Part shown: positions 1 to 64,000 of the stretch, one piece after another
Numbering within the stretch: position 1 is the first letter of the stretch
How the letters are laid out: each line of letters opens with the position of its first letter
Assembly: GCA_956465555.1 (NCBI GenBank)
Contig: OY101127.1
Location: forward strand, 1,302,001-1,366,000
Source of the DNA: Nitzschia sp. pyKryTriq1
Lineage: Eukaryota > Bacillariophyta > Bacillariophyceae > Bacillariales > Bacillariaceae
Direction: 5' to 3'
Length of the DNA stretch: 64,000 nt
Translations under genes and position numbers: made by a program
Notes under the pieces: model-generated
Database searches by the model: none
What the model was told of the DNA's origin: nothing
Seen by the model: the letters and a program-made list of their open reading frames with translations, nothing else

Positions 1-325
1 ATCCCTTCTACAGTATTTATTGGTCCCTGGTCTCTGCCTACAAGTAGTGAGGGCGTACTGTCTCTGCTAGCTAGGGTGGGTACTACCGGTATGTAGGTCC
101 ATAGGTACCGGTTCGCAGTAAATACACACATGGTACTTAGCAAACTCTGTACAACAAAATGCCAGAAACCCCGTGCGACCGATGGGATTCGTTTGATTCG
201 CTCGAATCCGGTGGTGAGAGGGTGCGCGGGGAGTCGATCGCCAAGTATCCACCGCTGCTGCTACTGCTACTAGTTATAAAAGGTATGTATAAAACTATCA
301 TCATACTACTTCGTACTCCAAGTTT
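1..325. other. Intergenic, no gene seen
   Basis: This is the sequence just downstream of the SPB1-type gene. It contains an ACCGGT palindrome near 87 and CTA/TAG triplets near 265-275, but no coding signal that I can support. Confidence 0.5.
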
Positions 326-3300
326 TTAAGCATGGTGACGCCGTCTCTTAGAACCGGTCAATCCTCCTTTCTTGCCATTTTTTCGCTTCTTTTGAGCCCG
401 TTCCATCGATCGCTTATCATTCTTCATACGCTTGTCGACCATTACGGCACCCTTTACTCCCTTCTTTCCCTTCTTCGAAACAATAGACTCTTTGCCGCCA
501 CTCTTTCCGTCGGCGGATCGAAGCGCCTTGCTAATCTGTTTCAATTTCATCGACTCACTCATCTCTGACGAGCCAGCAAGTGCTTGAGCCTTCTTCTTGG
601 CTGAAGCCAACTTGAGCTTTGCCTTGCGGTTCTTACGAGCTCGTGCTTCAGCAACTTTGGCAATTGGCTTGGTAGAGAGTGCAACCATCTTCTCTTTCAT
701 TTTCTGAAGGAGGGCATCGGGGATGGGAAGCTGAGGTCGGTAGTGACGATTTTCATCGTCGACGAACCATTCAGGAAGATCACTGGGATCGTTCCAGGCG
801 TATCGATTGTACGAAGCGTCAACCAGTGCCTTGGCCTTGGACTTTCGTAGCATCATGGTGCCCAATGCCATGGTCTTGGCGTAGTCGTCACTGTCGTACT
901 CTTCGTTGTCCGAGTTGTAGTTTCTCGAATCCATCAATGGGAGCGGCCGTTCGGCTTCGACAACCTCGAATCCTTTGCCTTTGCCAGGAGTATCTTCATC
1001 CATTAGACCACCCATACCCGCCTTGATGAGTTTGCGAGCCTCCAGCAGCTTCTGCTTCTTTTCCTCGCTAATCCCTTCCATCTTGGAGATTTCCCTCTCT
1101 TGCTCTTCTTCTTCGTCGTCATTGTCGTCGGCGGGGACCAGGGAAAATTCGCCTTCTGATTCCCCTAGTTTTTTCGCCTTGCGTGCTTGACGTCTTTCAT
1201 CACGCTCCAGGGCCTTGAGTCGCTTTTCATGACGTTTCTGCTTGTCCGTCTTGGGGATCATTGCCAATACATCATCGGCATCCAAACCCTGCTTGTTGGA
1301 CGAGGAGCCATTGTCCATGGCCTCTTTCTTGGCTCTGCCTGATGTTCGAGCACGCTTGGCCTTCGGCATCATCATTTCATCCTCGGCATCAATGTCATCT
1401 TCGCTTACGACATCATCCTCTTCTTCAATGACCTTGTTCTTGGCCTTTTTCTTTCCTTGAGGCTCCTCTTGAGCTGATTCGGCGGCTTGCCCAATCGAGG
1501 CAAAGAGGGGATTGCTGAACCAGCGAGCAGTCTTGACCGACGAGGGATCGTCCGGGAATTGATGGATCAATGGATTTTTATCCTTCTCGGCTTGGGTACT
1601 TGCAACTTTTTGCGTCTTCTTCTTTTGTTGCTCATGCTCCTTTGGAGTCATGGGTTTTGCATCGAAGCCATCATCATCATCGTCCGCGTTGTCCTCATCC
1701 GATGAAGAGTCGTCATCATCATCATCATCGTCGTCATCGCTATCCCTCGGGCCTTGCAAGAGTTTGGCATAGGTCTTGGCGTCTGCACCAAGACCACGTT
1801 GATTGCTCAACAGTAGCTCATGGTCTTCATGGGATTCTTGCGCCAGCTTTTCGCGCATCAACTTCTTGGAGCGTTTGGCCGCCTTGGTTCCCGACTTGGC
1901 GGCACCATTCTTGGTCTTTTCCAAGTATTGATTGTAGGCAAAATCAAGATCTTTTTCCAGTCGGAACGAGTAACCCGTCTCTTCATCTTGATCGGGTACG
2001 TTCCTACCAAGAGCATCGGCGTCGTCGTCGACGTCATCATCATCGGAATCATGATCCACACCAAAGACTTGATCGTCCGTGACTTGATCCAAATTGACTT
2101 CGGCCACCTTGTTCAAGTCGCCGGACGATTTCAAGGTATTGAGAGAAAAGAACTGATCGTCCTCTTGCACATCAATAGCATTCAGATCCATTCCCAAGGC
2201 CGCCTGCCGACGTTTTTTGGCGGCCAACTTGCGTTCCTTCTTTTTGCTCTTTTTCTTTTCACGGAGCTTGCGTTCTCGTAGAGCTTGGATTTCCTTTTGG
2301 ACCTCATCTTCATCCTCATCGTCATCATCCTCATCATCGTCGTCGCCAGTCTTGGACTTCTTTTTGCGCTTGGCGTCTTTGTCGACAATCATCTCGTCGT
2401 CATCGTCCTTGTCATCATCATCATCGCCGTCATCGTCCTTGTTATCATCATCCTTAATATGTTCAAGAGATAGAATCATCTTGTCTCTCCAAAGCATGAG
2501 TCCTTTAAAGTCTCCCTTGTTCAAGACTTTGAGATCGACCAAACATTCCTTGATTTCGGGTGTCGTCAAGGGATGATTCAAGAGAAATTGGCAGTGACAC
2601 GAAGAACTGTCCTTGTTCTTCTTGTTGTTGTCCTTGTCCTTGTTGTTGTTGTTCATATTGTTCATGTTGATGCATTCAGGACAAGTAAAGGAGAAGCCGG
2701 TACAAGAGCTGAGCATTTGAATGGCCCCCATACTACCCTTGGTTTTGAGAATGAAATCTTGGAGTGGTTCGACATGTCGCAATGAGGCAAACTCCAAATG
2801 TTCCGTATCATAACCATCCCGATGACGTCGGGATTGATCCCAATTCTTGTGAAAGACGTGAAATTTGGAAATACCACCGGCGCCAGTAGCAGCAGCAGTT
2901 GCTGCTCCACCACCGGTCGTATCGCCTTGGACCATTTCAAAGATATGTTTGGGATCCAATAATCGTGGATCGAGTTTGGCCGGAGCATGATATCCTTGAC
3001 AGATATAAAAAATTTCGGCCGATTGGGGACGGCTCGCTTTCGGTTTGAAGCTCGTGACGGTTTCAAAGAGCTGTTGAATGACCCAATGATACGAGGCCGA
3101 ATCACGGCTACGATAAATTTTGGTCACAAAGGTCCCCCCCCGTTTCAAATGATGCGTCGCACAACGCAAGGCATGCACCGCCAGTTCGATTTGTTCGTAC
3201 GCATCCTTGTCGTACGAAGCACCAATATTCGGTGCTCCATCATGCAATACGACATCGACTGTACCACCACCACCACCTTGATCACTATTATTCTTTTTCT

Positions 3301-3913
3301 TCTTTTGTGTGTTTGTTGCAGTAGTAGCTACTTGGGCAATCGCACGATTGATTTCCGATTTGCACTTGTCGGTCGTAATATCACCCACAATGGTAGTAAT
3401 GGTTTGTTGAGGTGATTTGGGAAAGAGTTTGCGAATGGGAAGAATATCGACGGCGACGATATGGGTTTGCGGTCCACATTCTCGTGATGCAATTTGCGTC
3501 CAACCTCCTGGTGCGGCACACAAATCCAAAACGACCATATTCGTGGAAGACGACTGCGTCAAAATAGAATATTGACGATTGATTTGGGACAGTTTGAACG
3601 CGGCACGACTTCGTAATCCTTGTTCCTTGGCGACTGTGGTATAAGTATAGTATAAGTATAGTATAAGTATAGTATAGTATGATTATACGTATACGTAGAG
3701 TTTAGTATAAAGATGATAAACGTTGTGAGAATTGGAATGAATGAAATGTATGAATGCATGAATGCATGAATGAATGAATGAATGGATCCAAACGAACTCA
3801 TGTACTCGTACTCGTACTCGTACTTTCATTTTACTTTTACTTTACTTACGCCGATAGTACTTGTCCTTGTCATGATGCTTTTTACGTTTGGTACTTTTGC
3901 CGTGGTCGACCAT
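326..3913 (-). CDS. SPB1: SPB1/FTSJ3-type pre-rRNA 2'-O-ribose methyltransferase
   Basis: Nucleolar AdoMet-dependent methyltransferase of large-subunit pre-rRNA, needed for 60S maturation (family knowledge). I read two exons: 3913..3850, and 3633..326 after a 216-nt intron with donor GTAAGTAAA and acceptor CAG. The joined protein is 1123 residues. The small first exon completes the family N-terminus (KYYRLAKEQG...RAAFKL) that the long exon alone lacks. The FtsJ domain is at about 20-235, with the AdoMet loop LCAAPGGW and a K-D-K-E tetrad readable as K35, D153, K193 and E228. A Lys/Asn/Gly low-complexity insert precedes D153. A DUF3381-like part follows, then long Asp-rich linkers. The Spb1 C-terminal domain is at about 905-1105, with RYAWNDPSDLPEWFVDDE. 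The very C-terminus is basic, as usual for nucleolar factors. Confidence 0.93.
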
Positions 3914-4043
3914 GATGATTGAATGATTGAATGAATGATGAATGAAGATACGATACTAATGCACGACTTGACTTGACTTGACTTGACTTGATACTTCTGA
4001 CTTGATACTACAGATCGAGGGATGTGGTATGTGAAGGAAGGAA

Positions 4044-4076
<33 letters not shown>

Positions 4077-4250
4077 TGGGATGGATATACTGCTGCTGCC
4101 GTCGCGTCGGAAGCATGTAGTAGGATACTGTAGTTGGTTGTTCTTGTTGTTTATGTTCTTGGATGCAGTCGGTCGGTGGTGGTTTGTTTTGTTGCTTCAT
4201 TCATCGATCAGTTTCAGTTGGGTGGCTGGCGGTGAGGCGGGGGAAAGTAA

Positions 4251-4325
<75 letters not shown>
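4251..4325. repeat. (GTCT)n microsatellite
   Basis: About 18 uninterrupted tetranucleotide units are read directly. Because the unit is four bases, all three frames stay open and give artefactual ORFs. Confidence 0.97.
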
Positions 4326-4537
4326 GTTTATTCCAATTCGCAACCAGCGAATGACGACGACGAGATTGCGAGCGAGGTCTGATGAGAATGAAAGATCGTG
4401 TAAATGTGGGATCACAGGCAGGGAAGACCAGACGGACAGACGGACGGGCGACGGAGGGAGTGACAGACGCTGGATTTGAATTAGGGCCGAGTTTTGCGAA
4501 AAAGAACGAAGGAACGAAGGAATAGAACGAACGAAGG

Positions 4538-4758
4538 AACGAATGAATAGAACGAATGAATAGAACGAATGAATAGAACGAATGAATAGAACGAATGAAT
4601 AGAACGAATGAATAGAACGAATGAATAGAACGAATGAATAGAACGAATGAATAGAACGAATGAATAGAACGAATGAATAGAACGAATGAATAGAACGAAT
4701 GAATAGAACGAATGAATAGAACGAATGAATAGAACGAATGAATAGAACGAATGAATAG
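4538..4758. repeat. 13-bp minisatellite, 17 perfect units
   Basis: The unit AACGAATGAATAG repeats head to tail 17 times without a mismatch (221 bp). Degenerate units flank it on both sides, such as AACGAAGGAATAG-like copies at about 4504-4537 and AACGAACGAATA after 4758. A 13-bp unit cycles through all three frames, which explains the overlapping open frames on the minus strand. Confidence 0.96.
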
Positions 4759-5383
4759 AACGAACGAATACTGTAGAACGAACGAAATTCTCTTCCATCT
4801 GCTTCGAATGGAAGTACGACACAGATTATCCAATCCAAAGCAATGGTAATGTCATGTGGCATATGAAATAATAATGCCTGCCTGCTGGCGTCGTCGTCTC
4901 CGCGCCGGAAAAATAAAGCGAAAAAAATATTTGATGGGTCTTCCTTCTGGCATGGATGGGTCTTCTCCGTGGTGTATGTATGTGAGAAATAAAGCATTGT
5001 TCCTCGCCGCTCCATCTACTATCTCTGATGTTCTTTCGCCTTTGGATATTTCGAACAACCAAAAAAGAAGTTCCGATCCGATCCGATCTGATATCGCGGT
5101 ACAAGTACAAGTACAAGTACAAGTACAGTAGATGATCGCCACAAGGGCGGGGTCGATGCCCATCATCATACAGGTGCGGTAGACCCTACTACCCCCGCTA
5201 GTAGTAGTGTATGATCCGTCCATACCGGTACAGTAGTACCCGCATACCGGTAGGTGGTGCTTCTCTTGACTTGACATTGACATTGAATGGCCCTGGCGGG
5301 CGAGTGAGTGAGTGAGTGAGTGAGTGAGTGAGAAGAGTCAAGCAATCAAGCAAGCAAGCAATCCAAAGATCGTCAGCATCATC

Positions 5384-7260
5384 ATGACCGCCACCACCAC
5401 TACCAAGACGATCACGATCACGATCGGGAACCACGTGCCGATGGAACGGATGCTCTCCCAACTGGAAAAGGCGCAGACGACGACGACCTCCTGTTGGACG
5501 AACAACGAGGAATCATCATCATCCAACAAGATTCTTATTTGTCTCCACTTTATGGCCCAGCATCCTTCCCAGCCGTTTCGATTGACAACGAGTCGTCGTC
5601 GTCGTCGTCGTCATGATGATGATACTGATTATGATAATGATAAGGATGATTTTGATTTTGATGGTCGGACGCTCAGTCGCGCCATTCTGAGACTTTTTGA
5701 GCACATGGCGACCACAAAGGCCACAACAGCCACACAAGATCAACATCATCAACAGCATCAGCATCAACAGCAGCAGCAGCGTCAAACGTTGCAGTTGCAG
5801 TTGCATCTATCCGCTTGCCAGTATGATGATGATCCCGACTTTCAATACCTCTTGAAACGCGCGCGGCAGCTTGGAATCTTGACCCATTTGGTCCTTTCGG
5901 AGCGATCGTCTTGGACAAGTACTACAAGTACAAGTACTACTACAAGAAGTACTACTACAAGAAGCACAAGTACAACTACAAGAAGTACTACAAGAAGTAC
6001 AAGTGCAAGAAGTACTACAAGAAGTACAAGTACTACCATCGATTTGTTGTTGTTTGAAATACTCGCCAATGATCGATTGGAAACATTGGAAATCAACTTG
6101 CCTGCAGCAGCAGCAGCAGCATCTGCTGTACCAGCATCTGCACCATCACTATTGGAGGAGGATCATCATGCTCATGATGATCATGCTCATCCTCATGATG
6201 ATGATGATGATGATGATATTGTTCTTCTTCTTTCGAAACGACTCGGTCATGCCATTGCTGCCAATCCTTCGATTCGAACCCTTGTATTGTACACGTACGA
6301 AGATGATCAAGGGACGGTGACAGCCACCCTGCTACGATCCTTGGCGGTAGTACTATCAAGACAACAACAACAACATCAACAACGTTCTTCTTGTGGTACT
6401 GGTACTGGTGTTACTGGCGGCAGTCGAAGTAGTAGGGGCATTACGACTTTGCATTTGCATTGTCCTCAATCGGCGACTCGTACTTTGGTCCGAGATGGTT
6501 TGGTTCCTCTACTATTGGTGCAACAGCAACAGCAACAACAACTCGAGGAACTGGAAATTTCGTGTATTCCACATCATCATCATCATCATCATCATCACCA
6601 ACACCAGTATCAACAATATCATCAACATCAGTATCAGCAGCAGCAAACGATGCATCAACAACACGATGACTCTTCTTCTTCTTCTACTTTTGTATTTCCC
6701 CTCGATATTTTGGTACAGCAAGGTCTACTACCATCACCACCACCACCGCCACCACCACCAGGAGAGCGACGACGACCAAGAACAACAACAACAGCACAAG
6801 CAGCAGCAGCGGCACCACGAGGACTGAAACGATTAGGCCTCTTTTACGCCAATTTGACCACGACTCAAGTCGATCGTGACCTGCTACGTTGGTTGCATCG
6901 TATTCCTTCTCTTCAATCCATTGACTTGTTTGGCAATCACATTGATTCCCTCTACTTTCCTACATTCTATCATCAACATCAACAACAACAAGATTCTTCT
7001 TGTTCTTCTTCTTCCTTTGCTTGCAATCTACAAGAATTGCATCTACAACAAAATCCATGTCTACAACTACTAGTAGCAGGATCCGCAGCATCATATTCAG
7101 CGGCATCAGCACCATCACCACCACCACCACCACCACCATACTATCATCATCATGATTATTATTTCATTCATCCAACATCATCATCAACATCATCATCCTA
7201 TTATCATCGTAATCCTCAAACTCTTCATCCTCCTCGAAATCCAACTCCAATTTTCTCCTC

Positions 7261-7293
<33 letters not shown>

Positions 7294-8395
7294 AACCTTT
7301 TCACTCTCCACCACCAGTACCACGCCAGCAATGCCAAGAACATCATCATTATCTTTAGGTACCCTCCTCTTGACTTTATTTCAACGACATCCCCGACTCT
7401 ATCACTTTGGAGTGGATCCTACTGATACTACTACTACTACTACTATTACTACTCTTCGTCCTGGCACACAACAAGAACACGAACAACAAGATGCACAATA
7501 CTTTTATCAGAAGTGGTTGTTGTTTTGGGCCGATGTAAATCGAGTCAAAGTGATACGACCACCAGCATCAACAACACCATCATCATTAACATCATCATTA
7601 TCATCATCAACATTCTCTGGTGGTGGAAGCGGGGAGGACGGCACCAGAGTCAACTCACCACCACTACCACGTGGTGGTGCTGGTAACCTGTGGCCTTTTC
7701 TTTTGGAACGCATCACGCATCATCCCCTCTTGAAGATTCTTCATCATGCTGATGATACTTCTACTACTACTACTACTGATCCTCATGGTCGTGCGGATGT
7801 GGATCATTGTTCGACTACTACTACTACTACTACTACTACTACCGGCTCTTCTTTCTTCGGCAACAACAACAACAAGACGCCCAGGAGTAGTAGTACTATC
7901 CAGTACCCTACTACTACCCACACCACCACTACCACTACTGGTATTAGTAGACTACTTTCCAAGAGTCCCACATCGGTTCTACTAACAATGACCGGCAGCA
8001 GTACTGCTAGCCGTACCAGTCCATCCAGCCGCACCAGCAGCAGCAGACGTCCAACGATGGCAGCAGCAGCAAGACCAACAAGAACGACTACTAATACTGC
8101 ATCAACAACCCATAACGTGGTGTCATCAGCATCAGCATCATCAGCAGGAAGAAGAAGGTCATCATCATCATCATCATCATTACACCAGGAGGAGGAGGAG
8201 GAGGAACAAAGAATGAGACGACAACGTCAAGCCAGTCTGCTCTTTTATTTGTTGAGAAATCAGGATCCATCGGCTTGGATGTCATCGCCGTTATCGTTAT
8301 CGTCATCCCCGTCCCCATCAAGAAGAGCGACCACCATCACCACCACCACGACGACGACGACGACGTCAACTAGTAGGACTAAACGTAGCTACTAG
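5384..8395 (+). CDS. Leucine-rich, low-complexity protein (LRR-like)
   Basis: Predicted 1003-residue protein. I start at the ATG at 5384 because the reading frame extends upstream only to a GTG inside a GAGT microsatellite. Leucine-rich-repeat-like segments are recognisable at about 125-150 (LQLHLSACQ), 280-340 (SIRTLVLYTYED), 440-530 (GLKRLGLFYANL...LQSIDLFGNHI) and 547-560 (NLQELHLQQNPCL). They are separated by His, Gln, Thr, Ser and Pro runs. The C-terminal third is almost entirely Thr/Ser-rich with no domain. Diatoms have many such LRR proteins, often of unknown role. Triplet expansions make up much of the length, so intron positions inside cannot be excluded. Confidence 0.6.
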
Positions 8396-9310
8396 TAGTA
8401 GTACAAGAAGGAAGAAGAGGAAGAAGGAAGAAGAAAGAAGAACAGCATCAACAACAACAACAACAACAAATGGAAGCAGACGAAGAAGAATCATCATCCT
8501 CAAGTAGTCGTAAAAGTAGTAGTAGTACTACTAGTTGCTACATGCGATTCTAATGCACGTATGGAGTATCATTGGTCGTCACTCTACGTCTTACTACTAC
8601 TAGTACTACGACTACTAGTAGAGGTGGTCATCTCTTTCTATACTCTAGTAGTACGACTCTACTACTACTACTAAAACTACATCTGAGGCCAGCACCAGAA
8701 TCTCCCGAAGCGTATCATTATTATTTTTTGTTCGTCGACAAAAATCACTTCTCGCTCTCCACTCCTATTATTATTATTATTATTTATCTCTACAACATCA
8801 TACCGGTACAAGTATACCGACACGAAAGGTAGTACGTAATACGGTAATATTGTACCTAGATGATGCGATACAAGTTTTTCTTCGTTCACGACGACAACAA
8901 CAACACCATCAGCATGATGTACGAAGGGACACTCTACTAAACTACCAGCTCCGTCTATTCATTCTTTCGCTCGCTCGTTCGCTCGCTCTCGTAGCAGGCG
9001 GTAGGAGCGAGGCGCGGGAAGAGTGCGTTTGCGTGGCGAATCATCATCATCGAATCTGGCACGAATCTGATGGAATCATCCGATCCGCAAGTACAGTATG
9101 GTCTTTCTCATTATTTTTATTTTGCATTATGTTTCTCCTATCCTCGCCGCCACCACCCATCCTCTCTACTATTAGCTAGCAGAAGTACAGTAGACCTAGT
9201 TTCAAAACTTCATCATATCACACCCAGACAACAACAAGCAGAGAGGTCTATGCTGTCTAATGACATATAGCATCATCATCCTAATAATAATAATAATAAT
9301 CTAATATCAT
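8396..9310. other. Intergenic, no gene seen
   Basis: The region contains CTA/TAG-rich sequence, short purine tracts after 8405 and a TTA run near 8765-8785. It should include the 3' end of the leucine-rich gene and the promoter of the SPX-MFS gene. I recognise no specific element. Confidence 0.5.
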
Positions 9311-11894
9311 ATGGTGGAGTTTGGTAACACGCTCGCCCGATCGAAACGACCCGAATGGGCCGAATCGTATCTCGATTACGATCGACTCAAGCATATTCTC
9401 AAGAAGCATGCCAAGGCCGCGTCAGCAGCAGCAGCAGCAGAAGCAGCAGCAGCAGAGGAGCGACGCCGGGCTCAACAACAGAAGCAGCAGCAGCAGCAGC
9501 AGCAGCAACAACATCGAAGATCGCAATCCGCCTATTCGATTCTTTCATTATCATCATCATCATCGTGGGCAATACCAGCAGCAATACCAGCAGCACCAGG
9601 AGCGCATCAACAAGATTTTCGCCGTCTGTTAAGTTATCATCATCATCATGAGCAGGAGCAGCAGCAGCAGCAGCAGCAACAAGAGCGACAACAACAAGAG
9701 GAGCAGCAGGACGTACCACCACCAGCAGCAGCAGTGCTTCTTCGATTGGAATTTCAAAGAGTTCTGGATCAAGAAATTGAAAAGGTGGTTCTCTATTCGT
9801 TGGAATTACAGGGACAGATATCTCGAGAATTGACTCGACTGGCCCCCCAACGACAGTCTTGTTTGGAACATGTGGCTACTACTATTAGATTATGGGAACA
9901 ACTACAACAACAGCAACAGCAACATGGTGCTGGTGTTGGTAGTGGTGTTGGTAGTGGAAAAGAAGAAGAAGAAGAAGAAGAGCAGGATAATGCTAGAAGG
10001 ACAATGGCAATGACCATGATTCGAGATACCTACCAAGCCTACCGTATCGTGGCTCGGCAAGTGTTGGACTATGTCGCCTTTGTGGAACTCAATGCGACGG
10101 CGGTTCGGAAAATACTGAAGAAACATGACAAGCAACAGCAGCAGCAACAAAACCTGCTGCTGCTGCTGCAACAACAACAACAACAACAGCAAACAAAAGA
10201 AGACCATTCCTTACTACTACTGTCGGAAACCTATTTGAAAGCAGGCTACTATACGACGAATAATCATGCTGATCAGCAGCAGCAGCAGCAGCAGGATAAC
10301 CATCTCGATTCTCTCTACGGATTATCCAATCCTGGACTGTCCGCCTTGGTCGCGACTTTGACAAGAGCCTTTGCCGAACTCCATCAAGCGGAATATTTGT
10401 TGTTAAGCACAACAACTTCAACAACAACAACAACAACATGGACGACGATGGTGACGACGACGACGACGAATCATACTCGTCAGTCAGAGCCCAAGCTACT
10501 ACTACCACCACTCGCCTCCTACCGCCGCCACCACAGGCAAATAAACTCTATTCCAAAATCTCGTTCGGCACCTCTCATGTCGGAGGATGTCTTGGGAAAG
10601 TCTTCGGCATATGCATCCTCTCCTATTTCCATGAGAAGTACTCCTTCGACAACCAGTACCGTGCTGGCCAAGGCATTCTCCTTCATTTCGGCGTTCTCGG
10701 TCAATAACAATGATAATGATAATGATGATAATAATAATGATACTTTCGAGGAACAAGACAACAAGGATGGTGGACTTGCCGGTGGTGGTACGGCCTTCAG
10801 TACAAACGATTCGATTCCTACTACTACACACGTTACCAAAGCTCGCGAACCCTTATTGGATGACATCCATACTGCTCGATCTCGGCTACGACAGTCTACG
10901 ACGAACTATGTGGAAATGGTAGCCGCCCAAGCCGCCTTGTTCTTGGACGATGACGATGCACCTCCGTCCGATTCTTCACGGCGGCGAGGAAGACGACGAC
11001 GACGACGACTTTTACTACCATCTGGTGATCAGCACGAGGACCAACAAGAAGAACGAGAGGAGGAGGAGGAGGAGGAGGAATGCGATGATGAGAGTAGACG
11101 ACGAAAACGAAAACGTCTCTCGAGTTTTCTCAATCTCACATCAACCTTTTTGTACATGACCAATTACTACATTGTCGCACCCACGACGGGGCAATATGCG
11201 TTAAAAGTCGGAAGTTCCGAAGCCATGGCCGCTCTGATTGTTGGCATGACACCCAATGCTGCCTTGATCGCGACGGTACTGTACGGAATCTGGTCCAATT
11301 ATTCCTACAAGAGTGCGCTTTTGTTTGCCGCCGCATCGTCCATATTGGGAAATATAGCCTATGCACTCGCACTGCACTACCATTCCATCGAACTGGTCTT
11401 GATTGGACGATTCTTGAATGGATTTGGTTCGGCCCGCAGTATCAATCGACGGTTCATTGCCGATACCTTTTCACGGGCCGAACGAACGCAGGCGTCGGCC
11501 GCCTTTGTGACGGCGGGAGGCTTGGGAATGGCGGCTGGACCAGCCATTGCGGTCGTGTTGGGAAAAATAGAAGATTGGACTAATACCAATACTGCTCGTA
11601 CGAGTGATGGAAAGGAAGAAGGAGGACTTGAAGAAGTAGCACGTGGTGGGTCATCATCATTGTTGTGGACTGTCGAAACGGCTCCTGGGTGGGTCATGAT
11701 GGGCTTGTGGACCATCTACTTTGTGGCAGCTCTTCGACACTTTGAAGAGCCGGATCGATCTCATTTGTTTGGTACTTCTTCTACTTCTACCAATGAAGAA
11801 CAAAAAAGTCAAACGAGAATTACCAACAACACCACCAATGTTGGCGAGACGGAACCGCTTCTCGGCTCGTCCGACGAGGCCACAAAGCTTCAAA

Positions 11895-11935
<41 letters not shown>

Positions 11936-12769
11936 GAACCTCCTCTGTATCGGAATGTTCCAGTGATGGTGACGCTTTGGATCTACTTTGTACTCAAGAT
12001 TGTACTCGAAAGCTTGCTCAGTTCCAGTGCGACTTTGACGAGCTACTATTTCGGTTGGAATTCCAAGCATACGGGAGCTTTCCTGGCCTTTTTAGGACTG
12101 CTCATGTTTCCCGCCAACCTTGGCGTCGCCCGACTTTCGCAGCTACAATATCAAGATCGGGAACTCATTATGGGCACCTTGATGGTCATGCTGGTGAGCG
12201 TCTTGGGAATTCTATCGTACTCTTCACCTACTACTAGTAGTAGTAGTAGCGGCAGCAGCAACGGCGAGGACATCAAGAACTATTCTGCCATTCAGTACAT
12301 GTTCTTTGGAATTTGCCTCTTTGTCTCGGCCAATGTTTTGGAGGGACCCAATATGAGTTTACTTTCCAAGACGATCCCCAAAAGTTGGGCCAAAGGAACG
12401 TTCAACTCGGGCTTTTTGGCCACCGAAGCAGGGACTTTGGCTCGATCGGTCGGGGATGTCTTGATTTCCGCCGAAGCTGCCCTGTACGGCGTTCCAAACT
12501 TGCTGAACGCTACCTTTGTCCCCTTGATTGGCTTTGTAGGTATCTCGATATGGGTCACTCGGAGCTTTTTCGATCAAATGGTAGAAGCCGACGACGACGA
12601 CGATGAAGACGACGACGACGATGATGACGACGATGAATTATCATCTTCCGATGCATCCGCTGCAATCAATAAGACGGGCCGTATCAGCAGTACCAAGAAC
12701 ACTTTTGAGAAAGCAATGAGTACCACTACTACCAGCACTACAGAGGAAAGCCTCAAGTCGAAAGAATGA
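9311..12769 (+). CDS. SPX-MFS phosphate transporter (PHT5/VPT type)
   Basis: Predicted 1152-residue vacuolar-type phosphate transporter. The N-terminus is a typical SPX start (MVEFGNTLARSKRPEW...YLDYDRLKHILKKH). The SPX domain runs to about residue 270 and is interrupted by Ala and Gln runs. Its central helix (LRLEFQRVLDQEIEKV...LELQGQI) and the final helix with VRKILKKHDK are visible. In this family the SPX domain binds inositol pyrophosphates and senses phosphate status. A long linker follows, then an MFS core from about 605 to 1090 with LNLTSTFLYMTNYYIVAPTT and GRFLNGFGSARSINRRFIAD. An acidic Asp tail closes the protein. Polyphosphate or phosphate storage in the vacuole is the expected role. 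No intron is needed. Confidence 0.88.
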
Positions 12770-12957
12770 ATAATCGAGCAGAGAATGTAGGATCAAGGAT
12801 CAAATAGACGTTGTTCGACCTACCGAACGGTACTAGCTAAAAGTAGGTCTACTTGCAGCTCAAGAAAAAAGACTTCAATATTATGTTTACAGAAGGTACA
12901 AAACCGAATGTCATTCATTCCCCCTGTAATTGAGTTAGTTAGTTATGTATTTTTTGT

Positions 12958-15715
12958 TTACACTACGTCGTTGTTTTCGGAATGGCTTCGGTATGAGCCT
13001 GTTGGATCCGAAGAAGCAACGGAGGAGCCTGATGACGACGGTGGTTGGTAGTATGATCGTGTTGCGATAATCCCAGACACGCCTGTGGGAGTGGGTACGA
13101 TCTCAAAGTCATCGCCATCATCATCACCATCATCGCGCAAGGGCGAACCTGGTGGTTTGGTATCGCCAAGGCTTGGTCGCCGCCTCAGAATCAGAGCTTC
13201 CTCCTTATCGGACGAGGTAGTCGTCGTCGTCGTCGTCGTCGTCGTCGGCACCAACGGTCGGCGCGTCTTAATCAACTGTTCGTTGTTCTTGTTGTTGGGC
13301 GACGGGGATCGGCCTCGACGACGTCGACGACTACCAACTGTATAACGTCGTCGGAAAATTCGTGTGACGATCCATGGTGAATCCCCTCGCTTCCTTTGGA
13401 TCGCCTTTGTTTGAGCTACCGCTACGGCCCCAAGCGCCACGCACAAGATAATGCTAAACGAAAGCAAAACTGCTTGGCCCGCTGGCATCTTCAGTCGATT
13501 GTAATGATGGGGGTCGCGCCATTCCGAAAAGTCAAAGTAGCTTCCCATGAGCTTGATTTCTCCAGTCTCCTCGTACGAGCCCAGCATAATGTTTTCAATA
13601 AACGTACACGCGCGTGCCTCTTCGGCTAGTTCGTTAGCATCCATGAGACGAGAGACTTGTTCATAGTTCTTCATGTTCTTGTTGCATTGGGCAGCCACGC
13701 TCGAGAGCGATGAGCACATGGCCAAGACAAAATCTTCATCCGAAGTGGGTGCCTCGTAATACGCCTCGCCGTATTGATTAGTCCCTTGGCTTGGTTCGTA
13801 CTGCAAAAAAAAGATAAAACAAGGGCAGTCGTGATTATTAGTCAATGAATCAAAGCAGTAGTAGAAAAGTAAAGTAAAGTAAATGATGCTCTGCAAGAAG
13901 AAGAAGAAGAAGAAGAAAGTAACTTACCGATGCATCACAAGAGATGCAGCCTTCGGGCATTTTAAAGAGATCCTCCGCATGCCCATGGGTATATCCAATC
14001 ACTGAACTGAGTGAGACACTGTCCCCAATATATTCGAGACAGTTTTCATCCGAAAAGAGTCCCAAGGAGATGGTGTAGTGGTCGGAACCACAGTGCGGTC
14101 CAATGTAGTAGATAATACCAGTGTTGTCATCTTCATGTTCAGCACATTCCAAGTATTTGGACAAGTCAACTCCACTGTCTCCTCCACCATAGTAGTTGGA
14201 TTCACAATACTTGTAGTAGTCTCCACAAATATACCGGTCGCAGTCTCCGTATTTGGATTCCGTCGCGATCTGACAAGCGTCACATACCGATCCATCTTCA
14301 CAGCAGTCTTGAGCATTCCAATAGTCGGCCATGGCAGCATTACTGACGGAAGAGGATGATGAAGACTTGGCATTGTAGTTGCCATTTTCATCATAGTAGC
14401 CGCCAGATTTAGTCCAGCTGCTGTAGTAGTCGCCATCGTTGCCTCCACTTGAATATGTTTTCTGCATTGTCGCAACAAAGGATTGACACTGACTCTTGGC
14501 GCTGTTTCCCAAAGAACGACGACCACGATTTCCATAATAATCATCATCCATATCCTCCTCTCCGTATTGGTTATAAGAGGAAGAAGAGTACTTGGCAGCG
14601 TAATCCTGATAGTAGCTGCTGCTGCTGCTGCTACTGCTCTTGGAGGGGTAGTTGACACCGTTTTGAGTGGCGGCACCATTGTAGTACAAGCCATCGTAGG
14701 CATCAAAGCCTTGTCCATTATTGTATGGACTTTGACCGTAAAAGTGAAAGGCGGCGTTGGAGTCCGAGCCTCCATTGGCATCCAAAAAGTCTTGATAGGC
14801 TTGCTGTTGAATCTTTTGGTAGTACCCCCACTGATCTTGATCCATTTGTTCATGACATTCGGACAAGTATAGACTCTTTTCCGTTTGAAGGTCATAGTCA
14901 CAGGGCTCACAGTAGTCGCAATAGTCACTGTAGGCGCCATCGTAGTAGCTGAGAAGGTACGATAGATACGTCTTGACATCGACCGTATACTCTCCATAGT
15001 TCTTTCCACAGCCGGTGATCGAGTATTGATTACAGCTACTGGCAGGACATAGTCGAAAGACGGCCATGGTATCGACGACCATGGGATTGCCATTGGAGGC
15101 CGCACGTTCGATATCATAAGACTTGATGGCGGCGCATCCTGCGTATTTGAACGCACGAGAGGACAAGTCGTAGGGGATGGCGTCGTATTCCCATGGGTAC
15201 AAGCCAGTGTCTTGGTCCGGTTCGACGACTTGGCCTTGAGCGTTGTAGTAAAGTCCATCATTTCCCTGGAAGTAGAGATTTCCTTCTTGATCGGCCAAAA
15301 AGTTGTTATAACTACCACTACCACTACCACTACCACTACCACCGTTACTGTTGTAGTAATTGCTGTACGATGACCCTCCTTGAGTGTAATTTTGTTGCTG
15401 CTGTGCTTGTTGTTGCTGTTGTTGGCTGTTTCCACCATTGTTCGAATTGTAGTTGTTGTAACTACTACTACTACTCGCAAGTTTTCTTGATGCCTTGATG
15501 AGTTTCTCATTCAGCTCTTGAAGCTTTTGCTCTCGTCCCATCGTGCGAGCTGCTGCCACTTTTGGTTTTTGATGCATGGCCGCCATAAAGTCTCGTTTCA
15601 TTTGGAATGACGACAATGTCGAAGTCGAAGTCGACGACGACGCGGATGCCGAAGCAGCAGCAGCAGCGACTATTGAAAACAAAACAGCCGACGAACTGCT
15701 GGTGACGAGTCTCAT
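12958..15715 (-). CDS. Secreted/type I membrane protein, Tyr/Cys-rich ectodomain
   Basis: Two exons, 15715..13928 and 13800..12958, joined in phase 0 across a 127-nt intron (GTAAGTT...TTGCAG), give 876 residues. I chose the ATG at 15715 because it opens a signal peptide (MRLVTSSSSAVLFSIVAAAA); the frame continues upstream without support. After an N/Q/S/Y-rich stretch comes a Cys-rich, Tyr-rich ectodomain with motifs such as CPASSCNQYSITGCG, DYCDYCEPCDY and CCEDGSVCDACQ. One membrane segment is predicted at about 700-722 (AVLLSFSIILCVALGAVAVA). An Arg-rich, Ser/Thr-rich cytoplasmic tail of about 150 residues follows. I do not recognise a named family. The many paired cysteines suggest an extracellular, disulphide-bonded domain. 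Confidence 0.8.
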
Positions 15716-16821
15716 TGTTGAATATGAAATAGAATGGAAAGGAAAGGAAAGGAAAGGAGCTACTAGCTGGCTGCCCTCGTCCGATCGATAGAACAATAAC
15801 GATCGATGATGATGATAATAGAAGCAAGAGTAGAAGGACGAGTGACTGCGTGTGTATATATTATTATTAGTCTGCAGAAGTAGTACACACCAGTAAGGAG
15901 TTGGGGTGGAGATAGTGAGAAGATGTGGCTGGCTAAGAACCGGAACCAACATATTCGCTGGCCGACCGACTACTTAGAGAAGCACATGTAGATGAACGAT
16001 CATCCGAACATATTCAATTTCTTCAAAACTTAATAGTCTATTCAGGGACTGGGAAATCGTCTGTCCCACACTCCCAATAGCACTTATTTCAGGATGAGTC
16101 TTATTCATCGTCAACGGGCATTGATTTTGAATAAGAAAGGCAAAAGATGAGGTAAAGTCTGCGTTAAAACGATTGTTTGATGAATTCTTTTAGCGACGTT
16201 GTATTTTTCCGTTGGAGCAGGCTGACTCTATTTGACATATGCCACAAAAGGTCGAACACTCCTATTGCACGTGCATATGGCGATAGTCGCGACCAATGAG
16301 CGATAATTACCGTAAGTTACTTACAATACATCATACATACTACTTACGTTGTTAGAGATGAAGGTTACATGCATCGTCCAACAATAATTCGTCGGATCGT
16401 CATCGGACCGAACAAAGCTATGTAAAGCTACTGAAAGCTGAGACGGATCTGTGACGGCATAGGGACAGACTGACAGTCCATTCCAGGTGGAAGGGCAAGT
16501 TGAACTTGTGAGACAAACCATCGATGTCGCGAAAATGCAGATTCAGAGATCCACACGTCATACAGTCCTTCGCTTCTTTCACCATGCATGATGGGTCGTC
16601 ACGCGATACGCGATGTGATGCGATGCGATGCGATCGACGATGATATGGAAAGAAAGGAAGGAAGGAAGGAAAGATACAATAATTACATCATCATATTATT
16701 ACATACACATCAGCAGCACTACAGGCTCCCTCTATACATTGCTCGTCTATCCTATCGCCGAGTAAACTACTTCATTCGCATATCCCCCATCATCTATCGA
16801 TCTCTACTCTACTAGACGACT
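15716..16821. other. Divergent intergenic region
   Basis: Shared upstream region of two divergently transcribed genes. A GGAAA repeat lies near 15736-15756, and GATGCGAT repeats near 16613-16632. I see no coding feature that I trust. Confidence 0.5.
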
Positions 16822-17786
16822 ATGATGAACAAGCTCCTGCTCTCTGCGCGTTCTTTGCTCGTCCTGCTGATGGCAGCATCTTATTGCTCTACTTCGGATG
16901 CCTTTGTGACCCCCCATCGTCAGAATAATCATCATCATCATCATCATCATGCTGGTGCTGGTGTCGCTGCCACAAGATCCTCATCCGGTGCCTTATTGAG
17001 TGCTAGTGCTAGTGCTAGTGCTAGCACTAGTAGTAGTACTAACTATTTGGAGGCTGGTGATCCCGTCATGTTGGTCGGTCCTGGCTTTTTGCAATTGGTC
17101 TTGGCCAAGCATTTGAAACGGGCGGGATTGAAACCGATTGTCGTGGCACCGCAAAAGAAATTGGATTCCTTCTTTGCCAATTTGCTCTTGGACGACGAAA
17201 TCAAGCGCGATAGTACGATTGGAATGCCCGAAACTGGCGACCCGTACTTTGGTGAATTGAAGGGGGTGGTATTTTGTGCCGAAGATGCCATTTTACCGGC
17301 CGACTTTGTCTCGCGGGTCTTGGATTTTACGCACGAGGGAAAATCGGCCTTTGCCAATAGTAATAATGGCGCTCCGGCACGAGTCATTTGCTGTTTGCCC
17401 GTTACCGGCAAGGTCCAAAAGGAAAAATCCAATTCATGGATTCCCATTTTCAATAATGATCGTACGATTGAAATGACGTGGAAGAATTTTGAAGAAAAGT
17501 TTACGAACCATGCCGTTTACAAATCCGAAGGAGGCGTTGGATCGATTCTCCGGTTTGGATCCCTGTTTGGTGGATCCTATGACGGTCCTCCCTTTTTGAG
17601 AGAAGAAGATTTGGCTCTCGAAGAAGGAATGTACAAGGTCCGTATATATACTAGTATGAAGCCTTGTTGTGGAATGATTGTTGACGAGCACTGCTCACTC
17701 TGTTGGTTATTGTTGTTGTGCCTTTCTTTTATTTCGCTCATGTCCCATCCCAATCCATCCCATCCCGTTGTTGTGATTGTTGTTTC

Positions 17787-17821
<35 letters not shown>

Positions 17822-18261
17822 TTTAGATGTCACTCGAGCAATACCGTGATTTGAGAGAACGTGGATTTGATCGTCATCGTTTGGGGGCACAAGTCTTGGA
17901 AGGGAATGCCATTAATCCCAAACCATCCAATCAAGAAAAGATGGAAAAGGAAGGATTGAAACGATTTTCGGGAGAAGTCCAGGAAGCCTTTGGCATTTTG
18001 GGTGGATATCCTGAAATTGATCGTGCCAATCGTCATACGCTGGCCTCGGCCATTACGGCCGCGCTCATGAAACCTGCGGACGAGTTTCGCTCCAAGGAAT
18101 ATACTATTTTGAGCAAGGCCGAACAACAATTACCGACCTCGGACGAATGGTACGAAATGTTTGCCAACCCGCAGGCGGCATCGTGGCCCGATCCATTTAC
18201 ATTCCGTCCATCGGAATTTGGAATTGAAACAACTACTAGTACTGCGACGACAAGTACGTAA
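16822..18261 (+). CDS. Plastid-targeted Rossmann-like protein of unknown function
   Basis: Exons 16822..17637 and 17827..18261, phase 0, encode 416 residues. The donor is the less usual AAG|GTCCGT; the acceptor is a pyrimidine/CTA tract ending TTTTAG. The N-terminus is a signal peptide ending SDA followed by F28 (FVTP), the diatom bipartite plastid signature, and then a His/Ser/Ala-rich transit region. The mature part opens VMLVGPGFLQLVLAKHLKRAG, a Gly-rich nucleotide-binding-like loop, and continues with GVVFCAEDAI and VICCLPVTG. This fits an atypical NAD(P)-binding Rossmann fold. The C-terminal exon is helical (SLEQYRDLRERGFDRHRLG). A role in the plastid is inferred from targeting only; no catalytic residues are recognised. 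Confidence 0.82.
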
Positions 18262-18500
18262 GCAACAGTAGCAATAACAGTAAAGAAAGAAAGAAAGAAA
18301 GAAAGAAGGAAATAGAAGAACAGTTGAATAAGTTTCGTTTGTACGAGTAGTGCTGAAGGTGTTGCGGCTGCGAAGATATTGTACTTTAGTAACACTCGGA
18401 GTATGACTATAGTAGTACTACTGATCAGAAAAACAAGTTGTAGTATTCCATTCTACTAGTATTACTCTAGAGTATTATTATATGTTGTATCCAATTTTGA

Positions 18501-18857
18501 TCATAGTCCCATGCTGATAACATCGTCATATCCACCGGCATTGAGAACATGTTTGTATCCCTGCGCCTCCAATGCTAGTTTCGCCGTACTGGCCCGTCGT
18601 CCCGATTTGCAGTAAATCACGATGGGTGCTTCCTTGTCGGGCAAGAGAAATTCCGAGCTCGATTCCAGTGCACTGGCATCGTCTGGAGTACACGCTGCTT
18701 GGACCCATTTGTGATTGCCATATTCGAATTTGCCCGACGACTGGATTTCCGACTCGGAACGCACATCCAGTAGTACGACGGCATCGTCGTCGAGAATTTC
18801 TTTCAATTGCTCCTTGCGAGTGAATCCAAAGCTTCGGGCGCGATCTTGATAAGACAT
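18501..18857 (-). CDS. Single-domain rhodanese-like sulfurtransferase
   Basis: A 118-residue protein, almost all of it one rhodanese domain. The start (MSYQDRARSFGFTRKEQLKEIL) is the ATG at 18857, because sequence before it lacks domain similarity. VVLLDVRSESEIQSSGKFEYGNH-type motifs (split here as DVRSESEIQ) mark the N-half. CKSGRR is the active-site loop, with Cys able to carry the persulfide in the family CxxGxR context, and LNAGGYDDV is the typical ending. It probably acts in sulfur transfer or as a small regulatory rhodanese. No targeting peptide is visible from this start. Confidence 0.85.
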   Translation of the reverse strand: MSYQDRARSFGFTRKEQLKEILDDDAVVLLDVRSESEIQSSGKFEYGNHKWVQAACTPDDASALESSSEFLLPDKEAPIVIYCKSGRRASTAKLALEAQGYKHVLNAGGYDDVISMGL

Positions 18858-19747
18858 GATGATGATGATGATGATTGATGTTGGGTGAATCGAAGTTGGG
18901 TTTGTGTTTATGCTTATGCTTGTGTTGTTGTTGTTGTTGTTTGTCTCGATGGAGAAATTGTGAGATTGTGGGACAGGAAACCAAAAGATGAGGACGAGCA
19001 CGACGACGCGGGATCTTGAACCAGAGGTCCTGCCGATAGGCCCTTTCGCAACTACGATACACTGTACTGTATATACCCGACTACTGTATGTACGTACAAT
19101 ACTGTAGTCAGTCGTATTTTTGTAGTGACGTTGCAAAGAAGGCGAACGACAGCAACACACGTATAGATCATCGTGGAACGTTGTTGAGGCCTTTTTCCGT
19201 TCTCCGGACACGTCTGGCGAAGGGCCTCTCCATTTCGGTCGGTGATTAGGGGTTTCTTTCTTGATGAGAATACGTACAGCTAGCGATAGGCTCAATTTCG
19301 GATCGATTTAGGCGTTTCGCCCGCCCGGCTTTATTCCAAGTCCGTCCGACGCTCGTTCCCTCTGACGTGTTTCCCTTCGTCGTTCGTCATTATCATGCAT
19401 GCATTCGGGACCCCCCGATTATTTTCTCTCATGACTGGTTGAGAGCCATCAAATAAAGAGGATGATGATGCGTTGCGATGATTGATTTGCGCGCATCTTT
19501 TCTTTTTTTCTTCGCCTCCAAAAACCCGCAATGTTTGTTTAGCGCCATCGTATCGGACTCATCATCATCACCGTATAGACAGACCTCTTTTTTTCCATTC
19601 TCATTCTCATTCTCAAGTCGACCGTTGTTGTTGGAGAGCTCTCAAGGAGAGAATAGTTAGACAAGCAAAGAACCAAACATAGCAGCCAGAAGTGGAATTC
19701 CTCGGATCGAGTGCTAGTATACGGGGATAAATAACATAACATAACAC
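18858..19747. other. Divergent intergenic region
   Basis: Shared promoter space of the rhodanese and YqaJ-type genes. A frame extends the rhodanese ORF upstream to 19295 but has no domain or signal character. Nothing else is supported. Confidence 0.45.
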
Positions 19748-21391
19748 ATGAAAATCATGATGAATACTAGTAGCAGCAAGGATCAGCCAGTCGTCATCAT
19801 CGTCCAGCAGCAGCAGCAGCAGCAGCAGAAGCAGCGAGTCGGTTGCGGGTCCGGCTGTCGTGGTGTTGGTAGACTTCTGGAGTTGTTGCCCGTTTTGTTA
19901 CTGTTGCTCATCAGCTTTTTTTTGGCGAGTAGTGTGGAACTCGTTCAAGGTCTGGCATCCCCGATCAATCGTCAGAAACGGCGCCAGCGAGCACTGGCCC
20001 AACATCAAGGCGGCGTGGCGGCCCTGGTGGCACCTACCGGTACCACCACTTCTCCTGCAAGTAGCACCACCACCACCACCACCACCACTACCGGTACAGA
20101 CGAAGAAGTCTGGTGGGCCATGGCAGGTCAAACAAGTCGTCGAAAACGACAACGAGGGCGATATGATCAGCCACGACACGTTGTGAGAGATTTGGAGAAT
20201 ACAAGCCCGGCAGTACTGGCGTATTCTATAGATCCATCATCCATAAAGAAACCAAACGCAAAAGAAGAAGGAGCACGAGAAGAAGAAGAAGATCCTGCCA
20301 ATCTGGTACAACCACAAGATATCCAATCAGTCCAAATGGTTCTCCCCGATAATGATGATGATACTATGGATGGCAATACCCGCCTTGTTTTTACGGACGA
20401 CATTTTAGCAGATGTGACATTTATCAATGGAACGACCATCCGTGTCCATCCCCCCACCTTGCATCAACGTCATGACAATGCGATTTGGATGGCCATTCGA
20501 CAAGCTCTCGACGTGACGGCTTCGGAGTTGGGGGCCATCGCCGGAAATTCCGTCTTTACGACTCGTGAGAAACTGGCACACAAAAAAGTCGGTCATAGTA
20601 CTATCGAAGCAACAAACTTTACTAATAATGGTACTACTACCGGCAGCAAAAATAATCTCAAGGCGTGTGAATGGGGATTGAAAATGGAACCCAAGGCCTT
20701 GCGTCAATATTGTCAAGTCACTGGAAACACAGTCACGGAAACCGGTCTCCATATCCGAAGGATCCAAAAACGCGATCCATCATCGTCGCCGTTGTCGCCC
20801 TCCTCCTCCTCCTCCCCATCAACATCAACATCTATATTATCATCCACATCATCATCATCATTATTAGTCGGTGCTTCTCCCGATGGTTTGGTTGTCGACC
20901 CACACACGATTAATACCAAAGACGACCTGAGTTATAGTTCTTCCTTTGGTTTGTTGGAAATTAAAAGTTTATGGGGACGTCGTCACAAGAAGGAATTGCC
21001 ACAATTCGATCATTGTCCTCAACGGTTTTACGATCAAATTCAAGGACAATTGGCCGTATGTGATTTGGAATGGTGCGATTTGATCCTGTACATTCCACCA
21101 TCAACTTCGGGGGGAGGAGGAGGAGCACGTCGTCGAAACAGTACCAAGAAACAAAGAGCGAGCACTGGAAAGAACTATTGCATTTTGAGAGTGCCCAGAG
21201 ATCGAGAGTATTGGAATCGGACCTTACTTCCGGCAGTACAATCCTTTTGTGAGGAAGTGGAGCAATTGCGAAATGGTGGTGGTGCTGGTGCTGGTGGTAG
21301 TAGTACTATTTCCGAAGACCATCCAACCAAGCCCAAGGAGGACCATCCAACCAAGCCCAAGGATAACGACAGCAACCCATGTACGGAATGA
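19748..21391 (+). CDS. YqaJ-type (lambda exonuclease fold) nuclease with N-terminal signal/anchor
   Basis: Predicted 547-residue protein. After a Gln run, residues about 45-66 are strongly hydrophobic (LLELLPVLLLLLISFFLAS), followed by VQG/LASPINRQKRRQRA. This could be an anchor, or a signal peptide plus plastid transit peptide with Leu at +1. The nuclease domain spans about 235-530. Readable elements are WMAIRQALDVTASELGAIAG, the catalytic loop GASPDG (D379) and LLEIKS (E404, K406), matching the PD-(D/E)XK pattern. QFDHCPQRFYDQIQGQLAVC, the Gln-containing helix of YqaJ proteins, follows. The family digests double-stranded DNA ends for recombination in phages. Here an organellar DNA role is an inference from the N-terminus. 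A Ser/Thr-rich insert sits just before the catalytic loop. Confidence 0.8.
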   Translation: MKIMMNTSSSKDQPVVIIVQQQQQQQQKQRVGCGSGCRGVGRLLELLPVLLLLLISFFLASSVELVQGLASPINRQKRRQRALAQHQGGVAALVAPTGTTTSPASSTTTTTTTTTGTDEEVWWAMAGQTSRRKRQRGRYDQPRHVVRDLENTSPAVLAYSIDPSSIKKPNAKEEGAREEEEDPANLVQPQDIQSVQMVLPDNDDDTMDGNTRLVFTDDILADVTFINGTTIRVHPPTLHQRHDNAIWMAIRQALDVTASELGAIAGNSVFTTREKLAHKKVGHSTIEATNFTNNGTTTGSKNNLKACEWGLKMEPKALRQYCQVTGNTVTETGLHIRRIQKRDPSSSPLSPSSSSSPSTSTSILSSTSSSSLLVGASPDGLVVDPHTINTKDDLSYSSSFGLLEIKSLWGRRHKKELPQFDHCPQRFYDQIQGQLAVCDLEWCDLILYIPPSTSGGGGGARRRNSTKKQRASTGKNYCILRVPRDREYWNRTLLPAVQSFCEEVEQLRNGGGAGAGGSSTISEDHPTKPKEDHPTKPKDNDSNPCTE

Positions 21392-22302
21392 GACTAGCTA
21401 GCTTAGCTAGCTCAGCGCAAAGAGAGTCAAGTCCCATGAAGCCCAAGCCCGACGAGCTCTAAGAGAGTGGCACGATGGTGATGGCCATACTACTAGGCTG
21501 GTGATGATGAATCATCCCCACGCGCCTCTTCCTTGTGGTCGTCTCCTCTGAAAATATGACTGCCTGCCTGACTGACTGACTGACTGAATATACCTCGTCT
21601 CTTCTATGACTTTCCTAACAACGTTTGCTGGTGCTGGACAAGTTGAGATCATGAGCTGAGCTGAGCTGAGCTGAGCAGAGTGTTTCGAAACGCGACTTGC
21701 TTGCTTGCTTGTCCTACTATGATCCTCACTGCCAACGGCAACAGCAAACAGCAAGGAAACGAGAAATTCCATCGGGTACTACTTACTGTACTACCAATAT
21801 ACCATACCATTCTATTAGTAGTAGGATCGATCCATATAGTATTCATTTTTCATCCTTGTTCTACTACTACTACCACTACCAATATAGTAGGAACAAGCTG
21901 CTGTAAGAAGTTATGCAGTAATATATCAAGCACGTTATACTATATAATATCGTAAAGCAACGAAAAAAAGTGCAGAGATGTTGACTATTGACTCGCAGTG
22001 GACGAATCGACTCGATTGGATTCGATTCTTTTAGACCAGCCATTACCGCACCAACGGAGGAGGACAATACACCAATTCCACATCATCATCATCATCATCA
22101 TCATGAAACCACACGAATGAAGAAGCAAGAATGGATAGGTAGATAGATAGATAAATGGAGGATAAGGTACAGCAGCCAGCCAGCCAGCCAGCAAGGAGTG
22201 GTGTGTTGTAGTCGTTCCTCTTGTGGTGATGGCAGGTTGGCTGCCTGGCTGCAATTTCATACGGTGGGTCGAAATACCATATACCCGAGGACGATCTGCC
22301 TG
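21392..22302. other. Intergenic with short repeats
   Basis: The region holds GCTAGCTTA repeats near 21396, GAGCT repeats near 21653-21675, GCTTGCTTGC near 21698 and CAGCCAGCCAGC near 22173. A short piece similar to the end of the 31.0/33.7-kb inverted repeat is annotated separately. No gene is supported. Confidence 0.5.
21948..21974 (+). repeat. Solo relic of the 31.0/33.7-kb repeat end
   Basis: TATCGTAAAGCAACGAAAAA followed by AAGTGCA closely matches the outer end of the 180-bp inverted repeats at 31017 and 33708. Similarity stops after this, so it may be a decayed terminus or a short common motif. Confidence 0.4.
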
Positions 22303-22767
22303 CTAGTAGTATTCCGAGATCGTGATATCGGGTACGTCTTCGATGGTGTTGGTGGTGATGGTCTCGTCTTTCTCTGCCGTAGCACCAGCAGTCGTGGTTC
22401 CCGCAGCAGTAGTACGTGTACTGTTCGAGTTCATCATTTTCATTCCCGCCATTCGACCCAAGAAGGCCGATTCCATAAAGACCATGGAAAAGATCAACTT
22501 TGCCAATTGGAAAAGAACATTGGAGGGATCCTCACCAAACTTCCTCCAGTGAAGATCCACCAAAGAGGAGGAGGAGGAGGTTGTCTTCGCTTGCTGCTGC
22601 CGGCGATCGGCGACATTATCGGGGTCAAACAAAAAATGATCCTCGGAATGATCACTTGTTTCATCGTCCAAATCAGGAACACCACTAACACCACCACCAC
22701 CGAACTCTTCTTCGCCGACGAATAATCCATGATGAGAAGTGGTCTTTGGTTTCCACCACCACCACAA

Positions 22768-22803
<36 letters not shown>

Positions 22804-23031
22804 TCGAGTTGTTGCCCTGTTGTTCTTCTTGCTCAAATCGGAGGATGCCATGGTGTAGTGGTGGTCCACTTTTCGATACAAATCGTCAGCAGCATGGTTC
22901 TCGCCGGATGATGATGACGATGATGGAATAATATTACTAATCTTGGAAGACGAAGAAGAAGAAGAAGTAGCGTCGTCGTCGTCGTCCTTATGATGCCCAC
23001 CAACTCCACAACACATTTGAAATAACGTCAT
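22303..23031 (-). CDS. Ser-rich protein of unknown function
   Basis: A 242-residue frame from the ATG at 23031 (MTLFQMCCGVGGHHK). The frame is open further upstream to 23208. A good acceptor-like tract (TTTTTTTCAG, about 23107) lies inside that extension, so a 5' exon may exist that I cannot place. The protein has Ser runs and a Trp run (WWWWKPK). A conserved-looking helical stretch near the C-terminus (LVDLHWRKFGEDPSNVLFQL) is followed by a hydrophobic FSMVFMESAFLGRM. No family is recognised. The non-repetitive C-terminal part is the best evidence that it is a gene. Confidence 0.5.
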
Positions 23032-24021
23032 TGTTACAACACGCTGTTCGATGATGGAAGTCCACCGCTGTGCCTCGTCTGATGATATAAGTGCTGGAAG
23101 GATGCTGAAAAAAATAAAAAGAAGATGAAGATTCTCACGATGCGTGCGATGATTATTCTTTTTTGTGAGGAGAGATGCAGAGGGATGAATTATTGTTTGA
23201 GAACACAACGGCAGATTTTGATCATGATATGGAATGCCTTTCTACATGTATGTATATAGACATGGAATGGTTACTACTTGCGAGATGGCAAGCCCGCCGG
23301 TCCTGCTATACAGTACTTGTACCCTCGCTATACTCGACGTCTCTGTCTCCCCCCAATTTTGTTCGAGCAAAAATTCGAAAACGGGTGAGAGGACAGACAT
23401 TTCTTTGCTCTCAAACGACGAAGACGACTCAGACCATTGCCTAGTAGACGACAAGTTTACCTTGGCTCAGACAGACAGAGAACAAGTAAGAAAGTATAAG
23501 TACCATAGCTAGCATAGCGAACATCATAAATAATTATTATACGAGTACTTCAATCACTTTCATTATCAACGCAGTAATAATAAAGCATGATGGAAGGATT
23601 AGTGTTAAATGTCAGAGAACGTCGTCGTGCTTGAACATAGAGAACGGGAGAAAGTCCATTTGAAGCGCTATGACGTTCATTGGCGACGTGAATGTCCATC
23701 CTACTGAGCTTTCACTTAAAAACGATACGAAAAGACGAATTTCATCTCTTTTCATACGCAACCATTCCCAAAGCAACAGGCGCCCGGGAGAACCTCTACT
23801 CTACTAGGCGGTTCTTCTGCTTCGACTCTGAAGAAAGTCGAAAGCTAGTTTTTGTTGCCGGCGTTGTCGAAGCAAGTAGCATTCCGTAAAAGTGCGATGC
23901 CGCTTCGAGGAAAAATATAGTGATGAATGTGCTCATTGCTTATATTATTCCCAAAGAAGGGGCAAAGGACACAAACATATCAACTATTTGGACAAACCGA
24001 CATCACCACCCTTCATATACC
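23032..24021. other. Intergenic, no gene seen
   Basis: Lies between the Ser-rich gene and the heat-shock-factor copy. It may hold a 5' exon of the Ser-rich gene near 23107-23200. No other feature is recognised. Confidence 0.4.
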
Positions 24022-24489
24022 ATGAAGTCCATCAACAATAAAAAGAGATCACCCGAAGAGCAGTTTCCCATCAAGTTGCATCGCATCTTGAACGAAGCCG
24101 AATCGCTCGGCTTTCAAGATTGCATCAATTGGATGCCCGACGGCGCTTCGTTCAAGATTTCCAACAAGGTCAAACTGGAGAAGGAAGTCATGCCCCGGTA
24201 CTTTACCAGCTGCCAGTTCAAGTCGTTCCAACGCTCTTTGAACATGTGGGGCTTTTCGGCGTCCAATAAAAAGTCCGATTCGGCCACGGGCGGTGGACGT
24301 CGGCACCATCCTTGCTTTGTCAAGGGACGACCCGAACTCTGCGAGCAAATGCATCGAGTACGAGTCCGACAACCCGGAGCAAGAAGGCACAAGAACAGTA
24401 AAAGCAAGGCTGCTGGTACTGCTAGTGCTGCTGCTGCTGCTGTAGATCGGCAAGCGTCTGCGCAAGCAATCCATTCAATAGAGCGCTAG
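24022..24489 (+). CDS. HSF-type DNA-binding domain protein, C-terminally truncated copy
   Basis: Frame of 155 residues from the ATG at 24022 (MKSINNKKRSPEEQ). It carries a complete HSF-type winged-helix domain at about 12-112: FPIKLHRILNEAESLGFQD, WMPDGASFKI, the recognition helix region FKSFQRSLNMWGF and the wing/end HHPCFVKGRPELCEQMHRV. HSFs bind nGAAn repeats and are greatly expanded in diatoms. The protein then runs into a basic stretch and an Ala run encoded by CTG-type triplets, and stops at IHSIER. The usual Gln/Ser-rich C-terminus is missing. A matching C-terminal reading lies on the opposite strand just beyond (24423-24670). The copy is nearly identical to the inverted copy at 25456-25737. 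Confidence 0.75.
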   Translation: MKSINNKKRSPEEQFPIKLHRILNEAESLGFQDCINWMPDGASFKISNKVKLEKEVMPRYFTSCQFKSFQRSLNMWGFSASNKKSDSATGGGRRHHPCFVKGRPELCEQMHRVRVRQPGARRHKNSKSKAAGTASAAAAAVDRQASAQAIHSIER

Positions 24490-24670
24490 TAGGCTGCGAT
24501 TGAGACAGCTGCAAGAGACTGGAAAGGATGCTAACTTGCTGGTTGAGACTGCTGCTGGAAGTCGAAGGTTGAAGGACTGTGTTGAGTAAAAATGAAGAAG
24601 GCTGAACATACGAAGGTATGACAGCTGGTATACGTATGTATGAAGTATGGTGGTGTTAGACATCATATGT
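24423..24670 (-). pseudogene. Displaced HSF-like C-terminal region (inverted relative to the plus copy)
   Basis: Read on the minus strand, this is an open frame with natural-looking Gln/Ser/Leu-rich sequence (SLNQQVSILSSLLQL, TSALLNGLLAQTLADL) ending in a Gln run and a stop. That composition is typical of HSF C-terminal regions and is absent from both DNA-binding-domain copies here. It has the same orientation as, and lies downstream of, the minus-strand copy at 25456-25737, with a Copia fragment between them. I infer that it belonged to that gene before the rearrangement. Confidence 0.5.
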
Positions 24671-24898
24671 CGGAACGATCGGAACGATATTTTGTGTGTG
24701 ACAGCCAACCATTACTTGTGAATGAATTAAAAAAGTGCGAACAATGAAACGTATCGGATTGTCATTAAATTTTAATAATCCGATTTGCATGGAAATATCA
24801 GATCGCAATAGACTATCGTAGCAACCAAGTGGATATCTTTACAAGATTCCAGGTCTGATACGCATATAGCTATTTGGTAACGCGCAGGGAGGTTTTCA

Positions 24899-25460
24899 CT
24901 GGATGAGCCTCGCTACCGGCAATCGCCTCCATCGCCACAATTGGACAACGCTACCGATGCCCGCCGAAGCCATCGATCGCGTCCACCACCTAGCTCGTCG
25001 TCTGCCAGCCGGCCTTGCTTTTGTGGACGGTCGCGGGAACCCAATTATCGATATCCTGCCCGCAGGAGTGATGGTGGATGACAACGAAAATGAAGATGAA
25101 AATGACGAACCTGACATCGAAATTGATAATGAAGCCGAAGCAGCCGGCGAAATCGGCGAAAACGACGAGGACGACGATGACTTTCACGATGCTGCCGAAG
25201 TCGCCGAGGTCCCAGGAGTGGACGCCGAAGTCCCAGAAATCAACGATAATGCTGCCGACGAAGGAGCCGAAATCATCCCAGGAGTGAATGACGAGGCTGC
25301 CGATGGAGAAGCTGAAATCCCAGGAGTGACTGAGAACGATATTGATGACGATGACGCCGAAATCCCAGGAGTGGACGACGAAGTCGATGCCGTCGATGTC
25401 CCAGGAGTGCGCCGTAGCAACCGCACCAGGAAGGCCCCCGAGAGACTGATCGAGGCGTGA
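24899..25460 (+). mobile_element. Copia-type retrotransposon polyprotein fragment
   Basis: An open frame of about 185 residues. It begins MSLATGNRLHRHNWTTLPMP, continues with AIDRVHHLARRLPAGLAFVD, then an acidic linker with PGV repeats, and ends RRSNRTRKAPERLIEA. This matches the segment between integrase and reverse transcriptase of diatom Copia polyproteins, where the basic RRSxRxRKxPxRL motif precedes the RT. No integrase, RT or LTR remains. The right edge abuts the HSF copy at 25460/25461, so the fragment was inserted into, or joined to, that gene. Confidence 0.7.
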
Positions 25461-25737
25461 CAAAGCAAGGATGGTGCCGACGTCCACCGCCCGTGGCCGA
25501 ATCGGACTTTTTATTGGACGCCGAAAAGCCCCACATGTTCAAAGAGCGTTGGAACGACTTGAACTGGCAGCTGGTAAAGTACCGGGGCATGACTTCCTTC
25601 TCCAGCTTCATCTTGTTGGAAATCTTGAACGAAGCGCCGTCGGGCATCCAAGTGATGCAATCTTGAAAGCCGAGCGATTCGGCTTCGTTCAAGATGCGAG
25701 GCAACTTGATGGGAAACTGCTCTTCGGGTGATGCCAT
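25456..25737 (-). pseudogene. HSF DNA-binding domain, second copy, broken after the domain
   Basis: The start MASPEEQFPIKLPRILNEAE is at the ATG at 25737. The domain is about 98% identical in DNA to the plus-strand copy (24050-24325) and inverted to it. The few differences include H to P and N to T. Identity stops at HHPCFV, where the frame enters antisense Copia sequence and becomes meaningless. Upstream, an out-of-frame ATG near 25759 followed by CCCACAG could be an exon junction. On its own it would give a DNA-binding domain without effector region, so it is probably non-functional or dominant-negative. Confidence 0.7.
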
Positions 25738-26861
25738 CTGTGGGATTAGATGATTTCATGGTAACGGTATAGGAAGAGTGGTGATGTAAAGGTGTATCGC
25801 GGATTCTGTCCCCAAAGTTTTGTTCTTTTTTCTTTATCGGGCGGGAAGAATGATCCTTTTCCTCGAGCGCGAAGCGTCGCACAGCGGGCACACTGCGCCG
25901 GAGAATTGAGAATGCGCAAGAAGAACAATAGCAAACATCATTAAATAATTGTTACGACTTTTCGCAAGTCATTCTCTCTCTCTCCTTGTATGGAATGTTA
26001 AGTGCACACAACAAAATGAAGAACCGCAGATAGAGGTGGTGCGTGCGACGAACCCGGAAGAATTCTTATGAATATTTTCGCGAAAAAGCTTTTGCGAACC
26101 CTCATATCGTTTATATGTGAAGAACAAGTAGGATGGACAACACTTAGGTAGTGATGAATCCAAGCGCTGTAGTGTCTTGTGGTCTGTCGAACAGTCCGCC
26201 GCCACCAGTCCTCTTTTGGTGGTATTATTTGTTTGTAGTTTGATACTATGTACCGGTATTTTCGACGTTCTATTATACGGCACTATAGCGATCGGTCATT
26301 CATTAATTTATTGATTATTCAAGTGAGAATTGGGAATGACGTCTTCCGCTCCGTGCGTCGTCGTCCACGACGCACCGAGGAATGACTGACTTGCTTCTTC
26401 CACCGAAGAATTTCTTTTTTGCCTGTCCGTCTCTACGAAAAATGTATGGATGTGGGTGGGTTTCGGCCGCAAATAAAAGGGGGAGGATGATTTTGGGATG
26501 TTGTTGTAGTGTAGTACAGTATGTAGTACCGGTAGCGTGGCGGGCGGGGATTGGCGAGGCCTTGCGCGCGCGCGCTCCCCACTCGCTCGCTCGCCCGATG
26601 ACGACGACTGACAAGAAGTACGAAAAAACCGTACCGATAGTGGATGCAGTTAGTATGCAAGGTATCAAGTCAGTTGCTGGGCATCAAGATGCGACATATG
26701 TTCTTCGTTTTGTTCTTTGTTGTTGGGCCAGATCGAGAGATGGACACTATACCGTATAACACAACAACATATCTATCACCTTTACCTTTTGACATCCTGC
26801 AATCAAAGGAATGAATGAATGAATGAATGAATGAATGAATGATTGAAAGCCAAAACTCATC
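25738..26861. other. Intergenic, no gene seen
   Basis: Divergent space between the minus HSF copy and the PDZ-like gene. It contains a GCGCGCGCGC run near 26566 and GCTCGCTCGC. ATGA repeats (about 26809-26842) lie just before the next start codon. Confidence 0.45.
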
Positions 26862-27706
26862 ATGATGGAGGACGACGATATTGTTACGTCTACTAGTAGC
26901 AGTAGTAGCAATACCAGCAATACTAGCAATACTACGAGTAGAATCGTCTTCTCTCCTGGCCCCGTGGGCTTGCAGTTGGAGGCAGATCCTCGATATGGTA
27001 GTCGAGTGGTGCGATTTGTCGATGGAGGACCGTGGCGGCCCGGACCCGCGAGAGCCTGTGGAAGAATCCAACCCGGAGATTGGGTGGTGAAAGTCCGAGT
27101 CCGAGTCCACGAAGAAGAAGAAGCAGAAGAAGAAGAGGAGGAAGCCATAGCCACATCCTACTCCGAAATGATGCAGCTCTTACAACAAACTCATTTACCG
27201 AGAGAATTGACGGTTCGATCGTTTGCGTCGAGTGTTCTTCTTGATGGTGTCGGCTGCTGCTTGAACAACAACAATCAAAAGAAATCATCTTCTCCAGAAG
27301 AAATTGCTTTGGCTCGTCCACTGGATGATAAAGTACTACAAGGAGGACGAGGAGGAGGAGGAGTATCTTCCGCTCTTCTTCCACAACCAGACGGCACCAA
27401 CAACATTCCGGAAGAAGAAGCACATGTGAAGGAATCATCATCATCATCATCATTCTCGGATGATACTAGGAGCGCGTCACACGTGCCGAAGATGATTCTT
27501 CCTCCAGATGAGAACAACAACAACGACGACGACGACGACGACAACGACGACGACATCAACCCCCAGCATATTGATGAGACCTTGGCCGAATTATCCGAAT
27601 CATCGGAAGAAGCTGCTCAACTAGTAGGACTAGAAGCCACAACATCCCCTTCTTCTCCTACAACAACGGCGGTCTCTTATAATGATAATGATGATGGCGC
27701 GCATAG

Positions 27707-27738
<32 letters not shown>

Positions 27739-30700
27739 GCGCACATGATGATGATGATGATCAGCAGCAGCAGCAGCAGCAGCAGCAGGTTACCATCCAG
27801 CACGAGCCTTGTTTGGAAGAATCAACAACAAGATTATCATCCGATGGCACTGCCAGCGATATTGTTGGTACATCATCTTCTCCTTTACTACAACCAGAAT
27901 CAAGAACCATTGCGGTCGATAATATTATTACTACTGATGGACATCCAGATGGTATTTTCATTAGCCTCTCGAAACAGCCATCGCTTCCATTGCATCATCA
28001 TCTTTGGATCCAGCAAGAGAGAGCATCATCACCATTATTATTATTATTATCATCATCATCATTATCCACGTCACCAAGAATACGCCAAAATCCGAATCTT
28101 TGGATTGTTCCACCTCGCAATCGAATGTTTCAACAAACGCCGTCCAAAGGCATCAACAAGACGTCTACTACTATCACCATGTTTGGTACTACCATCACCA
28201 CCCATCTCGATCCCAACAAGAAGAAGAAGAAGAACTGCCCCATCGATCTACTAGTAGCACTGGAGCCCAGCACGGCACTGCTGAAACTACTACTACGACT
28301 GCCACAACCACTGCCACTACCACAACCACCAGCACCAGCACTCGCCGAACAATGTCCTCCGTCCCCACGACCTCCCGACAACAAAATATCACCATCTACT
28401 CGTAATGCATTATCCCGAAACGCCATTGCAACTCCCAACCAATCGAATACCTTTCCAGGAATGATTTCCTTGCCATCATTCTTGACTGCTGCTACTGCTA
28501 CTGCTGATACTATTAGTACGGCAATGTCGACGACTTGGGCGAAACAGCCGCCTCGATTTCCACCGACTTTGATTAATTCTTGTACTACTGCCACCACTGA
28601 AACTCCATTCTATCATGATGGTTTGGATGAACGCTGCTCCCTCTATTTTTTGGGCGGTACGAGACTTTTACAGAGCCAGCAGCAAAAAGAAGAACGAGTA
28701 CGTCAAGAAATACACGAGGCGGAGGATGATACAATGCCTAGTACTAGTAGTACTAGTACTGCTGCTTGTACGATCGAAAAACGCCAAATAACGAGGTCGG
28801 AACAGCAAGGCATCGTGCTGGAAGGGCAGCAAGCAATATCATGCGACGAGAAAGAGACAATGCACACCTATTACATTCCTACTGCTAGTACTTCTGCACT
28901 AGCGAAACCATTGCAGGACGACGACGAGGACAGGACAGCCGGTAACGACAAAGTACTCGTCGAGACAACTGCGCTTGCAAAAGATGACAGCTCTGCAATA
29001 CTACCGGAATCATCGTCTTCTTTCAGAGATCCGAAGATCAACGACCAAAGTCGAAACCATTCCTTCCCTCTTGAGGAGAATCCATTTGAGGGTCCAAAAA
29101 ATACTGAAGACGACGTCAACAAGGTATCTGTTGAAGTGGCAGAGCTAAACAAGAATGAAAGTGACGAAACTACTCCAGCCGCACCTGAAACAACAGCTCC
29201 AAAGGAGCTATCACCAGAGGACATGATGGCGTCCGTCGAATCATCATCTACTTTTCTCTTGGATCCCTCCCAGGACGCTAAAGAAGCGATGGTGAAGAAG
29301 CAGAATGTGCACGCAAATGATTCGACAACAACACTCGATTCCGATTCTCTCACCAAGGATCGAGCAAACAGGGCTGAACTTACTATGGCTGATAACGACG
29401 CCAGTCCTGAGAAAATAATAGTGGACTCCTCCACCTCTCGTTGTTCGGATTCAGAAAATGAAGACAAAGAAGACTCGCATCAATTTGTCGAGGCCGTGGT
29501 GGAGGTCAAGAATGAAAGTGAAAACGCTACCGATACTCCGATACTCGAATCATCGTTTGCCAAGGATCCAGTTCGGGAATTTCTGGTCTCAGGTGAAGAC
29601 ATCGAAGAAGAGATGCAACCTCGCGAACTATTTCCTTCTACTACAAGTAGTAGTTGCGAAGAAGAAACTGCATCATCATCATCATCATCATCATCACCAT
29701 CCCCGTTACTGCTAAACCCAAATGCTTCCCTCGAAAAGCAGACGCCGAGCGACCTGCTCTTGCAAAAGGCCAAGTCAAAGCATCAGCTCTCGCTAGCACG
29801 TCTACGCGTCAAGAAACAAGTTCAGAAAAGCAAAGTAGGCGAAATTCCACAATCAGATGCACTCCTTTGCCAAGCGAATGGCCCTTACGAAGATACCATC
29901 GAAACCGAGAGGAGTAGGTCATCATCGACCGCTGTTCCAAGACCAGAAGCCGACCTACCTACATCGAAACCGATGAGTTCTACCGTCGTTCCATCATCTC
30001 CGTCAATCGATTTCTCTCAGTTCTCACAAGAACGATCTATATACTTCGAACCTGGTCCAGTCGGAATTCAACTCGAGCCTACCACTTCCTCGAATGGTGA
30101 TCCGACAAACAAGTACAATAAAATGGATTGCTATCCGGCCAAGATTGTTCGATTTGTGGATGGAGGTCCCCACGATCCAGGGCAGGCTCGAGCGTCAGGA
30201 ATACTTCGTCCAGGCGATTTTGTGGTGCGGGTCGAAGCCGAAGGGATTGTTGGAACCACCTACTATACCATCCTTCATTTACTGCAAAAGTCATGGATGA
30301 CTCGAAAGTTGACATTTCGATCCGCTTGGGACCCTACAAGTAATTTTGGCGGGCCAAGCGACACACTACGACTAGTAGACGCCGCAGAGACGGTCGCTCA
30401 AGATACGAGGGCTATTTCAGTCTCGTCTGCTACTACTAGTAGTACCATTCAGGAGCTTGTTGAGAAGCCAAAGACAATGAATAATGAGCATCCTCATCAA
30501 AGTCGGCCACCGCGGCAGTCACCATTGAAAGATTCATCTCCCCACCCCTACGATTGGACTCCTCTACCGTTCGATTGGGTCAACAAGAGGCAACCTGTTC
30601 GGCCTCCATCTTCTACAGACAAGAATGCATTAGAGGAAGCCTATCAAATAGAAGCTGCTCGACTATTTCATGAACGAGAAGAGAAACGAAAACAGCAGCT

Positions 30701-30890
30701 TGCCGAGGGGGCTCGATTATCGCCTTGGAACTTTGAAAATCTTATGCTTGGAGCCGTGGCGATCACGGCCGAAAGCGTCATTGGATGCTTGAGAAAGCAA
30801 CAGCGTAGTAGCAAGAGGAATGGCGACGACGGGAATTCAGATGACGAAGAAGAGTACGAAGTACTATCCGATCATCAAAAGAAAGAGTAG
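26862..30890 (+). CDS. Large protein with two PDZ-like domains
   Basis: Predicted 1342 residues without introns. Residues about 27-123 and 1056-1157 are two copies of a PDZ-like domain. They share PGPVG-QLE (GLGF-like carboxylate-binding position), VRFVDGGP--PG-ARA-G and PGD-VV-V, followed by a helix (MMQLLQQ or TILHLLQ) and a final strand (ELTVRSF or KLTFRSA). The roughly 900 residues between are acidic, Ser/Thr-rich and predicted disordered, with Asp, Glu and Gln runs. The C-terminus has a charged helix (EEAYQIEAARLFHEREEKRK). PDZ domains bind C-terminal peptides, so a scaffold role is inferred. The first domain has an acidic Glu insert that the second lacks. Confidence 0.75.
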
Positions 30891-31016
30891 TACTCTACTA
30901 GTAGAAGGGAAAGGACGGCTGGCTGCTGGCTGGCATTGACGATAGACTATCCTTTGGCGGGTCATTCATTATACTAACTACTACTGTACTACTACTACTA
31001 CTAGACTCTCTACTAG

Positions 31017-31196
31017 TATATCGTAAAGCAGCGAAAAAGTGCACTGTCTAATTTAGTTGCTACCTTGACGGTTGAGAGAAATTAATCTCTTCCCCGCCGG
31101 AACGATACCATCTACGCCAGACAGTCCAATTGATTGACTCAATGGACTCTTTTCACCCTTTCGGGATCATCAGCGCTAATCTGCACATCTCAAGAG
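31017..31196 (+). repeat. 180-bp inverted repeat, left arm
   Basis: It begins TATATCGTAAAGCAGCGAAA and ends ATCTCAAGAG. It aligns over its full length with the reverse complement of 33529-33708 with only scattered substitutions. The two arms enclose 2.3 kb with a Penelope-like relic and the RXL-A gene. Flanks are CTA/TAG-rich, so a target duplication cannot be defined. Confidence 0.9.
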
Positions 31197-31399
31197 TGAA
31201 CCGACCCCCAGCAATCAGGCTCCAATCACGACTCAACCGATTGTTCGCATAGATAAACTCATAATTTACACTCTATCCCTTTCATGTGTTAGCGCTACGT
31301 AGAGCCCTGGGACAGTTTGATATCAAATCCCAAAAAAAAGTTACACAATACACTAGTCAAACAACTACCCAGACAACCATGAACTTTCAGATATCCGAT

Positions 31400-31809
31400 G
31401 CTGCAGCACCGATGCCCTTGCTTCGTAGGCAGCAATATCAGACCACTGATGACTCGCGAGTGCTCACGGTACGACATCGAATACCGCAACCACTTTAGAC
31501 CAAAACGCTGCTTCAACCTCTTCAGAATTCTGTGAATCGGGCAGCTCCACAGGTGGGAGAAGCCAATGCAAAAGAAAACTTTTCGGTTCCACCTCAATCG
31601 TTGAGTCTTCCGCTTTGCAGCTTCCGCTGCCGCCTGTTGCTTCAGACCCTTGATTTTGGGGAACTTAGGAGGGTGGTTGTCAGATCTTCGCAACGCCTCT
31701 GCGTGTTCCGGGTAGAGCGAATTGATCCGGCACCTACTGGACAAGCCAGGGATTTGGGTCAGCGTCGCCAGTCGGGAGCAAACTCCTTTCCCGACTGCCC
31801 GGAAGACGT
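31400..31809 (-). mobile_element. Penelope-like retroelement relic (region after RT)
   Basis: On the minus strand the frame reads SRLATLTQIPGLSS, INSLYPEHAEALRRSDNHPP, KTQRLRWNRKVFFCIGFSHL, then PIHRILKRLKQRFGLKWLRY. From memory this resembles the segment after the reverse transcriptase of diatom Penelope-like elements, which normally continues into a GIY-YIG nuclease. Here the frame decays after YSMSYREHSR and no GIY-YIG part remains. No start codon or complete domain is present. Confidence 0.5.
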
Positions 31810-31844
31810 GGGGGGGGGTGCGTAGTAGAGTAGTAGATTATTCG

Positions 31845-31863
31845 CCCCCCCCCCCCCCCCCCC
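31845..31863. repeat. Poly-C tract (19 C)
   Basis: An uninterrupted run of 19 cytosines at the 5' edge of the Penelope-like relic. A shorter G run lies at 31810-31818, and the two could form a stem or mark an assembly-sensitive site. Confidence 0.9.
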
Positions 31864-32171
31864 AGAGAGGGTAGAGAGTAGAGAGTAGTGTAGAGAGTAG
31901 AGTACCGGTTGGACCGCAGACGACTCATACTACAGTACCGGTACGGTACGGTAGTCTGGTAGCGACAGTACACCTGGTACATAGTCTAAAAAGTATACGG
32001 GCAGTCCGTGAAACGAATCTTCTGACAACCATTAATAGAAGAGCACGTGCACAAGATGACACAAACACGGGCTTCGCCAACCAAGGGAAGAATGTTTGAC
32101 TATTTCACATAGGTGACCGAGCCAGCCACTCATGTGCATGACACTCACATAAAGGGGCCAGCACACGCCAG

Positions 32172-32232
32172 GAAATTTCTTTCGCGTCGCAGCACGTGAT
32201 CATCATATGCCTCATATCCGGCGAACGGATCT
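32172..32232 (+). promoter_or_regulatory. RXL promoter module, RXL-A copy
   Basis: It contains the core CGCGTCGCARCACGTGA (CACGTG at 32193-32198), preceded by a TTTCTTT tract. ATGCC and GGCGAACGGATC follow within 35 bp. The same elements in the same order and orientation lie upstream of RXL-C and RXL-D. It is about 330 bp upstream of the RXL-A ATG. A second CACGTG is at 32044-32049. Confidence 0.7.
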
Positions 32233-32529
32233 TTTTCCTACCAAAGCAAGGCAGTACCAGTACAGTAGCCCCTCACAAATCATCATCATCTGTCCATCAC
32301 CTAAAGTCGATCTGATCCGATTTCTGCACATTTCTACAGTAGATACTGTACGATGTTGGTCTAAGAAGAACAACCCAGATCACTGCCTTCCGCTCGAGAA
32401 CAACGCCGAAACAGTGCCATAGTGCTTCTCATTATTTTTACGCAGCAACAAGCAAGAGTTGTTGTATTGCCATAAAAGATACGAGGAAGAGTATATCATA
32501 GTCAAAACCGCAACAAGAAAACCAAAAAG

Positions 32530-33216
32530 ATGAAGTCCACTGTTTTGACCTTCTTTCTCCTTTTGCTTGTCGTCCTTAACGCTGTTGTCGTTATCGCTGA
32601 TCAACAAGAAGAAGGAGCCGCTGATGCTGCTCTCCGCAAGCGTACCGTCTCGCGTACCCGCCGTGGTGCTGCTGCTGCTGCTGCGGCCGCCGGAACACGC
32701 CGTCGTGAGAGGAAATTGGAAGGTGATGATGTAAGTACTGCTGGTGTCGTTCTTCTTCTATTCCTTCTTCTTCTTCTTCTACTTCTCGTTATGCCTTTCC
32801 GGCTCGAGGACTTCCGCAGAGAAGGAGCAAACAATGAAATAATATTCTAACACATCCATAATGATGCTTTTTCGCCCCTACAGGACGACGACGACGATGA
32901 TGATGATGATGATGGACCCAAGGAGGACATTACCTGGTTTCTTTTTGGAAACGGAGCCGCTAGTAGCGGAAAGGGAAAGGGTAAAAGCGTGAGTACAACG
33001 ATGATGATGATGATGATGATGACGAGCATTGCCAGGATGATGATGACGATGATTATGATCAAGAAGGAAAACAACAGCAACTACTTTTGCAAATGAACGC
33101 ATGTTGTCGGTGTTCGCCCCACGACCACCAGCTTCTTCTTCTGACCTCTTTTTACTACATTGTTTGCTTTTCTTGTTGCTTCTTCTTGTTCTTCGTATTA
33201 GCGCAAGCGCCATTAG
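32530..33216 (+). CDS. RXL-A: small secreted acidic/basic protein (silaffin-like)
   Basis: Three exons joined in phase 0 (32530..32730, 32884..32988, 33202..33216) give 106 residues. The signal peptide is MKSTVLTFFLLLLVVLNAVV. A basic propeptide (KRTVSRTRRG, Ala run) ends in RRERKL, an RXL motif. The mature part starts EGDD, then a run of ten Asp, then GPKEDITWFLFGNGAASSGKGKGKS. The last exon encodes only RKRH and a stop, the shortened form of the Arg-Lys tail of its relatives. The last intron could hide another Asp-rich exon after a CCAG at about 33047. Secretion and processing at RXL are inferred. Silica association is a hypothesis based on composition. Confidence 0.7.
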
Positions 33217-33528
33217 ACGAGGACGAGGAGAAACGAGGATGATCATGGTGGTGACGGCGGCTGGGAGCTTCTGGCGCGGTGGAAGCAAAAGTTCTTGGTA
33301 CTACTAGTGCTACTGCCGCCAGATGATGATGATGATTGAATGATCATGATGGATATAATATGTTGTGGTTCTTGTTTCTTTGGTGGCATTATCATAGCCA
33401 CTTACTCGTACTAGTAGTAGCAGGACAGATAAAGAAAACACTCCTGGTGCGTGTGTGTCGAAGAATTATAAAGTGAAAGTTACTACTACTACGAGGAAAG
33501 CTGCAAGCATAGGACTAGGTTCCATCGT

Positions 33529-33708
33529 CTCTTGAGATGTGCAGATTAGCGCTGATGATCCCGCAAGGGTGACAAGAGTCCATTGAGTCAATCAATTGGA
33601 CTGTCTGGCGTGGATGGTATCGTTCCGGCGGGAGCGAGATTCATTGCTCTCAACCGTCAAGGTAGCAACTAAACTAGACAATGCACTTTTTCGCTGCTTT
33701 ACGATATA
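33529..33708 (-). repeat. 180-bp inverted repeat, right arm
   Basis: Reverse-complement partner of 31017-31196. It ends CGCTGCTTTACGATATA. Differences from the left arm are scattered single bases, mostly around the AGAGAAATTAATCTC versus AGAGCAATGAATCTC stretch. Confidence 0.9.
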
Positions 33709-33837
33709 CTACTACTACTAGTCTGCTACCCCCCCCTACAAAATCACAGGGGGTGTAGCTATCTACTCGGCGTAGCCGTGGATGTAATGCGCGAGACTTT
33801 TGGTTGAAAATCCCATCATGGGGGTCTATTTTTCGGA

Positions 33838-34335
33838 TTTCGTGCGTTCAAGTATGAAATTCATACGCCTGAGTTGGAAGACCTGGACCTGTCGTATTTA
33901 TTGCCGCACTGTGTGGATGTTCGCAACAAGGTGCTGTCCGCCGTGACATCCGAGTCTCACAAGTCTTCCTCACTTTTTTGTGTGTTCCCTCGGACGATTT
34001 CGATCGTTCTGCGCACGATTTGGGATAATCTCGTCGAGGACGTGCCCGACAACCCAAGCCTGGCCGATTTTGATGGCCGACTCCAAGATTTCATCGCAGC
34101 CCATGCCACTGCTGAAGATCGCCATGAACTCATCGCTCAGCTCCGCGCCGCACGCAAGCCACGGGAGATGCCGGTACAGACCTTTTATTATCGCTTGCAC
34201 GAGTTGAACGGCTACGTTATGTGGCTCCCAACTGCGTCCACCGCCTACAATGACCTTCTCCTCCATTACAGATTTCGTGGTGAAGTTTATGCTCCACCCA
34301 ACGGATCCCAAAGCACACACCCATCTGAATAATAT
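33838..34335 (+). mobile_element. Retrotransposon gag relic
   Basis: The frame reads FRAFKYEIHTPELEDLDLSY, then NKVLSAVTSESHKSSSLFCV, ADFDGRLQDFIAAHATAEDR and PVQTFYYRLHELNGYVMWLP. This is the gag-like domain of diatom LTR retrotransposons, where a WLPG motif normally continues. Here similarity stops after WLP and the frame runs out. No LTR or pol is found beside it. It begins 130 bp outside the right arm of the inverted repeat. Confidence 0.55.
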
Positions 34336-34636
34336 CTACTCGGATATTCTCCATGGGCCTGAACGTCTTTTTACCGATCCGATCGCCCAAGACGCCGTGC
34401 TCGGCGATGTGGACCTACTCGACACGGTTCGAAAAATCGTTGCAGAAGAACTCATCGCCCCTAATGCGACTGATACACCAAGTACCAGCTCTATCACCCC
34501 CCTAATTACGAACGCTGCGATATTCGTACAGCTCGGCGGAACCACGGTATACCGTAGCTTTACGGTGGGTTGGCGGATAGACACTAGCGCGGGTTCTCAT
34601 CAAAATACGAATGAAGGAATAGCGATGTTATGTTGA
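34250..34636 (+). pseudogene. Protein-like open frame after the gag relic, unrecognised
   Basis: A 128-residue frame (MTFSSITDFVVKFMLHPTDP, ERLFTDPIAQDAVLGDVDLL) has non-repetitive, natural-looking composition and overlaps the gag relic in another frame. It could be a fragment of a captured gene or of the same retroelement after a frameshift. I recognise no family. Confidence 0.25.
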
Positions 34637-34640
34637 TCAG

Positions 34641-35160
34641 AAGACATCAGCACACCAACTTTCAAAGATCCCTCTATTAGCATCATCATCGATCATCATC
34701 ATTCAAAAAAAAAAGACAGCATTCGCATGCAGCATGATGATGGTCGTATCAGTGCATCAGCACCAAATAAAATTGAGAACTGATGGCCCTCGAGCAGCAG
34801 TGTTCGTATACCATACCACATCAGGTAATATTATAGAGGGTTCGTTCCCATCATCTTTCAAATACATGATGCTGTCTTCTCATTTCTCATTTCTGATTTC
34901 TCAATATTCTCATATTCATCTGCTGATGATTTCTCGTTTTGCACTGCATTATACTACTGTCTTCTACGATCGTCTACTACGAAGGGTTTTGTATAGGACC
35001 ACCGCCATATCCACCAGTCAGTCTTACCACATTATGATCATGATGATTCTCATAAAAATAATGTTCAGCAGCAAGAAAGCAAAAAGGTAAAAGAGAAGCA
35101 AACAACAACAACAACAGCAACAACAACAAAAGCAGTCTCCTGCTCGACTACTCATAAGAT
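34641..35160. other. Upstream region of RXL-B
   Basis: An A-run at 34706-34715 and ACAACA repeats (about 35101-35130) precede the RXL-B start. The shared RXL promoter module with CACGTG was looked for here and not seen. Confidence 0.45.
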
Positions 35161-36093
35161 ATGAAGCTCGTTCACTCGAAAACTTTGTTGATAAGCATCG
35201 TTCTCCTCTCCTTGATTTCAGTTTGGAGCGTCGGTGCTACTACTACTAGTACTACTAAACAACAATTGATCCGCCATCATGGTCATGATCATCTTCAGCG
35301 GAACCTGAAGGGTTCTTGGCCTTGTTGGTGTTGCTACTGGAATAATTGCGTAAGTCGAATATAGAATGTGACTGTCGTCGGCGGCCGCGTATACGAAATT
35401 ATTCACCTTCTGCTCTTCTTTTTTCCTGCTTTGTTTTGTTTTTTGTTTTTTGGTTTTTTTGTTTATATTTGGCAGGGTGGAAATAAGAGTGGAAAAGGCA
35501 GGACAGGACACGATGCCGGTGGTGTAGAAGCTATTGTCTTTGGTGATCACAAAAAGGATGACCCCGGTGAAGACAATGGCGACGACAAAGATGACAAAGG
35601 AACAACCAAAAGCGTGAGTAATATTACTACGAATACGTGCAAGCATGTTTTATTTTGATTTGGAAGAACGTGCCAGCACGACCACTCCTCTTCTATGATT
35701 ATACTACTACTACTAACCATTTTGCTTTGTCCTCTTGCCTACTACTACTACTACTACTACTATTGTCATTATGATTCGAAATCTCGAAAAGGACGAAACC
35801 ACCGGTGAAGAAGACGATGGTGGAGATGATGATGATGATGACGTGAGTATCACTGCTACTACTACTACTACTACTGGTACTGAACTACGCCGTGGTGTGC
35901 AACAATCATGACGATTATTTATTTTCGGAACGTACTACTACCACTTCGTACCATTCTTCCTCCTCCTACCTTCTAACCATTTTCTTTTGCTTCTTTCTTC
36001 TTGCCCATACTCCTCCTCCTCTGCCTTGTTGACTACTACATGTCTACTACAAAGCGCAAGAACCGCCACATTCGCGGCCGCGCGTACTACTAG
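35161..36093 (+). CDS. RXL-B: small secreted protein, divergent member
   Basis: Four exons in phase 0 (35161..35349, 35476..35613, 35792..35842, 36055..36093) give 138 residues. The signal peptide is MKLVHSKTLLISIVLLSLIS. The propeptide ends HLQRNL, an RXL motif, followed directly by the aromatic/Cys cluster KGSWPCWCCYWNNC, which the other members lack. Exon 2 is Gly/Lys/Asp-rich (GGNKSGKGRTGHDAGG, GDDKDDKGTTKS). Exon 3 is acidic and ends in six Asp. Exon 4 encodes the basic tail RKNRHIRGRAYY. Donors of exons 2 and 3 are GTGAGT, as in its relatives. It is clearly the same architecture but has its own promoter and a metal- or disulphide-capable Cys patch. Confidence 0.7.
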
Positions 36094-36910
36094 TAGTTGA
36101 CCTCTACTAGCTACTACTAGTAGCTACTACTAGTAGCTGGTATTGGAGATCGATCATCGCCGCTACTAATTTATATATTGAAATCACAGAGAACAAGAAG
36201 AGCCAGTGATTGTTGTTTCGGATGCTGGATGCTGGCATGATAATCAAGCGACAGTGAAGAAGATGGCTCGCGTCGCATCCTCGCATTCATTCATTCATTC
36301 ATTCATTCATTCATCACACATTCGTATTACTACTCAAGGCAGTAGTGGTAGTAGTAGTAGTAATAGGACAATAAATATTTTCAGAGCAGTACATCCCTCT
36401 CTTGGCATTAGTAGTTCTTGTTCTGTGGCACCTACTACTATCATCCCCTTCATGAGTATGCACGCTCTACTCTATACTACGATTCCCCATCGATAGTCCT
36501 TGGTGGTTTTCAATTACATTTCCTTCCAGGTGGCACTTGCCTACGAGGGGTCCAGCCGGCTCCAGCCAGTAGTTATTACTACTACTACTAGTAGTAGAGC
36601 TAATATCGTGGTTGACTCATCCTTTATTAGTGTATTCTTAATATTCCCACTATACTTCTTCCCAGCTTTATCCACATACACCACTCCAATTAAACTCCCG
36701 GGTTCACGCCCAACTGCTCTCAGCCCGCGGGGAGTCTATGACCGCCAGGGTGAGTACGCGAACCTCAGAGAGCGCAGCCTAAACTAGCTAGCATATATTT
36801 ATTCGATTCGATATTCTTGATATTATTTTGATTGGATTACTACTACTTCTACTACTACTAGTAGTAACTAGTAGTAGTAGTAGTAGTAGTAGTAGTTTTA
36901 GTAGTAGTAG
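36094..36910. other. Intergenic, CTA/TAG-rich
   Basis: It contains TTCA repeats (about 36284-36312) and several ACTAGT-centred CTA/TAG palindromes (36093-36137, 36580-36600, 36840-36911). No gene is supported. Confidence 0.5.
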
Positions 36911-38500
36911 TTAGAGTGGAGGTTTGATTTTGACGGTACGCAACATGCGACGTCGTGTCGAATCATCCGACGCGACCGACATGTGCGAACGCATTCGTCT
37001 CATGGTCGAATCATCGTCATTCTCATGGTTATTGGTATCATTGGCAGAGCTCATGACACTTGCCACGGGCGACACGGGCACCTTGGATTTGGAACGTGGT
37101 TGATAGGAAATCTTGCGTCCACTACTACTGGCAGCACTGGCAGCAGCGGATTGTTTGGAAGATGCCGTAGATACTACGGATGATGAGGAAGCTGCGGATG
37201 CGGATGGTTTGGCCTTGCTGATCTTTCCACCAGCACCACCACCAGTACCAAGTTCATTCGTCTTGAGTAATCCTTTCGCAGGAGCATGAGCATGAGCAGC
37301 AGGAGGAGGACCCTTGTTGACAATATTATCAAAGGAATGATTGCGTCCGGGCAGTACCTTATGGGTCCCTCCTCCGCCTCCAGGAGAAGACATTTCCGAA
37401 TGAGCACGCGTAATTTTCTTTTTACTCGAAGACGAGGTGCGAGGCGTGGCAACGTCCGCACGAGAGACTCGCATGGCCGATGCAGCGTAAGGAGAATGAG
37501 ATACGGAAGAAGAAGAGGAGGATGTTCCTCGATGATGAATGCCCAGTAGTCGTAGACGATTCTTTTCGACACTTCGTACTCCCGATAGGTACGCATGGAC
37601 TTCTTTTTCATCGCTCAATCCCCGGGTATTGGCCAATTTATGACACGGTACGGAAACGGCCAAATATCGCGATCGAATAAATTCCCAACATTCATGTATA
37701 TCCGACGAGGCCTTCCATTGTTCCAATTGTGCCTGCCACACTATATCAATCGCCAATTGGACATGTCCCTCCTTGCGTTGTTCGCCTTCCGTCGTCCATG
37801 CCTCCAAGCCACGGGGACATTGGTTGGGAAAGAGCGGTTTGCGCCGATCCAATAATTCGGCCGTCAAGTCGCATTCATCCTCCATGGCACCATATTCATC
37901 GGCGACATACCACGTACATTCCTTTTCCAGAATCGTATACGTGTCCAAATTGGGAATCGTATGGACCCCGACCGTCTTTTTAAACGTAATTCCCTTTTTC
38001 TTGGCTGCTGCTGCTGCTGCTGCTGTTCCTTTACTGCTACGACTGCTGCTACTGCCGGGTTTTCGTTTGATACGGCCTGATGATGCGGAGCCTGGTTGTG
38101 GTTGTTGTGATGGTTGTTGTGATGGTTGTTGTGATGGTTCTTTGGAAGGTGAAGCAGAAGAAGTCAATTTGGTAGCATTCCCAGATCGAGACGGAGTTCT
38201 GGGAGACTTGTTGTTGTTGTTGTTGTTGTTGCTGCTGTTGCTGCTGGGTTTGGACGGGGATCGTTGACTGATGATGCTGGTGGTGGTGGAAGAAGCAGCC
38301 GAATGTCCGCTGGTATGCCGGAGAGGAGACTTGGCATGCGGCAACATCTGTTCTAGCTGCTGTTTCGTTTGTATTTTTTGTTCGTCCCCTTCATCATCGT
38401 CCGTCACGACAGTATCCACGTCATCCACGTCATCATCATCATCATCCACATCCACAGCATCCGTAATAATAGCAGTAGTAATAGTGTTAGTATCAGCCAT
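36911..38500 (-). CDS. Conserved diatom-type protein of unknown function
   Basis: A 529-residue frame starting MADTNTITTA at 38500. The N-terminal 165 residues are low-complexity (Asp, Ser, Asn and QQPS repeats). Residues about 169-320 form a compact conserved-looking block: KKGITFKKTVGVHTIPNL, ILEKECTWYVADEY, CPRGLEAWTTEGEQRK and WEFIRSRYLAVS. I recall similar blocks (an IP..x..YT..EK..xWY start and a CxRGLExxT motif) in many diatom predicted proteins without assigned function. The C-terminal third is Ser/Lys-rich and disordered, ending MLRTVKIKPPL. It lies between the two pairs of RXL genes, but nothing links it to them functionally. Confidence 0.7.
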   Translation of the reverse strand: MADTNTITTAIITDAVDVDDDDDDVDDVDTVVTDDDEGDEQKIQTKQQLEQMLPHAKSPLRHTSGHSAASSTTTSIISQRSPSKPSSNSSNNNNNNNKSPRTPSRSGNATKLTSSASPSKEPSQQPSQQPSQQPQPGSASSGRIKRKPGSSSSRSSKGTAAAAAAAKKKGITFKKTVGVHTIPNLDTYTILEKECTWYVADEYGAMEDECDLTAELLDRRKPLFPNQCPRGLEAWTTEGEQRKEGHVQLAIDIVWQAQLEQWKASSDIHECWEFIRSRYLAVSVPCHKLANTRGLSDEKEVHAYLSGVRSVEKNRLRLLGIHHRGTSSSSSSVSHSPYAASAMRVSRADVATPRTSSSSKKKITRAHSEMSSPGGGGGTHKVLPGRNHSFDNIVNKGPPPAAHAHAPAKGLLKTNELGTGGGAGGKISKAKPSASAASSSSVVSTASSKQSAAASAASSSGRKISYQPRSKSKVPVSPVASVMSSANDTNNHENDDDSTMRRMRSHMSVASDDSTRRRMLRTVKIKPPL

Positions 38501-40372
38501 GATGATGGGCGGCTGCTGCTGCTGCTGCTGCTGCTGTTGGTGGTGATGTTGGTGGTGGTGTTTTTATGATGTGAAACGATCAGTCTCGCGGCACTCTTTC
38601 CTCTCGTCCAATCGTCCAGACGACTCTTTCCGCACGTCTACTCTTTCCACTCCAGTCCCTCCTTGTTGTTTTGTGTATACTGTACTGTACTGTACTGTAC
38701 TGTATGTCTGCACAGATCAACGAGAGAGAGAGAGAGAGAGTGAAGCAGAGAGATGATATAGAGTATAGTCTACTCGAGTAGACTATAATATTCGTACCGC
38801 AGTGTATACAATTCAGCAAGTGCAATGTTGTTGTGTTTACGTGTGGTGGGGATGAGCGCGGACCGCCCGCGGCGGGCGAGCGGAAGGTTGCAAAAGCGCC
38901 TTTTTTTTAATTAAATTGCTTCGTCGCGTCGCGTCCGTCGGTCATCGCCGCCGCCGCCATGGTGGTCGGTACATAATACTTGTCCTCGTACCTGTGTACT
39001 TGTACTTGTACTCGTAGTGCGAGCGCTTTGTATGTGTTATTCTGTGGTCGTTTATTATTTCTACCCGCGCGGTGTGTCATGTATCTGTTTGGGTGCGTGC
39101 GCTTTATGATATTATAATACGGTACTGTAGTGGATAATCCACTGAAAACGGAAGGCGGATGGATCGACGGACCGGTCATTAGTATCGACATCTCCAATCT
39201 ACGTACATAATACTCGGACGTAATCAAATCGAAAATAATAAGCCCAAAATCTGTAATAATGACCATGACCATGCTAGCTAGTAGTCTATTCATCATAACT
39301 ATACATTCGTACGCAGGTACAGACGTCAGCATCATGTACATCTATAAAGAACCGTTTCGACCATCACCATCACCATCACCACCACCACACCAACACCAGA
39401 AGATTGTATCTCCGAATCGCTAGCTAGTAAGGACTGCTGCTACTCTAGTAGCAACACTGCTGATTAAGGAGACTACTACTAGTAGAACAAAGAGCCAGGA
39501 GCCGCTGCTGCTTACGCTTCCAATGAACTTATTATTGAGTGGTGAGTAGTGTACTCCTTTGTGGACGACGACGACGACGACGACAATGACGCGGTACGAT
39601 TTTGAGCATGAGCTCTTTTTTGGGGGGTTTTCAGATTATCATCATGCCTCCTGCTCAAAAAGAAAGTAGTACGCTACTAGCTACTACTAGCACCACCCAC
39701 CACCAGCTGCAACAAAAATGTCCAAGAAGAACTGAAGCAGACGGCCGACCGGCCGGACAATGATGGAAAAAAACGCTCTGCTGCTGGCCATCATCATCAT
39801 CATCATCATTATCATCATCATGGTAGAGCAAGAGGGAAATAAAAGCGATGACAATGCTGTTGACCTACTACTACCTAATCTTTCTTTTCTGGACCAATAT
39901 ACTATTACAACATGATCATGATCATGATGATGAGCCCAATGATACTTGTTGCGATCATGTTGTGTCGTGCGAATAAAGGACCGAGCTAGCGAGCTAGCTA
40001 GCTAGTAGTAGTAGTATTGGCGACTTGAGATTAGAGTCTACTAGCTACTACTACTTGTAGTACAACAAGAAGCTAAAGGGACAAATATTTATTAGATTTC
40101 AAACGAAGAATAAGGAGCTTTGTTCGTTTATTCTCTTATGGAATAACCATAGATCTCGCTATTAGTATTAGTACTATCTCATCATGATGATGTTCTTGTA
40201 ATCTAATCCTACTGTTTGTTGTCGCGTCCTCATCCACTTTTGGTAGACTAGCTCGTGGTGCAAAGGCATGTGCACTCACTGACCGTTCAGCAGATAGTCG
40301 TAGTAAATCGCTTTATATTCCTCTCTCGATCTCTCCTCTTGACAACAACAACAACAACAACAACATCTCCTT
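38501..40372. other. Intergenic, possible decayed fragment
   Basis: Long region without a supported gene. It has GAGA repeats near 38722-38740. A GAC run at about 39564-39588 (six GAC then AATGAC) resembles the Asp-coding exon of RXL genes but lacks a signal-peptide exon or frame around it. The TAA-proximal end next to 40373 shows similarity to the 3' flank of RXL-D. Confidence 0.4.
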
Positions 40373-41045
40373 TTAGACGCGAGTGTGGCGGCGACCAGCA
40401 CCACCACCAGCACCACCATGGGTAAGAGTACGGCGATTCTTCTTCTTGCGCTAGTAGTAGTAGCAGTAGTAGTAACAGTAGTCGAAGTAGTAAAAGAAGG
40501 ACAATGGCAAAGTTAGTAGAAGCAAGAACATCAAGCTGAGAACGTCCTTTGCATGCAAGTAATACTCACGCTGTCTCCTTTACCACTCCCCTTTCCCGAG
40601 CCATGGAGATTAAAGTAAAAATATTTAATTGTGCCGTCTCCATCATGCGAGGAAGAAGAAGAAGATGAATCATCATCATCATCGTCGTCGTCGTCATCAT
40701 CGTCCTGTAACAAACAGAAGGAAATCATTTGTTTCGTTAGAACCTTGAACATGCTTCTTGCTGGAGGAACCAAGAAGAAGCGCAGCAGCGACTTCTCAAA
40801 TCGCAACAAGAACATGATGATCAAGAACTGCGTATTCTTGTTAGTAGTATACGTACATCATCTCCACCTTTTCCGTACAATGCCCTCTTCTCCTGCATTT
40901 CTGGAAGAGCACTGGTGCGACGACGCGATACTGAGCGCTGGCGGAGGAGGGTTACATCCTTCTCATCGACTTCTTGAGCAGCAATGACAACGCTCAAAAC
41001 GACGAGCAAAACAACGAGGAAAAAGGTCAACACAGTGGGCTTCAT
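40373..41045 (-). CDS. RXL-C: small secreted acidic/basic protein
   Basis: Three phase-0 exons (41045..40857, 40704..40570, 40450..40373) give 133 residues. The signal peptide MKPTVLTFFLVVLLVVLSVV is followed by AQEVDEKDVTLLRQRSVSRR, nearly the same as in RXL-D. The RXL-type motif is EKRAL, just before YGKGGDD. Exon 2 has 12 Asp, 7 Ser, then HDGDGTIKYFYFNLHGSGKG and SGKGDS. Exon 3 is basic and Gly-rich (RKKKNRRTLTHGGAGGG). Donors are GTACGT and GTGAGT. The acid-to-serine run could be phosphorylated, as in acidic biosilica proteins, but this is inference. Promoter and flanks match RXL-D, so the two arose by tandem duplication. Confidence 0.72.
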
Positions 41046-41259
41046 CTTTTCAATGGTTTCTTGTCCTTGTATACTAGTCTGCTGGATTTTTATGACAATA
41101 CAGAGCTGTCAAAACGTGCTCGCATCTATCACTGCAATACAGAGAATTCGCATCGGATCTACTACTTGTACTAGGACTGTACTACTACCGTATTATTATT
41201 CGACGACGACGCGTCCGTGCTGGAAAGATGTGAGCGACGCAGCGCTAGCTCGTGCCAAT

Positions 41260-41328
41260 GATGCGTTCGCCACGTGTGCGAACGTTTGGGGCATATAAGG
41301 TTCACGTGTTGCGACGCGCGAAGGAAAT
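41260..41328 (-). promoter_or_regulatory. RXL promoter module, RXL-C copy
   Basis: On the minus strand the order is a TTTCC tract, CGCGTCGCAACACGTGA, TATATGCCCC, then an imperfect dyad GTTCGCACACGTGGCGAAC. There are two CACGTG boxes (41303-41308 and 41271-41276). It is about 215-285 bp upstream of the start codon. Confidence 0.7.
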
Positions 41329-42261
41329 TTTCTGACGGTCGGAAAGGCAACAATGGTTGGCTCACTCGCTCGGCAAGCCAAATCGCACAAAAAGCATAGC
41401 GAGTTGTTGCGTGCTGTTTTCCATAGTCAAGAACATTCTTCCATTCCTCGACACGTGTGTTCCTGACATTGTTTGATTGACAATAACGGTACTTGTAACT
41501 GGTAAATACCCATCATGTTCGAGTTCTGATAACAAGAATAGCGTCCCCATCCATGGATGCATCGTATCTTCTACGACTCTGGTAGCTACGAGTTCTCTCT
41601 CTACGAGTAGACGAGTACCGTACCGGTAGCTACTACTAGCTAGTAGAGAGTAGAGAAGAGTAGACGATCAACTTACCGCGTGTGACCTACATCAGTACGA
41701 CTACGAACCAGTACCTGGTACTGTTCTACCGTACTCGTAGTACTACTTGTACTTGCTGGTACTAGCAGTACTATCGTCACTTCGGCGGAGAAGTGCGTAC
41801 GCGTAGTCCACTTACACAGGATTTCAATCGATCCAAGAAATGTGAATCGATAGCCGCCCAGCTCGGAATGGTTCTCCTACGGACGATAGAAACTTTTACC
41901 ACACCGTTTCCATGCAACAACAAAAAGGCCAACAATGATGATGCTGACGATGTGTAAAACGAATAGACAGACGAGCTATCAACCACGTGGGAAGGGAGTC
42001 TAACGAGCAGAAGGGAGGACACACATTTGAGTTGAACGAACAAATACTAGATCTCGCTATCAAATGTTGTATTCTAATCCTACTGTTGTGGCCTCCTCCT
42101 CATCCATTCGCTCTATGATTTGTACGGTCCAGAGGTTAGAAGGTTTGAGGACGAGAAATCTGCCATTAGCGATCAAACATACTGGCTCGTGCAATGGCAT
42201 GCACCAGCCAGACAAATCGCTTCATATTCCCCCCTCTTTTTCTTGATAACATCTCGTCCTT

Positions 42262-43137
42262 TTAGACGTGACCGTGGCTGGGACCACCACGGGCAAGAGT
42301 ACGACGATTTTTCTTGCGCTAGTAGTAGTAGAACGTACAAAGAATGAAAAGTTAGAAGGAAGCTGAGCCGAGGACGTTCACATGATGAAGAGGCCTCATG
42401 GATAGAAGTAGTACTCACGCTATTGCCCTTTCCGCCCTTGCCCTTTCCGCTATCGTCGTCGTCATCGTCGTCGCCGCCTTTGCCTTTTCCGCCTTTGCCC
42501 TTTCCGCTATCGTCGTCGTCGTCGTCGCCGCCGCCTTTGCCTTTTCCGCCTTTGCCCTTTCCGCTATCGTCGTCGTCGTCGTCGCCGCCCTTGCCCTTTC
42601 CGCCCTTGCCTTTTCCGCCTTTGCCCTTTCCGCTATCGTCGTCGTCATCGTCGTCACCACCCTTGCCCTTTCCGCCCTTGCCCTTTCCGCCTTTGCCCTT
42701 TCCACTATCGTCGTCGTCATCGTCGTCACCACCCTTGCCCTTTCCGCCCTTGCCCTTTCCGCCTTTGCCCTTTCCACTATCGTCGTCGTCATCGTCGTCG
42801 CCGCCTTTGCCCTTGCCGCCTTTGCCTTTGCCACCCTTGCCCTTGCCGCTATCGTCGTCGTCATCGTCGTCCTAAAACAAAGAAGAAATTTTTGTTAGAG
42901 TATTGTTGAAGAATGTCTTCCTTGTGCACAAAGCCGCAGCAGCATCATACTTACACCACCTTTTCCACCACCTTTTCCGCTCAATTTCCTCTTGCCTAGC
43001 GTTTCTGGTAGAGCACGCGAAACAGATCGCTGACGGAGGAGAGATCCATCCTTCTCATCGACTTCTTGAGCATTAACAACGCTCAAAACGACGAGCACAA
43101 CAACGAGGAAAAAAGTCAACACAGTGGGCTTGTTCAT
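42262..43137 (-). CDS. RXL-D: secreted Asp/Gly-Lys repeat protein (silaffin-like)
   Basis: Three phase-0 exons (43137..42955, 42871..42419, 42318..42262) give 230 residues. The signal peptide MNKPTVLTFFLVVVLVVLSV is followed by QEVDEKDGSLLRQRSVSR and the RXL site GKRKL, just before SGKGGGKGG. Exon 2 (151 residues) is seven tandem units of six or seven Asp, one Ser, and two or three GKGKG blocks. It totals 47 Asp and 35 Lys by my reading and includes the lysine spacing KGGK. Exon 3 is RKKNRRTLARGGPSHGHV. Such polyampholytes can coacervate. Silaffins and related wall proteins use KXXK lysines and RXL processing, so biosilica association is the leading hypothesis. Antisense frames here are shadows of the repeat. 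Confidence 0.78.
42419..42871 (-). repeat. Coding repeat of seven Asp-Ser-(GKGKG) units
   Basis: Units 1-4 (N to C) are 24 residues each: seven Asp, Ser, and GKGKGGKGKGGKGKGG. Units 5-7 are 19, 18 and 18 residues, with shorter Asp runs in units 5 and 6 and a degraded end GKGNS in unit 7. Synonymous differences between units are few, suggesting recent expansion or homogenisation. Confidence 0.92.
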
Positions 43138-43390
43138 CTTTTCAATTCTTTCTTGTCCTTGTCTACTAGTCTGCTGGTGGGGTGAAGGCAAGTTTGTTGT
43201 TCCTTGTACGAGGAGGAAGCAGAGCTGATTTTTATGTCCTTCGGAAAGGCCGTGAGGCAAAGGCTGTCAAAAAGAAAACGTGCTCGCATCATCACCGCAA
43301 AATGCAGAGAGATCGCGGTTCGAGGACAACCCGACCGTGCTGAAAAGATGTGAGCGCTACACGTAGCTAGTAGTAGTAGCTTGTGCCAAT

Positions 43391-43458
43391 GATGCGTTCG
43401 CCACGTTTGCGAACGTCCGGGGCTTATACAGTTCACGTGTTGCGACGCGAAAGGAAAT
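43391..43458 (-). promoter_or_regulatory. RXL promoter module, RXL-D copy
   Basis: Same order as the RXL-C copy: TTTCC tract, CGCGTCGCAACACGTGA (CACGTG at 43434-43439), TATAAGCCCC, then the dyad GTTCGCAAACGTGGCGAAC, whose central box is altered to AACGTG. It is about 255-320 bp upstream of the start codon. Confidence 0.7.
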
Positions 43459-43739
43459 GTTCTGCCGGTAGGCGAGGCAATAATGAGGTTGTCTTCCACA
43501 TGAACGACTGGCTCGGAAAGTCCGGACAAGAAGTACAGAAAGTGTTGTTGTTATTGTGCTGTTTTCGATAGTCAGCATGTTGTCGAGCATTATAAAAAGG
43601 GAAGGGTTCTGTAGTAAATACCCTCCGGCGTGTGCCATGTAGTTCGGAAGCTCCAATGTACAAGGACAAAGACACATGCTTGATGACATGACGTGAGAGT
43701 CGAATCTAATCGAATCGAAGAATGTTCTATCTTGCACGT

Positions 43740-44636
43740 TCCAAGTCCACCAATGCTGATAACGAAGCGTGTCTTTTGGAATGGTAGTACGTGTCTACTA
43801 GTACCAGTACTGGCATTGTCTACTCTTCTACTTGTGTACCAACCGATAGAAAACGAGCCGCTGGTTTGAGTCGTGATCTGTCCGGAACGTTCTTACTATC
43901 GTAGTGTCGCAACAAGAATGTTCCTAGCTAGATCCAACAAGAAGAGCAACACGAATGAGCAAGCGAGTCAGTGAGTGATGTCTCCCAGATACTGTTCGTA
44001 TGCGTTATTACTTCTCTCGATGATACAAGCATACAAGTAAGATTCTATCACTCACCGCACACTCCGCTCATGGCATGCTGCGCTGTCGTTAGTAAAGTCG
44101 TAGCATGTATAATTCGAAAGCATGACACCGGAGGAGGGAGGCACCGCCACCACGACCGGCGCCAAATGATGATGATTCACTCGTCTTTTACTTTTCCTCC
44201 TAGCACGAGGACCGGCTGCTGCTCATTTCCTCGTAACACATATTGCCCCTCCCCGAAACGGCATCGAGCGACGAGAAATCAATGAATCATCGAGGATATG
44301 CGTCACCAATATTCGACATTCGTATCCATAAGAATCGTCAAACAAAATACGGACGGATAGATGGATGGATGGGATGAAGTACTCTACTCCACTAACAGCA
44401 AGGTGACCGCCAATAATACGCCATGGGTGAAAGATGCTGCGCTCTGCCGTTCATCATTCAATCATCCAATCAGTCAGTCAGTCAGTGAGTAAATGATTCT
44501 GCCACGCAAGTATCGATGGTATCATCCTCCATCCAGCCAGTTAAGTCAATCCCTCAGGTGAAACACCCATCACAAAAAGTCATCATGGTCGACTGTTAGA
44601 TGATATGGAAGCTTTCTTGTGGTTCATATTATTTCG

Positions 44637-44684
<48 letters not shown>

Positions 44685-44964
44685 CGCAACCCTTTTTGGT
44701 GGAATGCTGCTGCTGCTGATGGTGCGGTCCTTGTCGGCGTAGCTCGATCATCATCATCATCATTATCATCATCATCATCATCATCATCGTGGAGCCTCAA
44801 CTCTTCTTTAAAAGCGTTATACTGGATACTGGAGACTGCAACATCCAACATCTAAGATCTCATCGAAAACACAACATCACATCACACAGCAGAATAAGAT
44901 ACGTACTACAGAATACGGCATCATGTTGTGCGCATCATCATTCACTCAGTTCTCCCCCCGCACA
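43740..44964. other. Intergenic, no gene seen
   Basis: Beyond the duplicated RXL-D upstream region. It contains GATG repeats near 44357 and CAGT repeats near 44471-44487. A GT microsatellite (annotated) is followed by an ATC-rich tract (44747-44788). Confidence 0.5.
44639..44682. repeat. (GT)n microsatellite
   Basis: About 21 uninterrupted GT units, read directly. Confidence 0.97.
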
Positions 44965-45628
44965 TACACTGGAGTTGTGGCCAGCGGATTGGTAGCGGGA
45001 GGCACGGTTTCCTGGCGGGTTCTGCGCCCCCGCTTCCCCTATGAATCCGCTAAATACGAGCTATTCGAGCTCTAAAATTTGCAGGGTCATTAGGGACACC
45101 GGCCACTACTCGTACCCGCCACGAATCCGCCACGCCACCGCGCGGTAGCAGTAGTAGCGGATTCCTAGCTTGTTTTAATGGTGTCATGGCGTATTCGCAG
45201 CGTATTCCTAGCGTGTTTGGCGTGGCGGTTTCCTGGCAGTGTTATGGCGGGAACATCGCTGCGCGGTGGCGGATTGCTGGCGGTGGGAGTAGCGAATGCG
45301 TGGAGGATTCTTAGCAGTTTCGTGGCGGCGGAGCTGGCGGGTTGTTCGCTGTTCCTCGGCGGGTTCGGGAAGGGATGGTGGCGGGAGGGTGGCGGTTAGT
45401 GCACGCGAATGCGCGCGAGTGAGCGATTTTGATTGATATTATGGAAATGTCAACAGGGTCATTGTGACTCGAATAGCGGATTGTTAGCTACGGAATCGGC
45501 ATCATATGGGTTTCTTAGCGGGAAGTTGCGGTTTCACGGCGGATTCTTGCCATTGTGCCAGATGGCTATATATATGCCTATGACCCGGGGTAATCCGCTA
45601 CCAATCCGCTGGCCACAACTCCAGTGTA
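44965..45628. mobile_element. MITE-like element with 34-bp perfect terminal inverted repeats
   Basis: Left end 44965-44998 (starts TACACTGGAGTTGTGGCCAG) and right end 45595-45628 are exact reverse complements. If the outer TA is the target duplication, the element starts CACTGGAG and fits a Tc1/mariner-like TA insertion. The 664-bp interior has no transposase, but the word AGCGGATT or its complement recurs many times (for example near 45041, 45154, 45264, 45472 and 45593). Confidence 0.8.
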
Positions 45629-46399
45629 GTCTAACAATACGACGGGGAGAATGCCGTGCCGGTTCTGGTCTGCGAGTGCGTTTCTATCCAATCCTGTGCG
45701 TGCGATGTAGTCAAATTAGTCATTTTCTTGTGAATACTCGGCAACGTTTTTTTTTTCCTTTTTTTTCGGTGACCCCCTTACTTAAGGGAAAAGTGACTAC
45801 ACGTTATTCGTGTTTTGGTTGGCTGAACCGTGTCGTTTCGGACGTCTCGTAGTGACTGATTGATGTCGGATCGCTATTCGTTGTCTCTCGTTGACAGTTC
45901 GATGTTTCATATGCCCTGTCAGCGTCAGCACTAATCAATTCTTTGAGTAGTAGAGATGATTATTGATGATCGATGACTGATTGTTCTTCGAGAATCTGTT
46001 CGGTCATCGGTCATCGTGCTTGCCGAACATTATCACGACCTTCTAAAAATCAAATAACGCACGGCTCGAAGGCCTCAAGCGGATAAAAGTCATATAGCAT
46101 CGCAGGGATCAACAAGGATCACAAAGAACACAATAGCACCGATAATCCTTTCCTTCCCAAGCAAGATACATTCGTGCCTAATACTGTAGAACAAAGAGTC
46201 TTGGTGGACCGCGGTAGACAATACAAAGCATCAAACATTCTCATCACAGCGGTACAAGTAGCATATCGGTAGCAGCAGCCAGAAGGTCACGATTCAATAC
46301 TCCTCACATCCATCACTTCATCGTCATCATCAGAATAAGAATCATCGCATAATATCATCACCGCATCAATCATCGCATCAGCAGCAATCATCGGCAAGA
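45629..46399. other. Upstream region of multipass membrane protein
   Basis: A T-rich tract at about 45749-45767 and no coding feature. ATCA repeats near 46325-46395 directly precede the start codon and are probably 5' UTR. Confidence 0.45.
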
Positions 46400-47620
46400 A
46401 TGAAAGACACTGTTGCCAGTAATACTATCGGTCAAGTCCGATTCCAAAGTGACAAGCGCCAGCTGGGTGGATTGTTGATGCTGTTGGGTGCGGCGGCCTT
46501 GGTTTTTCCCATGGCCAATGTATCGACATTGATCGGGCCCGATGGTACCACGGCTTCGGAAGGGATTGCCCTTTCCAGTCTCATTGCCGGTATCTTTGTC
46601 ATTTCCATGGGTTTGATCAGCGTACCACTTGGATTTGCCCAAGCCGTCATGGATATCAGTCTTCCCAACGTGACCTTTGCATTGATTGTATGGACGCAAC
46701 TGGCCTGGATGCCCTTTTTGACGGATCTCACCATGGTCGGTCAAATGGCAAGAAGTGGCGATGCCTTTATTCCCGAAGCATACGATCCAACACCTCTCCA
46801 AGTCAAGTTTGTCGGTGCCATGGGGATGATGGGCATTTTGGGATACGGGACGGGCTTCTTGGGATCCTTGGCCTTTATTGAATTTGCCCTACTCGCGTAT
46901 CAAACCAATCGACCTTCGTCCAGGAATGGATCGTACTATCGAGGACGATTGACCTTGTATGCCTTTTGCAATTTGTTGGTCGGTCTCAGTCAATTGTTAT
47001 TGGGAAGCTTTATTTTAATCAACTTTGGTTTGTCCTTGGAGAATGGACCGATCGAAGTCGCCATGTACATGGTTCATTTCCCTCAAATTTCCATCGCGGT
47101 CGGAGCCTTGCAAACCTTGAATGCTTTTTATGGATTATTACGAAGCGTTGGATTCCTCACCACCACTACCCAGACCTCTACTCGACAGAAAGAGGAATGG
47201 TTGTACCCTACAATGACCTTGATTCAGTGGGTCGCTACAGTGACCCTTCAAATTATGGTCCAAGTGGCATATGCTCCCGGTGGCAATGCTGCCGCGGCCG
47301 CTCCGTCTCAAACCATGTTGACGTTGGGATTGAGTACGATTTGTGTCTTTTTGGATTATAAAGGAAGAACCACACCGGATGATTTGAAGAATAGTGACTA
47401 CGGATTGAAAGACGATGATGATGATGATGATTTGGATGATGACATGCACAAGGGAATCCAAAACCATCATGCTGATGACCATGATGATGATGATGATGAA
47501 GAGATGATTAGGGAATCCGCCGTATCATCATCAGCATCAGCATTGCCTTCTCGTCCTTCTTCTCGAAGTGCACCTCTGGCTACCGATGGAGATTGGAGCC
47601 ACAGAGAGGACAACATGTGA
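46400..47620 (+). CDS. Multipass membrane protein, unknown
   Basis: A 406-residue protein starting MKDTVASNTIGQVRFQSDKR. Seven to eight hydrophobic segments can be seen, for example about 23-42 (LGGLLMLLGAAALVFPMA), 57-80, 88-106, 134-160, 188-212, 228-246, 268-290 and 302-316. The C-terminal 85 residues are hydrophilic with Asp runs and a Ser-rich end. The membrane layout is regular and not repetitive, supporting a real gene. No transporter or enzyme motif is recognised. No intron is needed. Confidence 0.75.
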   Translation: MKDTVASNTIGQVRFQSDKRQLGGLLMLLGAAALVFPMANVSTLIGPDGTTASEGIALSSLIAGIFVISMGLISVPLGFAQAVMDISLPNVTFALIVWTQLAWMPFLTDLTMVGQMARSGDAFIPEAYDPTPLQVKFVGAMGMMGILGYGTGFLGSLAFIEFALLAYQTNRPSSRNGSYYRGRLTLYAFCNLLVGLSQLLLGSFILINFGLSLENGPIEVAMYMVHFPQISIAVGALQTLNAFYGLLRSVGFLTTTTQTSTRQKEEWLYPTMTLIQWVATVTLQIMVQVAYAPGGNAAAAAPSQTMLTLGLSTICVFLDYKGRTTPDDLKNSDYGLKDDDDDDDLDDDMHKGIQNHHADDHDDDDDEEMIRESAVSSSASALPSRPSSRSAPLATDGDWSHREDNM

Positions 47621-48995
47621 TGTATCGATGTATCGAGGGACAGCGGAAAACAGAAAAGACATGTGGTTTCAATCGATCGAACCAACCAACCAACCAACCA
47701 ACCAACCAACCAACGATCGAACGAACGAACGAACGAAGAGCGGCGGGGAAGAATGAAATGAATGGAAAAATACATATTAGTCTATGAATCCATGAGAACA
47801 AATAATAATGATGCCGGTCAACAAGCCAAGTTCGAGGACCAGGACTAGAGTAAGAACTAGTAGTACAGAATGGAAATATCGTAATTTCAAGTCTCTCGGT
47901 ATTTCTTGTTTCTACGACTACTACTAGTAGTACTAGCTGTAATACTAGCTAGCTAGTAGTTCGAGTACCTGCGATCGTTTGCGTTCACCATTGTCTATTC
48001 GTAGTGCGAAGCAAAGCTTGCGGAGTCGTCTATTAGACGAACGCAATACTACTACTACTAGTGTATCTAGCTACTAGTAGTAGCTACTAGTAGTAGAGCT
48101 AGCGTTTCGTACTACTACAAAAGTGCCATTCGAAAATCGGCGATGCGGCTGGATTCGTACGCCTCCCCGCGGATAAAATAGATAGTACTACGACCAACAT
48201 GTACTAATGAGAATTTAGACTAGCTACTAGTCGTCGTCTAAAGCTGTTGGAAGGTTTCTTCTTCTTCTTTGGAGGCCTCTTTTCGTCAGCAGTGTAGACT
48301 ACTGGATTGCTCACTATGTGTGGCCGGAGGGTGGATACTTTACTACTACTGCTCTCAACCACTCTACTTTACTACTAGCTAGTACTAGCAGGAGAGCAGC
48401 AGAGGTAGTCGAAACAGTTTTCAAGAAGTAGTACTTCTAGTACTTTGCATGGCTCAGTCTTTATTGGGTTCCGTTTTTGTAAGTGGTAGTAGTGTGGAGT
48501 AGTTAACTAGCTGTTTTCAAGATCTACTACAGTAGTTTCGCATTCCCTACTTGACGACTCTGGTAGTAGAGTAAAGTAGCTAGTAGTAGCTAGTAGAGGT
48601 ACTCGTAGTCCAAAACAGTTTACAAGTAGTATTATACATACATGGCCTATTATTTGTTGGGTTACGACGGTGGCTTTTGTTCATTATTGTTTGTGTAAGT
48701 GTAAATGTATCGGGGTAGTACCGTAGGATGAGGCTGGAATGAATCACCGAGGAATGACGAATCAGTGTTCCGTTTCATTTTGTCAAAATCATAGTAATAG
48801 TAGTAGAAGTGCATGGCCTTGCTTCACCACAGTCCACCTTCACCGAGTGTAGTACAGTACAGTACCGTTTGCTCTACAGTAGTACATACTGTCGAGTAAA
48901 GGGCGGATCATCATGAGGATATACCTCTCTCTTCTTCTTGACTTCTTGAATTCCTGCTAAGCGGTCGCTAATACTTGCTTGACTTGCTTGCTTGA
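47621..48995. other. Intergenic with CCAA/GAAC microsatellites and diverged repeats
   Basis: AACC repeats (about 47681-47713) are followed by GAAC units. CTA/TAG palindromes cluster at 47920-48100. Two diverged copies of a piece with AACAGTTT, CAAG-AGTA, CATGGC and TTGGGTT lie at about 48413-48473 and 48612-48665, and a third start is near 48512. No gene is supported. Confidence 0.5.
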
Positions 48996-50748
48996 TTAAA
49001 CAAGTCGAGGACGTTTGGTGATGTCGACTTTTGTGTCCCCACTTGTTTTAGTAGTAGTCGTATTCCCTTGTTCTTGTTCTTGTCCTGTACACGAGGATCT
49101 TTTATTATCCGTCGTTTGTTGTTGTGGACGATGCCGTTGTTCTTGTTGTTGTTGTTCTTTTTGTGTTTCCACTCGTCGTTGCCATTGCAAGAATTCCACC
49201 AGTGGAAAGAGAATGGTATCATGAATCGACAAAAAGTACCATAATGAGGTAGGATCGCCATCGCCATCGCCATCGCGATTATTATCATTCAACGTTGCAA
49301 TGAATTTGGCCAATTTGGCACGTGTTGGACTTCGCAATAGATCCCCACGATTGGCTTGATTCAAGGCAATCAAGGAATTGAATTTCGCTTGAAAGGATTC
49401 ATTGTCCTAGTAGTAGTAGTATAAAGAAAATAGAATAGAAAAGAATGGAATGAAATGAAAGAGAGTTAGAGCGAACGAACCAACGAACCAACGAATGACA
49501 TATCAGTCAGTGCAAATCCACTCTACTTACCACCATGACGGTACACCACAAGTCATAATTACGTTCCAAGGCTTGTAATATCGAAGCATATCCTGCCGTT
49601 TGAATCCCTTCATTTTGTCGTAAATCCAGAGACGTTAAAAACGAATTGGTCGTCAAGGCTTGTGCCAAGGTTTGGCACATGGCATCGTCCATGTTCATGT
49701 TGCGCAATGCCAAATCTTGGAGCGTGGTGGAATTTTGGCACAATTCCAACAAGCATTTTTGACTGACAATACTCTTGACAGTCTCATTGTCGTTGTTGTT
49801 ATTGTTGTTCTCGTTGTTGTTGTTGCCAGCACCTTCCTCATCATCATCATCATCATCATTCATGTTATGATTGTTGTTGTTTTGATTGTTGTTGTTGTTG
49901 TTGTTCACACTCGGTTGTTGCTTTTGAGAAATGGCAAGACTTCGTAGATTGGCCATTTCCATGCATTGTGCAATGACCACATCAAGTATTCCTCCACTTC
50001 TACTGCTGCTGGCAGAGTGAGGAGTAGTAGTGGGGGATGAGGAGGAGGAGGAGTTCGATGCGGATGCTGCTGATGCTGCTGTGGAGGACGATGCATCATC
50101 ATCCAAGGATCCTCCTTCTCCACCTCCTCCTCTTGCTGCTAAATCATCATGCTGGACAATGTGCTCATTGCCTGTTGCTGCTGCTGCTGCTGCTGCCACA
50201 TTGTTATTCGTTTCGTCGTCATCATGATCATCATGATCATGATCATTATCGTAGACGACCAGACCGGTAATTCGGATATCTTCGAGTGATTCCGAAAGAC
50301 TTTCAAAGGTATCGGCCAGCATTTGTACTTGGTTGGCATTCTTGAGTTGGAGGCGTTGAAGGTCCAGATTGATGAGATTGCGGGCACGGGGCAAACTCGA
50401 GAGCAGCGCCTCCGTTTGGACGGCACCATTATCCTTGCGAGGAACGTATCCATCGCTAATAATGAGGGTGCGTAAACTTTCCAAACTGCACAGCAATTCA
50501 AACAGATCGTCTTGACCGATAATATTTCTTGTCGTAGGATCATCATCATCACCATCGTCAATGATGGGTACCATGCTCAAGAATTCATGTCCCAGTTCGA
50601 CCCGTTGAATACTCCAATTGTGGGGAAGGACGGAAACCAGATTTTGTAAAAAGACATCAAAGGTCTGACGGTCGCGAAGCGTTTCGTTAATGAACAAATA
50701 CAGGGCGTCCAGTCGATTCTCTTCGATGCGTTCCAACAGCGAGTCCAT
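48996..50748 (-). CDS. Leucine-rich-repeat protein, diatom type
   Basis: Exons 50748..49531 and 49406..48996 (phase 0, intron 124 nt, GTAAGTAGAG...CTACTAG) encode 542 residues. I start at MDSLLERIEENRLDALYLFI, because upstream sequence is only an ATA repeat. LRR segments are seen at about 100-175 (LESLRTLIISDG, NLINLDLQRLQL, LEDIRITGLVV) and 325-400 (LQDLALRNMNMD, FLTSLDLRQNEG). An Asn/Ser-rich middle lies between them. The join LWCTVMV/DNESFQAKFNSLIALNQAN rebuilds the usual diatom LRR C-cap, in which a last repeat is followed by a helix ending LNxAxRG. The tail is Gln/Thr-rich. Likely protein-binding; the role is unknown. Confidence 0.8.
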
Positions 50749-53742
50749 AATATATAATATATAATATATAATATATAGTAATAATAATATCAATGATGAT
50801 GATGATCTGATTGATGATGATCCTGATGATCTTGATGCTCTTGATGATCTTGGACTTGCTGATGAGTGCTGCGATGCGATGCTGGATTACCTGATGCTGG
50901 TGTATTATGCTTCTGCCGGTATGCTCCAGCGCAGTATGTGGAATGAATAATATGAATAGGAATATCCCGCTGGGTTTGTAAAGTATAATAAAGAACAGAA
51001 CAGCAGAAAAGGAGGTTGTAGTAAAAGTTCTGCCAGCTAGCTAGCAGCAAGAGTGGTAGTTGATGTTTTGATGTTGTGTAGGTATCCTTCCCGTACTGTG
51101 TACTGTACGGTACTGTACTGTATTACGAATAGCGGGAGGGAAGGGGGTTTGTCGCTGGTATACAAGTTGTCGTCGAAACCATTTACAGTACCAGGTATGA
51201 TGCATGTGATGATGCATGAATGCGATAGGATGATGATCATAGATCATCATGGCGCGCTGCATACGCAGCAAAACGCCGGGAGAAGAAGCATGGTACGAGT
51301 ACAGTGACTCAGAGCTACTCGGCTCCACTTTGTAGCAACAACAACAACAACAGTGCTACCAGTTCCGGTGATACGTCTACTACTACTACCACGCACGCAC
51401 ACCCATTAGTACTCCCCGCCCTTACGCACTTGTCCAGTGCGCACTACGGAACTGAGTACTACTGCCTGTTGTATTTCGAGGATGACGTTCGTTATGCTTT
51501 TTTCTCGATCTTCATTATTATTTATCAATTTATGATGGACCAATATATATCATAATGTTCTTATTTTCGTCAGGGCTTATATTGATGTTTTATGTTGATG
51601 AACCGAACCGAACCCTTTTATGGATACGGACAATCATCTCTCTCTATAATACCTTGAGTACTCGTACCGGTACACTATTAGAGTGGAGTACTAGCTAGTA
51701 GACCAATATTCCGTTAGTTGACGCCATGCCACTAACTACCGGCAGCGCTGTAGCTCCGTCCGACGACGACGACATCCAATAAATAATAAAATGAACATAC
51801 CAGGAGAACCACAAAAAAATGTCTCATGTCCGGCATGTGCGTACTTGCAGTCCAAGAACTGTAAGCCACGCACGCACTGTGTTGTTGTTGTTGTTAATTA
51901 ACTACCTCCGGTGGCGTTGAGCTTGCCCAGCATGGGATTCCAATCCCGGCAGAGGCTCTCGGGCACCTAGGCTGCTCTGGCTGGACTACCGCTCATTTAG
52001 CGTCGTCTGTCATCTCACTACTAGCCGGGGGGCTTGCTTAGTTCGGGATATCGATCCCAGCAGAGGCCCGGCGGGTTTTCCGTTGATGTTAAGTACAGAA
52101 GGCGCAAGTGTGCCACGCTCGCAGTATCGTTAATGGGTGTCTGCTAGTGTCACGGCGGGGTACATGAGTCCTGCAGAGATTCGCGATGGTAGGCCTGCCC
52201 TGCTTGCGAAACAGGGGGGCCTGCGCCGCCTGCGCATCTCAGGAGTTGAGTCCGTGTATCTGCGTCAGCATTAGGTCACACAAGGTGGCTGGACAGATCG
52301 GGCTTCTTAAATGTAAATATTGGGCTTGAGTGTAACGACGAACGGCATAGAAAGCTGTCATCGCGCGACGATTCGAACTCAGGGCCTCACTGATCCTCCC
52401 AAATCAGTTCACCACCAAAAAAAAAAAAATCATGAGGGGTCTTCATACAGTAGTAGTAGTAGTCGTCGTCGTCGTCCGAAACCATGCTACTGTACTACCA
52501 GCATGGATACTACTACAAGCCGGGATGTACTACCGGTACTGTACCATGTACCGGTATGGACGTACAATATGTACTACCGGTAGCGAGCTTCATATTCAAG
52601 CTACAGCACAGTACCGGTGCCCTATGCACGAGGTAGTCGACAAGAATGATTGAAAGTGAAAATTATGAGCTAGAAATGAATGGTTATTTTGGAACTACTT
52701 GTTTCAAAATCAATTGTTGAGAAAAGATATTGCGCTGACTGTGTCTTGTGTTGGGGGTACTCCAGGTACAGACCACATACCGACACCAACGACAACAAAT
52801 TCATTGTTTTGACAATGGTGACAACCCGACGGTCATTGCGGGTAAAACCATCGAACCCGCTGGATCCCTTCGAGGACAGGAAGCGTCAAAGGGTGCTGGG
52901 GACGCATGCGGTGGGGATCCAGCGGGGAGGCCCTGGAACGGTAGAGAGTTTTAGTGGCCTCGAGCTCCGACGACGGATGACAATGACGATGACGATGGAG
53001 CGGTATTCTCATGGATGTTCTTGATCGCGATACCTCCGAGGATATCCTACATTCTTGTTAAAGGGGGAAGGGTGAGATGGCTGGAGAATTTGGGATAATA
53101 AGAACACCAGCGGAGGAAAGGACTTACCTGTGTTTCCCCTTTCGTAAGGCATTTCAGGGAACAATTGGCGGGATTGTAAGGTGCGAAATAGACGGTCAAA
53201 CAAAGCGGAAACTCGGTAATAATTCATTGCTGCGTCGACGCCTAAAAGACGAAGACAGTCGCCAATCCTAGTTGTGGGACTGTGACCAGTCCCGAAAGCG
53301 ATTTTTGACTGGTACCTGGTATCGTCGTCATCGCCAACAACGATGACCGTTGCATGATGATGATGACACTACTGTGCTTGGTTGGCCGCTTTTTGAGATG
53401 ACGTAGTGTGTCAGTGCACAACAATATATGCCTGTGCGAATTGTTGAGAGAATCAAAGTTCTGACTTCAACACGCTAGTTAACATTTAAAGACATTTTCG
53501 ACTCGTTCTTCTGACCAAACCGCCGCTGTTCCTGTTTTATTAAGTGAGATTCTCCATTTTCCCAAAACACATACGCCACGCACGCAATAATTCATTCGTC
53601 GGTCTTACGCCTCCAAAAGCAAGCATTTATCAAAAAACACCACGTAATATTCAGTTTTATGTTTGCATACGGTAGCAGATGATGAATGGTTCACACAACC
53701 TTTCATTGTTTTCATTCCTCTCCTTTTTTGACCGCCAACAGC

Positions 53743-53772
<30 letters not shown>
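50749..53772. other. Long gene-poor region
   Basis: Contains an ATA repeat (50749-50778), GATGATC-type repeats (50795-50850), ACCGGT palindromes (for example 51667, 52539, 52553, 52578 and 52613) and the GC-rich segment annotated at 51900-52430. Short frames at 52680-53270 do not resemble known proteins. Confidence 0.45.
51900..52430. repeat. Possible SINE-like or tRNA-derived repeat
   Basis: GC-richer than its surroundings. Two palindromic units, GGGATTCCAATCCC (51934-51947) and GGGATATCGATCCC (52045-52058), are each followed by a GCAGAGGC piece, suggesting an internal duplication. Near 52370-52381 the minus strand reads AGTTCGAATCG, close to a pol III B box. No complete tRNA cloverleaf can be drawn. 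Confidence 0.25.
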
Positions 53773-53773
<1 letters not shown>

Positions 53774-54117
53774 TGAAAGCCTCTGATAGCCGAATCCCAT
53801 CACTACCTCTGAATGGAAGTGAGCAAAGACGGGCAGCGCTGCTGCAAAGACTGGCCGAGGATGCCACTATCATCAGAAGAAGCAGCAGCTACAACAACAA
53901 CGCTACTTCTAGTACTACTTCTACTACTAGTTCGGTTCAACAAACAAGACCACTCAGCGCCGCGTCTTCCTTTTCGAGTATGAGTACGATGAGTCGGAAT
54001 CTCTCTCAAAAAGACTTGATTGACATTATCGATGTCACTCTTGATATCTTGAAGGACGGCGATGGCGACGACGAACAATGCGATGATCATCATCACGATG
54101 AATCTCTGTCATTTTGA
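53773..54117 (+). CDS. Small Ser/Asn-rich protein, unknown
   Basis: A 114-residue frame from the ATG at 53773, just after an AAC repeat that is probably 5' UTR. It begins MKASDSRIPSLPLNGSEQRR and has a helix-like part (AALLQRLAEDATIIRR). A Ser/Thr-rich middle is followed by LSQKDLIDIIDVTLDILKDG and an acidic, His-containing end. The two non-repetitive amphipathic stretches suggest a real gene. No family is recognised. Confidence 0.45.
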
Positions 54118-55501
54118 TCATTAGATGATGATGATCATGATGATTTTGATGATAAGCGCTGCTGGTGCTGCTGCCACTCTTCTCGCAAGCTACTACTACT
54201 ACTACTACTACTACTACTGAATTTTACGGGATCTGAATTCTACGGGATCTGAATTCTACGGGATATTGCTCAGAGAGAATCTGTTTCGAGGACTGCTACT
54301 TGGACTAGTCTTCCTATCGAACAGCAAGAAGAAGCAAAGAGGATGATAGTATGACACTCCGGCGATGAGAGCTACTGCTACTACTACTACTACGACAACA
54401 CGGAGTGCAATGTCATCATCTTTTCTTTTCTTCTCTCTTTGAACAACAACAACTTTCAACGTTCTACTTCTCACTGCACATACCACAGTTTACTACTACT
54501 ACTAGAGCTTCTTCTTGAGCTCATACTAATTCTTTTAACTTGATTTTGTTAATCATACTCATACATACGTAAGACGAGAACTTTAGCTAGGGCTACTACT
54601 ACTATATTGCCGGTACTATTAGCAAGAGCAAGAGCAACAAGTACTGCTTCTCTTCTCCAACTATAACGCAGAGTAGAGGGGGAGAGGACGAGCCACCAAG
54701 AGGAGAAACGTGATCATCAACAGCACTAGTAGACTACACTACACCACACCACACCACACTACACTACACTAAAAGAACACATTACTAGTTGTACTCCTAC
54801 GAGTAATATCGTAGTAAATCAGAGCACTTGTCGTCTTGAACAAGTAGTAGTAGATACTCGTACTATGTACCACGCTTTTACTATTAGATTCTTGCTTGCT
54901 TGCTTGCTGCTTTTGACTCATCAGCACAACATCCTCTTCTCCTCTTCTTGTTCATGATGATTCATTCTTCCTCCTTTTCTCATGCGTCATCCTCCTCAGT
55001 TGTTGTTGTGGTTGTTGTTGTGGTTGTTTGAGGAGGTAGTAGTCCTACTACTAGTACTACTACCTGAACATCATGATGATACGATAGTACGACGGCTTCT
55101 TCAGTACCTCGTCCTGCTCTTATAGGTGCATAATACCACCGTACTCTACTCTACTCTACTCTACTATAGTACTAGTAGAAGACCGGTCCTCGACCAGGCA
55201 GTCGTAGCACTAGAAAGAGCCCCGAGGAGGACGGATGTCTATCGTCTGCCTTGTCGTGCAGGAACAAGCGGCAACAAAACGAGAGGAATTACTACATCCA
55301 AACGTACCTACTACCGTATCCTTGCAGCCACCAGTTCTCTACTAGTCATGATGATGATGATTCCGATCATCAATCACCGTACTAATCATTGTAGTAGTTT
55401 ATTCTTTTGTTATTCGGTCTACCAATACTCCAAGAATAACGTTCCCTATAATGTTTCGTCTACTACTAAGCAGTTGTTGTTGTTGTTGTTGTAGCGGAGG
55501 C
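54118..55501. other. Intergenic, no gene seen
   Basis: The word (A/G)ATCTGAATTCTACGGGAT repeats about three times at 54219-54265. CTA runs, ACCACACC/ACTACACT repeats (54732-54771) and TACTC repeats (55141-55165) follow. No coding signal is trusted. Confidence 0.5.
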
Positions 55502-56260
55502 TTATGTAGTAGAACTAGTACTACTAGTAGCACCCGGTTGTACAAGAATCGCCTTGTGCAGTAGTTTGGCCCCATTCAATGCCCTGTAGGCGACCCGTGC
55601 TTCGTCGACGGTCGTATATTCGACATGTCCGTAGCGCGAGGCAAAGGCCGATCGGACGCCCATCACCTTGATTTCGCCGTACTTTTCGCACATTTTCTTC
55701 AAGGGAGGTTCCTTGATGAGGGGATGCAATCCAAACAAAATGAGGGACGGCGTATCAATCCGAGCTTCGGCATCTTCATTGTCATTCGTCGTTGGTTCAT
55801 CCAAGGTATATTCATCCACATCCAGTAACGCGTTGGCGACGGGAGGGGGCATGGCGATGCGGGCTTTTTTCGGTACCGGCTCTGATGTAGTAGTAGTAGT
55901 AGTTTTGGTATCTTGTTTCTTGGGCTTGTTGTCATTGTCCTTATCCTCATCATCATGATCATGATCATGATCATGATCATGATCATCAGCATCAGCATCA
56001 GCATCATCTGAATTCGAATCATCCTCCTCGGAATTGTAATCATCATCATCGTCCTCATCGTCCTCATCGTCTTCATCGTCTTCATCGTCTTCATCGTCTT
56101 CATCGTGATCATCATCACCAGCGTCTTTGTTTTCGTTGTCACTCGCCCGCTTCTTCCCTGTGATGGGCAATGCTGATTCTTCTTCTTCTTCTTCTTCTGC
56201 CGCTTCTGCTTCTTCTTCGACTACGACTACGACTTTTTCCTCTTCTATGGCGTCCGTCAT
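55502..56260 (-). CDS. Acidic RRM-type RNA-binding protein
   Basis: A 252-residue protein. The first 130 residues are dominated by Glu and Asp (long DDEDDEDDE and DHDHDHD runs). A PKKAR stretch may be a nuclear signal. Residues about 178-248 form an RRM: LILFGLHPL is RNP2-like, then PPLKKMCEKYGEIKVMGVRS, RYGHVEYTT as RNP1, and VAYRALNGAKLL. The aromatic at RNP1 position 2 is Tyr and the last aromatic is Tyr, compatible with RNA stacking. It probably acts in RNA processing or ribosome biogenesis, given the acidic arm. No intron is needed. Confidence 0.78.
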   Translation of the reverse strand: MTDAIEEEKVVVVVEEEAEAAEEEEEEESALPITGKKRASDNENKDAGDDDHDEDDEDDEDDEDDEDDEDDDDDYNSEEDDSNSDDADADADDHDHDHDHDHDDEDKDNDNKPKKQDTKTTTTTTSEPVPKKARIAMPPPVANALLDVDEYTLDEPTTNDNEDAEARIDTPSLILFGLHPLIKEPPLKKMCEKYGEIKVMGVRSAFASRYGHVEYTTVDEARVAYRALNGAKLLHKAILVQPGATSSTSSTT

Positions 56261-56984
56261 GATTATGGTGCAATAAAAACAGAGATGATGATGATGATGA
56301 CAATAATAGTAATAATAATAATATATTAAGATGTGTTGTGAATGTTATGAATGAATGAATGTACAATCAACGCAAGAATATAGAAAATCTCGGCATCATG
56401 GTGGTGGTGGTCGGTGGTGGGAAGATGATGCAAGATGGAAAGATGATAGATGTTGAGAATGAAGATGTGGCACGATGTTGTGACGATTGCGTTCGATGGC
56501 GTGACACGTATGTACCTGTACTTCTTGTACTCGACCTCGTAACGATAATGTTAAAGCTCGTAGTAGCCATACGTGGCATCATTAATTTTGATTGGTGGAG
56601 ATTTTCCCAGGGCAGACAGACACACAGATGGCACTACATCGTATCCACGTGGAAGACACGATTGATTCGCCCATCGTACGCATGGCAGACAGGTGGATCC
56701 AACGGATAGAAATTTGGCCGGCGGCGCGCACCTGTGACACGTCGTCGCCGGCCATGTCGCGAATCATCATCATCATCATCTACTATTACCGGTATCGCGA
56801 GAAGCACAAGAAGAACAAGAAGCACAAGAAGCCAACACCCAAAAGAAAAAGAAGAACAGCAGGAAGCAAAGATTTTCCTTTTTTGCCATAATATACAGTA
56901 CTAACTGTCATTGTCCTTTGTTTTAATAACACAGTAATAACAGTCTATCCTTGACATTATCATATCATATCATATCATACCATC
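56261..56984. other. Divergent intergenic region
   Basis: Between the RRM gene and the glycosyltransferase-like gene. ATCAT/ATCATAT repeats (56958-56981) directly precede the next ATG. AAGAAGCACAAG repeats lie at about 56800-56830. Confidence 0.45.
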
Positions 56985-58804
56985 ATGTTGAGTTCTATTC
57001 TAACGTACATTGCGATCCTTCTCTCGGTGCTTGCCGTGTTGGGCGCCGTCACGTATGTGCTCTTGAAGAACTGGGCCGAAGGAGCCTACGCGGCCTTGAA
57101 GGAAAAAAATGCCGCAATTTCGCAGTGTGACATTGATGCCTTTGTGATGGGCAGGAGTAGTAGTGACAATCCTCAAAACCCGCCGGATAAGATCAAGGTG
57201 TGTTTGGTCAACAAGTTGCGGATCGGATCCCGTCCCGCATCGACCAAACCCATTCCGTTGGAATGTACTCCCTCGACGCACGTCAAAGGCTTGTGGGTCT
57301 CTCGGGCCGTCAAGGCCGGTGCGACGGATTCTCCCACGCCCCTGGCCGATCTCTTGCCCCGCATTACCAGCGACGGATTGATTGATCCCAAGGACAAGAA
57401 GAAGACCTTGGTCGTTGCCACGATTCGTATGGGATTTGGACATCATCGATTGGCCTATTCGGCCTGCAGTTGGGCCTTGGAGCAGGGATACAATACCATC
57501 TTTCATGATCTCATCAACATTGAGAGCGAAGAATCGAAACTGATTGGAAGTGCCGACACGATTTACAGTAAAATGAGTCGCTTGTCGAGTGAGTTGGGAG
57601 GTCCCGTCGAATACTTGTGGGGAAAAGTAAGTCAAGTAAAACACATGGATACATGAATGAATCGATGGATGGATGCATGGATGGATGGATGCATGTGCAT
57701 GCCGATCAAGTCACTTACTCATTCATCCCTACGCACTGATTCCCTCGTGCATCTACTTCTTTTCTACAACGTACTCTACTCGTATCTGTTCTTCATACAT
57801 AGGCCATGAAGCAGGGAGATGCCAACGGACTTCGAATTGCCGCTTTGGAAGCCGCTCATCTCCTGCCACTCCTCTTGAGTTATCCCAAAGATATTCCATT
57901 GATTACGACCCATCAATTGGTCGCCTTGACGGCTGCCGCTGCCGGTTTTACCAATGTCGTCAATCTCGTCGTCGATAATTATCCTCAATGGTTCTTGGTC
58001 GTTCCCAAGACTCTCAATCTCACCCAAGGTCCCGTCAATTATCAATCCTTTTTGAAAATGGGTGTCCCACCCGATCAATTGGCATTGGCCGGACATTGGT
58101 GCCCCACCGGACTTGTCCAAAATCTCGAAAAGGACTGTCAAGCCCGGATTGCTCGTGCCAAGGCCACACCCCTCAAGGCGCGTCGACTCTTGATTCCCGT
58201 CGGTGGAGCGGGTGCGCAAAAGAAATTCATTGTCGGCTTTTTGGAAACTATCTGTGCGGATATGGTAAAGAAGGGTCAAGTCCAACTTTTCTTGAATGCC
58301 GGAGATCATCCTCATATGAAAACGGCCTTTATTGAAGTCTTGACCAAGTGTGGATTGGAGTATGATACCGTCACTACCACTCAAGGCGTGTATGACTTTC
58401 AAGAAGCATTGTTAAAGGGCGGTGAACCCAACAAGGCAGTCACCTTGTTTGCCTTTGACGAATACTTTCCTGCCGTCGCCACGACGGATCTATTGGGACG
58501 CGTCGCTGATGTCTTGACGTGCAAACCGTCCGAATTGGCCTTTTATCCTCTGCCCAAATTGCACATTCGTCGCGTCGGGGATCATGAGGCCGATTCGGCC
58601 CGTCGTGCGGCCGAATTGGGAGAAGGGACCATGGAAGCTCGTGAATTGTCGGACGCGTTGGAGTATATGAATTTATTCTTGACGACGCCCGATTTATTGG
58701 TCAGTATGAATGAACAAGTCTTGCAAGCAAATAAAATTGGATCGTATGATGGATGCAAGAATGCTGTCAAATGGGCCATGGAAGGAAACAAAAAGACCAA
58801 GTAA
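56985..58804 (+). CDS. GT-B glycosyltransferase-like protein (MGDG-synthase/MurG-like fold)
   Basis: Exons 56985..57626 and 57803..58804 (phase 0, intron 176 nt, GTAAGTCAAG...CATAG) encode 547 residues. An N-terminal hydrophobic segment (about 5-27, ILTYIAILLSVLAVLGAVTY) suggests a signal anchor. ATIRMGFGHHRLAYSACSWA resembles the N-domain loop of GT28-type lipid glycosyltransferases. The second exon opens AMKQGDANGLRIAALEAAHL and has LITTHQLVALTAAAAGFTNV, VVDNYPQWF, HWCPTGLVQNLEKDC and LIPVGGAGAQKKFIVGF, fitting an acceptor domain plus a nucleotide-sugar domain. The end carries LQANKIGSYDG. The exact substrate cannot be told, and a standard MGDG synthase has different donor motifs. Confidence 0.65.
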
Positions 58805-60182
58805 AAATGAAGGTGAAGGTGAAGATGGAGTGACGTGAACTGAAGTGAAGTGAAGTAACGAGACTAACCGATGGAGCACCACTGCCAAAAGAAGCAACAA
58901 GGGGCGTCATATTCTTTATTATGAAATCAGCATTCCATCTCATTATAATTATGTTTCTCAAGGACGTCTTATTCCATAACTACTACTAGTAGTACTACTA
59001 CTGCTACTATAAGAGGAAGCAAACCAAAACACAAACTTTGCGGAATAGCAGGATAGAAGTCACAGATGCACAGATGAGGGTGATGGTCAAGTGTGCTGCT
59101 GCTGCTCGGATCAGGGGCAGCAGCATACTACTAGTAGTAGAATCTACTCGACGAGTAGAGTACCGGTAATAGTACTCTACCGGTACGGAAGCTACTCGTC
59201 ATCCATTCGACAGAAGTCGTAGGAGGTACTACTACTAGCTACATGTAGTAGTAGCACTAGAAAGAATACGTCTTTGCCACTTTCTTACTTACTGTTGTAT
59301 GATGGGTACTACCTGAAGGTTTGGCCTGTAGGTACTGATTACCAATAATGTCATAACGCTACTACAATTTGCTAAACAATTGATTTTTGCGATTGCCGAT
59401 CTGCACGCGAGGGGTGCATCAGATAACCACACACTACGGTGCATGGAGGCGCTCTCTGCAGCTAAATTTCTCGAACATTTCATTTGTTTAGCAAATTGTA
59501 GTACCACTTACAGAATACCAATAATGTCTTCACACTACCACTGTCAGGGGGGAAAGACGGCGACAATAAGAGCCTGCTATTACAGCCTATCCCATTAAAT
59601 ATGCTCTCTAGGCCTATTTGTCTATCAGAGTACCACCCACCAGCAGCATGATGATCGCTACAGCAGGAGTATGTCGACATGGTGCTGCAAGAAAGTCGTG
59701 GCCCTGTATGTCTGGTAGATTGCAGCAGTTTTCATCATATCTCTATTCCCTGCTACTACTCTCTAACTAGTAGAGTGCGATTATGTAACGGTAGAGACGA
59801 CGAGATGGCAGGTGCCGGTCGTAGCGTCTTGCCACTTTCTTTGATCAAAAATGGCACGGCCGAACGCCATACGGACGGACGGGTCATTCAATCATCATAG
59901 ATGGTTGGTGGGTTACTTAACTAAGCATTTTACAATATTTGTTGTATTCTCTTTCTCTAAGGAATCATATTTCTTGCTCCATACAGTACTTATGGGAGGA
60001 GTCTTGCGTGATGGTTGGGTCGTCGTTGTTGTTGAAGAAAATGAAGATAAGCACGGCAGTCGCAGCACATCCCCGGCAACATCCGCACAATAAACCGAAC
60101 TGCAAAGCGCGTTCTGACTTTTTGCCAGATAGTAGAGCCGTCGATCATAAAACCGCGGTCGTCGGTCATTCATCCATCGACC
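58805..60182. other. Intergenic with a small hairpin element
   Basis: CTA/TAG and ACCGGT palindromes lie at 58980-59250. A hairpin element flanked by direct repeats is annotated separately. Other short frames are not supported. Confidence 0.5.
59340..59528. mobile_element. Small hairpin element flanked by direct repeats
   Basis: ACTACAATTTGCTAAACAA (59361-59379) and its exact reverse complement (59484-59502) bound about 105 bp. TACCAATAATGTC occurs at 59340-59352 and again at 59516-59528, outside the inverted repeats, like a target duplication with short spacers. No coding capacity. Confidence 0.5.
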
Positions 60183-63100
60183 ATGACATCTGCAACAACA
60201 ACAACAACAACAACAACGACAACAACTGCTACTACTATTACTTCTAGTCAGTATCCAGTAGAAGCTCAAACAACCACCATGATGATGGACGAGTTCTTGT
60301 CCGACAAGCCTCCGCCGGTGGCGGAGGCAACCAGCAGGTGCCGAAACAGTGCTGGCAGCGGCAGTGTCGGCGAAGAAGAAGAAGACGGAACGCATGGCCG
60401 AGACGGCAAATTGACACCCCACGAGATGAGAGAGCATTTACATAATTCCGCTCGTCAATTGTTGATGATGGACGGCGACTCGTCTGACGACTCTTCGGCC
60501 GATAACAACAAGAACGTCTCTGGAGCATTATTTACAGTTCCAACCAAAACAACAACAACAAGAACAACAACAACAACAACGTCGGCTCCTCTTCATCATC
60601 ATCGCGCACAAGTATCCGACGCAGTGAAACCTACCACCACCACCACCACCACCACCTCCTCTCTGGAATCCAACGATTCTTTTGCTCCGGCGCCATCGCC
60701 AACGAATATTAAGAAGCTTGGAGGAAATACTACTACTACTACTACTAAGACACCCTGCGTGTACCACGAGGATTTCGAGTCGGAAGCGCAGCTGCAGCAG
60801 CAGCAGCAGCAACAGCCCGGACTTTATAACAATACACGTACTCTTGCTGAATACTTGTACGAGGAGCCACTGCCTCCGCCTTCAGCAGTACTACATGAAA
60901 TGATGACTTCGCCACGGACGTCTTCATTGCGAGATTCCATGATTCTAAGACTTACTCGTGTCGATAGTGCTGGAGGAACCACCATGACTCATGATGATGC
61001 TAATGATGCTGATGAACAGGATAATGACTCTCTTGCGCACATTGATGCCATGTTTGCTGCTAATGGGCGGCGGCATTCCGCAGAAGAACCACCGCATCGT
61101 GTAATTCAAGCGTTGCCAGCAGGAGAAAATGATGCTGCTCGGACTACTAGTACTACCACGAGCGTCGAAAAGAAGGTCAATCTACTAATAATGGCTCAAG
61201 AAGAAGAACTACGACTAGTACAACAAGAAGAAGACGTCTTGGATGATGTTTCGACGGTCCCTTTGAGAGGTTCCATTTCCTCGATTCACTACTACGAGAA
61301 TAGTACATTTACCAATGCCGAATTACGTGCCGAAGAACAACGAAGAGCAGATAGGGCATTGAAGGATAGTGGAACGACTCTCTCGCCATTATTATTGAAT
61401 CAACAAGTTGATGTTGTCCCCAAGGATGCTGGTGCCGAAGAACAAGTGGTGCAGCAGGCCCAACGAGACGCGGACAGTGACGAGCTGAAGAAGAATACGA
61501 TTGCTCGGTCATCGTCCTCGCCCAATGAGGACAGCAACGAAGAAGCCCGCCGACAACTAGTATCTCATGCTGTTGCCGTTCGTCTTCCACCTCCCATCGA
61601 AGCCTCGTATCGGACACTGGAAAATATTCGAAAGAGTGGTGCTGGTGGTTGTGGTGGTGGAGAGACGTCGGGCAGTCAAGGGGCTACAATATCGCATTTG
61701 AATGCCAATGCTGCTGCTGCTGCTGCTGCTTCCATCGCCACCCATTGCTCGTCCTCCGAGGACGACCCTGGGATGACGAACCAGCAACCGCCGCATGATA
61801 GTGGTGGTGGAGGAGTCAGTGTCAGCACGCATTCGTCGGTCACAAACAGTCTGCAGGGACAACAATCCCAAAATACTCGAACTTCTGCGGACGGTCCAGA
61901 AAGCTACGCGGCTACTGGCTCGAGGAGTAGCATGGAAGATGATCAGGATCAACAAGATGATGTTCATAATCGAGCCATTTCCATGACTGGCGCCATTCGT
62001 GTTCGTGGAGTCAACTACCGATACACCCACGACAATACACGGCCCTACTATGATTCCAGTTCAGACCACCCGGATGGAGGAGGACCAAGTGAGGCCTTTT
62101 CATTGAGTGATTGGGTCGATCCTCATCCCAATGTAGATGATGATGGGAATGAAGGCCTCCTTGTTGTTCCTGCTGATCCTCGAAATCTTCCCATTCAGGC
62201 CCATGCGGTCGAAACTAGCGAGGAGGATCATGAAGCTGCCAAACGAGAAATACAAGAACGTGTCGAAGCTCTCGAACGGCAACTCTGCAGTGCCATCAAT
62301 CCGATAGCCTACTTTACAAGAGGTGCTTGTGGTGGGGGGGGAAGTCAATTGATTCCCATCAGCTCGGCTGTCATCTCGGCCACTTCGGTTCAGTCGATTT
62401 GCGATGACGACGACGACGACAATGATGATTTGGATGTGAGTGGCCGAAGTAGTACCGGTTCACGAGGACGACGTTCTCGAGTGAATAGTTATCATGGCGG
62501 CGACGACGGCGGTAAACATGCTGATCACGCCGCAGAACGCTGTTCTATTTGGTGGTGGCCAGCGGGGCTTTGTTTCTTGTTATTTTCGGTCGTGGCTATC
62601 ATTGTGGCGGTTGCTCTCACTCCTGGTGACGAAGACAACTCCTCGGAACCAATGATCATGATGCCGCCGGCATCACCACCCAATGATTCCAGTACTAGTA
62701 CTAGTACTACTACTACTACTACAATAGGAGGAATGGCTGATGACGATGCGCCTACTGCTTCTGCTGGCGATGACAACAACAAGTTACCAGCGAGGACGCT
62801 CGATATCATTCAAGAGCGTGGCTACATTCGGTGTCGAGCGGCGTCGTATGAGAGACAACAGGGCTTTGGTTTTGGTATGGATTTGGTAAGAAAGCAAGTA
62901 ACAAATGGAACATCATGGGACAAGCTATTTCTGGTCTTGGTTCGTCTAATATCAAATGTTGGTCGACGTTCTACTAAAACTCTGATACGTTCTTGCTTCT
63001 ACTACTACAGTGCCGTGCCTTATCCGCTGCCATTTTTGACGGAGACGGGAATCGTACCGAGTTTCCAGACATTCCATGGGGAGATCATTGGGCGTTGATC

Positions 63101-64000
63101 GCGTCCGGGGAAATTGACGTCTCGACTTCGGAAGTGACATTCACCATGGAGCGGGATGTTCTTCAGCCGAATGCTCGAGCTGGATTGGCCTTTTCTTCTC
63201 CATATATTTACACGGGGACTATATTTGCTGGCTTGCCAGAGATGGTGGGATGCGCCGAGGCCGGCGAAACGCTTCTTGGGGCATGTTCTACGCTGCGTAT
63301 TTGTGTCGTAAAAGGCACTACTACGGAAGTGGTCGTTCGAAGTCATTTGCAAGGTTCAGCTATTCGAGTCGTAGCCGATAGCACCATTCTGCCCGCATCA
63401 CTCATTTCTGGAGACTGCAATGTTCTGAGCGGAGAGCCATCAATTCTTTACGAACAGAAAGTACGAGATCTTGGATACGAAGGCGAATACGTGTTTGGTT
63501 CCGAGCTATTCTCCAAGGAGCCGTTGGCAATGGTCACGCGAGGCGACGATCCAGAGTTTGCAGACTTGTCGGAATGGGTACTGCAATCGCTCGTAACGGC
63601 GGAAGCAATGAACATTACTCAAGCTGACGCCGAAGCATTTCCGTCCACAGATGTTTTCGGACCGAAGTATTCAAGAATGTTTGCCAATGCCGTTGCTGCC
63701 GTCGGAAACTACGGCGAGATGTACGAACTCCACATTGAGCAACGCTTTCCCCGGTCTGGAATGAACTTTATCAATCAAGGTGACACGGGACTTCTCTATG
63801 CTCTCCCTTTTGGAAATCTAGAGCTTGACGATCCATCGTCTGCTGTCAAGCAACAACGCGGAGGAACACTGGAATCTATCAACAACCGCTCGATCGTTGT
63901 GTGTGGTGTACTTTCGGTTCGTCCTTGGCTTGGAATCAACGACGGCGCTTCATTCTTCGATGGTCTCGATGTGGAGTTTTGCCGAGCGCTGAGTGCGGCC
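60183..64000 (+). CDS. Membrane-anchored protein with tandem bacterial-type solute-binding domains (3' end outside window)
   Basis: Exons 60183..62885 and 63011..beyond 64000 (phase 0, intron 125 nt, GTAAGA...CTACAG) give at least 1231 residues. The first 780 are cytoplasmic-type disordered sequence (Thr, Gln, Glu, Ala runs). One membrane segment is at about 788-812 (WWWPAGLCFLLFSVVAIIVA). Outside it, TLDIIQERGYIRCRAA then FGMDLCRALSAAIF and GEIDVSTSEVTFTMERDV match the family-3 periplasmic amino-acid-binding fold (SBP_bac_3, AapJ-like). A second copy starts near residue 1196: RSIVVCGVLSVRPWLG and LDVEFCRALSAA. The join across the intron restores the motif DLCRALSAA, which supports the intron. 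It is probably an extracellular sensor or receptor. The ligand is unknown. Confidence 0.82.

Follow-up and report, generated by a model that had tools for sequence, protein, structure and literature searches.

A diatom gene family with aspartate and glycine-lysine blocks: candidate secreted proteins of the silica wall matrix

Do the small repetitive proteins encoded at this locus belong to the silica wall of the diatom that carries them? An earlier note on the window (the whole stretch of 64,000 nucleotides analysed here) had described four genes, RXL-A to RXL-D, as one family of secreted, RXL-processed, silaffin-like candidates, for which a role in the silica wall or another extracellular matrix was thought plausible. 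The 40.65 Mb genome contains eight silicon-transporter loci (PF03842) and is thus a diatom's. All four spliced models could be built (Table 1), with GT...AG boundaries at nine of nine introns, the four predicted RXL tripeptides, and a last exon starting with Arg-Lys in every case. As judged by hydropathy, each N-terminus has a strongly hydrophobic core (11-residue maxima 3.2-3.7). The Gly/Lys richness ascribed to the middle exons is strong in D and not strong in A, B or C. Trinucleotide runs are common in this sequence.

Table 1. Positions of the RXL genes and of the upstream element in the window.
Feature	Position	Strand	Exons	Length	Details
RXL-A	32530..33216	+	32530-32730, 32884-32988, 33202-33216	106 aa	hydrophobic N-terminus; RKL at 61-63; Asp12; WFLFGNG..SGKGKGKS, then RKRH across exon junction
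RXL-B	35161..36093	+	35161-35349, 35476-35613, 35792-35842, 36055-36093	138 aa	RNL
RXL-C	40373..41045	-	41045-40857, 40704-40570, 40450-40373	133 aa	RAL at 54-56; Asp14-Ser7; IKYFYFNLHGSGKGSGKGDS, then last exon RKKKNRRTL...
RXL-D	42262..43137	-	43137-42955, 42871-42419, 42318-42262	230 aa	RKL at 50-52; seven repeats, each Asp6-7 plus SGKGKGGKGKGG; last exon RKKNRRTL...
Upstream element of A	32183..32199	+		17 bp	CGCGTCGCARCACGTGA; 330 bp before ATG
Upstream element of C	41302..41318	-		17 bp	same as A's; 256 bp before ATG
Upstream element of D	43433..43449	-		17 bp	same as A's; 295 bp before ATG

Of these predicted genes, three (A, C and D) form a single family, with exon 1, intron positions and the upstream element in common. 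With exon 1 of C as query, the genome returned C, D and A (E 2.7e-34, 1.1e-16 and 1.5e-5 respectively), and no other exon-1 match at E ≤ 10 was among the matches listed; the genome searches scored the best candidates only, and an 'only match' is here the only one among those listed. Likewise, all three listed genome matches of the 17-bp element stand before A, C and D, while a reversed-pattern control gave none. The element was found, at up to one mismatch, before none of the silicanin, SAP-like and SIT loci, which leaves co-regulation with established silica genes unsupported. RXL-B, counted as a fourth member by the earlier note, is not retained as such, because its exon 1 and its promoter show no likeness to theirs. 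Exon 1 of B retrieved itself and one stop-ridden match (E 2.84) among the matches listed, and its upstream region showed no similarity above shuffles to those of A, C and D. The region of its last acceptor scored 39 against C (maximum of 300 shuffles, 32) and 28 against D (reached by 4 of 300 shuffles), and B scored 40 against A (shuffle maximum 28); the match to C consists of a CTA repeat plus AGCGCAAGAA and that to A of a GAT run, and they were therefore not accepted as homology. RXL-B would accordingly be a look-alike neighbour of the family, its membership being unsupported.

Pfam gave no match above the curated cut-off for A-D; A resembled DUF5870 (E 2.9e-4, 20.4 bits versus a cut-off of 25) and C resembled Sporozoite_P67 (E 0.0046, 15.6 versus 28.9), both over low-complexity stretches. 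D had no match in the PDB at E ≤ 0.1, its first 99 residues had no relative among 600 pattern matches in IMG/VR, and Rfam and tRNA searches of the window found none. In the searchable text of the literature, no diatom protein with Asp/GK repeats was found to be described.

We turn next to published criteria. Silaffin-like proteins have been defined by an ER signal peptide and repeated KXXK motifs spaced 1-6 residues from one another, X being S or G, and the pentalysine cluster of silica targeting, as cited in the same account, comprises five non-consecutive lysines in 12-14 residues (PMC5501833). D carries 11 K[S/G][S/G]K motifs, including four pairs 1-6 residues apart, together with pentalysine clusters (four strict, 24 overlapping 14-mers). 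A, B and C carry 0, 1 and 0 motifs respectively and no pairs, and pentalysine clusters are absent from all three and from the metalloprotease tail described below. Among the four predicted proteins, D is the only one that fits the published lysine criteria; the earlier label of silaffin-like, with KXXK-spaced lysines, thus agrees with the lysines of D and not with those of A, B and C.

The comparison with known wall proteins yields partial likenesses. As presented in that account, the silaffin-like/KXXK proteins of Thalassiosira pseudonana resemble D in a signal-like N-terminus, clustered K[S/G][S/G]K, pentalysine clusters and RXL, but in D the motif takes the form KGGK, separated by Asp runs, it is absent from A and C, and the T. 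pseudonana proteins were defined in that species also by silicon-responsive expression (PMC5501833). The lysine-enriched regions of cingulins, so far as described, likewise space their lysines in a Ser/Gly background; they are of the KSGK/KSSK type, whereas D has KGKGGK, Asp6-7 blocks and a mature part without Trp or Tyr (PMC9650480). Silacidins, according to the review, are acidic peptides that help polyamine-driven silica precipitation, and their secreted, acidic, repetitive precursor has a putative counterpart in this family, the Asp14-Ser7 of C being a case in point; silacidin-type precursors carry RXL at the repeat ends, while D is equally rich in Lys and acid and has none of its RXL sites (41, 50 and 218) between repeats (PMC4557024). 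Where the release of acidic repeats at RXL sites is the criterion, none of A, C and D is a silacidin. AC3362 of Amphora coffeaeformis, a biosilica-associated, secreted cell-wall protein, resembles D in its KG dipeptide repeats but is rich in Tyr and Pro, and Asp blocks are not described in that account (PMC4220933). Finally, silicalemma-associated proteins (SAPs), as characterized in PMC5647440, combine RXL, found in A, C and D as well, and a signal peptide, putative in these three, with a single transmembrane domain and a conserved cytosolic domain; the translations of A, C and D contain neither, nor any hydrophobic stretch in their C-terminal parts, and they are not SAPs.

Links to other genes of the genome were also found. 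A SAP-like membrane-protein gene on another contig (C14, at 748 kb; E 2.5e-8) contains the GK repeat of D; it lies in a group of SAP-like genes at 743-749 kb and has GKGKGGKGKGG in common with D. Of four M43 metalloprotease genes, one also bears the C-terminal tail of A, together with its intron and 3' flank, and the other three end in hydrophobic stretches; a genome search for GKGK plus splice donor returned only A and this metalloprotease among the matches listed. Within the window, 17 kb away, lies a SiMat7/silicanin-family gene (15715-12958). Its product has an N-terminal signal-like segment, an RXL site (KASRKL), a conserved Cys domain and a C-terminal hydrophobic stretch, and 18 of its 24 luminal Cys align with the 18 of a Sin1-like protein (L057; BLASTP E 3e-12). 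These features of the predicted protein place it in the SiMat7-like family. A silicanin in the strict sense is ruled out, as the heptapeptide GGQKFAL, present in the Sin1-like protein, is missing before the transmembrane segment, where the product of the window gene reads MPAGQAVLL.

Our preferred reading, to which we assign a probability of about one-half, is that A, C and D encode block polyampholytes that are secreted, processed at RXL and built into the matrix of the silica wall; their secretion, cleavage, location, binding and function we infer as follows. A signal peptide would take the pre-pro-proteins into the ER, and an RXL endoprotease would cut off the basic propeptide (net charge from residue 23 to RXL: +6 in A, +2 in C and D). 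The remainder, presumably a disordered chain of Asp block, GK block and basic tail, would enter the organic matrix where silica forms. There, the Asp blocks may hold long-chain polyamines along with other cationic molecules of the matrix, the spaced lysines may bind silica or undergo modification, and D could serve, through its seven alternating blocks, as a multivalent cross-linker. The suggested wall role has remained plausible and gained support from the diatom genome, the lysines of D, the SAP-like repeat and the nearby SiMat7-like gene. Against it stand the lysines of A and C, which fall short of the published criteria, and the charge of the mature chains, which is net negative (-8, -9, -4 and -4 in A to D). 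Silaffin peptides are polycationic; the mature chains of A-D, unlike these, are acidic to near-neutral polyampholytes, not polycations.

The RXL site, taken earlier as a pointer to the silica wall, does not serve as one. RXL is found in four of four M43 metalloproteases, so it is not silica-specific, and shuffling of the propeptides (20,000 trials) produced it by chance at rates of 37% for A, 22% for B, 49% for C and 43% for D, which makes the tripeptide alone weak evidence. RXL as proof of silica association is therefore ruled out. A somewhat unlikely alternative has A, C and D as secreted polyampholytes that belong to a different extracellular material (mucilage, adhesive or a chitin-associated coat); their Asp blocks would be cross-linked by Ca2+, and they would contribute nothing to the formation of silica. 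The occurrence of RXL in the M43 family would agree with this, as would the Asp-rich blocks that dominate A and C, both outside the silica-lysine criteria, and the tail that A has in common with an enzyme, not a known silica protein. In contrast, D fits the silaffin-like lysine criteria and has its repeat in common with a SAP-like gene, and AC3362, with its KG repeats, was initially chosen as an adhesion candidate and turned out to be a cell-wall protein (PMC4220933, as described there).

Less probable still, the cluster is mostly low-complexity sequence of a microsatellite-rich genome, with Asp runs that are GAY repeats, RXL sites that are chance, and some or all models untranslated or decaying copies. 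The abundance of trinucleotide runs and the shuffled propeptides favour this, and so do the introns of C and D, which are nearly as similar as the exons; comparison by compartment did not separate exon from intron constraint. The intron similarity also counts against the silica-matrix reading, as does exon 1, where C and D differ by 11 replacement versus 8 synonymous codons (dN 0.12, dS 0.29). However, of the 24 codon columns in the seven repeat units of D, synonymous variation occurs in 12 and replacements in three, and the pairwise differences comprise 89 synonymous versus 16 replacement changes, with 20-33% synonymous expected (column test, columns treated as independent: P 2.9e-4 at one-third expected). 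Non-coding Asp runs are thereby disfavoured. In exons 1 and 3, the lengths of the gaps between C and D are divisible by three, and the common upstream element and the uniform GT...AG introns also argue against this reading. Coding of these predicted genes is supported, short of proof.

A further alternative takes the excised ends as the active products: the propeptide, or the peptide that follows another RXL site (RTL) within the last exons of C (at 115) and D, would function as a secreted cationic or signalling peptide, and the middle block would be a mere spacer. The basic propeptides and the RTL sites agree with this, but it is very improbable, since A has a single RXL (at 61) and the expanded repeat of D, with its synonymous variation, suggests that the repeat itself is kept.

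Returning to the silica-matrix reading, we consider one extension of it, which is speculative and on balance unlikely. The 'SGKG..GK.S, RK' end (GK stretch, phase-0 intron and basic last exon) might be a portable wall-retention module that moved onto an M43 metalloprotease, replacing the hydrophobic anchor-like end of its paralogues, while sevenfold multiplication of the Asp-GK unit in D might have created a new kind of matrix polymer, with acid blocks like those of silacidins and lysine blocks like those of silaffins in a single chain. Silica-forming proteins evolve so fast that homology seldom detects them. D past the silaffin-like threshold, with its sisters A and C short of it, would show how such a protein can originate, by expansion of a short Asp-GK repeat. 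With a natural chain of alternating acid and pentalysine blocks one could ask whether the polyanion and the polycation chemistry of silica formation can operate inside a single molecule, and the tail swap of the protease would make it easy to examine whether wall retention needs no more than a short tail.

All four spliced models of the small predicted secreted-protein genes claimed in the earlier note (RXL-A to RXL-D, hereafter A–D) could be constructed as it had stated, and the last exon starts with Arg-Lys in 4/4. The predicted introns are GT...AG and in phase 0 in 9/9, the N-terminal core is strongly hydrophobic in all four genes by hydropathy, and exon 2 opens with an Asp run in A, C and D.

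Genes and repeats under study (bare positions, window, which spans C13:1302001-1366000; C1, C13 and C14, contigs of the same genome)
Feature	Position	Strand	Basis or features
A exons	32530-32730, 32884-32988, 33202-33216	+	spliced model, predicted
B exons	35161-35349, 35476-35613, 35792-35842, 36055-36093	+	spliced model, predicted
C exons	41045-40857, 40704-40570, 40450-40373	-	spliced model, predicted
D exons	43137-42955, 42871-42419, 42318-42262	-	spliced model, predicted
SiMat7/silicanin-family gene	15715-13928 + 13800-12958	-	homology to Sin1-like protein in L057
Dispersed repeat	33492-33730, inverted copy 31011-31196		directly 3' of A
M43 metalloprotease gene with A's tail (L020)	C13:1091.8-1094 kb		M43 profile match, PT-repeat stalk
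Three tandem SAP-like genes (L043 and L060)	C14:743-749 kb		GK/SK-rich stretches, hydrophobic stretch, long acidic tail
Silicanin-1-like gene, close (L057)	C1:2022-2025 kb		430 aa, 18 luminal Cys, GGQKFAL before TM

By sequence, A, C and D make up a real small family of three. A genome search with the exon-1 protein of C (E ≤ 10) listed three places: C, D (84%) and A (49%). Local alignment of the 700 bp upstream scored 187 for C-D and 51 for both A-C and A-D, with maxima of 28, 32 and 33, respectively, in 200 mononucleotide shuffles. An upstream core, CGCGTCGCARCACGTGA, occurs three times in the genome with ≤ 1 mismatch, 330 (A), 256 (C) and 295 bp (D) before the ATG, and was therefore not found before the silicanin, SAP-like, silicon-transporter and metalloprotease genes; the reversed pattern has no genome occurrence. 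C and D are, from their alignment, tandem duplicates (87% identity over aligned bases in exon 1, 84% in exon 3, 81–82% in the introns). B, counted in the family by the earlier note, was excluded, because its exon 1 and upstream region lack a match to A, C and D: the matches listed for its exon 1 in the genome were itself and one stop-ridden match (E 2.84), and its upstream 700 bp scored 23–25 against the other three, within shuffle range (maxima 27–29). Between A and B, frames at 33808-34636 (+) resemble a retroelement gag fragment by eye.

Evidence for protein coding is moderate. Across the seven repeat units of D (Asp6-7 plus a GK-rich block), synonymous variation is seen in 12 of the 24 codon columns and replacements in 3 (P 2.9e-4 at one-third synonymous expected, columns taken as independent); pairwise, there are 89 synonymous vs 16 replacement differences, random change in these codons being expected to be 20% synonymous, or 33% if transitions only. 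Gap lengths between C and D are divisible by three in exons 1 and 3. The 58 codons of C-D exon 1 hold 8 synonymous and 11 replacement differences (dN 0.12, dS 0.29); these counts speak against coding, as do the C-D introns, nearly as alike as the exons.

The C-terminal tail of A is also found on one of four M43 metalloprotease genes (M43 match 44.3 bits vs a cut-off of 23). The end of A exon 2, together with intron 2, exon 3 and some of the 3' flank, aligns with C13:1091.8-1092.3 kb (E 1.5e-85, 73% over 480 bp); leaving out 6, 50, 0 and 54 gap columns, identity is 87% in the tail, 95% in the intron, 100% in exon 3 and 85% in the flank. Homology of this metalloprotease to its closest paralogue (81%) extends into the PT stalk and ends ≤ 15 bp from the start of homology to A. 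The presence of a related tail in C, and its absence from the three M43 paralogues, suggests that the tail belonged to the A/C/D family before the metalloprotease. The dispersed repeat 3' of A, which accounts for 26 of the 44 matches in the search that revealed the shared tail, may have helped to move it, as 61 bp of this repeat recur 3' of the metalloprotease. The paralogues carry a hydrophobic C-terminal stretch (Kyte-Doolittle 1.7–2.2 over 15 residues) 3–5 residues from the end. Spliced as in A, the swapped gene would end in KGKSRKRH; with the last intron retained, the frame is open and ends with its own hydrophobic stretch (2.5), so splicing could decide whether the enzyme's tail is anchor-like or basic.

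The RXL tripeptide, read by the earlier note as a silica-type feature, is present, but in 20,000 shuffling trials of the propeptides it recurs at rates of 37% for A, 22% for B, 49% for C and 43% for D, and thus alone carries little information. It is not confined to silica proteins either, because RKL lies between propeptide and protease domain in 4/4 M43 genes; this is at odds with the accessible text of PMC5647440, according to which RXL sites were known from biosilica-associated proteins alone. Counted from residue 23, propeptide net charge is +6 (A), +2 (C) and +2 (D); after RXL it is -8 for A, -9 for B and -4 for both C and D, and the mature chains are polyampholytes, not polycations. C contains Asp14-Ser7, the predicted mature part of D is 39% Gly, 26% Asp and 22% Lys, and additional RXL-type sites are an RTL in the final exon of both C and D, and an RAL at 41 in D.

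Of the four, only D fits the published lysine criteria for silaffin-like proteins. The screen outlined in the available part of PMC5501833 combines a signal peptide with KXXK motifs (X = S or G) 1–6 residues apart, and pentalysine clusters (five non-consecutive Lys in 12–14 residues) are cited there as important for silica targeting. D, by its predicted sequence, contains both lysine features; neither is present in A, B, C or the tail of the metalloprotease. Among 1036 stop-to-stop frames ≥ 60 aa in 139,731 bases (the window plus eight C13 loci), 6 had one or the other, and clustered KXXK pairs occurred only in D's frame.

At E ≤ 0.001, the matches listed for D were itself, C exon 1 and one further place, C14:748 kb (E 2.5e-8), where a frame starts with a hydrophobic stretch and VERML and holds three SGKGKGGKGKGG units and a run SKSSKSTKSSKKGSKKGKGKGG. 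The next frame encodes a domain of luminal type, a single hydrophobic stretch and an acidic tail; joining the two as one gene is our own reading. A query with the second part found three tandem relatives, in all of which GK- or SK-rich stretches precede the hydrophobic stretch; RXL follows the N-terminal stretch in two (VERML, YRTLEHH). Silicalemma-associated proteins (SAPs), as described in the portion of PMC5647440 at hand, have a signal peptide, RXL, a TM and a conserved cytosolic domain with a 28-residue signature. In overall outline the C14 genes fit this description and appear SAP-like.

The genome (40.65 Mb, 20 contigs) is that of a diatom, given its eight loci of the silicon-transporter family PF03842 (8/8 above the profile cut-off) and a silicanin-1-like gene, whose features match the description in the accessible sections of PMC5525289. 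The most divergent transporter locus (C13:1242726-1244183 (+); 451.5 bits vs 873–885 for the other seven) lies ∼58 kb before the window on the same contig. The earlier note, right on the four gene models, had not recognized the SiMat7-like gene in the window, which encodes KASRKL, a stretch rich in Asn and Gln, 24 Cys on the luminal side, a hydrophobic segment and an extended basic tail. Its product is homologous to the silicanin-1-like protein (E 3e-12), 18/18 of whose luminal Cys align with Cys of its own; we assign it to the SiMat7/silicanin family at family level, not to silicanin-1, because its junction is MPAGQAVLL in place of GGQKFAL. Its position 17 kb from the A/C/D cluster is only suggestive. 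Two near-identical frames facing each other (23890-24489 (+) and 25273-25755 (-)) resemble, by eye, the DNA-binding domains of heat-shock factors.

We put a silica role of A, C and D, judged from these sequences, at roughly even odds. Most likely, the proteins would enter the ER, lose the basic propeptide at RXL and work as disordered acid/GK block polymers in the silica matrix. By analogy, long-chain polyamines could be the partners of the Asp blocks, a role assigned to silacidins in the excerpted PMC4557024, and silica the partner of the GK blocks, as it is for the pentalysine clusters of silaffins; a KG-repeat protein, AC3362, is located in a diatom wall according to the available text of PMC4220933. 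The alternating acid/GK blocks of D would make it a cross-linker.
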